64,000 nucleotides of DNA. Source: Sipunculus nudus. Taxonomy: Eukaryota; Annelida; Sipuncula; Golfingiida; Sipunculidae. The notes beneath the pieces are model-generated. The model was not told the DNA's origin and searched no databases. It saw nothing but the letters and a program-made list of their open reading frames with translations. A program made the translations under genes and the position numbers. This document shows positions 1-64,000 of this stretch, piece after piece. Within the stretch, counting starts at the first letter, position 1. The number at the start of each line of letters is the position of its first letter. The DNA is taken from positions 1,688,019 through 1,752,018 of the forward strand of contig CM049306.1 in NCBI GenBank assembly GCA_026874595.1, given 5' to 3'.

Positions 1-89
1 AGTTTTTACAATATTGGATTTTTTGCCCCTTTAAACGACCACCATTCTGATTACAGCAAAGGTAAGGTACAGTTATATTACAATGTTAC

Positions 90-276
90 TCATTTATTAT
101 TACAGTATTGGCCATCATTACAATATTAGCCGGTTTTACTACAATCTGGCCGGTTTTACTACAGTATTGGCAGTTATTACAATATGGGACGGTAATTACA
201 ATATGGGTCGTAACAACGACCCACACTGTAATTATTTCAAAGTGCCAATATATTGTAATGAAACTGGCCAATAATG
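90..276. mobile_element. Foldback (long imperfect inverted repeat) element
   Basis: The two halves of this stretch are imperfect reverse complements. The inner arms 193-211 and 216-234 match at 17 of 19 positions around a 4-nt loop (212-215). The outer arms near 105-131 and 244-272 share TATTGGCCA and TCATTACAATAT on opposite strands. A transcript could fold into one long hairpin. Both strands happen to stay open for about 60 codons, but these readings are by-products of the palindrome and of a TTACAATATGGG-like submotif, not a protein. A related block without the fold lies at 785-900. It could be a MITE or foldback element; no transposase is present. Confidence 0.6.
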
Positions 277-284
277 CTCTTTTT

Positions 285-2438
285 CAGGCTAAGAACAGTT
301 TATCGCATCTGAATATGACTTGTTCTCTGAGCTACCGAACAAAGACAGATATATGCATCTTAAGATTCTTCTTAAAAAACGAATGGATTGCCCTAAACTT
401 GATTAATTAAGCCTTTCCGTAGGGAGGGACGTTTCTAGGGTCTGATGAGTTTATATCTATATCAATAATTGGGGCTAAATATTTTTTGGGACTTTCTTTT
501 GTCCCCCGAGTGCAAAACCTTCGATTAAAATTTGTGTTCTTTCTTCTGCCCTTGTAACCGGGGGGGGGGGGGGGGGGGGTGTAGACCTGGGGGAATGGAG
601 AAGGCGGAGGGAGGCTTCCCTTGCGATCACTCGGCGATTAGAAACATCTGGTTGGCACTCTCCATGGCTCAGATGGTGGCGTTCGGTAGTCTTTAAAGGT
701 CTTCATAGTTGTTTGTCGATGCTTCAGGTAGACAAAATAACTGACTTACAGTGCTCCAGTATCACATCCATTTGTATTGTCTTTGTTAATTTGCATGAAA
801 TTTGAATTATTACAAAATTATCGGCCGGTTTACCCACTTGTGATTTTATTACAAGATGGGCCGTTTCACCCACTTGCGCTTTTATCACAACATTAGTATG
901 GTGCACCATCTAGGAAGAACCCCTGCTATTAGAACACTGGCCCCTGATGGGGGAGGGGTATCTCTCTTACACATTGTGTGCAAATGTTATGACTTATTTT
1001 GTTGCTCTATTCCTTGGAATGTATGAGGAATTTCCGCTCTTGAATACACCAAAATACCATGATATCAAAAAAGCCTGAAACAAACAAAACATGTCCTTTT
1101 CTATGATTCCCCATATTCTCACAAAAGTCTCGTTAAAATACAAATATTTACACTATTCTGAACATATTGAATACCCGAATTTGTCTTTAGTGTTACAACT
1201 GGCTATTGAACTGGATGGTAAATTGGCAATATGACTTGATCTGTTTGTAATAACCTTCTTTCACCCAGACCTTTGTGGGAGTTATTTTTTCTTTAAGATT
1301 TTACAAGTAATTGCATTTATAGTTGTGAGGGTGTACATCCTCCTTCTAGTATTAGTGTTACCTGAATAAGAGTTCAAAGCTGAAGTTATGATGAATTAAC
1401 CTGTCTATTATTAATAGTTTAACTGCATTATCCATTACCAACAGACAACAGCTGTATGTTGTGTCAGATCATTTCAAGTAAATTACTCAGTATATAATAT
1501 ATTTTAATATAATATGATATAATATAATATATATTTCAATTATACAATTAGTTGAAAATTAATGAAATTATTAATAGAATAACAAATAATCATTAGTTTA
1601 AAAATATAACTTTGCAGAAAAAAGCACAAACATTTTAACTAAATCTTAAATTAAATTGATGCAGATGTGAATTAAAGCATGTTTTTACTTTGAGGATATA
1701 GTTTAAACAAAAAAGACAGTTTATCCAACCAGTTGTTTCTTTATCTGAAAACTTTAATCATGTCTTGCACACACATAGCTCATGAAATAACCATAGACCT
1801 GAGTTTACACAAATGCCTTGCTTGCTACAATACCAGGCATATCACAGAGCTTTCATATGCGATAACAAAAGGTTTAGTTACAGAAGGGGCAATGTATTTA
1901 TATGCGTTAAAAATTGCATAACGATCACCAAATGAAGTTTTATCATGCTGATTTAAAGCTAAGCATAAATCGTGTGTACATGAAAAAATAATTTGCTATA
2001 ATTTATGAATATCCAACGGTGTAATTTTTTTCTAGTTACAATGTAATCTATACTTTGCACGCCTTACTGAATACACTTGTTTCAATTCAGAGCGATATTT
2101 TGACTTAAATAAGCAAAGTGGTGATTTCTCTTTAATATGTGGCAAAAGAGATTCTGTTAATGAATTTATCGATATAATTGCATTGTTTTCAACTAAAAGC
2201 CTATATAAGAATACAATTTTGGTTTGATATGTTTCCATGTTTTGTCCAGTTTTGTAATGTTTCGTTAAGAGGGCGGCAATAAGCCTAGGTACGCCGCTGT
2301 ACCTGGTACCTTGATTATATCCTTTATCTAACCCGTGTCAACTGATCAACACTGGGAATAACTACAAAACTCAAATATCTCCTAAGGAAGGGGGCTGAGC
2401 ACCTGAAGCTTGTGTAAAAGACATTTCACACAGTCTGA
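285..2438. other. AT-rich non-coding stretch with one poly-G tract
   Basis: No convincing gene was found. The stretch holds a 20-nt G run at 560-579, a block at 785-900 related to the foldback element (TTATTACAA and GGCCGGTTTAC-like words), and a TATAATATAAT-rich microsatellite around 1490-1545. The few short open frames show no recognisable domain. Confidence 0.5.
560..579 (+). repeat. Poly-G tract, 20 nt
   Basis: An uninterrupted run of 20 G. It is the first of nine runs of 14 or more G on this strand in the window; no comparable C run was seen on the same strand. Confidence 0.95.
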
Positions 2439-3507
2439 ACAAGGGACCTGTGGGTCATGGCGCACAGCTGAAATTAATCATTAGAATATTTGTATTATCA
2501 GCTGGATTTGTCTATAAGAGTATGTTTATGAGCTTTTTTTTCAAAACTTGGGTCCTGTGATCAAGTTTGAAGCTAATCTGTCTACCCAAACTGGAGTTAT
2601 CATTCGTGAACTAATTGTGAAAGGATGGGCCCTAGCTGTGAGCTTGTGACCCGCAAATCAAACAGAATCTTCCCCTAATGGCAGGTGAGCCACATGTGGA
2701 AGATGTAACATTTGGGATAAAAGTTTGGCTTAAAATGAATCCACAATCTTTTTAAAGAAGTCGGTAATGTAACCTTGACCTTTGACATCATGACCCAGTA
2801 ACCATAAATGTTCTTACTTTAGTGGTATACGAACAAATATATGAGTCAAGTTTGATATCAATTTCTCAATACAAGCTGGAGTTATATTTTGGAAACAAGT
2901 ATGTGGACATATGAGCCACTGTGACCTTGACCTTTGACATCATTACTTTAAAATTAAAAGGGTTCTTACTTTATTGGTGGGCCATATATAAAATAAGTTT
3001 GAAACCAATATGTATATTCAAACTGGAGTTATCATTCAGAAACAAATTTGTGGATAGATGGCCACTTTGACCTTGACTTTTGACCTTGTGAACCAAAAAT
3101 CAATCAGGTTCGTCTCCTATTTCCAGGTCACCTATATGTGCTAGATGGAAGGTTTGGGATGAAAAGTTTGGTTAAAATGCCTCCACAATCTTTCTAAAAA
3201 AAATTGGTCCTGTGACCTTGGGCTTTATGGCAATCCATGCATTAATTATCAAGATACTGGAGGTTTTGTATCAAATTTTTAATTATTCTCGGTATACTTA
3301 CATGCCCCATAGCTCGGACACTGTGACCTAATTTAGTGTTTCCAAGGATATTTTTTATTGACCTCCCTGGATATTCACTTACAGGTTTCTAGGTTCAACT
3401 GTGTCAAAACGTGCCAGTCTAAAGAAGGACAGACAGACGGAAGGACCGACGACGGACGCTGACCGATCACTATAGCTCGGTTGACTTACAGTCAGCTGAT
3501 CCAAAAA
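2439..3507 (+). mobile_element. Family A repeat, copy A1 (about 1.07 kb)
   Basis: It begins with ACAAGGGACC and the diverged start motif that in better copies reads GACCCATGGGTC followed by GCTCAGCTGA. It ends with an (ACAG/ACGG)n microsatellite at 3429-3460, then CTATAGCTCGG, a degraded terminal stem-loop and CCAAAAA at 3501-3507. The interior has repeated TGACCTTGACCTTTGAC blocks (about 2773, 2920 and 3067) in a loose tandem of about 150-200 bp. It encodes no protein. Borders are assigned by comparison with copies at 25327, 36241, 50281 and 53139. Confidence 0.75.
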
Positions 3508-3574
3508 GGTATCAACCATTGCATCACTTTGTTGTAAGTAACAGACTAGCATGGCGATTCAAAACTTGATAAAA

Positions 3575-3703
3575 AATATATTTGTGGTTCTTCCATCATG
3601 CGTCATATATACCCGTTGTTCTTCAGTCAGATGTGATATATGGGTCGTTCTTCCCTTAGATATCATTTATATACGTGGTTCTTCTCTGAGATATCATATA
3701 TAT
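3575..3703 (+). repeat. Degenerate minisatellite, left flank of the LTR element
   Basis: About four units of roughly 32 bp, each containing GTTCTTC and AGATATCATATATA-like words. The same unit resumes at 13652, directly after the 3' LTR. This suggests that the 3704-13651 element inserted into this array. Confidence 0.7.
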
Positions 3704-5042
3704 TGTAGTGGGCGTCATGAACCGCTATGGGGACGACGGAAATACCGACGGTTGTGACAGGCCGTAGTGGAGTGGTAAGGGCCTATTGTCACACCGGTAA
3801 AGATGTGAACATCAAGATTCTTTTAAAAGTCAAACAAACTGGCCGAACTCTTGCATACATACATTCCAAAAAGACTAATAAGACATGTGGTAACAAAACA
3901 AATCTATATATTAAAGAAAGATGTTACATTCTCTGGAGAGGCGCTCCATTTGTACCAACAATGAACAATGATGATTATCACATAAATAATGAGCCCATTA
4001 ATGACGATACACTGCAAAATTCCTGTTCACTCTGTTGCTGGTAACATTACCAACCCGCACACGTAAAACCCGAATGTAACACTGTTTGCCTCACTAAGTG
4101 GCTCGCGTTGTGTGCACAGTCCCACAGATTCACGGATTTCTTTCTGGGCGTTGAATCCCAGTCTTTCACAGCTGATCTCTCCTGGAATATCCAATTGTAG
4201 GTATCAGAATAAGCCTCTACAGTTAAGCGTTTAAATAAAGTCCTTGGTCTGTTATTGGAAGCGCTCACAACAGGTTATAAATCGCTAGATTTACCAGTCC
4301 GTCAGCTAATAGGCGATACTCGCTATGGAGTCCTCTACAGAGAAATCACTTTTGGCCTTCCCCAGACATCGACTATCTACGCTTGCAGATATCACATCTC
4401 AGCTGTCTCCACTGTGACACATGCAGATCTACCCCCGGACGGCTGTAGATATCGCCAGGCTATAAAACTCCCGTACGCTGGACGGGCATATGTGCCGAAT
4501 ATTGTGCGACTCGTGACTTATAAAGCTTGCTGACGTTAAATCTGGCGAATCACCAGTCCCAATTACACTGACCGTCAATTACTACATATATGCTAATAAG
4601 GATACACCTCCAGAGATGGAAATCCTGGGAACCTAACCTAAATAGGTTATTTATTTAGAAATTTACAACAAACACTCGTTACTATAGAGACCACCAAACA
4701 GAGACGGCTCGAACGGAATTGAAACTGTACCGAGATTAACATCAAACAAGACACGTTTGTTCTTTAACCAACGATTTCACGCTTATATCTAAACATGATA
4801 TTCCATATTAATGTACAATAAATTACCAAAACAATCATCTGGTTATACACCCTACCAGAACACACAATACAATACCTGAGTCACAGTTCTCTGGTGACTT
4901 AGGTATTGATAAGGGAGAAACCGGGGATTTACCGGTAATAAGCGGCTCGGAGCTAGACGGGAGCTGTGTAGTTAAACGTTTAATTTACTTATACCTGTGT
5001 TATTGAACCACAAAGTAGATAACAACCTAACAGAACGTTACA
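3704..5042 (+). repeat. 5' LTR region, composite or long LTR
   Basis: It starts TGTAG at 3704 and ends GTTACA at 5042. Only its last 89 bp (4954-5042) align with the 3' LTR (13546-13651), sharing GGGAGCTGTGTAG, CTTATACC, TGTGTT and CTAACAGAAC. Either the LTR was about 1.3 kb and the 3' copy lost most of U3, or an unrelated segment of about 1.24 kb entered the 5' copy near the TAG of TGTAG. CTATAAAAC at 4460-4468 is a possible TATA box and favours the long-LTR reading. A 14-bp hairpin lies at 4871-4884/4894-4907. The open frames here (for example 3727-4044 and 4255-4533) have no recognisable domain. Confidence 0.55.
4871..4907. repeat. Hairpin with 14-bp arms
   Basis: Arms 4871-4884 and 4894-4907 are reverse complements with one mismatch and a 9-nt spacer. 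It lies in the possible U3 of the 5' LTR. Function unknown. Confidence 0.8.
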
Positions 5043-5043
5043 G

Positions 5044-5059
5044 TGGTGGATGCGGTGAC
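5044..5059 (+). promoter_or_regulatory. Primer-binding-site-like sequence
   Basis: TGGTGGATGCGGTGAC begins one base after the 5' LTR ends in CA. LTR retrotransposons usually carry here a complement to a tRNA 3' end, which begins TGG. The donor tRNA could not be assigned, so only position and the TGG support the call. Confidence 0.5.
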
Positions 5060-5544
5060 TCTTTTGTTTGATAACACATGAGACTGTATTTGTGAGAATA
5101 GATATAATGCATCAAAGCGAGCATAACATATCTGCATAGACTAGAGAAATTGGAAAATTCCGTTTATGAGGATATTATGAAGACCCAAAATGAAACTGAA
5201 TGTTTAAGACTTTCACTGGTAACAAAAAGGTAGCGCAAAAGCAAACGCAGAAGGGCTACAAGAACTACACCCTGTAGGTTAGTTGAGATTGATCCTGTGC
5301 TGACAATAATTCATGGAAGGTCAAGTAAGTGAACATCTTACTGTTATAAAAGCTCCACAATGTACTCTGTCATTCCACAGTTCTAGTCCCTGTTCATACC
5401 GATTTGCCACAATTGGTTTCATCATCAAGAACTCGTGATAGTTTTCATGGTGTGCCTGTGCAATCGGGCGGACTGCTTGGAACCTCTTTACGGCAAACGG
5501 GAAAATGGCAGCCGATGGAAACGTCAAAACCGCCGTTTTTATAC

Positions 5545-6460
5545 CCTAGCCACAAAGTGGCCGGGGCATATAGTTTTACCCATGTCCGTTCTTCCGTCCG
5601 TCCTAGAAATTGTCATTTGCCTTTTTTTTGCAGATATTGGCCTAATTTTTGGTGTGTGGGTGCGTAATGACCACCTACAGATCGAGTTCGCGTTTTGTCC
5701 CGGTTGACCTACTTTTGACCGTATGACGGCTCCTGAACATAGAAATTGTCATTAAAAAATTGAAATTTTCATGAGAAATGCACATGTACGGCCTTTTTTT
5801 GCAATGCTTGCAGATATTGGCCTAATTTTTTGGTGTGTGGGTGCATAATGACCACTTACAGATCGAGTTCGCGTTTTGTCCCGGTTTACCTACTTTTGAC
5901 CGTATTACGGCTCCTGAACATAGAAAATGTCATGAAAAATTGAAATTTTCATGACAAATGCACATGTACGGCTTTTTTTCGCAATGCCTGCAGATATTAG
6001 CAGGCATGCAGGCATTTGTCCCGTATGACGGCTAAAGAACATAAAATTTCATACAAATAGAAATTTTTAATGATAAATTCACATGTACTGACTATTTTCA
6101 CAGTGCTTGCAGATATTGACCTTATTTATTGTACCTCGCCACATCATGACAAATTACACATTGCATTTCGTCGCAGTTGTATAACTTTTGACCGTATGAC
6201 AGCTCCTGAACAATTGAAATTTTCATGAGAAATGCACATGTACGGCCCTTTTTTCGCAATTCTTACAGATATTGGCCTAAATTTTTGTGTGCGGGTGCAT
6301 AATGACCACTTACAGATCGAGTTCGCATTTTGCCCCGATTCACCTACTTTTGACCGTATGATAACTCCTGAACATAGAAAATTTTACAAATTTTAACAAA
6401 TAATTCTAATTTGCTCCAGGCGGGGGCATTCGTGTCGTTCCGACACATCAAGTTTTTTTT
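5545..6460 (+). mobile_element. Tandem-repeat element inside the gypsy leader/gag
   Basis: It separates the gypsy leader from gag. The left part has a CCACAAAGTGGCC palindrome and a short TCCGTTCTTCCGTCCGTCC tract; the right end has GGGGGCATTCGTGTCGTTCC. The core (about 5631-6385) is four to five degenerate units of about 180 bp starting GCAGATATTGGCCTAATTTT, with CATGTACGGCC and TTTTGACCGTATGACGGC in each. A palindromic left end, tandem core and microsatellite-like tract resemble non-autonomous bivalve elements. Exact borders are unknown. Confidence 0.6.
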
Positions 6461-6559
6461 TTCAAACACCCGCGGGAGTCAACTCCATGTACGAGGGAGT
6501 CGTTAGTAGGTCAGTTGGAGCTTCTAGGACCACAACCACGAGTTGCCTCCAAGATGGAC

Positions 6560-7300
6560 TTACGATGCATGCTGATGGATCCTGTTTGTGTGAGTCAAGG
6601 AGATGCAATCCAACCGCCAGAGCAATGCCAGGCTTGAACCACTGAACCGCCTCTCAACCACAAGAGTTTTGTCTTGTGAGGGCCACAGAACCGCCACCGG
6701 TGACTGTCAATCAACCGCCGGAGCGATTGCTGGGACAACTGCCGCCCGCTGAACCGTCAGCGGTCTTGGCAAAGTAACCGTTACACCTCCGTTCGGGCTG
6801 AACTAAGAGGTTACAATAGAAAACCTGGTCAAAATATCGCTAAACTGGGACAGAACATCCGACAGTTGTTTTCATATCAAGAGGAATTTGCAGTGGAATT
6901 CTTCAAGTGTTCTTTAGAAGATTTGGACCTCAAGAAAGCGTTAGTTCAAGGTAAACCAAAGATACTGTATGAGGCAATGGATATTGTTGCCGAGTTGGAC
7001 TTTTGGGCGAATGTAAGAGCCTCACAAGAATAGAGGGATTCACTTTACGAATGAGAAGACCCTTCTGTGGGAAAACTTGCACAAAGAATTTATGGATAAT
7101 TTAACGGCGAGAAACAACCCCAAGGCACAAGAGACTGGACAGACTAAGAAAAATTAATTTTTTTCAAATCAAAGCAAAGTCACAAACAGCAGTTACGTTT
7201 TCAAGGTGGTTCCCCTGATCATTTTAAAACTGTCCGGATAAACCCAAGAATCAGTCTTTAAACGGGGATAGGCTGAGCCCATGGGCCAGGGGTCAGCTTA
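6560..7300 (+). pseudogene. Gypsy gag remnant
   Basis: A proline-rich leader with repeated AACCGCC words (6600-6770) precedes an open stretch at about 6776-7033. That stretch reads as the C-terminal part of a capsid: a PGQNIAKLGQNIRQLF-like helix, then EFAVEFF, and PKILYEAMDIVAELD. This matches the retrotransposon-gag pattern in which a helix ending in Fi-x-L is followed by P-x-TL-x-EA. It stops at a TAG (7031-7033). A damaged CCHC zinc-knuckle-like segment follows around 7190-7245, with frames broken. Gag packages the element RNA in known relatives; this copy cannot. Confidence 0.65.
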
Positions 7301-7476
7301 TGACATCGTAAAACTGATGATAGGTCTTCTTATCTGACTGCCTGCCGTCCTGGGACTAGGACAGAAGTGGAATTACTCATGAACCAAACGGGTTAAGTAA
7401 GGGAGCCTGAAAAGTATGACTCCAAGCAGGTCGAAGTGAGGGAGAAATCTCTACTAGTGCAAATGGCAAGGCCACA

Positions 7477-7725
7477 ATGATGGTGGTACCTGACGAAATA
7501 AAATCGTCTGGTCTGTATACGGAGGGGGGAGGTCCTTGGCCAAAAAATTGCATTGTGGTAGATACAGGCGCAGCTCAGTCATTTATCAGTAGTACAGTGT
7601 GGCAGAGGCTACCTTCAGTCCATAAGCCTGAAATTAACAGACCCGGTAAGGAGTTCCGTCTGGCAGAGGGAAGTAGCCTGAATGTTTTGATACATACAAG
7701 CCTGAAGATTGTATTGGGTGTTTAG
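7477..7725 (+). pseudogene. Gypsy aspartic protease domain (remnant)
   Basis: The 82-codon open stretch contains VDTGAAQSFIS, the retropepsin active-site signature, with the catalytic Asp at codon 29 (DNA 7561-7563) followed by the usual Ser/Ala-Phe-Ile segment. Retropepsins cut the Gag-Pol polyprotein. The Met at 7477 is simply the first after an upstream break; in related elements the domain is part of a longer polyprotein. It ends early at a TAG near 7725, and the flap region after GVLI-like residues is missing or out of frame. Confidence 0.8.
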
Positions 7726-7893
7726 CTCTATGTGCACAAGATTTGCATGCTGCAGAGTTAGACTTCAGGAACTTATCTTCATTCTGGGGAACACCGAACT
7801 AACGGCCCCTGTATAATTGGTGTTGAGAGGCAGACTCCACCAGAAAGCATGATTTAGAGCGACTCAAAGGCTCTCGCGAGTAAGGGAGTTGCT

Positions 7894-8172
7894 TTGGAGA
7901 GTTGTCTGGTGCGTACTGGCTCTGATGTTGTTCCAATTCGATTGTTGAACCCTACTTCCATCTTCCTCACGGTGTATAAAGATACAGCTATTGTGTTCTT
8001 TGCACCAGTATGTGTCCTTGAGGATAGCAATGTTGAACAACAGTGTCAGGAAGAGGGGCCTGGTATTCCTAATCAGCTCCAGGAGATTTATGCGGATGTT
8101 GAGCCAGGCCTAACCACAGAACAAAGGGAGGAGTTCAGAACCCTTGTGTCGGTTTTGCATGTATTTTCATAA
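7894..8172 (+). pseudogene. Gypsy pol spacer between protease and RT
   Basis: The open stretch contains VPIRLLNPTSIFLTVYKDT, which matches the short beta-rich linker domain often found between protease and reverse transcriptase in metazoan gypsy Pol (VPVR-x-N-P-x-x-x-V-x-L-y-k-g-T). An acidic segment ending in a REEF-like motif leads into RT. It ends at a TAA (8170-8172) just before the RT start. Function in relatives is structural; here it is a fragment. Confidence 0.6.
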
Positions 8173-8890
8173 ATCTATCAGGACATTGGAAGAACTGATC
8201 TTATAAAACACAACATCCCAACCAGTGACGCAACCCCGGTGAAACAACAGCCAAGAAGAGTCCATCTTAGTCAAAGAGAGGAGGTAGAGGCGCAGTTTGA
8301 CAAGATGCAAAAGCGAGGCATAATTGAACCATGCAGAAGTCCTTGGGCATCTCCGCTGGTCATTGTCAAAAAGAGAAATGGATTGTGTGGATTATCGAGC
8401 CTTGAATAACGTCACAGTTAAAGACGCCCATCCCCTGCCCTGTGTGGAGGACAATTAGGATTATTTGAATGGCTCACATTTGTTCTCGACATTTGACCTA
8501 ACGTCAGGATACTGGCAGGTAGAGGTAGAAGAGTGATCGCGATAAAATGGCATTCAGGACCCGAAGAAGTGGCCATTACAGGTTCGTTCCAATGCCGTTC
8601 GGACTTTGCAATGCCCCATCGACCTGTCAGAAATAGTGGAGAAGGTTCTGGCAGGTTTGCAGTGGCATATTGCTATTGTTTACTTAGATGATGTCATTGT
8701 GTACACCAAGTCTGTGGAAGAACATCTAAATCGGCTTTCTCTGGTATTGACACTGTTTGAGCAAGGAGGACTAAAGCTGAACACAATGAAATATAATCTG
8801 CTCCGAACAGAGGTCACTTTCCTGGGTCACACTGTTTCCGCTGATGGTATTGGAACAAATCTGGAATTAGTGAAAAGGTGACTGAATGGC
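8173..8890 (+). pseudogene. Gypsy reverse transcriptase domain (frameshifted)
   Basis: Classic RT blocks are visible in changing frames. They include the KRGIIEP helix and SPWASPLVIVKK (about 8310-8375), YRALN-like and HPLP words (about 8395-8435), a FSTFDLTSGYWQVEVEE segment (about 8480-8530), an MPFGLCNAPST-like block (about 8590-8620), and the catalytic YLDD at 8681-8692. The thumb-side FLGH and LGLAGYYEKFI motifs follow in the next frames. These are the hallmarks of Ty3/gypsy RT, which copies element RNA into DNA. Several frameshifts and stops inactivate it. Confidence 0.85.
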
Positions 8891-9360
8891 CACAACCTCA
8901 GAATCTGAGTGAAGTTCGAACATCCCTCGGACTGGCTGGATACTATGAGAAATTCATACCAATATATACTGAAATTGTGAGACCTTTGCAGCGCCTTTCA
9001 GAGAAAGAAAAAACATTCAAGTGGACTGACGAATGTGAAGCTTCAACGAAAATCTCAAACAAAGGTTAGTCAAAGCACCTATCCTGGCTTATCCAGATCA
9101 AGATTCACCGTTTATCCTAGACACTGACAGCAGTGCAAGTGCGATTGGTTGTGTGTTGTCGAAGATGGTTGATGGAGATGAAAGAGTCATTGCTTATGGG
9201 AGCCGGGCATTGCCAAAGGCAGAGCGGAATTACTGTGTTACAAGACCAGAGTTGTTGGCTGTCGTGACAACTTCGTTGACTACTACAGTTAATACCAATA
9301 CGGAAAGAAATTTATTGTGAGTACAGATCATGCTCCGCTGAATTTTTTTTTCAGATGAAG
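8878..9360 (+). pseudogene. Gypsy RT connection and RNase H domain (broken)
   Basis: The first part (to about 9069) carries the RT connection with LGLAGYYEKFI and a FKWTDECE motif. The RNase H begins near 9065, with LDTDSSASAIGCVLS (catalytic Asp region, about 9115-9165) and then VIAYGSRALPKAERNYCVT and a PELLAVV helix. In gypsy elements RNase H removes the RNA strand of the hybrid. The reading frame is lost after about 9290, and the final HAPLKW-like motif is damaged. Confidence 0.8.
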
Positions 9361-9777
9361 GAACCACAAGGTCATCCTGCTGATGTTCCAGAGGGGGTTC
9401 ATTTTGAAGTGCCTAATTTCATGACGTTTGCCTCAGATGAGGTATCAGATCCTGTACGCGCTCTTAATGATAGACCAGGTAAGGAGAACGAAGGACAGTT
9501 GGATATTTCACTCGACTCAAAGGATCTGTTGCAGTTCCAAAGGAGTGGTAAAGATATTGGCATTGTGTTAAGCCGGAAGGAGCAGAACCTCCCGCGACCG
9601 AAATGGGAGGAAGTGTCGCATCGTAGTCCCGATGTGAAGTTTTGGTTGGCTCGTTGGGACCAATTGGAGGTGAATGGCGGCTTAGTTTATATCAAATGGG
9701 AGCCTGAGAAGCCGGCAGAGAAAGTTCGACTAAGACTGCTGACGCCAATGTCACTGAGGGAAGAAGCCCTGAAATGA
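9355..9777 (+). pseudogene. Gypsy RNase H-integrase linker (remnant)
   Basis: A 140-codon open stretch links RNase H to integrase. It begins with KEPQGHPADVPEG-like residues, the stretch that follows RNase H in related elements. It then runs through a poorly conserved charged linker with KFWLARWDQLEVNGGLVY, which fits the region just before the integrase zinc-binding domain. It ends with SLREEALK and a TGA directly before the HHCC module. It is the longest open stretch of the element body. Confidence 0.65.
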
Positions 9778-10735
9778 TGTCACGAATCGAAAATGGCGGG
9801 CCACCTTGGTGTTCACAAAACACGGTCGCTGGTCAGGCGGTCTCAATTATACTGATTATACTGGCCAGGTTTGAGGAAGGACACAGTAGGATAGGTAACG
9901 CGATTAGAGATGTGCTTGCTGAGGAAACCGGCAGCGTTTTCTAAGAGGGCAAAATGATCAGCTACTGAGTTGGTGCTCCCTTCGAAAGACTGGCTCTTGA
10001 TATTGCGGGACCTTTCTAAGTTACCAAACAAGGGAGTCAATATTTGCTGGTAGTACAGGCCTATTTTACGAAATGGGCAGAATGTTTCGCTCTTCCGAAC
10101 CAGCAAGCGAACAAAATTGTTGCTAGATTTGGGGTACCTATGGAACTTCATTCTGACCAAGGCTCCAGTTTTGAGGTATTCCGGGAAATGTGCCGACTAC
10201 TCGGTAAATGGAAACACGCACAACCACATATCATCCTAGATCTGATGGCATGGTAGAACGTTTGAACTGCACCATAGACGCTATGTTGAGTGCATGGGTA
10301 TCAATCAAACAGACAAGATGACTGGGATGAACTATATATGAGTTTACTCATGACAACATATCGGTCCACTGAACACGAAACAACTCATTAAACGCCCAAA
10401 ATAACGTCGCTTGGGAGGGATATTGCACTTCTGGTAGATCTGTGGCTCTGTCCACTGTCTGAAGAGGTAGCAGATAATCTGAATCCCTCCGATTACGCAC
10501 AAGATCTGCAAGTAAGGCTGCGCCTAAGCAATGACATAGCTAGAGAGGCGATACAGAGGGAAATATCGACTCAGAAGAGACATTATGATAGAAATGTACA
10601 TCCCTGCATGTACACAGTCGGTGATGTAATATAGCTACACGTAACAGCGCGAAGGAAAGGGGTCTCACCCAAGCTATCTCTTTTCTGGAAAGGACCGTTC
10701 GTGGTGCTGGAGACTAGAAAACTGACGGGTCAGTA
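9770..10735 (+). pseudogene. Gypsy integrase, N-terminal and core part
   Basis: The HHCC zinc-binding module begins with HESKMAGHLGVHKT (about 9780-9825), followed by a YWPGLRKD segment and damaged Cys positions. The catalytic core shows FERLALDIAGPF (about 9975-10015), YLLVVQAYFTKWAE (about 10040-10080) and RFGVPMELHSDQGSSFE (about 10125-10175), so two acidic residues of the D,D-35-E triad are visible; a DGMVERLN word at about 10240-10265 marks the third region. The frame breaks many times afterwards. Near 10725 the C-terminal beta-barrel region (KLTG) is cut by the family B element and resumes at about 12383. Confidence 0.85.
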
Positions 10736-12377
10736 AGGGCCCCGCAAAAGATGCAGTTATTATAAATTGAAGTACTGTGAATTTGGTGTACTTTGGTAGC
10801 CTGGGCTAAAAGAGTGATATTTGAAAATTAAAGAACCTGTAAAGAACAGCTGACATGCATAAACTGGAAGAAAAGATATGATAAAGTGAAAACGTTCAAA
10901 GCTATCAAAATAATGATATAAAAGAACTGCATGCATTTTAGTTTCTGTATTTCTGTATTACCTGTATCAGTTATTCTTGGTTGAAGTCTTGGCTGGGCTG
11001 TGTCAAATATTTTTCCAGCATTTGTATGTTGAATTGGCCTTATTATATGTGAGGCTTGAGTCTGTACATGAGCCTTGTAGTATTAGAGAGAGTCAGCTGT
11101 TGGTTAGTAGTGCAAAATGGTCATTCTCTTGAACTGAGATTCAGATGTTCTTGGGCTTGGGTCTACAGATGCGCTGTGATGTGTAGAATGGCTACATAAT
11201 GAATATCAATGTAAATTTGTTGATGGTCCCTATAATAGGTCCGAATTCCTTGAGATGTTGGAACTGGAGATAGATTTGTCCAAATATGGTCTAAATGAGA
11301 GCCACTGTGGTGCGTTGGGCCAGTGTATCCTTTTCTGGGGAATCTTCAAATTGTCTGTAAAAAATATGCTGTGAAAATGTAATGCCGCTGTACACGAGTG
11401 ACTCGAAAAAAGATTCATCCACTTCTGGCCTGCTGAAGGAGACACCAGCAACTGAACACCAAACTGTGTATTACTTTTTTTTCCTTCTGACCCAAATATC
11501 AATAAGCTTCTCCCTTAGGCCATGGGTGATACATCTTATGTTTGAATCCTATCCATTATGTTAGGGGAGTTATTATGCGGAAACGAATTTGATTGTTCAT
11601 CAAATTCTTTGCGGGTTATTGCATTAACATCATTTGAGAATTATCGCCTCTGTCAAGGTCATCCATCTTCGAACTTGACCTAGCCATTCATAACAAACAT
11701 TATTGGTGCAAGTTCAGTGAGTGTTAGTCAAATTGTTTGCGAGCTTTTTGGTAAACATCATTTTAGCATTATCACCTCTGTGACCTTGAAAATCCATCAA
11801 GGTCACCCATCTTCAAACATGATGTAGTTCATCAAAAGGTCCATCACTCGTGTGAATCTGGGAACCTTATATGAAATACTTTTTACGAGTTATTGTGTTA
11901 ACATTGTGTGTCCTTTTGCATGCATATTTGCTAAGAGAGTGCAACCTTACTAGGTGTTCAGTAACGGTTTTTACCGCATAACTTACAGAAAAATGGCTGA
12001 CTATGACCATATATCATGCCTCATTGCTGTTGACATGAGGACCTGTCCTACTGTTAAGGTGGAACAAACAATTATGGTTACAATTATGATTTCTGCCCTG
12101 CTGAAAGAGGGACCTAAAATTTAACACCAAACTGTGAATAACTTTTTTGACCTTTGACATCCGGACCCCAAAATCGATAGGGATCTTCCATAACTGATGG
12201 TTAATACATATTTCAGGTTTGAACTCAATCTGTCAATCCTATCTGGAGTTATCATCCGGAAAAGAATTTGTGGACGGACGGACGGACGGCTAGACAGACG
12301 GACAGACGGACGGACGGACAGACAGACAGACGGACAGGTCGATTACTATAGGGCACCCGCTTTTCAAGCGGGGCCCT
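10736..12377 (+). mobile_element. Family B repeat inserted into the integrase gene
   Basis: The element starts AGGGCCCCGC (10736-10745) and ends GCGGGGCCCT (12368-12377), a perfect 10-bp terminal inverted repeat, followed by five A. Its right end carries an (ACGG/ACAG)n microsatellite (12271-12337), then ACTATAG and a terminal stem-loop. The left kilobase is anonymous AT-rich DNA and the right part has GACCTTGACCT-like words. Integrase coding sequence stops at its left border and resumes at its right border, which shows insertion after the retrotransposon. It encodes no protein; movement in trans is inferred. Confidence 0.8.
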
Positions 12378-12378
12378 A
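12349..12378 (+). repeat. Family B 3'-terminal stem-loop
   Basis: TAGGGC, a bulged A, CCCGCTT, a TTC loop, AAGCGGG and GCCCTA form a 13-bp stem with one bulge, directly followed by AAAA. It has the same arrangement as the family A terminal hairpin. Confidence 0.85.
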
Positions 12379-12382
12379 AAAA

Positions 12383-12480
12383 TATCTGATGTCGTCTTTA
12401 AGATTTCTCGATCCCATCCAAAGATAGTCCATGCTGACAGGTTAAAGAGATATGTGGGAAAGGTCCCGGAGTCAAATAGT
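12383..12480 (+). pseudogene. Gypsy integrase C-terminus (resumes after family B)
   Basis: ISDVVFKI followed by KIVHADRLKRYVG (12421-12458) is the conserved end of gypsy integrases (VVH-x-DRLKPY in relatives). It continues the domain interrupted at 10735. The frame slips by one base before the proline-rich tail that follows. Confidence 0.85.
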
Positions 12481-13021
12481 GCACACCCAAACCACCGCAG
12501 GAACCGCCGGTAGAACCATCGACAGAACTGCAGTCAAACGGTGCAAAATCAACATCGCTGAAACCGCCCGTGAAACCGCCCAGGAACCAGCGGTAGAGGT
12601 AATACATGATAGAAGCAAATCGCCAGAACCGACCCTAAAACCGCCGGCTTTGTCGCCTGGAAAACTGTTAGCTACAGGGTCACGTTTCTCACAGTACCGA
12701 CCGTGTTGACACGAAGTGGCCGGCAAGTCCGTCCGTCAAGGTTTGATGTGTTAAAGGTGTGATGTCTGCGGACAAATTTGTAACTGTCGAAACTCGCTGG
12801 TACGGCACATCACAGTAACCAATACAGGGGAAAGATTGACATGTCGCAAGTGCAAGGCAGGATACAGAAGACCTGAGTATTCGAGGAGACATTTAAAGAA
12901 GGGCAAATGTGGGTCAAAGACAAAGACGAGATATACAAAAGGTGAACGTCACATGCAGACCCAGAATGTTGGTACAGCAACTAATTCTCGATGGGTGATG
13001 GTGGTTGCATATAGTGTGTGA
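12452..13021 (+). pseudogene. Proline-rich tail with two C2H2-type zinc fingers, end of pol
   Basis: In a single frame broken by two close stops (12708-12710 and near 12752), a Thr/Pro/Ala-rich linker (PEPTLKPPALSPG) leads to a zinc-finger pair. Finger 1 is CDVC, 12 residues, then His, with the last His position reading Asn. The inter-finger linker is TGERLTC, close to the TGEKPxxC consensus of C2H2 arrays. Finger 2 is CRKC, 12 residues, His, 5 residues, then Cys (C2HC). A basic tail follows to the stop at 13019-13021. Its position after integrase and before the 3' LTR makes it the likely C-terminus of this retrotransposon's polyprotein. A separate captured gene is possible. Chromatin or RNA binding would be the usual role; none is shown here. 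Confidence 0.65.
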
Positions 13022-13531
13022 CGATACATGTATGGGACAATAAATATTATGTATACATCAAGATGGAATGTTATAAGGCATGTAAAGTTGACTGTCGACG
13101 ATAGCAATGCGTGGCGTACCAGTGCTGGACCACGAGCAGACAGAGTCGAGATGATCTCTTGGGAAACATGGGAACCAGGCAGATAGAGACTTTAATGTCA
13201 CGAACTTTAAATACCCTGAAGAACATTATTTTTATATGAAGACCGAAGATGGGGTCTATACCGACGGCTAACTCAATAAACTATGTGTTTAAATTTTGGT
13301 GTAGTAAATAGAGAAGTGACAAATCCGCCTATGTTATTTAATTTTTCGTAATGTTTACAAAAATCGTTGAAATCATGTCATATATCCGCTCTAGTAATTT
13401 AATTATACATGTTAAGTCAGACGATTCTTAAAGGAACTACTCAGCTTCGATTTCAGACTCGGTAGCTTCCTCTGTGAACGTCTCATATGTAACTGCAAAG
13501 TCATTAACTAGTTTTATATCTTTATTTATTT
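13022..13531 (+). other. Gypsy 3' untranslated region
   Basis: No coding signal was seen between the zinc-finger stop and the purine tract. It is AT-rich with AATAAA at about 13038. It is taken as the untranslated 3' part of the element. Confidence 0.5.
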
Positions 13532-13543
13532 AAGGGAGGATAG
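13532..13543 (+). promoter_or_regulatory. Polypurine tract
   Basis: AAGGGAGGATAG lies immediately before the TGTAG that opens the 3' LTR, as expected for the plus-strand primer of an LTR element. Confidence 0.7.
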
Positions 13544-13651
13544 TGTAGACCGGACGGCGGGAGCTGTGTAGTAATGCAGAATAAACGTTTTATTTTCTTA
13601 TACCCGTGTTTTTGGACCACAAAGAAGATACCATCCTAACAGAACATTTCA
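13544..13651 (+). repeat. 3' LTR (108 bp, short)
   Basis: It opens TGTAGACC after the purine tract and closes ATTTCA before the minisatellite resumes. AATAAA at 13580-13585 is a plausible polyadenylation signal. It aligns with 4954-5042 of the 5' LTR with several indels, so the copies have diverged considerably and the insertion is old. Confidence 0.75.
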
Positions 13652-13960
13652 ATATGCGCAACTCTTCCCTTAGATATCAGATGTATCCATGGTTCTTCCC
13701 TCAGATGTCATGTATATGCGTGGTTCTCTTCTCAGATTTCATATATATGCGTGGTTCTTCCCTCATATGTCAAATATATCTGTGGTCTCGGACACCACAT
13801 ATTATATGTGTCGTTTTTCTATAAGATTGCCTATATGCAGGTTTTTCCATGTGATGTCATATGTAGCCGTGGTGTTTCCATTATATATCATTCATATCCG
13901 TGGTTCTCTGATATATCATGTTGTATGTGTGGCTCTTCCCTCAGATATCTTGTGACTCGG
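13652..13960 (+). repeat. Minisatellite, right flank of the LTR element
   Basis: About nine to ten degenerate units of roughly 32 bp with GTGGTTCTTCCCTCAGAT and CATATATATGCG-like words, the same unit as at 3575-3703. The array was split by the retrotransposon. Confidence 0.75.
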
Positions 13961-14232
13961 TTGCTGGTTTAACATCTACGGCGTTTGGCCTATTGTCCTC
14001 TTCGAAAGCGCTGTTACTAACAGCAGACACTAGAAATTAGGAAAATGTTGGATCATGCCATATTTAGTTTGCACTAATTACGATTGCGAATTCTAGTTCT
14101 AAATCTCTGATCCGTACCTTTTTCCCTCGGGAGAAGAAATGGCAAGTCGCGTCCTCTGTGACGAGAAGCATTTCAAAGCAGTGCGAGACACACGATTTGC
14201 TAAACTGATATGTCCCCAAACTCGTCAATGTC

Positions 14233-14545
14233 ATCGAGTGTAACATTCAACTTCCGATACACCAGTGAAGTCAAAACCGTATCGTGTTCCGTTTAATTTG
14301 AGAGAGATTATGTGATCAGAAATCAACGAGATGCTAGAGCTAGGCAAAATCGAGAAATCAGAGTCGAGTTTTGCGTCACCATGCATTATGCTGCATAAAC
14401 CGGGTGGAAAGATCAGATTCGTAATTAATTTAAGAAAATTGAACCAGTCGGTAGTGTTTGGTCCGGAACTGATGCCAGAGCCAGAAAGACTGTTCACAGA
14501 GGTAGCAGAAAATAGATACTTTACCAAGATCGAACTGACGGCGAA
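14233..14545 (+). pseudogene. Second gypsy RT fragment, different lineage
   Basis: After a short frameshifted KPYRVPFNLRE-like lead, an open stretch from about 14331 reads MLELGKIEKSESSFASP, then KPGGKIRFVINLRKLNQ, and ends near RYFTKIELT. These are the first RT blocks (fingers and start of the palm) of a gypsy-type RT. Block order and wording differ from the RT at 8173, so it is a separate element. Similarity stops near 14545 before the catalytic YxDD, so it is only a truncated scrap; the open frame beyond is unrelated and hydrophobic. Confidence 0.75.
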
Positions 14546-15225
14546 CTGTTGGACGGCGAGAAGCGCTTGCGTACCATGTGTATTGTGTATAAAACCTCCA
14601 GAACTCGAGGAGTACTTTCCTAAGTCACGTGCGCGACGAACTCAAGAGAATTGCAATTTTTTTTTATTATACTTTTATTGTTTATGTTACACGTTTTTTC
14701 TCATCTTTTTGAGTGTATGCGTGAGTTCAGCCAGTTTAGTCCATCGTTTTAAAGAACCTGGAAAGTCCATTCCTCCGGAGTTGTGACACTGACTTCAAAT
14801 GGGAATCTTTTAAAAAAGTACCTTCCAAAGGATGTTATGGACCCGTCATCCTGAGAGAACTACCATTAGCCACTGCGTCAAAAAGGACTTTTTTATTGTT
14901 TAGTAGTTTTTTTTCTGTATTTGCATGTGAAATGCTGAGAGGAAAGGCCATATTTGGTGGTGGTCAAATACAAAACATATGACTGCTGAACTTAAACTTT
15001 GACATGTTTGCCATACAGATAGTGAACTAGAATAACTGACTTAAGATTCTGAAGGTAAGAATTTAGAGATTAATGTTATTCTTTGCATGATTAAGATCAT
15101 GAATAACTATTCTGAATTTGTATAATATTATGTATATACAAGGCCTACAGGCCTAATGCGAACCTGTGCAATGCGATATACTTCAGGTATAATGATTCCA
15201 TGCTGGACCGTTACTTTTCAAGTAC
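14546..15225. other. Non-coding stretch, nothing recognised
   Basis: AT-rich DNA with T runs. The open frame running from the RT scrap to 14786 is low complexity and looks fortuitous. No repeat family was recognised. Confidence 0.4.
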
Positions 15226-16100
15226 ATGTGTGACAAAGATGATTGTAAGTGGCACCGCAAGTCTTGGGTACGAGAAAGCCAGCAAAGATGTATGGACATG
15301 ACAAATTTTAGGCAGTTACTTCAAGCCACTGTTAGGCTATGTGCACATATGCATGAAACAACTAGAAAACCGGTAGTTGACAAGCGACAACGTGTCTTCA
15401 CTGAAGTCAGAGTGGTAAAGGCTGAAGTGACGGATGGATTGAGTGGTATGTAACACTACCGCTGAATAAAGTCAACTAAAACTATGAGAAAAGGGCATTA
15501 TTCAATGAAAACACCTGTCTGGTCGACTAGAAAACTCTTCCAAATGGAATAACAGTCACATTTAAGACCAATACCTTGACCCACTCCTGAGATATGAGCA
15601 ATTTTCACCCAAAGCATATGTATGGATGGACGCCACGTGAAAACAATTGCAGATGGTGCCATGAATCTCGAGTACAAGATGGAGGAGTCCAAGAGCTATG
15701 GGTGTGCACAATTTCAGGCCAATACTGCAAATCACTCCTGAGAAAAGGGCATTAATTTATTTGACAAAAATCGGAAGATTAGTGGCGCCATCTGTTGGTG
15801 TATGTGACAACTTTCTAAGATGGATAAACATAGCAAATTTCAGATCAATACCTGGCTTCACTCCTGAGATATGAGCAATTTTCACGGAAACCACATGTAC
15901 GGATGAACGCCACGGGAAAATGGTTGCAGATGGTGCCACCAGTTTTGGGTACAAGAGGGTGGAGTCCAAGATCTATGGATAAGCACAATTTCAAGCCAAT
16001 ACTGCGAATCACTCCTGAGAAAAGGGCAATAATTTATTCTACGAAAACGGAAAGGAAAGTGGCAATACCTGTCTGGTACATACCAGATATCATTGTCATG
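15226..16100 (+). repeat. Degenerate copy of the family G repeat
   Basis: The block near 15370-15450 (GACAAGCGAC, then GGATTGAGTGG) matches the left part of the element at 56805. From about 15485 there are about 2.3 tandem units of roughly 255-275 bp, with GAGATATGAGCAATTTTCAC, GCAGATGGTGCCA and GAGAAAAGGGCA repeated near 15485, 15740 and 16017. An open frame at 15226-15453 (75 codons) overlaps the repeat-derived part and is not taken as a gene. Confidence 0.65.
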
Positions 16101-16269
16101 TAATTATACATTTCGTCCAGCAGATACTGGTTGCTGATCATCCAGTTTGTTTATATTTGTAAAGTAATTAGGGTCTGTGAAAACTTTCAAATATGGATGA
16201 ACATGCTAAATTTCATAAAAATACCTTAAGCACAGCAAGGAGAAACTAAACTGAACTGACATTTTCCAG

Positions 16270-16475
16270 GACTAGAGGCATTCATGAGGTGTCCACATGC
16301 AGCCTTGAGAGGCATGGCACCAATGAGGTGATCACATGCATCCTTGAGGGGCATGGCACCCATGAGGTGATCACATGCAACCATGAGATGCATGGCACAC
16401 ATGAGGTGTCCACATGCAGCCTTGAGGAAATGGCACCCATGAGGTGATCACATGCAGCCTTGAGGAAATGGAGGT
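16270..16475 (+). repeat. Minisatellite of about 36-42 bp units
   Basis: Five or so units carrying CATGAGGTG, TCACATGCA, CCTTGAG and CATGGCACC words, with length differences between units. Confidence 0.8.
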
Positions 16476-16767
16476 GAACTGACCTTTTGACCCCTGGCAA
16501 ACTCGGCTAATTTTTTGCATAGAATTTGGTAATGCTATCTCCTGCTATTTTTCGAGATAGTATGGGTTCACGTAAAGTCAACGGCCGACGCTATACCATC
16601 GCATAAGGTCACAGGTTCGCTAAAAAGAGATAAAAGAGTGCTGCTGAAAAAAAGAGTTGAAAATAGTAATGAGTGTAATTTTCAGGAAATCTTAAAAAAT
16701 GAATAACTCTTAAAAAAAAGAGCGATTTCGCAGACCTGGGATGGGTCTCTCAGTATCGTTACCTTTA

Positions 16768-17480
16768 TTAGGGCCAAGCTTGAAAAGCGGTGGTCAAAAG
16801 TGATCGCCTTGTCCGTCCGTCAGTCAGTCAGAAACTTTTTCTTTCACGCTCATTGTCTCAAGAAGAGTAAATTTGATCCTTCTCAAATTCATAGCTCCAG
16901 CTTTTTGACCCAATCTCAAAAACAATATGGCCGCCAGAGCACAGTCGGTGATTTTTTTCGCGCACAATAGTGTATCTCAAAGAGAATACATTTGTTTTTT
17001 TTTTCAAATTCACAAGGATGACTGGTGACTATGAGACCACTAGTTGCATTGAATGACAGACCCATCCACAAACTAATATGGCTGCCACAGCATAATCGCT
17101 GATTTTCTTTCGCACGCTGCATCTCAAAGATAATACATTTGGTCTATCTCAAATTCACATGAATTAATCTAATCAAGTCCAATATAGCTGCCACAGAATA
17201 ACTCTAATTTTCTTACAAGCCCAGAATTTCAGAGATATCTATGTTCGACCTTTCTCAAATTCACTGGAGCAATTGGTGCCTACAAGGGCTCCAGCTGTGT
17301 TGAATTAATTACGAAGCTGCCATATATCCAGTATGGCCGACAGAGCACAACCATTGCTTTTCTTTTATGAATATGCTGTGACTTTTCTAAAAAAATTTCT
17401 GCTAGATTATTTGCGGTTATACATTTTACAAATAAAATTTGGATCCATATAAAATGACGGTTAAAAGTCGAAACTAGCAC
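16768..17480 (-). mobile_element. Truncated family B-like copy, reverse orientation
   Basis: The segment opens TTAGGGCC then GCTTGAAAAGCGG, the reverse complement of a family B right end, followed by a (TCCG/CAGT) microsatellite at 16808-16830. Downstream are three to four degenerate units of about 170 bp (TATGGC-GCC, CACAGCA and CTCAAATTCAC words). The left end of the element is missing where the non-LTR fragment begins. Confidence 0.6.
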
Positions 17481-17924
17481 AGCTAGACACAAAATTTAGA
17501 CCCGTCTCCAACCTAGCCCTTGTATCGAAACTCATTGACAAGGTGGCAAAACAACTCCTTAAGCATCTAGCTGGAAACAATCTCTGCCCTGAATTCAAGA
17601 CCGCATACAAACTATTTCATATTACTGAAACAGATCTGCTGAGAGTAAAAAATGACATAATAACCTGCATGGATCACCAACAGCTTGTCCTTCTGCTGTT
17701 TTTGGATTTCTCGGCAGCGTTTGATATTAATGATCATTACATTATGCTAAATCGACTTTCGACCCGCTTTGTTCTCCGTGGATCAGTGTTAAACTGGTTT
17801 TGTACCTAACAGGTCGACTTCAACGTGTTACTACCATAGGTACAAACTCATCCCCAGCCTTTGGTTTATGGAGAGCCACAGGGCAGCAGTGTACTAGGCC
17901 GAATTCTGTTTACACTTCATACAG

Positions 17925-18168
17925 TTACTTAGGGTTAGATCATAACATCTACTTAGGGTGAGATCATTACATCTACTTAGGGTGAGATCATAACATCTAC
18001 TTAGGGTGAGATCATAACATCTACTTAGGGTGAGATCATTACGTCTACTTAGGGTGAGATCATTACATCTACTTAGGGTGAGATCATTACATCTACTTAG
18101 GGTGAGATCATTACATCTAATTTGGGTGAGATCATTACATCTTATTTGGGCGAGATCATTCGCAAACA
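17925..18168 (+). repeat. 24-bp minisatellite grown inside the RT reading frame
   Basis: Ten units in exact 24-bp register (TTAGGG or TTTGGG at 17929, 17953, and so on to 18145), consensus words ACATCTACTTAGGG and TGAGATCATT. The first unit joins motif B (ending FTLHT) and the last leads straight into the RT segment before YADD. Each unit is eight codons, so the flanking RT frame is kept across the array; each contains an in-frame TAG except the last two. The unit therefore looks like an amplified piece of the RT gene itself. Confidence 0.9.
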
Positions 18169-18596
18169 TTGTATCAAATATCTCATATGCTGATGATACA
18201 CAGCTCTATCTTCTGTTCAAACAATTTGATATGTCAGAGGAATCGGCTTTATCAAAATTACAAATATGTATACAAGAAATTAACATCTGGATGCATCATA
18301 ACAAACTTTAGACTCAATAACGATAAAATTAAATTTTCTTTCATTGGAACTAAAAAGCAACTAAAAACTCAAATCCAGTCATACTATGACTGAGGAAACT
18401 CAATTTAATCATGTGAATACTGCCACGAACAACATGACATCTCATATCTGTAGATCAGTCTTTTTCCAACTAAAGAACACCTATCGTATCCGAAATTACC
18501 TTACTACACCTAGGATAAAGTTCATGCATTCATCTCATCCAAGTTTAGCAGCCTCCTTTATAGGTTACCTGATGTTCATATTCAGGCACATCGTGT

Positions 18597-18681
18597 CTAC
18601 TGATATAAAGAAGTATGAACACGCTACAGAGTTGTCCAGGACGCTACTGATATAAAGAAGTATGAACACGCTACAGAGTTG
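18597..18681 (+). repeat. 38-bp direct duplication, 47-bp spacing
   Basis: The 38 bp at 18597-18634 recur exactly at 18644-18681. This is a local duplication in the non-LTR fragment. Confidence 0.9.
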
Positions 18682-19165
18682 CGCTTGAGCTTTTGCTGCT
18701 CATTTATAAATCATTACATGTATTGGCTCCACATATCCGTTTGAACTGTTGAATATACGGATGCCTGTACGATCACTTAGATCAGCATCTTACACAATCT
18801 TGTTTATGCCACGATCAAGGCTGGTGACCTGTGGTGATCTTTTGTAGTTACTTCTCCAAAACTAGGGATGTCTATTCCTGAAGATATTCGTATCACAAAG
18901 AATATTTGGGCATTTAAAAAGAACCTTAAAACATCCCTTTTTAAAGTAGCATTCTCTAAAGTTAACTTGTCAAAGTAATCAATTATCTTCATCCTTTTAG
19001 CACAGATTTCTTAACTTTATTTTATTAGGGTGACTTAATAATTTAAAAGTAATTGAGTATTTTAACTTGCACACTCTAAATTAATACATAACTGAGATTT
19101 ACCTGTTTAGTCTAATAATATTTATTTGATGTGAGCGAAATATAAATAAATTATCATTATATTAT

Positions 19166-22100
19166 GAGGGTCCCGCAGCCGCCATGGCGAGGGAATAAAC
19201 AAAAAAAATATTTTAAGATCTTTATACCTTCATCACTACATTTATACCTACTCCATCCATGAATGTAGAAGCATATTTGGAAGCGCACAAACTCAAAACA
19301 GGAGTGTTGTTCTTTTGCGAGTCTAATATGAATCATGTGACCAACATTTGCATAAAATTTGATGATGCTAGCTCCTAGAATTTCTGAAATTGTAATGTAA
19401 GCATATTTACTTGGCCAAATGACGAAGTTAAAGTTCCCGTAACTAAGCCATATTTCACCAAACAGTTAACTTGAACCATTCGAACAAACTGGAGAGACCT
19501 CGTTTCTAAGATAATTTCTGTTAAATGATACACAATATGGCTGCAGAGTTTCCGATAAAATGATTTTATATGTTTTCTAGCCTTTTCCCTGTAAAGTGCA
19601 AACCGCTGCAGATTTCACACAAAATAAGTTCTGTCCGATAACGTTTGACATGTTGCTGATAGTTGCATGACACTTGGCGATAATGGCTATTGCGTTTTTG
19701 AAATAGCATGGGTTAGCATGCGTTTTTGAGATAGCATGGGCAACGACGCACCATCGCATAAGCTCACAAGTTCACTAAAATTATGCCATGGTAAAAATGC
19801 GGAGGTCATTTACGGCGGTAACTGTACCAGTTATTAACGTGACAAAATTATGATCTAATTTTCGTGTACAATTAAACCCAATTCAAATATTGTTACATTC
19901 GGGGATGGGGGGGGGGGGGGTATACATTTAAGTCACTGTGCACCAAACAACAAAAGTCCGACTGATGAAGAACGGAATCATAGAAAAGCTGCACATGTCT
20001 TATAAGTGGTTGACCCTCAGAATCCAACCATAGGCCAGGCCCTGTGCCACATTACTGCAAGCATAACAAATGAGTCTTATGCTTTGTGGTTCTTGAAACA
20101 ATGTCATTGTCCCAGAGAATATAGGTCAATCTGTCAAAATTTCAGGTACTGAAGGAGATCCGATTCTTGTCTGGCTGTCAAGTTTGAACAAACATGCCCT
20201 GTTAGTTACATAGTCGGGCTCTAGGATGGGTGTATGGAGGGAGACCAATTATATAGCTCAGCAGGATCAACAGGTCAGGTCAGCCAAAAACAATCTGTAA
20301 CTGGTAGCTGTGAAGGGTAAATTACACCAGTACCATATAAGATCAAATATAATGTACTGATTGTACATAACAAATTCTTCCTTATGGTTTTACATTTAGC
20401 AAGACTGTTAAATTACTGAAGTAAATTACTGAAGGGACTTTAAACTGAGTGACCTAATGTGTACAATGGGAATCTACAGTCTAAATGCTTTGAACATACC
20501 ACATTAATTAAACAATAGACAATTTAGTCCACAACACATCAAATAAATAATTTATGCACAAAGATACTGTAACATGAAATAGGTTTTATTTAAAGCCTGT
20601 CTGTAGTCCCATCAATGAAGATTCAATTAGAGACAGGTCCACAAAAACTGAAAAACTGTGCTTTGAAAACCACATTAATATAAGCAGCACTCTCTCACAC
20701 AGTGACCCGTAGGGCATGATGCTCAGTTGATCAGCACAACACGTGACAATTACATGGCCTTAAAACCAACACAGAAACTTTTGATGATAATGATAAAATT
20801 CCACAACTATGCATGTTGAAAGATATATATATCTGATTGAAGATTGAACTATTTTGATTTTGTTTAACTTTGATCATTTAACAGTGGACTATGGGTCTTG
20901 TCACTCAGCTGACTAGCAGACAATATGGCCTAACATTCACATTTGTTAGTCATACTTTTTAAGGACTTGATAATCAATTTTGTAAAAAAATTCACAAGAA
21001 ACTCTTGAAAATCGAGGTCATAGTCATCAGTTTTCAAAGTCATCTGCAATACTGATTCTCGGTCCCTGTATCCTAATTTTGGGTTACTTAGAGATTTTAC
21101 TTTTACTCCCTGGATGTAAGGTTAGAAGTTCCCAGGTCTAGGTCAATTTATACCTTGCTAACAGACGGGCAGTATAAGAACATAGAACAGAAAGCCATTG
21201 GTATAGCTAAGCATGAATGAAAGTCAGCTGAGGTAAAAATAAATGAATGCAGAGCTAAAACTTTCACAATTTTGATGGTACCTGTCACTATCAAAGTGAC
21301 CATTAAACTTACATGAACATGCAGAACCCACACTTTTACAGTTGCCAACACTAGTCATGTACAACCAAAATGTCATCTAACATCAACAACCAATTTCAAA
21401 TTTCAAAGGTTTCCATTTTAAAAAAGTATCAAGAAACTGAAGTTTACTGCAGCAAAATTTCACACCTGTTAGAGACATGTTTTGATAACTGGCTAGTTCA
21501 ATTCTGTTCAGATTTTGTGAGCACTCAGGAATATATGTGTAAATAAGACCATTTCAATTTAATGATCAAATGGATATTGTATTCAACACATGATACAGAT
21601 GTCGGACTTCAAGGTACTGGGAAGGTGTCTCTCCCATGTCTGGCAGAACGTGTGTTATTTTGACGTAATTTCTTGGGTATATCTCTTGTGACCTAGTAAA
21701 AATTTCTAGATCTGATGGTTAATATTTGTGTCTTGCTAACATATCAACATTAAAATACAGCCAGAAGGTATCTTTTATTTTGTGCCTCTCTAATTAGGTT
21801 GGGAATTTTTCATGTAAACATACTGCTGATGTAAGGTCAAGGGAGAATGTACATGGACCAGAATTGTCAGAATCTATTCAGAAACAGATATGTATGAAGA
21901 GCTGGTGATTGAAAACTTGTGTTCAAAATGAATAAGAGAAAAGCCACCATACACAATACCAGATATTAACATTACTGCTATCATGTGTTAAACACGGGCA
22001 CAGAGGGAATACTCTCTTTACTGATCACCATCCTAGCCATTAAAATGCTGAGACATGTTAACTTTACATAAAAGTGTTTGAGTTCTACAAATAAAAGCTT

Positions 22101-22592
22101 TTAAACCTTTATACTGAAATTCCACAATCGTGCCTGCTTAAATAAAAAAAACTGGTTTGACAAATATTGTAAAATGAAATGTGTTTCTAATTAACATATT
22201 TCATTTAATGTTTACAAATTTACATCCTCACTCTGATAAAACTTATTACTCATGTATCACTCAAAGGTCTTTAAAAATGGAGCAAGTTATTTCTCTTAAA
22301 TGTAAATTTTCATTATTATATTGTTTGTACAGTTGGAACAGCTGGTCAACAACAATAGTTTGATCACTTCCTGCTATCTCTGTGCTGAATAATGTCTCAA
22401 AATGCACTATTCAGTATTTGTAATTAGTATATTATTTAGCAGTTGTAAATATTAATTACAATGATTCAGGCATTATTTATCCACAGCTTCCAGTGTAAAG
22501 CAGTACAAGTCTTGAGATAAATTTTATAAATATAACACAGAATATGTAATCCACCTCATGTAATGCACACAGCAAAACTTGCTATTTCCTCT
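19166..22592. other. Repeat-derived non-coding region
   Basis: No gene was recognised. It holds a block at 19720-19790 like 16540-16610 (GAGATAGCATGGG and ACCATCGCATAAG), a 14-nt G run at 19907-19920, and two diverged family A start motifs (20701-20733 and 20884-20916, GGGTC then CTCAGCTGA) with a decayed end near 21150-21170 (GCTAACAGACGGGCAG). Short open frames show no domain. Confidence 0.5.
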
Positions 22593-22593
22593 G

Positions 22594-22705
22594 ACGGATG
22601 ATATATAATACTATAGCAGACAGATAATATATAATACTACAGCAGACTGATGATATATAATACTACAGTAGACTGATGATAAATAATATTACAGCAGACT
22701 AGGGT
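22594..22705 (+). repeat. 26-bp tandem repeat, four units
   Basis: ATATATAATAC recurs at 22601, 22627 and 22653, with a variant at 22679; GCAGAC lies between. Confidence 0.85.
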
Positions 22706-23925
22706 CATGAGGTATCATGTTGCGCTGGTTTGGATGACATCGGTATTAATAATGAAGCACCTGTATACTCAAGCATGATACATCATGCAATCACCAGCTC
22801 TACCTAGTGGCTATGTAAAGATGTATTCTTGAACATCCGGCAGATACTGGCTCCCCCTAATGGCTTATGCAAAGATCTACAAGGTTTACATTGGCACAGA
22901 CCACAATATGAGCTCAGAAATTAATAAGTGACCCATGGGTCATGACACACAGCTGACTGGGAAGAGATATGCAAAAGGAAATTTTATCATCGGAATGGTA
23001 GTATATACCCATTCAACTGAAGCATCAAACAGATTAACCAACAGGCTGACACTGTGCACGTGTCTGTATCAATATATCTCAAAAATAGAGAAAAAATGTA
23101 TAAACTTTAAAAAGAATACAGGTGGCTCCACCAGTCTGCAGAAACTAATAAAAACACTTAATGGTCAATATGCATGCAAAGAATCATGGTGGTCTCTGGA
23201 TAAGTTGTTCAGATACTTCAGCTTTTGAATCAAATTTTCCATTGACAGATACCCACATCTTTAAAGGTCTCAAAAAAGGAGAAAAAAATTCGTAAAAATT
23301 TGAAAAAAAAAAAATAGAGTTAGCGCACTCAGTCTGCTGAAACTGATGGAACACCTCATGATCAATATGTATGCCAAAAATCATGATCATCAGTGTTGTA
23401 GTTAATGAGACACTGGAGTTTTTGTATAAGGATATGGGTAACAGAGACCTAATTTCAGGTTTCCATGGAGACATTTCATGGGTCTCCCCGTGTGTAAAGA
23501 ATGAAGATTCTAGGTCCAGTTGTTATGATTTGTGGCCTGTTTAAAGATGTTCATATCTTTAAAGGTCTAAAAAATAGAGAAAAAAAATTCGAATAAAAGC
23601 CCGAACAAATACAAGTGGTGCCACCAGTCTGCAGAAACTGATGAAACACTCCATGAACAATATCCATGCAGAGAATCATGGTGATCTCTGCATTAGTTGT
23701 TCAGCTACTTCAGCTTTTGTATCAAATTTTCCATTATTTTGAGCTGTACTTTGGAGTGCCATAGCTCAAAGGATATGGGTAACAGAGACCTAATTTCAGG
23801 TTTCCATGGAGACTTTTCATTGGTGTCCCTGTGTGTCAAGAATGAAGATTCTAGGTCCAGTTGTTACGATTTGTACCCTGTTTACAGATAACTACATCCT
23901 TAAAGGTCTCAAAAATAGAGAGAAA

Positions 23926-24982
23926 ACAAGGGACCCATGGGTCACATGGCTCAGCTGAATTTTGGAAAATATTAGTAACTGCAAAATATTTTAATTTCTT
24001 TTGTTTTTTGTATGTATATTATCATTAGAAAAGCTATGAGAAAATGGCCCTGCTGAAATGAAACTATGTAAATTACAGAATAATGGACATGAGCTAAACC
24101 ATTTAGTGATGCACCAAGGGAACAAATAAGCCTACGGTAAGTGTTATACAAAAGTATCATTTCATAAACAAATAATGTGTGAAGGTAATTAAGTTTTCAA
24201 AAGTTAAATATATGGCCATATGAGTTAAAAATTAATCCCACAAAGTTTAACCAATATTCCTAATTTTAATAGTTAACAGTGTTATTCACACCTAGGCCCC
24301 ACCAACTTTAAGAGATATGAATGAAATTCTACAAAGTATTTATATCTTCGTAAATCTTGTCAGTTAGCACTTACATTAGATCCTAATATTTTATTACATT
24401 TGAATATCAGGATCAAATTCCTGAAATTTTTTTCTTTAAAAAAATCAAAATTGTCCAAGTCCCATCAAAAAGAATTTATTTAACATTAAAATTATAAGAT
24501 TCATCTTGTTGATCAGTCCTGTGTATTGAAGGGGTGGGTGGAGGGAGGGGTCTCCATTGTTACTGCTCGTTGCTGAAAAAAAATGTTAATTTTAAGATTC
24601 ACCTAGTTCATAGTACAGGTCTGTCAACAGAATGGGGGGGGGGGGGGGGGGGGGGGGAAGGCTCCCTGTGATATGGTATTAACTGCAGACAGTCTGATCA
24701 AGCTCAACTCAGTGGAGAGAGGGCTTGCCCTAGTGATGGGACTGCATAATTATTATGCCAACAGCCTGGGGAGCATAGAGAGCTGCACTGAATGACCTAC
24801 AGTGACTAAAGTGGACTGCTTGACAATGTAAGGGAATACAACAAGAGCCTCCAAAACAATTCAAAACTAGCCTAATTTTGCAGCTTTTATTTTTATATTT
24901 CAGATTTTAACAGATTAAATCCTTATGTGTACATACTGTGAAAATTAAATCAACAGTACTTACTTGTCAGCTGAGCTAAAAA
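23926..24982 (+). mobile_element. Family A copy A3, nested in A2
   Basis: It starts ACAAGGGACCCATGGGTCAC and ends GTCAGCTGAGCTAAAAA (24966-24982), without the usual microsatellite. A 24-nt G run lies at 24634-24657. It sits between ATAGAGAGAAA and TTGTAAAAATTTGAAAA, the A-rich linker of the outer element. Confidence 0.7.
24634..24657 (+). repeat. Poly-G tract, 24 nt
   Basis: Uninterrupted G run, the longest in the window, inside family A copy A3. Confidence 0.95.
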
Positions 24983-26267
24983 TTGTAAAAATTTGAAAAA
25001 ATACAGGTGGCGCCACCAGTCTGCAGGAACTTATGGAACACATCTTGATCAATATGTATGCCAAAACTCATGACCATCAGTGTTGTAGTTATTGATATGT
25101 TGCATTTTTTTTATCAAATTTTCCATTATTCTGGGGGGTAATTGGGAGCCCAACAGTTCAAAGGTTATAGGTAACAGAGACCTTATTTCAGGTTTCCATG
25201 GAGACTTTTCATAGGTCTCTCACTGTGTCAAGAATAAAGATTCTAGGTCCAGTCTTTACGATTTGTGCCCTGTTAATAGATGTTCACATTTTAAAAAGTC
25301 TAAAAACTAGAGAAAACAATTCGTAAACAAGGGACCTATGGGTCACGGCGCTCAGCTTAAGTTTGAAATTTTTGCAAATGCAAAATATTCTATTTTAATG
25401 TTTTTCATTTATATAAGCATATGAGAAGCTAAGAGGAAAGAGGCCCTCCTACTTGGTTATAGTAAAGTTCTAAATATATGATTGCAAACTAATACTCTGA
25501 CAAGACTGTCATGAAGAAAAACAGTAAAAGTTTTGAGATACTGTGATGCATATGAAAAATTTACAGATGGACAGGCCAGTGGACAGAATGGACTAATACC
25601 TTTATTTCACTTTCAAGGGAATAATACATTTAAGTTTATATATAAGCCTATTATTTAAGCATATCCACTTTTTTCATTAAAATAGTTTTTATCTGATTAA
25701 TTTTTTTCATTTACAAGTTTTATAAATTTGTATTAAAAAACACTGTTATAAAAATATAAGTTAAATATTAGAATTCTAAGTTGCATATCCAGAGTGTAGC
25801 TCATATTGGGTCATATTATGCATACACATATATTTTTATTAGTTTTAATTCACAAATGTTTAAACTGAATGTAAAAGAAAATAACGCCACAACATGACAT
25901 CTACAATATTATTCCTTGAATCACTATTAAAAAGTTTTGCACATTGGAGTTTTCAGTACATGCTTAATCTTATTCACAGAAATAAAATAAAAGATTCAGT
26001 AAATTTGGTAAAAAAAACATCCTTTAAAATAAAGTATACACACTGTTGGTTGAATGAGGGACAAACAATATCATTATGCTAATTACAATCTAAGCTTATC
26101 TGATGAACATCCACACTTTCATAGCAATACACCACTTTGTGGACACAATTAAATGTGCACTTTAATCACTGTAACCCTGGTGGTAAATACATAATATAAA
26201 ATGTAGCATTGCATAGCCAAAATGAAATACAGAAAATTATAACATTCCTCTAGTTAATGCACCATCT

Positions 26268-26288
26268 GGGGGGGGGGGGGGGGGGGGG
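26268..26288 (+). repeat. Poly-G tract, 21 nt
   Basis: G run in copy A4, with flanks shared by the tract at 58525 (CTAGTT-ATGCACC before, GCAGGGCAGAGGGGAAGCC after). Confidence 0.95.
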
Positions 26289-27795
26289 TTATGCAGGGCA
26301 GAGGGGAAGCCTGCTAGTAGTGGCCAAGCTGGGCCAAGGCAAGCTGCCTGGGGTAGGTTACATAATACAAGTGTAGGCTGTGCTACTAGGTGGGCTAGAT
26401 GTAAACAACACTTGACATGGTGTATGAAAACTAGAATAAAAGCTACTCTTTTCACTCAATTCCTTTGAACTTTCAGATTTTGAAAGATTAAATCCTTATG
26501 TATATGTGCTGTGAAAATTAAATCAACAGTGCTTACAGGGAAAAAACGTGCCATTGCCAAAGTTGGACAAAATTTAAGGTACTGATTTTTTATTTATGCT
26601 AATAACTTGAAAAAATTTGCAAAATTCAGATCTAATTTTGGGTAAAGTTATATTCCTGAAAAAAAAAGTCTCTAGCTTCAGCAATTCTCATCATAGGGGA
26701 GTAAATATATTTCTTGATTTTTTACAAAGTGCATTATATTTTGGCCCATAACTTAAAACAATTACCCAATACTGACGTCATTTCTGGCATGTGCATAGAT
26801 AATATATGGAAAAATATGTATATTATATATGATCAAAGTCAGATCTGTGGTTTTGATATTAGGCAGTCTTAAAGTGTAACAATGGGTTTTTAATGGAAAA
26901 ATGAAGATTTTCATTAATATATAGAAGGAATTAAGTCCTAGTGACCAAATTCTTGGCATGATAGGGGATTTTGGAGACGTCTAACTGTATGCCAAATTTA
27001 AGGAACTTAGATCTGAAGCTCGGGAGCTCAGCTCTAGCAAACTGCATAACACTAGCTTGATATAAACAATATGTGACATGGTGCTTGCAAACTTGAATAA
27101 AATCTACAGTTTTTTATCAACTGGTTTCAAATTTTTGGTGTTAACAGTTGAAATGCTAACAAAAACATGCTTTGAAAATTAAATCCACAGCAGTTACAGG
27201 AAAAAAACGTGCCATGGTCAAATTTGGGCAAAATTTAAGGTACCAATTTTTTATTTTTGCTAATTTTTTAAAAATTTAAAAGATTTTGATCTAATTTTGG
27301 GTAAACAATTTAATTTTGATTAATTAAAGTAATATTTCTGGAAAAAAAGTGCTTAGCTTTAACAAGTTTTGTGTTAAGTGATCAAATTTCTTTCCTGATT
27401 ATTTACAAAATGCATTATGTTTGGGCCCGTAACTTTTTTAAATTATATAATACAGACCTAATTTCTGGCATGTGCATAGGAACTATATAGAGGATTATTT
27501 ATGGTAAATATGAGGAAAAACAAATGAGTGGTTTTGATATTAGGCAGTCCTGAAGTGTGAAAATAGGTTTTTAGTAAAAAATTGAGGTTTTTCCTTAATT
27601 TCTCAAAGGAACGAAGTTGCAAAGACCCAGTTTTCGGCTTGGTAGAAGATCTTGGGGACATCTAACATTATGCCGAATTTTGGATTCCTAGGTCTTACGG
27701 TTTCAAAACGTGCCACATCTACGGAGGGACGGACAGACAGACGGACGGTGGACGGCACGACAGACGGACGGACGACGGACAATCGACCACGACTA

Positions 27796-27826
27796 TAGCT
27801 CAGATGACTTATAGTCAGCTGAGCTA
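27796..27826 (+). repeat. Family A 3'-terminal stem-loop (reference copy)
   Basis: TAGCTCAG, A, TGACT, loop TAT, AGTCA, G, CTGAGCTA: 13 base pairs with one A/G mismatch, directly followed by AAAA. The same hairpin is at 52848-52878, 55496-55526 and 60022-60052, with one or a few changes at 37496-37526 and near 28152-28185. Confidence 0.9.
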
Positions 27827-28282
27827 AAAATTGAAAATACAGGTGGCGCCACCAGTGATGAAACATCTCATGATCAATATGTATGCCAAAAATCATGACC
27901 ATCAGTGATGTAGTTAATGAGATGTTGAAGTTTTTGTATGAAATTTTTTACTATTCTTGGGGGTACTTTGGGGCCCCATAGCTCGAAGGATATGGGTTAT
28001 TTCTGGTTTCCAAGGAGATTTTTCATGGACCTCTCAGAATGTGAAGTTACAAGATTCTAAGTCCAGCGGTTACAATTTGTGCCTGGTTAAAGGACGGACA
28101 GACAGACAGACGGACAGCTAGACAGACGGACGACAGACAAAGAGTGATCGCTATAGCTCAGCATAACTGAAAGTCAGCTGAGCTAAAAAGCTGAGAATTG
28201 TTAATGTGACACCGAGGGTCAAATGAGTACCTGAATGAGGAACCATGAAAATCTGACAGAGGACTAATATAGAAAGATATTC

Positions 28283-29250
28283 AGCAAGGATTACACCAGC
28301 AACATACACCCACCTACTCCAAGTAGTCTGTACTAGATACACACTAAGGACTGTACCAGCAAGATACTCAGTCAGGACTCTACCAGCAACACAGTCAGTC
28401 AGGATTTTACCAGCAACATACTCGGTTAACAATGTACCAGCAACATACTCAGTCAGGACTGTATCAGGAACATAGTCACAACTGTACCAGCAACATAGCC
28501 AGTACTGTTCCAGCAACACATTAAGTCAGGACTGTACCAGCAAATACTCAGTGAATACTGTACCAGCAAGATATCCAGTAAGGACTGTACAAGCAACACA
28601 GTTAGTCAGGACTGTACCAGCAACATAGCCAGTACTTTTCCAGCAACACATTAAGTCAGGACTGTACCAGCAAATACTCAGTGAATTCTGTACCAGCAAG
28701 ATATCCAGTAAGGATTGTACAAGCAACACAGTCAGGACTGTACCAGCAACATACTAAGTCAAGACTGTACCAGCAACATACCCAGTCAGGAGTGCACCAG
28801 CAACATGCTAAGTCAGGACTGTACCAGCAACATGCTAAGTCAAGACTGTACCAGCATCATACTCAGTCAAGACTGTACCAGCAACATAGCCAGTACTGTT
28901 CCAGCAACACATTAAGTCAGGACTGTACCAGCAACATGCTAAGTCAGGACTGTACCAGCAACATGCTAAGTCAGGACTGTATCAGCAACAAACTCAGTCA
29001 AGACTGTGCCAGCAACATACCCAGTCAGGAGTGCACCAGCAACATGCTAAGTCAGGACTGTACCAGCAACACATTAAGTCAGGACTGTACCAGCAACATG
29101 CTCAGTCAGGACTGTACCAGCAACACAGTTAGTCAGGACTGTACCAGCAACATACTTAGTCAAGACTGCACCAGCAACATACCCAGTCAGGAGTGCACCA
29201 GCAACATGCTAAGTCAGGACTGTACCAGCAACATGCTCAGTGAGGAATTT
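28283..29250 (+). repeat. 27-bp minisatellite (about 35 units)
   Basis: The unit GTCAGGACTGTACCAGCAAC plus a 7-nt variable end (ATGCTAA, ATACTCA or ACATTAA) recurs mostly every 27 bp. Larger repeats of about 132 bp are visible (CATAGCCAGTACT at 28493, 28625 and about 28885). Because 27 is nine codons and the unit lacks a stop in one frame, a 254-codon open frame (28681-29445) results. Its codons carry no sign of selection visible here, so it is not called a gene. Confidence 0.9.
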
Positions 29251-30160
29251 ACAATCAAAGATATAGGATTTGTTTTTCTTGTTGACACTCCATTAATCTG
29301 TTGTCAGATTCATTTGCTGGGGGTACCAGTGATCTGTCAGTTGTTGTCAGCTTCATTAACTGGCATTACACACTGTTATAGGTGTGCATCCCCAACAGAA
29401 CTTGTTTTATCAGAGAAACCTTGGAACATGCATCTGGAAACCTGATACAGAAAATGTCATGCTTGTAGGAGTATGCTGGCCTGTTAACACTGAATAATAA
29501 TCCACATGATTTCTTTATGACAAACAAAATAAGATAGGCTACATTCTAAATCATGGCCAACAAAATTAACTGTATTAATTTATGATTTATAACCATCTAA
29601 ATTACTTGCACCACACTATGAGTCATGGTAAAGATTCCAGTTGACAGTTATAATTATAAACTGATAATCCAAACCAAAACACATGAAGAACGGCAAAGGA
29701 GCTTGAAACCAAATAACCAAACTTGACTATTCTTCTTGCTGAACCTACACACCCCATTCTCACAATCAAATTATGTCACTTACATCAGTGTATATGTACA
29801 ATGAACAAGCCTTCCAGTTTATGAATATATTATACATGCTTTATCTACATGGTAATGTACAGTGGTATCCACAAGATACATTTGTGCATCTCTCTCCAAC
29901 AGGGCTTTGTGACTCACATTTGCCCTAATGCATAAATATTTTCACATACACACACACATACACTCATCCATACAATGTAACACCTGCAGAGCGCTGAGCC
30001 ACCCCTCACGAGCACCTCGCTGCTGCTGGCATTTAACAGTGTCCTCCTGCCATCAATTATGATAATCACTTTATATTATATATATATATAAAAAAAATAA
30101 TAATACCACATCTGCAAAAGGCATGAGGAGCTAATAATATTACATATATATGAAATAAAC
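29251..30160. other. Non-coding stretch between two arrays
   Basis: Nothing coding was recognised. There is a CACATACACACACACATACAC microsatellite near 29945 and a TA run near 30072-30090. Confidence 0.5.
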
Positions 30161-30161
30161 T

Positions 30162-30935
30162 GTAATGTATGACATACACAAGGCTGAACTCATATGACAC
30201 TGTAATGTATGACATACACAAGGCTGAACTCATATGAAACCAATGTATGACATACACAAGGCTGAACTCATACAACACTTTATGCATGACATACACAAGG
30301 CTGAACTCATGACACTCATGTATGACATACACAAGGCTGAACTCATATGACACTGTAATGTATGACATTCTAGGGGTGAACTTGTATAACACTTTATGTA
30401 TGACATACACAAAGCTGAACTCATATGACACTAATGTATGACATACACAAGGCTGAACTCATATGACACTGTAATGTATGACATACTAGGGCTGAACTCA
30501 TATGACACTGTAATGTATGACATACACAAGGCTGAACTCATATAACACTATGTATGATATATACAAGGCTGAACTCATATAACACTTTATGTATGACATA
30601 CACAAGGCTGAACTCATATGACACTGTTATGTATGACATACACAAGGCTGAACTCCTATGACACTGTAATGTATGACAATCACAAGGCTGAACTCATATA
30701 ACACTTTATGTATGACATACACAAGGCTGAACTCATATGACACTGTAATGTATGACATACACAAGGCTGAACTCATTTGACACTAATGTATGACATACCC
30801 AAGGCTGAACTCATATGACACTTTATGTATGATATACACAAGGCTGAACTCATATGACACTGTAATGTATGACATACACAAGGCTGAACTCATTTGACAC
30901 TTTATGTATGATATACACAAGGCTGAACTCATATA
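30162..30935 (+). repeat. Tandem array of about 40-bp units (about 20)
   Basis: The unit contains ATGTATGACATACACAAGG and CTGAACTCATATGACACT. Unit length varies from about 36 to 40 bp, with local deletions and an AGGG-for-CACAAGG variant near 30370 and 30486. Confidence 0.9.
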
Positions 30936-33061
30936 CACAAAGTCAACATGTCACAATAATTTTTTAACTGATATAATCTTGATTAAAATTTTAATACTGT
31001 ATCTGTATATATCTGTATCTGTATATATCTGTATCTTGAAAACTGCAACAAAGTGCAATCAATTACAAGAGCAACAAACATTTCCAACATTGTCTAAGCA
31101 ACAACACTAAACAGGGGGATTTTTGCACCATCTACCTATAGCCTTGCAGATAATTTTTAAAACTGCTTCAGTCAGGTCCATTCCAAAGTGATGAAATCCA
31201 TGGTTTCATTTGGTCTGAGATTCATGATTCATGAGTGCAATACTATCAAATTTAAAACTGAATATATTTTCAATTGTAATTGTTGTTATACAATCAAAGT
31301 TCACTGACCAATCATCAACACAACCAGGAAGACCCACAATGGACAAAGCTTCACTGTTTGCTGAAACAAAACTGCTTTTAAAATGCAGTGATGAAACATG
31401 GATTTGTGTGTATCTACAGAGGGAAATGTGTAGATAAGGTATATCAACTGTCAACATAGTGTAGACAACTAACACTGGTCTGTGTTAACAGTGTCAATTG
31501 ACAGCATTCTGTTGACAGAAAGGGCTCCTGATAGTGTGTTGACAGTATCTCCTGTCAGCATTTTGCAGACAGCATATGTACAACTACAACTGGTCTGCAC
31601 TGACAGAATTTCTATTGACAGTATTTTGTTAGCAGAAAATGTCTATTGACAAGAATTTGTTGACAGACTGTCTACTCTAAGCACTGTGAATACATGTGCA
31701 ACTAACACTTGTCAATGTTGACAGACAGTGATGTCTATTGATGGCATTTTGTTGACAGAAAATGACAATATGACACTCGCAGTCACTGTTACAGCACTTT
31801 GAAGTATAACTGACACTATGGGTTCCTGACAACATCAAATTTCAATACAAGTGGGTCTCACCATCACAGACTACAGCTATAATATGAACTTGGTGTATCT
31901 GCATTCACTGCAGAGATGCCCTGGCCTTTTCAAAGATTTAGATGTGGGTGTATGAATATGCAAATTAATAATATAACCAGAACACAGGGCACACCAAAAT
32001 GCATATAAAAAGCACCAACATGCATAAAACAAGCAGGTCTCAAGTGTGGATGTAAAAGCAAGTGTTAAAAGTGCCCAATCAACTACCTTTTGAAAGAGAA
32101 TTAATGTGATTTCTGGCTTCCTCTGTGTCTACATAAATGATCCAAGGGTAATTTTAGTTGTGAAAGTTCACATAAGGCCTTTGTGAAGGATGTATGAACT
32201 TATTTATCAACAACATGTTTGTAAACACAGCAATGTTGACAAACAGGAAAAAATATCTTACCCTAGGTGATAGGTTGCATATATGTGGAGGTAGAAAGGT
32301 CACATGTTTCAAAAAGCCATTTGCAAAGCTCTGGCTTATCTGAACTGCTGCCAGATGCCCTTGTTGAATATGTTTTCATTATTTTTGGGTTTTTATAAAC
32401 ACTTTGATATAAACAAAACAAGCAGCCCATGTGCGGTGATATCCATGTTTTCTGGCCTATTTTATGAATGCTCAAAGGGATTACCTTTAGTTTTATAAAG
32501 GTCAGATAGGTGATTGGGCCCCTTTAAACATCTAAGGTACCAGATAAAAATATCATGACACTGAAGTCATTGTGAGGAAATAAACTCTTCATCACTGTAC
32601 CAGACTACCATGTTCATGAAAGGTGCATTTCTTACCAAATAATATATGTATGTTTACAAAACACGTATAAACAGAGCTTAGCAGAGCTTTGTGGCTGGCT
32701 GAGCTGATAGTGTTTAATGCATAATCATAAACCTGCCACAGATTGCATGATGAAAGCAGGCACAAGAAGCTAGTGTACCAGGGTAACGGTGGTGTTTGAT
32801 ATGAAGAGACAGTGGACCAAAAAAGCAGTATCAGCTGACAGTGGCTGTACCACTCCAGTCCTCAGTCTACTGTATCAGCAACTTGTGAGTCACTGTCAGC
32901 TGTTCACTCTGACTAGGATCTAATATGTCACTTCTTGACCAGACTGGTCTAACATCAGTTTAGACTCTGGAACCTTATCTTCAGCAGACCAGGTAGGCAG
33001 TTCTGTAGTGGAAGCCCCTTAACACAGTCACTTGGTTACTGTTCAGTCACTGTTAGTGCTG
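30936..33061. other. Probable 3' UTR and intergenic DNA after the minus-strand gene
   Basis: No coding stretch was recognised. It contains a TATCTGTATA microsatellite (30998-31034) and about three degenerate units of roughly 115 bp at 31467-31770 (CAACTA-CACTGGTCT, TATTGACAG and TTTTGTTGACAGAAAATG words). Reading on the minus strand from the stop at 33062, ATTAAA at 32718-32713 is a possible polyadenylation signal about 350 bp downstream. No better candidate was chosen. Confidence 0.4.
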
Positions 33062-33105
33062 TCAAGAATCTGTACTGCGAGTCATGAACGCCATTGGTGA
33101 GGCCT
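33062..33105 (-). CDS. Unidentified host gene, last coding exon
   Basis: On the minus strand the acceptor TATTTCAG precedes AGGCC at 33105. Two bases complete the codon left by the exon at 36117-36160, then 13 codons (ASPMAFMTRSTDS) follow to TGA at 33064-33062. The phase match with the upstream exon, a pyrimidine-rich acceptor and a prompt stop support it. The exon is short, so a chance reading cannot be fully excluded on its own. It defines the C-terminus of the protein. Function unknown. Confidence 0.6.
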
Positions 33106-33164
33106 CTGAAATAGATACATGTCATGTTACTTGTCTCTGGAGTCGAACTTCTACATGCAGTTTT

Positions 33165-33640
33165 ACAGTCTACACAATACTGTAAAAAAACGTTAACAAT
33201 TTACAGTCCACATAATGTTATAAAGCTGCTTGGCTTTACAGTCAATAAAATCCCATAAGCTCCTGGACTTAAACAGTTTACATTATGTTATAAAACTGTA
33301 GGCTTTACAGTAAATAAAATCCCATAAGCTCCTGGACTTTTACAGTTTACATAATGTTATAAAACTGTAGGCTCTTATAGTCAACTGACTGTTATAAAAC
33401 TGCTAGGCTTTTGCAGTGTACATATGTTACAAAATTGCCTGGCTTTTACAGTTTACAGAATGTTATAAAACTGCTGCGCTTTTGCACTTAACGCTATGTT
33501 AGAGAGCTCCTGGGCTATTACATGTTACACAATGTTATAAAACTGCTGTGCTTTTGCAGTTAACAAAATGTTACAGAACTACTGTGCTTTTGAAATCTAC
33601 TGAATGTTATAAAACTGCTTTGGCTTTCAATTATCTGGCT
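33165..33640 (+). repeat. Degenerate tandem array, about 37-40 bp, in the last intron
   Basis: About 12 units with TTTACAGT, TACATAATGTTATAAAACTG and GGCTTT words. A two-unit block including AATAAAATCCCATAAGCTCC is itself duplicated (33245 and 33308). Confidence 0.8.
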
Positions 33641-33699
33641 TGAAACTACATGCCACACTAAATCAAATCCTTCCTTACATATTATCTGAATCATCAGAT

Positions 33700-33868
33700 A
33701 ATTACCTCTGCCAAACCATGGGGGTTATGTTTTTGGCAGCTTTTGTTTGTTTATTTACATCCATGACATTTTTTAAAGGGAAAATGCTGCATTTCTGACA
33801 ATGCCATATGAGGGTAATAAGCTGCCATGGCAGAGGTCTGCACTCTCTGAGTGCAAATTTCTAGTTAT
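33700..33868 (+). mobile_element. Small MITE-like repeat
   Basis: The left part reads ATTACCTCTGCCA then GGGGGTTATGTTTTTGGCAG; the right part reads CCATGGCAGAGGTCTGCAC, TCTCTGAGTGC and TTTCTAGTTA. CTCTGCCA and GGCAGAG near the two ends are inverted. It resembles a widespread animal repeat ending AGTGCAAATTTCTAGTT. Family name not assigned. Confidence 0.5.
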
Positions 33869-34132
33869 TTTCTATTTTGATTAGTAATTTTCTAAGATTG
33901 GTAACTTTATAATTCTTCTTACCAGAATACATTTTATAAACATTTATCTTGTTTCAATGGAGCTGAATCGCCGTGGTTCTCATGGGAGTATACACCTAAA
34001 ACTGTACTTTAATAATAAACACAGGAATAAGCCAGTCAGAAACTTTGTTTCAGATATTATAAATTACAGGAAGCTAGGTCATTAACAGACATGCATCAGT
34101 TGTAGTACAGTCTGCAATGTATAAGTTACTTC

Positions 34133-35989
34133 TAAGGCCAGACTTTTTTAATTCTTTGGTTTACGAATATGTTTGACAAAAGTGATAGGTAGGAGGTAGG
34201 AAAAAAAAAAAAATGGAACAAACCTGGATACTGGTGTTCGTGAATCCTGTATTGTACAGTTGGGTTATAAAATTCATTTTTAAATGGCACTATATAAACC
34301 TATATAAAATATATGAAACAATATATATAAAAATTAAAATATTATCATCCTTTTGAGTTTTCCACATGAATTATGCGGTTGCTATGTTATTTCAAGCCAT
34401 TCAAATGTCAGCGAAGGTAAAATAATGACAAATAAAAAGTTTAAACAGTAAAACTTATTAAGTTATATATGATTTCATACACACCTGAAATAAAACTTCA
34501 GTCACTGTCCCTGCCAAGTGACTTGCCTATTTTATAAAGATTTACAAATTAAAGACCAGTCAAATACTTACAAAAATATAAAATAATATATTTTTGTCAT
34601 ATATGCAAGGAGAAAACTAAATATTCACTGCTAGCATGATAGACTGCAATTTTTATTTTTCAGTCGTGAATGACAATATCAATGACAATATGCAACTTGC
34701 AGTTATTCGCCTATTATATTATCAAATGACAACAACATGAAACTCGGAGTCGGAGTGGTTTGATTCATGACCATGACCTTTCCTTTTTTGTGTTGCGCAT
34801 GTTTGATAGTCCTTTGAATATATAACTGCTAATAAAGACTTTATTAAAGTGACATTTCCATTGGAGATCACATTTGAATATACAACAACTGCTAATAAAG
34901 TGACGTTTCCATTGGAGATCACATTGAATAATTCAACTATTTCAAAAGTTTAAAAAGTATTAATAATCTTTATTTATTAATAAAGATCTGCATTTCTTAC
35001 CACGGCCGTGACAGCACGTACCGTACACAGTTAAATTAATATGCCGTCACTTGGCCACTGTCAGTCCGGTATTGCTTTAGCGGTATCCATACACATCAAA
35101 GCTTCCATCACATACGTTTGGAACAATTAAATGAATCCTTTCAAAGTTTCTGCATTTTAAATGGCTTTCATTTTAGCTTGCTTTTGTATTGACTTTAAAA
35201 ATACCTGCAAAGCCTACGCTTCACGTAAACCCGCGCCACTAACATTTTCCTGCAGAAACCCTGAGAATTCCTGGAGTTTTCAGAGAATACATGACGACCT
35301 CATGCAGTATATAATTTCATCTGTTTGGTAATTTTCATTTAAGCGTTACAAGACTACGTTTTTAACTTTTGACAAGTTATAATATTTTTAAAGAGTAAAC
35401 TTGTGAAACTTAGCCACTTTGCAGTAATAAATAGCGTCTGACTTTGAGTGCAATAATTAGTCTTCTAAAGAAGTAAATTTGTTTGTATATCCAGCAAGTT
35501 ATTAACAGTGGCAAGCTGGTAAAGCCGCTATGCAACCAAACTAATTTTCTTTTCTAATTCACATCTATCTAAAACAAATATGTTTATAGAGGTAAATATG
35601 ACATAAAGGCTGGTTTAAAAATGTACTGTAGTGCAGAAAACAAACTTTGAAAACTCTCCAAGAATTCTCAATTTCCCTGCTGAATCTTTTGACTACTTGA
35701 TGGCCAATCAATTGCATTTATGGCCCAAGGATACCCTATTGTGATTGGCTTAAACCCTCCATCTGTCATTACGAAAGTGACCTTATTAGCCAATCATAAG
35801 AGTTCTAACGTTTGAGGTGATCAAATACACACGGTCACTGAACATTTCATTTGTCAACAACCGTGTTGGATTCAGCGACGCAATATAAAAGGAAAAAAAA
35901 GTCAAAATGCCAATTTTATTTTTTTTTTTAAATGAGGATATCGGAGGTTGGCGGGTTTGTAAACCGAAAAATTTAAAAAGTCTGGCCTA
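34133..35989. mobile_element. TIR-flanked non-autonomous element (about 1.86 kb)
   Basis: The ends are inverted: TAAGGCCAGACTTTTTTAAT (34133-34152) continuing to GGTTTACGA, against TTTGTAAACCGAAAAATTTA running to GTCTGGCCTAA (35955-35989). A second inverted pair lies inside, near 35250-35290 and 35640-35682 (GAGAATTCCTGGAGTTTTCA versus its near reverse complement). Flanks on both sides contain AATGTATA-GTTAC in the same orientation, which may be a target duplication. A 62-bp direct duplication is at about 34803-34926. No transposase frame was found. It lies in the last intron of the minus-strand gene. Confidence 0.6.
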
Positions 35990-36116
35990 ACTGTAATGCT
36001 ACCTGTAATGTATAGGTTACATGATAACAATAAAGATGGGCAGATCATAATGATCTATGACAGACTCTGAGTGTGCTAAGCTAAAAGTGACAGTGAGGAC
36101 CATGAGATACACTCAC

Positions 36117-36160
36117 TTGGAACGTCTTCTTCTGCCAGTCTCTTTCTTGTCTGATCGCCG
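36117..36160 (-). CDS. Unidentified host gene, penultimate coding exon (44 bp)
   Basis: Acceptor GACTTGCAG ends at 36161 and donor GTGAGT begins at 36116 (minus strand). One base completes the AG carried from the exon at 39094, giving Ser. Then GDQTRKRLAEEDVP is read, and one base is left for the next exon. The piece is charged and basic-acidic, typical of a flexible C-terminal segment with a possible RKR basic motif. Phase agreement on both sides is the main support. Domain and function unknown. Confidence 0.7.
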
Positions 36161-36240
36161 CTGCAAGTCAAAAATAACCAATCACCTCTTAATGTGCTAT
36201 ATCACACACAAAATGAAATCGTAATGTACTTATCATACAA

Positions 36241-37530
36241 CTAGGGACCCATGGGTCTCAAGGCTCAGCTGAATTTGTCTATAAGGTTATTTAATTTTTT
36301 TTTATGACAGTCCTGTGACCTTATTCAATGACCTTGTGACCAAAAAAATCTAAGAACTTATCATCCTTGAACTTGCAGCATTTAGATTATTGTAACAATC
36401 TTTTAAAAAAAGTGAGTCCAGTGACCTTGACCTCTGACCAGCTAACCTCAAAATCTACAGATTTTCTCACTTTGGGCAAGCCATGTATGAAAGATGGAAA
36501 GTTTGGGATGAAAAGTTTGATTTACAGTGCATCAACAATCTTTTCAAAGATGCGGCTCTTGTGACCTTCACCTTTGATCTCTGTACCCTGAAAATCAAAC
36601 AGATTCTTTCTTAAGTGGTGGGTCATTAATAAATAAATTTTGAAGCCAATCTATCAATCCAAAGCAGAATTATCAACCATAAACTAATTTGTGAATGGAC
36701 AGGCCCTGTGACTTTGATCTTTGACCCTATGACCCCAAAAATAAATAGAATCTTCCCATATTGGCAGGTGAGCAATATCTTGAAGATGGAAGGTTGGTGA
36801 TGAAAAATTTGGCTTGAAATGCATACACATTCTTTTTAAAGAAGTAAAGGTCCTGTAACCTTGACCTTTGGCCCTCCAATTTGACAGGATTCTTACTTTA
36901 GTGGTGAGCCATATATATAAGTTGTGTTGGAAAGCAATATGTCACACTAAACTGGAGTTATCATCTGGAAACTATTTTGTGAACAGACGGCCCCTGTGAC
37001 CTTGACCTTGTGACCCCAAATTCAGTTTGTCTCCTCATACTGGCATACAGTTGGAAAGTTTGGGATGAAAAGTTTGGCTTAAAATGCAGCCATAATTCTG
37101 GTCCAACGGTTACGATTTGTGCCCTGTTAACAGATGACCACATCTTTTAAGGTCTCAAAAATAGAGAAAAAAATTGTTAAAAAAATCGAAAAATACAGGT
37201 GGTGCCACCATTCTTCAAAAACTGATGTAACACCCCATGATCAATATCAATGCAAGGAATCATAGTGATCGATGCATTAGTTGTTCAGATACTTGAGCTT
37301 TTGTATCAAATTTTCATTATTCTGGGGGGTACTTCGAAGCCCCATAGCTTGAAGAATATGGGTAACAGAGACCTTATTCCAGGTTTCCAAGGAGATTTTG
37401 CATGGACCTCTTAGGATGTTAAGAAAGAAGATTCCAGGACCAGTGGTTACGATTTGTGCCTTGTTAACAGACAGACGGACAAAGAGTGATCGCTATAGCT
37501 CAGATAACTTACAGTCAGCTGAGCTAAAAA
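36241..37530 (+). mobile_element. Family A copy A5 in an intron
   Basis: It starts AGGGACCCATGGGTC with AAGGCTCAGCTGA and ends with a short ACAGACGGAC tract, CTATAGCTCAG, CTGAGCTAAAAA (37519-37530). Interior blocks include TGACCTTGACCTCTGACC at 36423 and similar sites at 36858 and 36998. The linker ATAGAGAAAAAAATTGTTAAAA near 37158 is uninterrupted, unlike in A2. Its orientation is opposite to the host gene. Confidence 0.8.
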
Positions 37531-37735
37531 GGCCAACTCTGCTATTTTTTTTATCTATTTAATTTCTCCTATCACCAACCTGCTATAAATATTGTATGCA
37601 CCCTGAAATATTTTTCCCCTGAAATTTTCTGCTGCCCTGCAATATTTAATGCCCGCTCACTTTTCATCCCACAAAATGGGCCGACCATGACCGGACCTGG
37701 ATATAGGTCGCTCTAACCTGTATAAAAGGCATTCT

Positions 37736-38840
37736 GGTTCTCACATCATTGTAGTGTTATGTATGAGAGTTGTGCTGGTTCCCACATCAGTGTAGTGTTA
37801 TGTATGAGAGTTGTGCTGGTTCCCACATCAGTGTAGTGTTATGTATGAGAGTTGTGCTGGTTCCCACATCATTGTAGTGTTATGTATGAGAGGTGTGCTG
37901 GTTCCCACATCAGTGTAGTGTTATGTATGAGAGTTGTGCTGGTTCCCACATCAGTGTAGTGTTATGTTTGAGAGTTGTGCTGGTTCCCACATCATTGTAG
38001 TGTTATGTATGAGAGGTGTGCTGGTTCCCACATCAGTGTAGTGTTATGTATGAGAGTTGTGCTGGTTCCCACATCATTGTAGTGTTATGTATGAGAGGTG
38101 TGCTGGTTCCCACATCAGTGTAGTGTTATGTATGCGCGGTGTGCTGGTTCCCACATCAGTGTAGTGTTATGTATGAGAGGTGTGCTGGTTCCCACATCAG
38201 TGTAGTGTTATGTATGAGAGTTGTGCTGGTTTCCACATCATTGTAGTGTTATATATGAGAGGTGTGCTGGTTCATACATCACTGTAGTGTTATGTATGAG
38301 AGGTGTGCTGGTTCCCACATCATTGTTGTGTTATGTATGAGAGGTGTGCTGGTTCCCACATCAGTGTAGTGTTATGTATGAGAGGTGTGCTGGTTCCCAC
38401 ATCAGTGTAGTGTTATGTATGAGAATTGTGCTGGTTCCCACATCAGTGTAGTGTTATGTATGAGAGGTGTGCTGGTTCCCACATCAGTGTAGTGTTATGT
38501 ATGAGAGGTGTGCTGGTTCCCACATCATTGTTGTGTTATGTATGAGAGTTGTGCTGGTTCCCACATCATTGTAGTGTTATGTATGAGAGGTGTGCTGGTT
38601 CCCACATCAGTGTAGTGTTATGTATGAGAGTTGTGCTGGTTCCCACATCAGTGTAGTGTTATGTATGAGAGTTGTGCTGGTTCCCACATCAGTGTAGTGT
38701 TATGTATGAGAGTTGTGCTGGTTCCCTCATCAGTGTAGTGTTATGTATGAGAGTTGTGCTGGTTCCCACATCAGTGTAGTGTTATGTATGAGAGTTGTGC
38801 TGGTTCCCACATCAGTGTAGTGTTATGTATGAGAAGTGTG
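37736..38840 (+). repeat. 41-bp tandem array (about 27 units)
   Basis: The unit holds CACATCAGTGTAGTGTTATG and TATGAGAGTTGTGCTGGTTC in a strict 41-bp register (for example CACATCA at 37742, 37783 and 37824). Variants GTTGTG/GGTGTG and CAGTG/CATTG are interspersed, as expected after unequal exchange. Intronic in the minus-strand gene. Confidence 0.95.
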
Positions 38841-38912
38841 ATGAAAACAGCAGAGTGGAACTCTTGCTTAAAGTTATACAAGTGGACTTTCAGGTACAAT
38901 GAGTGTTAAGGG

Positions 38913-39078
38913 GATTTTCAGACTTCAGATGGCCTAGTGCTGTGAGTGACTGTGATTTTCAGACTTCAGATGGCCTAGTGCTGTGAGTGACTGTGATTTT
39001 CAGACTTCAGATGGCCTAGTGCTGTGAGTGACTGTGATTTTCAGACTTCAGATGGCCTAGTGCTGTGAGTGACTGTGA
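38913..39078 (+). repeat. Second 41-bp array, four units, next to an exon
   Basis: GATTTTCAGACTTCAGATGG recurs at 38913 and 38954 and twice more, near-identical, period 41. It ends about 15 bp from the donor of the exon at 39094. Its sequence is not obviously related to the neighbouring 41-bp array. Confidence 0.95.
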
Positions 39079-39093
39079 AAGGGCTGAATTTAC

Positions 39094-39235
39094 CTTGTAT
39101 ACAGAGGGTGAGTCTTGAGGTCTCTCTGCATCTGCTTGACCTCATCCCTGTAAAGGTCAAGGTCTTCTGCTGAGCAAGGGGGCAACACATTGGGGATATA
39201 CTTGGCAAACAACTGTGGTCGAAGCTGTGCAAATT
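39094..39235 (-). CDS. Unidentified host gene, internal coding exon (142 bp)
   Basis: The acceptor (ATTTCCAG) ends at 39236 and the donor GTAAAT begins at 39093 on the minus strand. The first two bases complete a Glu codon begun in the exon at 48368. Then 46 codons are open: FAQLRPQLFAKYIPNVLPP, then CSAEDLDLYRDEVKQMQRDL and KTHPLYT. AG is left for the next exon. Codon use is natural and GC is higher than the surrounding intron. The composition suggests an alpha-helical protein (hydrophobic and charged residues alternating after SAEDL). It was not matched to a named family. Confidence 0.8.
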
Positions 39236-39258
39236 CTGGAAATTATCAATAAAAAGCA

Positions 39259-39682
39259 ATGTTAAAACTACTGATAATCATAATAACAATCATAATAGAA
39301 TCAGACAGTAGAGAAAAAACAATGTTTACAAATAACAGTCAGATGAGTGACTTGAGCTGTCCTTTTAAACACAAGATAATATTCCAGATACACATCATTG
39401 TACACAGACAGGAAGACATCATGGCCATCTTTTTTTATTGTTCCTTCTGTTATCAAGGAGTTTTATTCTTATAACATGCAAGCTTTCATTCTTATTTCAC
39501 TCTTATTCTTACAAAATTAATCAAACAGCAAGAAGTATCATTTTCAGCCACACAGTTCCTTTTCTGCTTCAGTAAATGGAGCTGGGTTTGTCTCGGATAT
39601 AGCCAATGGGGTCGCATTTACTGCTAGTAGTATAAATTAATGTCACCATTTACTTTTAACGTCTGACCATGACAGCTCATAT
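39259..39682. other. Unique intron sequence
   Basis: Intron between the exon at 39094-39235 and the start of the 61-bp array. Nothing coding was recognised; open frames here are short and without domains. Confidence 0.5.
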
Positions 39683-42600
39683 ATCCAACAGGACATATAA
39701 AACCTACTAGGTCTGAGAGAGTGTAAACTGCAGATAATGCAGGCCATCATAGGACATGTTGAACTTACCAGGTTTGAGAGAGTGTAAGCTGCTGATAATA
39801 CAAGCCATCATGGGACATGTAGAACGTACCAGGTTTGAGAGAGTGTAAGCTGCTGATAATACAAGCCATCATGGGACATGTAAAACTTACCAGGTTTGAG
39901 AGAGTGTAAGCTGCTGATAATACAAGCCATCATAGGACATGTAGAACTTACCAGGTTTGAGAGAGTGTAAGCTGCTGATAATACAGGCCATCATGGGACA
40001 TGTAGAACTTACCAGGTTTGAGAGAGTGTAAGCTGCTGATAATACAAGCCATCATAGGACATGTAGAACTTACCATATTTGAGAGAGTGTAAGCTGCTGA
40101 TAATACAAGCCATCATAGGACATGTAGAACTTACCAGGTTTGAGAGAGTGTAAGCTGCTGACAATACAGGCCATCATGGGACATGTAGAACTTACCAGGT
40201 TTGAGAGAGTGTAAGCTGCTGATAATACAAACCATCATGAGACATGTAGAACTTACCAGGTTTGAGAATGTGTATGCTGCTGATAATATAATCCATCATA
40301 GGACATGTAGAACTTACCAGGTTTGAGAGAGTGTAAGCTGCTGATAATACAAGCCATCACAGGACATGTAGAACTTACCAGGTTTGAGAGAGTGTAAGCT
40401 GCTGATAATACAAGCCATCATGGGACATGTAGAACTTGCCAGGTTTGAGAGAGTGTAAGCTGCTGATAATACAAGCCATCATAGGACATGTAGAACTTAC
40501 CAGGTTTGAGAGAGTGTAAGCTGCTGATAATACAAGCCATCATAGGACATGTAGAACTTACCAGGTTTGAGAGAGTGTAAACTGCTGATAATACAAGCCA
40601 TCATGGGACATGTAGAACTTACCAGGTTTGAGAGAGTGTAAGCTGCTGATAATACAAGCCATCATGGGACATATAGAACTTACCAGGTTTGAGAGAGTGT
40701 AAACTGCTGATAATACAAGCCATCATAGGACATGTAGAACTTACCAGGTTTGAGAGAGTGTAAGCTGCTGATAATACAAGCCATCATAGGACATGTAGAA
40801 CTTACCAGGTTTGAGAGAGTGTAAGCTGCTGATAATACAAGCCATCATAGGACATGTAGAACTTACCAGGTTTGAGAGAGTGTAAGCTGCTGATAATACA
40901 AGCCATCATAGGACATGTAGAACTTACCAGGTTTGAGAGAGTGTAAGCTGCTGATAATACAAGCCATCAAGGGACATGTAGAACTTACCAGGTTTGAGAA
41001 TGTGTAAGCTGCTGATAATACAAGCCATCATGGGACATGTAGAACTTACCAGGTTTGAGAATGTGTAAGCTGCTGATAATACAAGCCATCATAGGACATG
41101 TAGAACTTACCAGGTTTGAGAGAGTGTAAGCTGCTGATAAAACAAGCCATCATGGGACATGTAGAACTTACCAGGTTTGAGAGAGTGTAAGCTGCTGATA
41201 ATACAAGCCATCATAGGACATGTAGAACTTACCAGGTTTGAGAGAGTGTAAGCTGCTGATAATACAAGCCATCATAGGACATGTAGAACTTACCAGGTTT
41301 GAGAGAGTGTAAGCTGCTGATAATACAAGCCATCATAGGACATGTAGAACTTACCAGGTTTGAGAGAGTGTAAGCTGCTGATAATACAAGCCATCATGGG
41401 ACATGTAGAACTTACCAGGTTTGGGAGAGTGTAAGTTGCTGATAATACAAGCCATCATAGGACATGTAGAACTTACCAGGTTTGAGAGAGTGTAAGCTGC
41501 TGATAATACAAGCCATCATGGGACATGTAGAACTTACCAGGTTTGAGAGAGTGTAAGCTGCTGATAATACAAGCCATCATAGGACATGTAGAACTTACCA
41601 GGTTTGAGAGAGTGTAAGCTGCTGATAATACAAGCCATCATGGGACATGTAGAACTTACCAGGTTTGGGAGAGTGTAAGTTGCTGATAATACAAGCCATC
41701 ATAGGACATGTAGAACTTACCAGGTTTGAGAGAGTGTAAGCTGCTGATAATACAAGCCATCATGGGACATGTAGAACTTTCCAGGTTTGAGAGAGTGTAA
41801 GCTGCTGATAATACAAGCCATCATGGGACATGTAGAACTTACCAGGTTTGAGAGAGTGTAAGCTGCTGATAATACAAGCCATCATAGGACATGTAGAACT
41901 TACCAGGTTTGAGAGAGTGTAAGCTGCTGATAATACAAGCCATCATAGGACATGTAGAACTTACCAGGTTTGAGAGAGTGTAAGCTGCTGATAATACAAG
42001 CCATCATGGGACATGTAGAACTTACCAGGTTTGAGAGAGTGTAAGCTGCTGATAATACAAGCCATCATGGGACATGTAGAACTTACCAGGTTTGAGAGAG
42101 TGTAAGCTGCTGATAATACAAGCCATCATGGGACATGTAGAACTTACCAGGTTTGAGAATGTGTAAGCTGCTGATAATACAAGCCATCATAGGACATGTA
42201 TAACTTACCAGGTTTGAGAGAGTGTAAGCTGCTGATAAAACAAGCCATCATGGGACATGTAGAACTTACCAGGTTTGAGAGAGTGTAAGCTGCTGATAAT
42301 ACAAGCCATCATAGAACATGTAGAACTTACCAGGTTTGAGAGAGTGTAAGCTGCTGATAATACAAGCCATCATAGGACATGTAGAACTTACCAGGTTTGA
42401 GAGAGTGTAAGCTGCTGATAATACAAGCAATCATAGGACATGTAGAACTTACCAGGTTTGAGAGAGTGTAAGCTGCTGATAATACAAGCCATCATGGGAC
42501 ATGTAGAACTTACCAGGTTTGAGAGAGTGTAAGCTGCTGATAATACAAGCCATGATGGGACATGTAGAACTTACCAGGTTTGAGAGAGTGTAAGCTGCTG

Positions 42601-45600
42601 ATAATACAAGCCATCATAGGACATGTAGAACTTACCAGGTTTGAGAGAGTGTAAGCTGCTGATAATACAAGCCATCATGGGACATGTAGAACTTACCAGG
42701 TTTGAGAGAGTGTAAGCTGCTGATAATACAAGCCATCATGGGACATGTAGAACTTACCAGGTTTGAGAATGTGTAAGCTGCTGATAATACAAGCCATCAT
42801 AGGACATGTATAACTTACCAGGTTTGAGAGAGTGTAAGCTGCTGATAAAACAAGCCATCATGGGACATGTAGAACTTACCAGGTTTGAGAGAGTGTAAGC
42901 TGCTGATAATACAAGCCATCATAGGACATGTAGAACTTACCAGGTTTGAGAGAGTGTAAGCTGCTGATAATACAAGCCATCATGGGACATGTAGAACTTA
43001 CCAGGTTTGAGAGAGTGTAAGCTGCTGATAATACAAGCCATCATGGGACATGTAGAACTTACCAGGTTTGAGAATGTGTAAGCTGCTGATAATACAAGCC
43101 ATCATAGGACATGTATAACTTACCAGGTTTGAGAGAGTGTAAGCTGCTGATAAAACAAGCCATCATGGGACATGTAGAACTTACCAGGTTTGAGAGAGTG
43201 TAAGCTGCTGATAATACAAGCCATCATAGAACATGTAGAACTTACCAGGTTTGAGAGAGTGTAAGCTGCTGATAATACAAGCCATCACAGGACATGTAGA
43301 ACTTACCAGGTTTGAGAGAGTGTAAGCTGCTGATAATACAAGCCATCATGGGACATGTAGAACTTGCCAGGTTTGAGAGAGTGTAAGCTGCTGATAATAC
43401 AAGCCATCATAGGACATGTAGAACTTACCAGGTTTGAGAGAGTGTAAGCTGCTGATAATACAAGCCATCATAGGACATGTAGAACTTACCAGGTTTGAGA
43501 GAGTGTAAACTGCTGATAATACAAGCCATCATGGGACATGTAGAACTTACCAGGTTTGAGAGAGTGTAAGCTGCTGATAATACAAGCCATCATGGGACAT
43601 ATAGAACTTACCAGGTTTGAGAGAGTGTAAACTGCTGATAATACAAGCCATCATAGGACATGTAGAACTTACCAGGTTTGAGAGAGTGTAAGCTGCTGAT
43701 AATACAAGCCATCATAGGACATGTAGAACTTACCAGGTTTGAGAGAGTGTAAGCTGCTGATAATACAAGCCATCATAGGACATGTAGAACTTACCAGGTT
43801 TGAGAGAGTGTAAGCTGCTGATAATACAAGCCATCATAGGACATGTAGAACTTACCAGGTTTGAGAGAGTGTAAGCTGCTGATAATACAAGCCATCAAGG
43901 GACATGTAGAACTTACCAGGTTTGAGAATGTGTAAGCTGCTGATAATACAAGCCATCATGGGACATGTAGAACTTACCAGGTTTGAGAATGTGTAAGCTG
44001 CTGATAATACAAGCCATCATAGGACATGTAGAACTTACCAGGTTTGAGAGAGTGTAAGCTGCTGATAAAACAAGCCATCATGGGACATGTAGAACTTACC
44101 AGGTTTGAGAGAGTGTAAGCTGCTGATAATACAAGCCATCATAGGACATGTAGAACTTACCAGGTTTGAGAGAGTGTAAGCTGCTGATAATACAAGCCAT
44201 CATAGGACATGTAGAACTTACCAGGTTTGAGAGAGTGTAAGCTGCTGATAATACAAGCCATCATAGGACATGTAGAACTTACCAGGTTTGAGAGAGTGTA
44301 AGCTGCTGATAATACAAGCCATCATGGGACATGTAGAACTTACCAGGTTTGGGAGAGTGTAAGTTGCTGATAATACAAGCCATCATAGGACATGTAGAAC
44401 TTACCAGGTTTGAGAGAGTGTAAGCTGCTGATAATACAAGCCATCATGGGACATGTAGAACTTACCAGGTTTGAGAGAGTGTAAGCTGCTGATAATACAA
44501 GCCATCATAGGACATGTAGAACTTACCAGGTTTGAGAGAGTGTAAGCTGCTGATAATACAAGCCATCATGGGACATGTAGAACTTACCAGGTTTGGGAGA
44601 GTGTAAGTTGCTGATAATACAAGCCATCATAGGACATGTAGAACTTACCAGGTTTGAGAGAGTGTAAGCTGCTGATAATACAAGCCATCATGGGACATGT
44701 AGAACTTTCCAGGTTTGAGAGAGTGTAAGCTGCTGATAATACAAGCCATCATGGGACATGTAGAACTTACCAGGTTTGAGAGAGTGTAAGCTGCTGATAA
44801 TACAAGCCATCATAGGACATGTAGAACTTACCAGGTTTGAGAGAGTGTAAGCTGCTGATAATACAAGCCATCATAGGACATGTAGAACTTACCAGGTTTG
44901 AGAGAGTGTAAGCTGCTGATAATACAAGCCATCATGGGACATGTAGAACTTACCAGGTTTGAGAGAGTGTAAGCTGCTGATAATACAAGCCATCATGGGA
45001 CATGTAGAACTTACCAGGTTTGAGAGAGTGTAAGCTGCTGATAATACAAGCCATCATGGGACATGTAGAACTTACCAGGTTTGAGAATGTGTAAGCTGCT
45101 GATAATACAAGCCATCATAGGACATGTATAACTTACCAGGTTTGAGAGAGTGTAAGCTGCTGATAAAACAAGCCATCATGGGACATGTAGAACTTACCAG
45201 GTTTGAGAGAGTGTAAGCTGCTGATAATACAAGCCATCATAGAACATGTAGAACTTACCAGGTTTGAGAGAGTGTAAGCTGCTGATAATACAAGCCATCA
45301 TAGGACATGTAGAACTTACCAGGTTTGAGAGAGTGTAAGCTGCTGATAATACAAGCAATCATAGGACATGTAGAACTTACCAGGTTTGAGAGAGTGTAAG
45401 CTGCTGATAATACAAGCCATCATGGGACATGTAGAACTTACCAGGTTTGAGAGAGTGTAAGCTGCTGATAATACAAGCCATGATGGGACATGTAGAACTT
45501 ACCAGGTTTGAGAGAGTGTAAGCTGCTGATAATACAAGCCATCATAGGACATGTAGAACTTACCAGGTTTGAGAGAGTGTAAGCTGCTGATAATACAAGC

Positions 45601-48367
45601 CATCATGGGACATGTAGAACTTACCAGGTTTGAGAGAGTGTAAGCTGCTGATAATACAAGCCATCATGGGACATGTAGAACTTACCAGGTTTGAGAATGT
45701 GTAAGCTGCTGATAATACAAGCCATCATAGGACATGTATAACTTACCAGGTTTGAGAGAGTGTAAGCTGCTGATAAAACAAGCCATCATGGGACATGTAG
45801 AACTTACCAGGTTTGAGAGAGTGTAAGCTGCTGATAATACAAGCCATCATAGAACATGTAGAACTTACCAGGTTTGAGAGAGTGTAAGCTGCTGATAATA
45901 CAAGCCATCATAGGACATGTAGAACTTACCAGGTTTGAGAGAGTGTAAGCTGCTGATAATACAAGCAATCATAGGACATGTAGAACTTACCAGGTTTGAG
46001 AGAGTGTAAGCTGCTGATAATACAAGCCATCATGGGACACGTAGAACTTACCAGGTTTGAGAGAGTGTAAGCTGCTGATAATACAAGCCATCATGGGACA
46101 TGTAGAACTTACCAGGTTTGAGAGAGTGTAAGCTGCTGATAATACAAGCCATCATAGGACATGTAGAACTTACCAGATTTGAGAGAGTGTAAGCTGCTGA
46201 TATAACAAGCCATCATGGGACATGTAGAACTTACCAGGTTTGAGAGAGTGTAAGCTGCTGATAATACAAGCCATCATAGGACATGTAGAACTTACCAGGT
46301 TTGAGAGAGTGTAAGCTGCTGATAATACAAGCCATCATAGGACATGTAGAACTTACCAGGTTTGAGAGAGTGTAAGCTGCTGATAATACAAGCCATCATG
46401 GGACATGTAGAACTTACCAGGTTTGAGAGAGTGTAAACTGCTGATAATACAAGCCATCATGGGACATGTAGAACTTACCAGGTTTGAGAGAGTGTAAGCT
46501 GCTGATAATACAAGCCATCATGGGACATGTAGAACTTACCAGGTTTGAGAGAGTGTAAGCTGCTGATAATACAAGCCATCATGGGACATGTAGAACTTAC
46601 CAGGTTTGAGAGAGTGTAAGCTGCTGATAATACAAGCCATCATGGGACATGTAGAACTTACCAGGTTTGAGAGAGTGTAAGCTGCTGATAATACAAGCCA
46701 TCATAGGACATGTAGAACTTACCAGGTTTGAGAGAGTGTAAGCTGCTGATAATACAAGCCATCATGGGACATGTAGAACTTACCAGGTTTGAGAGAGTGT
46801 AAGCTGCTGATAATACAAGCCATCATGGGACATGTAGAACTTACCAGGTTTGAGAATGTGTAAGCTGCTGATAATACAAGCCATCATAGGACATGTATAA
46901 CTTACCAGGTTTGAGAGAGTGTAAGCTGCTGATAAAACAAGCCATCATGGGACATGTAGAACTTACCAGGTTTGAGAGAGTGTAAGCTGCTGATAATACA
47001 AGCCATCATAGAACATGTAGAACTTACCAGGTTTGAGAGAGTGTAAGCTGCTGATAATACAAGCCATCATAGGACATGTAGAACTTACCAGGTTTGAGAG
47101 AGTGTAAGCTGCTGATAATACAAGCAATCATAGGACATGTAGAACTTACCAGGTTTGAGAGAGTGTAAGCTGCTGATAATACAAGCCATCATGGGACATG
47201 TAGAACTTACCAGGTTTGAGAGAGTGTAAGCTGCTGATAATACAAGCCATCATGGGACATGTAGAACTTACCAGGTTTGAGAGAGTGTAAGCTGCTGATA
47301 ATACAAGCCATCATAGGACATGTAGAACTTACCAGATTTGAGAGAGTGTAAGCTGCTGATATAACAAGCCATCATGGGACATGTAGAACTTACCAGGTTT
47401 GAGAGAGTGTAAGCTGCTGATAATACAAGCCATCATAGGACATGTAGAACTTACCAGGTTTGAGAGAGTGTAAGCTGCTGATAATACAAGCCATCATAGG
47501 ACATGTAGAACTTACCAGGTTTGAGAGAGTGTAAGCTGCTGATAATACAAGCCATCATGGGACATGTAGAACTTACCAGGTTTGAGAGAGTGTAAACTGC
47601 TGATAATACAAGCCATCATGGGACATGTAGAACTTACCAGGTTTGAGAGAGTGTAAGCTGCTGATAATACAAGCCATCATGGGACATGTAGAACTTACCA
47701 GGTTTGAGAGAGTGTAAGCTGCTGATAATACAAGCCATCATAGGACATGTAGAACTTACCAGGTTTGAGAGAGTGTAAGCTGCTGATAATAGAAGCCATC
47801 ATAGGACATGTAGAACTTACCAGGTTTGAGAGAGTGTAAGCTGCTGATAATACAAGCCATCATGGGACATGTAGAACTTACCAGGTTTGAGAGAGTGTAA
47901 GCTGCTGATAAGACAAGCCATCATGGGACATGTAGAACTTACCAGGTTTGAGAATGTGTAAGCTGCTGATAAGACAAGCCATCATAGGACATGTAGAACT
48001 TACCAGGTTTGAGAGAGTGTAAGCTGCTGATAAAACAAGCCATCATAGGACATGTAGAACTTACCAGGTTTGAGAGAGTGTAAGCTGCTGATAAAACAAG
48101 CCATCATGGGACATGTAGAACTTACCAGGTTTTAGAGAGTGTAAGCTGCTGATAAAACAAGCCATCATGGGACATGTAGAACTTACCAGGTTTGAGAGAG
48201 TGTAAGCTGCTGATAATACAAGCCATCATAGGACATGTAGAACTTACCAGGTTTGAGAGTGTAAGCTGCTGATAATACAAGCCATCATAGGACATGTAGA
48301 ACTTACCAGGTTTGAGAGAGTGTAAGCTGCTGATAATGCAGGCCATCATGGGACATGTAGAACTTAC
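39683..48367 (-). repeat. 61-bp satellite built from an exon end plus its splice donor (about 140 copies)
   Basis: The period is 61 bp almost throughout. Read on the minus strand, each unit is 40 bp matching the last 40 bp of the exon at 48368-48457 (ATGGCTTGTATTATCAGCAG to CTCTCTCAAACCTG), then the donor GTAAGT and the rest of a 21-bp intron piece (to ATGTCC-ATG). The array fills the intron between exons 48368-48457 and 39094-39235. Units differ by point variants (TAGGAC/TGGGAC; GAATGTG; ATAAAACAAG; AGAACATG; AAGCAATC). Shared variant strings show that long blocks were duplicated. Units at the 39.7-kb edge are the most diverged. It is not a CRISPR array: there are no unique spacers. Confidence 0.97.
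40300..45830 (-). repeat. Higher-order duplication in the satellite, offset 2,928 bp (48 units)
   Basis: Rare variants recur at exactly 2,928 bp. CATCACAGG is at 40355 and 43283, CATCAAGGG at 40965 and 43893, CATCATAGAAC at 42307 and 45235, CAAGCAATC at 42424 and 45352, and CATGATGG at 42551 and 45479. 2,928 is 48 times 61. The match fails before about 40300 and beyond about 42,900 (partner 45,830). Further offsets of 610 bp (10 units, 45235 to 45845) and 1,159 bp (19 units, 45845 to 47004) are seen for the AGAAC variant. Confidence 0.9.
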
Positions 48368-48457
48368 CAGGTTTGAGAGAGTGTAAGCTGCTGATAATAC
48401 AAGCCATTGTAGCCGGCGGCACAGAGAATGGCTTAGTATTGGCATCTACAAGTAACG
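48368..48457 (-). CDS. Unidentified host gene, upstream-most exon in the window
   Basis: The acceptor (GATTTTTCAG) ends at 48458 and the donor GTAAGT begins at 48367 on the minus strand. After two bases closing a split codon, 29 codons are open: LLVDANTKPFSVPPATMACI, then ISSLHSLKP, with one base left over. It joins in phase to 39094-39235. Upstream exons were not found up to the window edge; they may lie in or beyond the repeats to the right. The last 40 bp of this exon and its donor are the parent of the 61-bp satellite. Reading through the first donor would meet a TAA at the second donor, about 22 codons on. Protein family not recognised. Confidence 0.8.
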
Positions 48458-49455
48458 CTGAAAAATCAAACAAAACTATATCAGTAATAAATGATACTTA
48501 AAATAAGAAATATGCTGAAAATTGATAAATAAAACATACCAATATGATACTACAACTTTTTTTTGGCATAGGAGATGTCATATTATCCCTAGACAATTAC
48601 GGCATATCCCCTTCTTAAATAGGCCCCCATCTTCAGAAGGATATACTGAGACTTGACCAGGCCAAGGCCACTCTTGTTAAGATCACAAATGTTTAAACTT
48701 GTGCCACATCTTAGGGACACAAATTTTGTATCAAATTTCAAGAAAAACAGCAGCTATTCAAAAGTTATGGTGTTCACCAAAATCCTATGTTTCCAAGGTC
48801 ACTAGTCTTGAAAAAATAAAATCTTGAGATATTGTTGGAACAAAACTTATGGGTAAACAAAATGCTATATATTTGCAGATTTGGCCTCAAGATCAAGATC
48901 ATTTATCTTCAAATATGTCTGAAATTTTGGTGGAAACAATTTGTGTATCACATTTGAAGAAAAGAAATGCTGTACTACAAAAGATATGGGGTTAACAAAA
49001 TTTTTTGTTTCCACAGAAAAGCAAGGTCAAGGTCACCAGACTTGTCTGAGATCTAGGTGAAACAATCAGGTGTGTCACATTTGAAAAAAAAAAAGACAGG
49101 GTACTTAAAAATTTATGGGGTTCACAAAAATCCTATATATATATAGGCAGATTTGACCTTGGAGGTCAAGGTAAAGGCCACAGATTTTCAAACTCTTTTG
49201 ACAATGTATCATCTCACACTTTTCATTTTGATTTTCAGAAAGATACATCTAGCCATGTTAGAAACAATGTTTGCGTTTCACCAAATATGAAGACCACTCT
49301 CATAGTAATTCATTACCCAAATTTAAAAAGACCTCATTCCATAACCCATAATCATGAATGTGCATAATATGAAAGAAATCTGTCAATTAGTTTTTGACTT
49401 AAAAAGCTCACAGTACTGTCAAATTGCAAGGATTGGGGTAATAAGAGAATAAAAA
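48458..49455. repeat. Old dispersed repeat with GACCTTG/AAGGTCA words
   Basis: No exon was recognised. The region has loose repeats of TATGGGGTTCAC, AAGGTCAAGGTCACCA and AAATCCTATAT, about 120-130 bp apart, like the interiors of family A elements. The family could not be fixed. Confidence 0.45.
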
Positions 49456-50280
49456 ACAAGGGACCTATGGGTCACTATGCTCAGCTGACGTTAACCTTGA
49501 AGGTAAAAATCTAAAATAATATCAAACGGAGATAAAGTGTAAGAGGAAGAGGTAATAAAGGCCATGGTTGGTTTATATGATTGGTTTGTATTGATGAGCA
49601 AGAAATTGTTGCAAAAAATATTTTGTGACCTGACCATGTGTTTCCTAATGTTGAAACTAAAGCATGTGAGCAGTTTGTGAACAAATGATCTGTACTATTA
49701 CCATGATCATTAGTTGGTTTTTCGATTAACTGTTGACATTTCAGTAGTTTACACATTTGTTCAATTGAATCTATTTTTTTTGTATAATATATATTATTAA
49801 ATATATATGTATTTTTTTAATGAAATGTATACAGTTGAAATATAGCTAATTAACAACATAAAACAGGACAAACAAAGCCTGGTCTCAAATTCTGCTGAGG
49901 CAGGAAAATAATGAACAAATGTTTGTATTAAATCCTCATTTTTTTATCACATCAATTATTTTCTAATTTAAGTTTATATTTCTATACATTTCCAATTTAA
50001 CATCTATATCTGAATATAAAAGTTGATTCATAATTCTCAATTGCATCACTATAAATCTCAATCTTGTCAGATAACACCACATCATGCATACAAATGTTTT
50101 TTTTTTTTTTTACCACAAAAATATATCTTTTAAATCTGCAAAACAATTAATATCTAAAAATAATACTTGATTTATATTTCACAATTTTTAATTGTGTCTT
50201 TATTTATCCATAATGTGCTTCATATTTTATAATAATTTAAGCATACTGATGGGTTCAATTATATTTGTTAAAATCATTTA
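49456..50280 (+). mobile_element. Family A start motif (A6), truncated or interrupted
   Basis: ACAAGGGACCTATGGGTCAC with GCTCAGCTGACG opens at 49456. No matching right end occurs before copy A7 begins. The stretch from about 49860 is shared with 60540-61230 (GGACAAACAAAG, CTGAGGCAGGAAAATAATGA), which shows it is a longer repeat. Confidence 0.55.
49511..49756 (-). pseudogene. Possible non-LTR endonuclease fragment
   Basis: The minus-strand open stretch (81 codons) reads LKCQQLIEKPTNDHGNSTDH followed by LFTNCSH. This resembles the end of apurinic-type endonucleases of non-LTR retrotransposons (QLI-x-x-PTR-x-T-x-x-S-T-LIDHI-x-TN). The later SDH catalytic word is reduced to SGHK. The region is small, has no neighbouring RT, and lies inside a family A-related block, so the call rests on this motif alone. 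Confidence 0.45.
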
Positions 50281-52882
50281 ACAAGGGACCTATGGGTCAC
50301 GACGCTCAGCTGTTATATATGATAAAAAAATATTATTTAGAAATGAGGCACATGCTGGTTTTGTGTGGTAATAAATATAAGCTGTATTATGAGTTGTTGT
50401 TGTTTAGCTTATGTATGATTTTGATAGTACCTTTGGAGACAGGGAAGAGGACTGATTTCATTTATTTTATTAACAAATGGAGTACTACTGTCACACAGAT
50501 TTTGACTTGGCCATATAACTTATAAGCAGAACATATAATATAAGAGTTTAACTATTTATTAAAAAAATTACAAATATTGTCCTAAATATAATTTTTATTA
50601 AAAATAAAAAGAGAATCATATGATTTTTTAAAATGAAATATAACTGATATGATTATTAAAATAATACTAAAGAATATATTCATGAATGCATTCATGAATA
50701 CATTTTGAAATTATTTGCACGAGTATTCATATACTCTCATTTTTACCTGAATTCCCATTCTTTATGCAAGAAATTTTATAATGGAGTACATAATCATATT
50801 CGTATTTAAATACAATTACAAAGTATTTGCACCATGTCTGGTATTTATTCAGTTTTCACCAAACAATGATGTTGAGAATCCAGAATATACAAAATTCACA
50901 CATTTAAATAATGATCATAAGTACCTGGTTTTATGGCTTTTATTTATATTAAAAAATAACTGTAAAAAATTCATTTTGGACTAATTTCACATCAATGTAC
51001 ACACTAGACACAGTAGGAATCTAGATTAATATTATCAACTGCATCTTTGTCTATCATTAATTTCCTTCATATAATCCTTAATGATTAGTAATGAATAATA
51101 TGATTTACTTCTTTATCATTAAAAATTGAACTGAAAAATGCCATAGGTGACTGCATGGTGTTATTTGGAATATGTGACATTCTACCCATCGATACAAGAT
51201 TCTTATTTCATCCGTAACTGCAAGTTAATTTCCTGTTATTATAAACTAACAAATTCCTTTTCTATTTTTCTTTAATTTGTTATTAAAAACAAAGAAAAAT
51301 TTATTAATTTATTGTTTATTGTTATGTTGTTGGTTAAAACTACTAGATGAGTTGGGTTGAACACCTGGATCAACTGTGGCTGGCCATAAGCTGCCTGGAT
51401 TCTCCCCTCAAGCGTGCATAATTTGATGAAAGGTCAACAAGGTCACCATACAGGTGACTCAAGAGGGGCTGGAGAGAGCCAAAGTCTGACAGGGCTCATA
51501 AAAAACATTAATAAAAGCTACAATATTTGGCAAATTTCTTTCAGCTTTCTAAACTAAAAAGCTGAAATCCTTATGTGTGCATGATATGAAAATTATATCA
51601 ACAGTGCTCACGGGAAACAAACGTGCCATGGTCACAGTTGGGCAAAATTTAAGGTACTAATTTTATATTTATACTAATAACTTATAAAATTTGAAAAATT
51701 CAGAACTAATTTTGGGTATTCAATTGAATCTTGATTAAATAATGTTACATCCCTGACAAAAAAAATCTCTAGCTTCAGCAATGCCCTTGTTAAGGGAGTA
51801 AATATAATTCTTGATTTTTTACAAAATGCATTATGTTTGGGCCCATAACTTAAAAAAAATACACAATACTGACATCATTTCTGGCATGTGCATAGTGAAT
51901 GTATAGAAAAATATGTATATTATATATGATCAAAGTCAGATCAGTGGTTTTGATATTAGGCAGTCTTATAGTGTAACATTGGGTTTTTAATGGAAAAATG
52001 AAGTTTTTCATTGATATCTCGAAGGAATTAAGTCCTAGTGACCAAATTCTTGGCATGGTAGGGGATTTTGGAGAAATCTAACTGTATGCCAAAATTAAGG
52101 AACTTAGAGCTGAAGCTCGGGAGCTGAGCTCTAGCAAACTGCATAACACTAGCAATATGTGACATGGTGCTTGAAAACTTGAATAAAATCTACAGTTTTT
52201 GATCAACTGGTTTCAAATTTTTGGTGTTAACAGTTGAAATGCTAACAAAAACATGCTGTGAAAATTAAATCCACAGCAGTTACAGCAAAAAAACGTGCCA
52301 TGGTCAAAGTTGGGCAAAATTTAAGGTACCAATTTTTTATTTTTGCTAATATTTTTAAAAATTTAAAAGATTTTGATCTAATTTTGGGTATACAATTTAA
52401 TTTTGATTAATAAAAGTAATATTACTGGAAAAAAAGTGCTTAGCTTTAACAAGTTTTGTGTTAAGTGATAAAATTTCTCTCCTGATTATTTACAAAATGC
52501 ATTATGTTTGGGCCCATAACTTTTTTAAATTAAATAATACAGACCTAATTTCTGGCATGTACATAGGAATTATATAGAGGATTATTTATAGGAAATATGA
52601 GGAAAAACAGATGAATGGTTTTGATATTAGGCAGTCCTAAAGTGTGAAAATAGGTTTTTAATAAAAAATTGAGGTTTTTCCTTAATTTCTCAAAGGAATG
52701 AAGTCGCAAAGACCCAGTTTTCGGCTTGGTAGGAGATCTTGGGGACATCTAACATTATGCTCAATTTTGGATTCCTAGGTCTTACGGTTTCAAAAAGTGC
52801 CACATCGACGGACGGACGGACGGACGACGGACAATCGACCACGACTATAGCTCAGATGACTTATAGTCAGCTGAGCTAAAAA
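50281..52882 (+). mobile_element. Family A copy A7, intact long form (about 2.6 kb)
   Basis: It starts ACAAGGGACCTATGGGTCAC with GACGCTCAGCTG and ends with (ACGG)n at 52808-52832, the 31-nt hairpin 52848-52878 and AAAA. It carries two tandem internal units (about 51600-52130 and 52280-52790) with GTGCCATGGTCA and GATATTAGGCAGTC. A copy of its flanks without it exists at about 61245-61290 (TCATTTAA then ACACAACAT-GCATCTTCTG), which fixes the borders. An 86-codon frame at 50265-50525 begins before the element and recurs in A8; it is not called a gene. Confidence 0.85.
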
Positions 52883-53138
52883 TGCTTCATTACACAACAT
52901 TGCATCTTCTGGATTACACCTTGAATTATTTTTTCAATTAAGGTTTTTTCATATCGGAGTGGAAACAGCATTACAATTAAGGAGATACAGTGAAAACAAT
53001 AACAAATACTGCATAACATTTGGTGTGTTGGGTTTGCGGGGGGGGGGGGGGGGGGGGGGGGCGTGATTGGGGTGGTGATATGAGAATAACTGTACACCTG
53101 TCACAACAGGGGATCTCCCCCAGTGACTGTAACAAATC
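52883..53138. repeat. Spacer between A7 and A8 with a poly-G tract
   Basis: It matches 61262-61475 (GCATCTTCTG, GGAGTGGAAAC, GGAGATACAGTGAAAACAAT, GGTGGTGATATGAGAATAAC). A 23-nt G run lies at 53039-53061. It is flanking repeat DNA into which A7 was inserted. Confidence 0.75.
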
Positions 53139-55530
53139 ACAAGGGACCTATGGGTCACGACGCTCAGCTGTTATATATTAAAAAAATAAAAAAATATTTT
53201 TTAGAAATGAGGCACATGCTGGTTTTGTGTGGTAATAAATATAAGCTGTATTATGAGTTGTGGGTGTTTAGATTATGTATGATTTTGATAGTATCTTTGG
53301 AGACAGGGAAGAGGATTGATTTCATTTATTTTATTAACAAATGGAGTGCTATTGTCACACAGATTTTGACTTGGCCATATAACTTATAAGCAGAACATAT
53401 AATATAAGAGTTTAACTATTTATTAAAAAAATTACAAATATTGTCCCAAATATAATTTCAGTTTTCACCAAACAATGATTTTGAGAATCCAGAATATACA
53501 AAATTCACACATTTAAATAATGATCATAAGTACCTGGTTTTATGGCTTTTATTTATATTAAAAAATAACTGTAAAAAATTCATTTTGGACTAATTTCACA
53601 TCAATGTACACACTAGACACAGTAGGAATCTAGATTAATATTATCAAATGCATCTTTGTCTATCATTAATTTCCTTCATATAATCCCTAATGATTAGTAA
53701 TGAATAATATGATTTACTTCTTTATCATTAAAAATGAACTGAAAAATGCCATAGGTGACTGCATGGTGTTATTTGGAATATGTGACATTCTACCTATCGA
53801 TACAAGATTCTTATATCATCAGTAACTGCAAGTAAATTTTCTGTTATTATAAACTAACAAATTCCTTTTCTATTTTTCTTTAATTTGTTATTAAAAACCA
53901 AGAAAAATTTATTAATTTCTTGTTTATTGTTATGTTGTTGGTTAAAACTACTAGATGAGTTGGGTTGGACACCTGGATCAACTGTGGCTGGCCATAAGCT
54001 GCCTGGATTCTCGCCTCAAGCGTGCATAATTTGATGAAAGGTCAACAAGGTCAACATACAGGTGACTCAAGAGGGGCTGGAGAGAGCCAAAGTCTGACAG
54101 GGTCTCATAAAAAACATTAATAAAAGCTACAATATTTGGCCAATTTCTTTCAGCTTTCTAAACTAAAAAGCTGAAATCCTTATGTGTGTATGATATGAAA
54201 ATTATATCAACAGTGCTCTCAGGAAACAAACATGCCATGGTCACAGTTGGGCAAAATTTAAGGTACTAATTTTATATTTATACTAATAACTTATAAAATT
54301 TGAAAAATTCAGAACTAATTTTGGGTATTCAATTGAATCTTGATTAAATAATGTTACATCTCTGACAATAAAATCTCTAGCTTCAGCAATGCCCTTGTTA
54401 AGGGAGTAAATATTTTTCTTGATTTTTTACAAAGTGCATTATGTTTGGGCCCATAACTTAAAAAAAATACACAATACTGACATCATTTCTGGCATGTGCA
54501 TAGCGAATGTATAGAAAAATATGTATATTATATATGATCAAAGTCAGATCAGTGGTTTTGATATTAGGCAGTCTTAAAGTGTAACAATGGGTTTTTCATG
54601 GAAAAATGAAGTTTTTCATTGATATCTCGAAGGAATTAAGTCCTAGTGACCAAATTCTTGGCATGGTAGGGGATTTTGGAGAAATCTAACTGTATGCCAA
54701 ATTTAAGGAACTTAGAGCTGAAGCTCGGGAGCTGAGCTCTAGCAAACTGCATAACACTAGCAATATGTGACATGGTGCTTGAAAACTTGAATAAAATCTA
54801 CAGTTTTTGATCAACTGGTTTCAAATTTTTGGTGTTAACAGTTGAAATGCTAACAAAAACATGCTGTGAAAATTAAATCCACAGATGTTACAGCAAAAAA
54901 ACGTGCCATGGTCAAAGTTGGGCAAAATTTAAGGTACCAATTTTTTATTTTTGCTAATATTTTAAAAAATTTAAAAGATTTTGATCTAATTTTGGGTATA
55001 CAATTTAATTTTGATTAATAAAAGTAATATTACTGGAAAAAAAGTGCTTAACTTTAACAAGTTTTGTGTTAAGTGATAAAATTTCTTTCCTGATTATTTA
55101 CAAAATGCATTATGTTTGGGCCCATAACTTTTTTAAATTATATAATATAGACCTAATTTCTGGCATGTACATAGGAATTATATAGAGGATTATTTATAGG
55201 AAATATGAGGAAAAACAGATGAGTGGTTTTGATATTAGGCAGTCCTGAAGTGTGAAAATAGGTTTTTAATAAAAAATTGAGGTTTTTCCTTAATTTCTCA
55301 AAGGAATGAAGTCGCAAAGACCCAGTTTTCGGCTTGGTAGGAGATCTTGGGGACATCTAACATTATGCTGAATTTTGGATTCCTAGGTCTTACGGTTTCA
55401 AAACGTGCCACATCTACGGACGGACGGACGGACGGACGGACAGACGGACGGACGGACGGACAGACGGACGGACGACGGACAATGGACCACGACTATAGCT
55501 CAGATGACTTATAGTCAGCTGAGCTAAAAA
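53139..55530 (+). mobile_element. Family A copy A8, sister of A7
   Basis: It has the same borders and order as A7 (start 53139; hairpin 55496-55526; (ACGG)n about 55417-55476) and very high similarity throughout. It lacks about 258 bp present in A7 (about 50591-50848). It lies 2.86 kb downstream in the same orientation, consistent with a tandem duplication followed by a deletion, or with two insertions of one source element. Confidence 0.85.
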
Positions 55531-56804
55531 ACCCTGGCATAGCTGACTTCCAGTGACCTGGAGTGGGACCCTGCATCTGAAATCAAAGCAAGTGACTACA
55601 GAAAAAACAAGGGACCCATGGGTCACGGCGCTCAGCTGATCGTGATTGTACTATAAATGTTTCTCCACTGTGATACTATATCGAGTCGATAAAGCTTATG
55701 AATATCATGGACATGTTGGGCTATTATAAAGGAATGTAATGTAATAGGTGAGTAAATGATAAATGAAATTACCTGACTGATGGATTAATAGAGTCAAATA
55801 TAGTGGTTTATTTTTTATTTATTTAGGAGGGGTTGAAAATTGTGATATATTTGAGCAAATATGAATGCAATGACAGCAGTAATAAGCAGTAGTAGAATGA
55901 TGATAAGGCTATTTGTTGAAGGATCTAAAGTGTATGGTAGTCTGCAAGCTTTCAATTTGACAGATATGATGTTATGATTAACTATGCTGATGAAGTGATT
56001 TATGAATTTGTGACTGTATGACACAATATCTCTTTAGTCTTGACAAGGTACATAATTGTGATGCCCACTATGTCTACATATTACACAATATTGACATAAT
56101 TTCTGGCATGTACATAGGTACCTATGGACGTATAGTTATACAAAATATTAAAGTATGAATATATCTGATTCATCTTGTTCTTGCTTACTGAGGCTGACTT
56201 TGGGATGGGGTTCGGAGAAGGGAAAAGTGAGGGCAGCACGAAGGTGGATGTAGAAATATTCTATTGTAATGTTTTTCATTTATATAAGAATATGAAAAGC
56301 TAAGAGGAAAAGGGCCCTCCTACTTGGTTATAGTAAAGTTCTAAATATATGATTGCAAACTAATACTCTGACAAGACTGTCATGAAGAAAAACAGTAAAA
56401 TTTTGAGATACTGTGATGCATATGAAAATTTACAGATGGACAGGCAAGTGGACAGAATGGACTAATACCTTTATTTCACTTTCAAGGGAATAATGCATTT
56501 AAGTTTATATATAATCCTATTTTTTTTAAGCATATCCACTTTTTCCATTAAGAAGTTTATATCTGAATCATTCTTTTATTTACAGGTTTTATAAATTTTT
56601 AATAAAAAAACCTGAAAATATAAGTTAAAATATTAGAATTGTTGCAAAAGTTGCAATCATTATATAAACAGAGTAAAAAACTGAAACTATAAGTTAATAT
56701 ATTAGAATTGTTGCAAAAGTTGCAATCATTATATATCCAGAGTGTAGCTCATATTATTTTATTATTTTAAAATCATAAATGTTTAAACTGAATTTAAAAG
56801 AAAA

Positions 56805-58062
56805 CAAGAATACGGGCAGTCGACAAGCGACTACATGTATCCGCCTAAATCAGAGTGGAACGGGTGAAGTGAGGCATGGATTGAGTGGCAAGGGGAAATA
56901 GAGTGTTGCATATTAGCATGGATGTCTGCAGCCAAATTGAGTCTGTAGGTTGCCCCCCCACCACAAAATCCAGAAAGCCGTCCAAGTTGTATACATATGC
57001 AAAATTTAAGGTCTGCTGCATAAACTAGATTGCAGGTGGCGCCACCTGTCATAAAATCAAGAGAGCTGTCGGGGATGTATAAACCTGCAAAATTTTAGGC
57101 AGATATGTCAAACCACTGCCGAGATATGAGTGATTTTATCCCATGGCAGACAAACAGACAGGAGCTGTGCAAAAATGGCTGCAGGTGGCGCCACCAGTTT
57201 TGCGTATGATGAAGAGCTATGTGAGATCTATACACATGCAAAATTTTGGCCCAATCGGTCAAACGGTTCCCGAGATATGAGCTTGGATGTCTGCAGCGTA
57301 AACGTGAATGTAGGTGGCGCCACCTGTCATAAAATCAGAAAAGCTATCTAGGATGTATACGCATGCCGAATTTCAGGTGAATTAGTCAAGTCACTGCAGA
57401 GATATGAGTGATTTTAACCCAAGGCAGACGAACAGATGGACACTGTACAAACATGGCTGCAGGTGGCGCCGCCATTTTTTGTGTATGTTATAAAGCTCTC
57501 CAAGGGCTACATTTGTGCAAAAAAATGTTCCTGATCGGTCAAACAGTTCCCGAGATATGAGCTTGGATGTCTGCAGCGTAAACATGAATGTAGGTGGCGC
57601 CACCTGTCATAAAATCAGAAAAGCTATCCAGGGTGTTTACGCATGCCGAATTTCAGGTGAATTAGTCCAGTCACTGCAGAGATATGAGTGATTTTAACCC
57701 AAGGCAGACGAACAGATGGACACTGTGCAAACATGGTTGCAGGTGGCGCCACCATTTTTTGTGTATGTTATAAAGCTCTCCAAGGGCTACATTTGTGCAA
57801 AAAAATTTTCCTGATCGGTCAAACGGTTCCCGAGATATGTGGGTTTATGTGTGGAAACAGGCGCACAAACGGACGCAGAGCGCAGAGGAAAGGTCAGAGG
57901 TCAAAACAAAATTGGGGTGCAGCAGTTCACATGTGACCCGAACATAATCCAGGGTTTCGTAAAATTCCCTCCAGCGCTTACTGAGGAGTTCTCCGGACAC
58001 CTACGCGGCGGCGGCGTGCAGCTGAAAACATAGTATCCACAAAACTGTTTTGGCGGATACAA
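56805..58062 (+). mobile_element. Family G element inserted in A9
   Basis: A4 gives the uninterrupted site: AAAAGAAAA followed directly by TAACGCCACAACATG near 25877-25895. Here the same flanks are split by 1,258 bp. Inside are tandem units of 280 bp (GCTTGGATGTCTGCAGCGTA at 57281 and 57561), each with the palindrome GGTGGCGCCACC, and a GTATCCGCC near the left end against GGCGGATAC at the right. The right end folds into a hairpin (GTATCC-AAAA / TTTT-GGATAC). Microsatellite-poor; no protein. A degenerate relative is at 15226-16100. Confidence 0.8.
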
Positions 58063-58524
58063 TAATGCCACAACATGGCATCTACAAGAATATTCCTTGA
58101 ATCACTATAAAAAAGTTTTGCACATTGGAGTTTTCAGTACATGCTTTATTTTATTCACCAAAATAAAATAAAAGTAAATTTGATAAAATAAAACATCTTT
58201 TCAAATAAAGTAAACACACTGTTGGTTGAATGAGGGACAAACAATATCATTGTGCTAATTACTATCCCAGTTTTAATTTATTACTGGAATTAATACTCAA
58301 TTTCACACCTGGTAAAGTTTTTACTCCTCTGCAGTAAGGAATTACTTATCTCATGAACATCCACACTTTCATAGCAATACACCACTTTGTGGACACAATT
58401 AAATGTACACTTTAATCACTGTAACCCTGGTGGTAAAATACAAAATCTAAAATGTAGCATAGCCTAGAATAAGAATGAATCAAATACAGAAAATAATAAC
58501 ATTCATCTAGTTTATGCACCTGCT

Positions 58525-58539
58525 GGGGGGGGGGGGGGG
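58525..58539 (+). repeat. Poly-G tract, 15 nt
   Basis: G run in A9, at the position equivalent to the 21-nt run in A4. Confidence 0.95.
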
Positions 58540-60056
58540 TGCAGGGCAGAGGGGAAGCCTGCTGGTAGTGGCCAAGCTGACCCAAGGCAAGCTGCCTGGG
58601 GTGGGTTACATAATGCAAGTGAAGGCTGTACTACTAGGTGGGCTAGATGTAAACAACACTTGACATGGTGTATGAAAACATGAATAAAAGCTATTCTTTC
58701 CAATCAATTTCTTTGAAATTTCAGATTTTAAAAGATTAAATCCTTATGTATATATGCTGTGAAAATTAAATCAACAGTGCCAAAGTTGGACAAAAATTTA
58801 AGGTATTGATTTTTTATTTATGCTTATAACTTGAAAAATTTGCAAATTTCAGATCTAATTTTGGGTAAACACTTGAATCTTGATTAAATAAAGTTATATT
58901 CCTGAAAAAAGTCTCTAGATTCAGCAATTCTCATGTTAGGTGAGTAAATATATTTCCTGATTTTTTTAAAAATTGCATTATGTTTTGCCCCATAACTTCA
59001 AAATAATACCCAATACTGACCTAATTTTTGGTATGTTCGTAGAAAATGTATGAAAGAAAGTGAATACTAAATACAATCAAAAACAGATCAGTGGTTTTGA
59101 TATTAGGCAGCCTTGAAGTGTAACAATGGCTTTTTTTATGGAAAACGGGAGTTTTTTTCCTTAATATCTCAAAGGAACGAAGTCCTAATGACCAAATTTT
59201 TGGTATGGTAGGAGATTTTGGGGACATCTAAAATTATGCCAACAGCCCCGGGAGCATAGAGATGTGCACTGAATGACCTACAGTCATCAAAGTGGACTGC
59301 TTGACAATGTAAGGGAATACAAAAAGAGCCTCCAAAAAAATTCAATAACTAGCCTAATTTTGCAGCTTTTATCTTCAAATTTCAGATTTTAACAGATTAA
59401 ATCCTTATGTATACATGCTGTGAAAATTAAATCCACAGTACTTACAGGAAAAAAACGTGATGTGGCCAAAGTTGGGCAAAATTTAAGGTACCAATTTTAT
59501 ATTTTTGCCAATATTTAAACAAATTTACCAGATTTTGATCTAATTTTTGGTATACAATTTAATTTCGATTAATTAAAGTTGTATTACTGGAAAAAGTCCC
59601 TACCTTTAACACTTTTGGTCTTGAGTGACCATATATCTTCCTGATTTTTTTAAAAAGTCCATTATGTTTGGGCCTATAACTTTTTTAAATTATATAATAC
59701 TGACTTAATAACTGGCATGTACATAGAAACTATATAGAGGAATATTTATGGTAATATGAAGAAAACCAGATGAGTGGTTTTGATATAAGGCAGTCCTGAA
59801 GTGTGAAAATAGATTTCTAATAAAAAATTGAGGTTTTTCCTTAATACCTCGAAGGAAAGAAGTCCTATTGACCCAATTTTCGGCATGGAAGGAGATTTTA
59901 GGGACATCTAACTGTATGCCCAATTTCAGATTCGTAGGTCCAACGGTGTCGAAACGTTCCAGTCTTACGGACGGACGACGGACAGACGGACGGACGGACG
60001 ACGGACAATGGACCACGACTATAGCTCAGATGACTTATAGTCAGCTGAGCTAAAAA

Positions 60057-62216
60057 TAGTTCCTTCATATTTACTTAATACTTAAAAAAGGACAGACAGA
60101 CTAGTAGACAAACAAAACTGATAATATATGAAGTTTCAATTTTTTCTTAATTTATTTATTATATCAAATTTTTTTAAAGTTTAACATCTGCAATAATACA
60201 AAACTGAATATATAATTTGCTTTCAAATTTCAGACTTAAATAGCTTAATTACAAACACATACAGCACATGAAAGTTATTTCAACAGTGCTTATAGGAAAA
60301 ATTTCATAATTTATATATATTTAATGTTAACCGAGAGATGATGGACAGAGCTGATCACTATGTTCCATTCTCCTAAGGCAAGAATATGTTTCAATGAGAT
60401 CTTAATTTTTTCTAATCCTATTTTTTTTTATGAAATAAATTTTCATATTTGCAATAAAAACTAATGCCCCAGTGCATAGCAATCAATGGCAGCCGGGGGG
60501 GGGGGGGGGGGGGGGTGAGAGATGGTGGGATTAACAACACTTCTGCATATACATACAGGGCAAACAAAGTCTGATCTCAAATTCTGCTGAGGCAGGAAAA
60601 TAATGAACAAATGTTTGTATTAGATCCTCATTTTTTTATGAAATCAATTTTATTACAAGTTTATATTTCTATACATTTCCAATAAAACATATATATCTGA
60701 ATATAAACATTGATTCATAATTCTAAATTGCATCATCATAAATCTCAATCTTGTCAGACAACACCACATCATGCATACAAATGTTAATTTATTTTTGTGG
60801 TTAAAAATAAATTTGCAAAACAACAAATATGAGATGGTGGGATTAACAACACTTCTGCATATACATACAGGGCAAACAAAGTCTGATCTCCAATTCTGCT
60901 AAGGCAGGAAAATAATGAACAAATGTTTGTATTAGATCCTCATTTTTTTATGAAATCAATTTTATTACAAGTTTATATTTCTATACATTTCCAATAAAAC
61001 ATATATATCTGAATATAAACATTGATTCATAATTCTAAATTGCATCATCATAAATCTCAATCTTGTCAGACAACACCACATCATGCATACAAATGTTAGT
61101 TTATTTTTGTGGTTAAAAATAAATTTGCAGAACAACAAATATCTAAAAATAATACTTGAATTAGATTTCACAATTTTAAATTTTACCTTTATTTGCTACA
61201 TATTTTATAAATTAAAACATAATGATGGGTTTTATTATATTTGTTCAAATCATTTAAAAGAAACACAACATGGCATCTTCTGTATAACACCCTGAATTAC
61301 TTTTTCAAGGAAAGTTTTTGTATATTGGAGTGGAAACCACATTACACTTAAGGAGATACAGTGAAAACAATAATGTTCAATATCTGTATAACACTTGGTG
61401 GGTTGGATTTGGCAGGAGGGGGGGGGGGGGGATCAGGGTGGTGATATGAGAATAACTGTACATCTGTCACTGGACCAAGCAAATGACTACAATAGAGCCT
61501 CAAGAAAAAAAATAAAAAACTTGCATAATTTTCTTTTTTTTTTTTTAAATTTCAGATTTAAACAAATTAAATACTTATGTTTACATGCTGTGAAAATTAA
61601 ATCAATAGTACTTACAGGAAAAAAATGTGCCATAGTCAGAGATGGGCAAAATTTAAGGTACTGATTTTATTTTTATGCTTTTAACTTAAAAAATTTACAA
61701 AATTCAGATCTTATTTTGGGTACACAATTGAATCTTAATTAAACAAAGTTATTTACTTGGGAAAATAGTCTCTAGTTTCAAAATTGTTCATTTTAAGTGA
61801 GTATATATTTTTCCTGATTTTTTGAAAGTCCATTATATTCGGGCTCGTAACTTAAAGAAATTATACTTAACTGACTTTATTTCTGGCATGTATATAGGAA
61901 ATATATAGGAGATTACTTCTGGTAAATATTAAGAAAAACTGATAAGTGGTTTTGATATTAGGCAGTCCTGAATTGTGATAATAGGTTTTTAATGGAAATT
62001 TGAGGTTTTTCCTAAATATCTTGAAGGAAGGAAGTCATACTGACCCAATTGTCGGTATGGTAGGAGATTTTGGGGATATCTAATAGTATGCCGAAATTTG
62101 GATTCATAGGTCTAACAGTTTAAAAACATGCCAGTCTAACAGACGGACAGACTGACAGACAGACGGACAACAGACCACGACTATAGCTCTGATGACTTAC
62201 AGTCACCTGAGCTAAT
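60057..62216 (+). repeat. Family A-related block ending in copy A10
   Basis: A right end with (ACGG/ACAG)n at about 62139-62168, CTATAGCTCTG and CACCTGAGCTAATAA closes at 62216. One internal unit (61620-62110) has GGCAAAATTTAAGG and GATATTAGGCAGTC. No clear start motif was found. G runs lie at 60495-60515 (21 nt) and 61418-61431 (14 nt). The segment near 61245-61290 is the uninterrupted equivalent of the A7 insertion site. Confidence 0.65.
60519..61140 (+). repeat. Recent 312-bp tandem duplication
   Basis: The sequence from 60519 (GAGATGGTGGGATTAACAAC) recurs from 60831 with only a few changes over about 310 bp. It must be one of the youngest changes in the window. Confidence 0.9.
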
Positions 62217-62379
62217 AAACCAAATTTTTTTTTCTATTTTATAAAATGTATACAGTTGGCATAACTTTCCCACTCCACAGGTGGAAGGACTTGATAGTGG
62301 GTGCAGGGGGGGGGGGGGGGCAGGGGATGATGGGAAATACAACACCTATGCATATACACTCAGGACAAACATCAGTTCC
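62217..62379. other. Short spacer with a poly-G tract
   Basis: Non-coding; a 15-nt G run at 62306-62320. Nothing else was recognised. Confidence 0.6.
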
Positions 62380-62838
62380 TGCAGACTGTTGGCACCACCT
62401 GTAATTTTATTACTTTAAAGCATTTTTTCTCTATTTTTGAGAACTTCAAAAATGAAGTGGTCTGGATGTTAAGAGGGCACTAACCATAACCATCAGACCT
62501 AGATATTTCTAACTTTACATCCAATATCCTTGGCAAATCTCCCTGGAAACTTGAAATTATGTCATTGTGAGCTATATTTTGTTAAGTAGGGGAGGAAACA
62601 TGATTTTTAAGCTCTCAGTGAGTCAGATGAGGCACAAATTGTATCCATTTGGCCTAGAATCCTCATACATGACTTTAGGGGAGGTCCATAAAAAATCTCC
62701 TTGGAAACCTGAAATAATGTCACTGTGACCTATTTTCTGCAAGCTGTGTGAAAGAAAATGATTTTAACACTCACTTTTACTCATTGTTTAAGGCTCTTTG
62801 AATTCAGCTGAGCATCATGGCCCATGGGCCACTTGTTT
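62380..62838 (-). mobile_element. Family A fragment in reverse orientation (A11)
   Basis: Read on the minus strand, the start motif ACAAGTGGCCCATGGGCCAT with GATGCTCAGCTGAATT begins near 62838. The internal words GGTGGTGCCAAC-like and TCTCTATTTTTGAGA lie near 62390-62440. It is the only clear reverse copy; all other family A copies point to the right. Confidence 0.65.
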
Positions 62839-63105
62839 ACAAAGCACATTATGTTCAGCCCACCACTTCAAAAAATTACACAATACAGACCTAATTTCTG
62901 GGATGTACATTGGAAAAATCAAGAGGAATATGTATGCTAAACGCAATCAAAAACAGAGGATTAGTTTTGATATTAGGCAGTCCTAAAGTGTAACAATACA
63001 TTATTTTTAACAAAATTGAGGTTTTTCCTTAATTTCTTGAAGCAACAAAGCCATTGTGACCCAATTTTGGATTTGGTAGAACTTAGGGACATCTAACTCT
63101 GTGTG
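62839..63105 (+). repeat. Truncated family A internal unit
   Basis: GACCTAATTTCTGGGATGTA, GATATTAGGCAGTCCTAAAG and GGGACATCTAACT words match the internal unit of A7/A8. It breaks off near 63105, where unique DNA begins. Confidence 0.7.
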
Positions 63106-63614
63106 CAAGCTAGCGCTCGCCAATTCGCATATTGCGAATCCGATGTGAAGATGGCGAATTAAACTTCTGGCAGATTAGCCCTCGTGGCGAAAACAGGATT
63201 TTATATCATTTGCAAACGCAGACGTGGTCCCGAGTGTTCGCCTGCTTTTACAACGAACCCCAACGGCCCTAGTCTCTCCAACAGACGTCAGGTGCCGCTA
63301 CCGCGTGAAACAAGTTCTTTCCTTGAATCTGCGGAAGAGTCCAGACGATGTCCCACAAACTGGCCAATCGCATGGCTTCTTTATCTCGATCCAGTCAGTT
63401 ACCGTCCTTGGTGGTTTATGAAATAGGCAGTGATTGGCTGGGTCTTTTTGTCATCGCCACGATCTTAATAAAAGCTTCATTGTATTGCCTACTGGATTTT
63501 TTTTATAAAGTACCCTTTTACTGCCAGGCCGACTGGAATATGCTTAATGCCAAAGTCATATGTCGTCCCGCTTGCCGTTTCGATGCGAACTTTTGAATGT
63601 CAAGATCTACAGCG
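63106..63614 (+). promoter_or_regulatory. Non-repetitive stretch upstream of a possible gene
   Basis: The repeat-rich region ends here and CpG and GC rise. ATTCGCA/TGCGAAT forms a 7-bp inverted repeat at about 63124-63140. CCAATCGC (63363) and its inverse ATTGGCTGG (63434) could be CCAAT-type boxes. Open frames at 63184-63426 and 63348-63596 lack recognisable domains. A promoter or 5' UTR of the next gene is a guess from position and composition. Confidence 0.3.
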
Positions 63615-63719
63615 ATGGCGACCTCTAGTATCATGCGGGAAAACCAGTTAAAGATGAATGATGTTCGTCAGATGGCTGAATTTAACAAGTTTGACGATCT
63701 CCAAACAACGCTCAATGCC
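63615..63719 (+). CDS. Possible first coding exon of a plus-strand gene
   Basis: ATG at 63615 has G at -3 and G at +4. Thirty-five codons follow (MATSSIMRENQLKMNDVRQM, then AEFNKFDDLQTTLNA), helical and charged, unlike the repeat-derived frames. A GT at 63720 could be a donor (GCC|GTATTA), but it fits the consensus poorly. The frame otherwise stops within 15 codons, after AT-rich sequence. A second candidate exon is at 63843-63921, but the phases do not join directly, so a missing exon or a wrong border is likely. No family recognised. Confidence 0.35.
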
Positions 63720-63842
63720 GTATTATATTATGTTTATCAAAATAAATCAATTACATTATAAAATATATTGTTATTTTTGTTTTCTTTTACACATTGTTAA
63801 CTTCAGTCCCCATCCGCCGATGGTGTTTTTTTTTTCATTCAG

Positions 63843-63921
63843 TACGGTAAATAGTATCGGTTGTCACGATTTTACCCTTGACGAGAGACGCTGCGGTGAA
63901 GCTGACAGACAGTTGAATAAA
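63843..63921 (+). CDS. Possible second exon of the plus-strand gene
   Basis: A long T run and TTCATTCAG (to 63842) make a good acceptor, and AAAG|GTGAGC at 63921/63922 makes a good donor. In one frame it reads VNSIGCHDFTLDERRCGEAD then RQLNK without a stop. It needs two bases from the upstream exon, whereas the exon at 63615 would leave none. Function unknown. Confidence 0.35.
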
Positions 63922-64000
63922 GGTGAGCCAAAAGCTGAGAAATTTATATGATTGCTGTCAAATCATAATATAGACTGTACGCATAAAATTATAAATTTAG

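Follow-up and report, generated by a model that had tools for sequence, protein, structure and literature searches.

A minisatellite of 143 predicted exon–intron border units within an intron of Sipunculus nudus

The choice of a 5′ splice site among equal candidates is an old question, which has mostly been studied in engineered constructs having two or a few such sites. We here asked how an intron of the annelid Sipunculus nudus may have come to hold well over a hundred copies of what looks like its own upstream exon end and donor, and which of these donors would then be used for splicing. The analysis covered 64,000 nucleotides of genomic DNA (GenBank assembly GCA_026874595.1, contig CM049306.1, positions 1,688,019 to 1,752,018), hereafter called the window. 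Positions are counted from its first letter, and the predicted exons and the units of the array all lie on its minus strand.

TRF gave a tandem array at positions 39690-48407 with a period of 61, 143.0 copies, 96% matches and a score of 16155, and a parse of the individual units placed this minisatellite at 39689-48407, with 141 units of 61 bp, one unit of 59 bp (48285-48227) and a terminal unit, also of 59 bp. Each unit consists of 40 bp corresponding to the end of a predicted exon, here named exon A, followed by 21 bp of intron start, with the donor motif GTAAGT among these 21 bp. Exon A itself (predicted, 90 nt, 48368-48457, acceptor TTTTTCAG, donor CTG/GTAAGT) is the first unit of the array in transcription order, its last 40 nt being the exon part of unit 1, and the putative authentic 5′ splice site, assigned on the basis of reading frame and signals, is the GTAAGT at 48362-48367. 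Including this real donor, GTAAGT was intact in 137 of the 143 units, GT in 139 and CTGGTAAGT in 136. Elsewhere on the minus strand of the window GTAAGT occurs 17 times, as compared with 137 times in the 8.7-kb array, and this repetition of a splice border is far beyond chance. A previous sequence-only reading of the locus had counted about 140 copies of the exon end and donor, which cover some 8.7 kb on the transcribed strand and leave far more than 100 near-perfect donors, and these figures were confirmed. It had also correctly described the unit as 40 bp of exon end plus intron start and the exon as one unit of the array, with the two corrections that GTAAGT lies within the 21 bp rather than in addition to them, and that the exon is the first unit in transcription order, not the last.

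Alignment of all units to the exon end, as that reading had proposed, showed that the exon unit departs from the majority consensus in a single position, intron +18, where T is found in 72 units, C in 70 and a gap in one (n = 143). Among the full-length units of 61 bp, of which there are 141 (the two 59-bp units being left out of this count), 82 were identical to the exon unit in their first 57 bases, and 38 of all 143 units, itself included, were identical to it throughout the 61. There were 33 distinct unit haplotypes. The most diverged was the terminal unit (39689-39747), which has nine substitutions and a 2-base gap relative to the exon unit, carries the donor CTA/GTAGGT and is followed by unique intron sequence. 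The consensus border CTG/GTAAGT lacks the acceptor AG joined to a donor GT that characterizes a recursive splice site. An AGGT is seen only in the diverged terminal unit, as part of its GTAGGT.

The distribution of variants among the units tells how the array may have grown. A block of 42 units (units 43-84, 43286-45847) is the same, base for base, as a second block (units 91-132, 40358-42919) located 48 units, or 2928 bp, further on, and identical units were also most frequent at this lag of 48 units, where they made up a fraction of 0.547, the median for lags 1-99 being 0.155. Such an exact repeat can reflect either a real duplication or an effect of the assembly. Haplotypes seen only once were found in 16 of the 143 units (2, 3, 5, 8, 9, 11, 39, 134-137 and 139-143), hence nearly all at the two edges of the array, and a homogenized center with diverged edges is the usual picture for repeats that are homogenized in the middle.

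The relation of this array to splicing depends upon the exons that flank it. Exon B (142 nt, 39094-39235, acceptor TTTCCAG, donor AAG/GTAAAT) is conserved, having matched three metagenomic open reading frames with E-values of 2.8e-14, 6.6e-13 and 5.3e-12, which were the only exon B matches at E ≤ 10 among four candidates. The best local alignments displayed 62-76% identity, with 31 of 48 columns invariant among exon B and the three frames. One alignment starts one residue ahead of exon B and the two others reach 7 and 13 residues back into the part derived from exon A, a stretch in which few residues are identical and one alignment has a 5-residue gap; we take this weak run past the exon border as chance extension. 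All three alignments stop at the residues THP and the metagenomic frames end four residues later, approximately at the end of exon B; presumably they represent exon B read on into its flanking intron. A search of viral_contigs for relatives of exon B gave 32 pattern matches, none of which was confirmed. Exon C (predicted, 44 nt, 36117-36160) has canonical borders, with acceptor CTTGCAG and donor GTGAGT, and our searches found no relatives of it.

Only a single frame of exon A is open, the other two being closed, and that frame enters exon B in its conserved frame. The joined frame of exons A, B and C is open, which lends modest support to the gene model, since two frames are open in exon B and all three in exon C. 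A phase-blind exon scan ranked a form of exon A ending at the unit 2 donor (48307) above the 90-nt form; the codon table and splice-site weights of these scans were approximate, and the scans serve as a guide only. As the sequence searches found no relatives of exon A, its prediction could be in error, and we infer both that it is a real exon and in which direction the copying went. If exon A were a false prediction, or the array length a product of assembly, the link to splicing would be fortuitous. We regard this as quite improbable. The recurrence of 42 units without one difference and the lack of a detected exon A relative would be expected under such a scenario; however, the acceptor and donor of exon A fit, its only open frame leads into the conserved open frame of exon B, and the identity between the units and the exon end holds whatever the copy number.

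With regards to the identity of the gene, neither exons A-C nor the relatives of exon B could be assigned to a protein family in searches of Pfam, NCBIfam and PDB, where the best weak matches (0.062, 0.16 and 0.058, respectively) were not convincing. A symplekin was considered and rejected. The exon peptides matched no PDB chain at E-values up to 10, as compared with a control in which a stretch of human symplekin found a different symplekin, 4imi_A, which we take to be that of the fly, at 2e-23; a direct alignment to symplekin was equaled by 34 of 2000 shuffles when local and by 182 of 2000 with free ends. No Rfam family matched at the gathering threshold. A reverse-transcriptase fragment was also found, which together with the abundant repeats and the length of the introns gives the general impression of an animal genome. 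Two other intronic arrays are present, at 37734-38834 and 38913-39078. Comparisons with exon B from which overlap was excluded showed no similarity (479 and 442 of 500 shuffles were as good). When the two arrays were compared with exons A and C, the real alignment was equaled by 106, 104, 49 and 10 of 200 shuffles, the lowest count being that of the second array with exon C.

Could local sequence direct the spliceosome to the right donor? The calculated U1 duplex was -9.1 kcal/mol for the real donor as well as for units 2 and 3, and -5.3 kcal/mol for the terminal unit, these being the units for which it was computed, with -6.8 kcal/mol for the donor of exon B and -7.6 kcal/mol for that of exon C. 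The surroundings of the real donor are furthermore those of most of the decoys. With equal U1 pairing and equal surroundings, local sequence cannot pick the right donor and its position must do so. We also considered an RNA hairpin masking the donors, in which the exon end can pair with GUAAG, and rejected it as evidence, because three folded stretches were no more stable than their shuffles (z-scores of 0.00, 0.66 and -0.88, with 90, 148 and 34 of 200 shuffles being as stable).

The consequences of donor choice were uniform. A transcript spliced from any one of the 142 later unit borders to exons B and C would run into a premature stop. With codons numbered from the first complete one in exon A, this stop falls at codon 51 in 141 cases and at codon 50 in one; this count assumes exon B as the splicing partner and includes four borders that lack a GT. 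A normal protein hence requires the first donor, which alone would probably make the normal mRNA, and the sequence-only proposal of a tunable set of competing donors, if read as a source of alternative proteins, finds no support here. The same observation could be taken to favor a regulatory role, whereby some transcripts take downstream donors and run into a stop, with copy number setting the output of the gene. The equality of units 2 and 3 with the real donor in U1 pairing agrees with such poison splicing, as do two precedents: the repeat number in F7 correlates with mRNA level according to a review (PMC3492156), and downstream repeat donors are used in IFI6 (PMC4526556). On the other hand, a unit that is not a multiple of three shifts the frame even without selection, and the donors bear no sign of selective upkeep, as detailed below, for which reasons we hold this regulation to be unlikely. 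A related proposal is somewhat more doubtful still, namely that more than 130 equal donors compete for one acceptor as a splicing rheostat, where each decoy would feed an unproductive transcript and the hypermutable repeat length would set gene dose.

Signs of such upkeep were sought in the variants. Distinct variants per site numbered 0.67 for the donor hexamer, as against 0.62 for the exon part and 0.87 for the remaining intron part. Raw variant counts were low for the donor 9-mer, with as few in only 5 of 61 circular windows, itself included; block duplication can by itself produce a low raw count, and when distinct variants were counted the 9-mer was ordinary, 36 of 61 windows having equal or lower counts. 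Selection on the decoy donors, which we had considered, was dropped as an explanation, since the distinct variants show no extra conservation of the donor bases and selection is thus not visible. In the exon copies, 23 of 34 haplotype-codon differences (the 59-bp unit 3 being left out) alter an amino acid. Considering this together with the spread of the variants, the copies look like drifting non-coding DNA, with decoys neither visibly kept nor removed, although the test is a weak one, given how few independent changes there are.

The lack of excess donor conservation also bears upon the idea that the array, with more than 130 strong sites, acts as a platform gathering U1 snRNP, either titrating U1 or keeping premature polyadenylation from occurring in the long intron. 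The concentration of GTAAGT motifs in the array relative to the remaining minus strand of the window is what one would expect of such a platform, and neither AATAAA nor ATTAAA occurs in the array; the absence of these signals nonetheless follows from the unit sequence alone, and a single locus is unlikely to titrate an abundant snRNP. We find this function very improbable.

The direction of copying, finally, could have been the reverse, with the array first and the exon end recruited by exonization of a satellite unit, the coding end then being a derived copy. That no relative of exon A was found, and hence no older exon end free of an array, is in line with this order of events. It is nevertheless hardly probable, because all 40 coding bases of the exon end agree with the consensus although it lies at an edge, where other units diverge, and because it is in frame with the conserved exon B. 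The odds that we assign to these rival explanations overlap with each other and with those of the preferred one, and are not intended to sum to one.

Our preferred reading, to which we give a probability of about 0.7, is that of an intronic minisatellite that arose by tandem duplication over the exon–intron border and expanded in blocks, with the first donor probably being the one used. A stretch made up of the last 40 bp of exon A and the first 21 bp of its intron would have been duplicated in tandem and the array then enlarged by unequal exchange and block duplication. The ancestral border would thereby have been divided, one part coming to lie at either end of the array, and the far-end unit is indeed the most diverged and runs into unique intron, as expected for such a split. 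The exon end may have been held unchanged by coding constraint, or may appear so because it was the source of the copies, with the remaining copies drifting as non-coding DNA. The match of the exon unit to the consensus save for +18, the near-confinement of singletons to the edges and the exact 42-unit block all support duplication, and origin from the exon, which the sequence-only reading had also proposed, is the better reading of what is still a single genome. During splicing, the donor of unit 1 would probably be used, since it is encountered first when coming from the 5′ side and is paired with the real acceptor 90 nt upstream, by way of either 5′-to-3′ scanning or exon definition. The remaining donors would be skipped, or now and then selected, the transcript then carrying a premature stop. 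Order of events, splicing choice and the fate of mis-spliced RNA are here what we infer.

Is there any precedent for such a structure? In F7, the repeat units also take in exon bases. According to PMC6627357, intron 7 of that gene has highly homologous 37-bp repeats with donors, the first repeat holding the authentic site, and the most upstream 5′ splice site alone is normally used, which was attributed to oriented scanning; the number of repeats is four to seven (PMC3492156). Both there and here the tandem units carry a 5′ splice site and have a length, 37 or 61 bp, that three does not divide; the first site is the authentic one in F7 and is predicted to be so in our case. Here too a donor like the authentic one is present in nearly each unit, and frame and signals fit a coding exon border at the first unit, exon A being one for which no relatives were found. 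The two systems differ in size, with 37 bp and four to seven repeats in F7 and 61 bp and 143 units having a block-duplicated interior here, and in that first-donor use is reported for F7 and predicted from sequence for the present array. In the minisatellite of IFI6 (G1P3, 6-16), as described in PMC4526556, two downstream repeat units serve as donors, with three mRNA species encoding isoforms as the outcome. That system likewise has donor-bearing repeat units at an exon end, but its downstream donors give isoforms, in contrast to the premature stops found here at every later border with exon B as the assumed partner. As a normal protein needs the first donor, we consider first-donor use as in F7 more likely than downstream use as in IFI6. 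With these two published precedents, the earlier statement that no standard class was known for this structure was too strong.

Minisatellites at exon–intron boundaries, able to alter splicing, are also reported from human segmental duplications, with on average four units of 30 bp, with exonic repeats of up to 39 copies in the morpheus family and with a link between the boundary repeats and new introns (PMC2812944). In the present case the intron following exon A seems to be older than its array, as suggested, within this one genome, by units that hold intron bases and by the unique intron into which the far end leads before exon B. Under intron gain by tandem duplication of exon sequence, a new intron would arise between the copies.

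The array thus resembles an extreme form of a type of repeat that a few human genes are known to carry. Its standout feature is copy number, far above that of the exon–intron border repeats described in the accessible text of these sources (four to seven in F7, on average four in PMC2812944), and no larger splice-border repeat was found in the literature searched, which mostly did not extend to subscription papers. The locus shows how far such a repeat can grow within a gene. It offers a naturally occurring intron in which one donor hexamer is present 137 times, each time within nearly the same 61 bp of sequence, and where a wrong choice of donor is recognizable by transcript length and a premature stop. 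RNA reads of the gene would show directly if position alone decides the choice of donor.

Two further minisatellites with a 41 bp unit were found in the intron following the conserved exon B, one at 37734–38834 (26.9 copies, 95%) and the other at 38913–39078 (4.0 copies, perfect), with the latter starting about 15 bp inside this intron. Sequence comparison of exon B with these two 41-bp minisatellites found no similarity. Within the minus-strand 61-bp array of the preceding intron, base changes had created a GTAAGT hexamer on the plus strand in four of the units, at window positions 41431, 41675, 44359 and 44603.

Upstream of the predicted exon A, the window held tandem repeats with units of 280 bp (57011–57839; 3.0 copies, 86%) and 312 bp (60519–61142; 2.0 copies, 98%). 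On the plus strand, a 27-bp tandem repeat at 28347–29246 (34.1 copies, 78% matches) was overlapped by an open frame of 279 codons (28606–29445), and the Pfam match to DUF4298 at this locus was weak, falling under the cut-off of the family. Finally, a plus-strand reverse transcriptase fragment was located at 8546–8878 (Pfam RVT_1, 2.4e-09), and the adjoining plus-strand open reading frames, at approximately 6900–10200, look retrotransposon-like as judged by eye.
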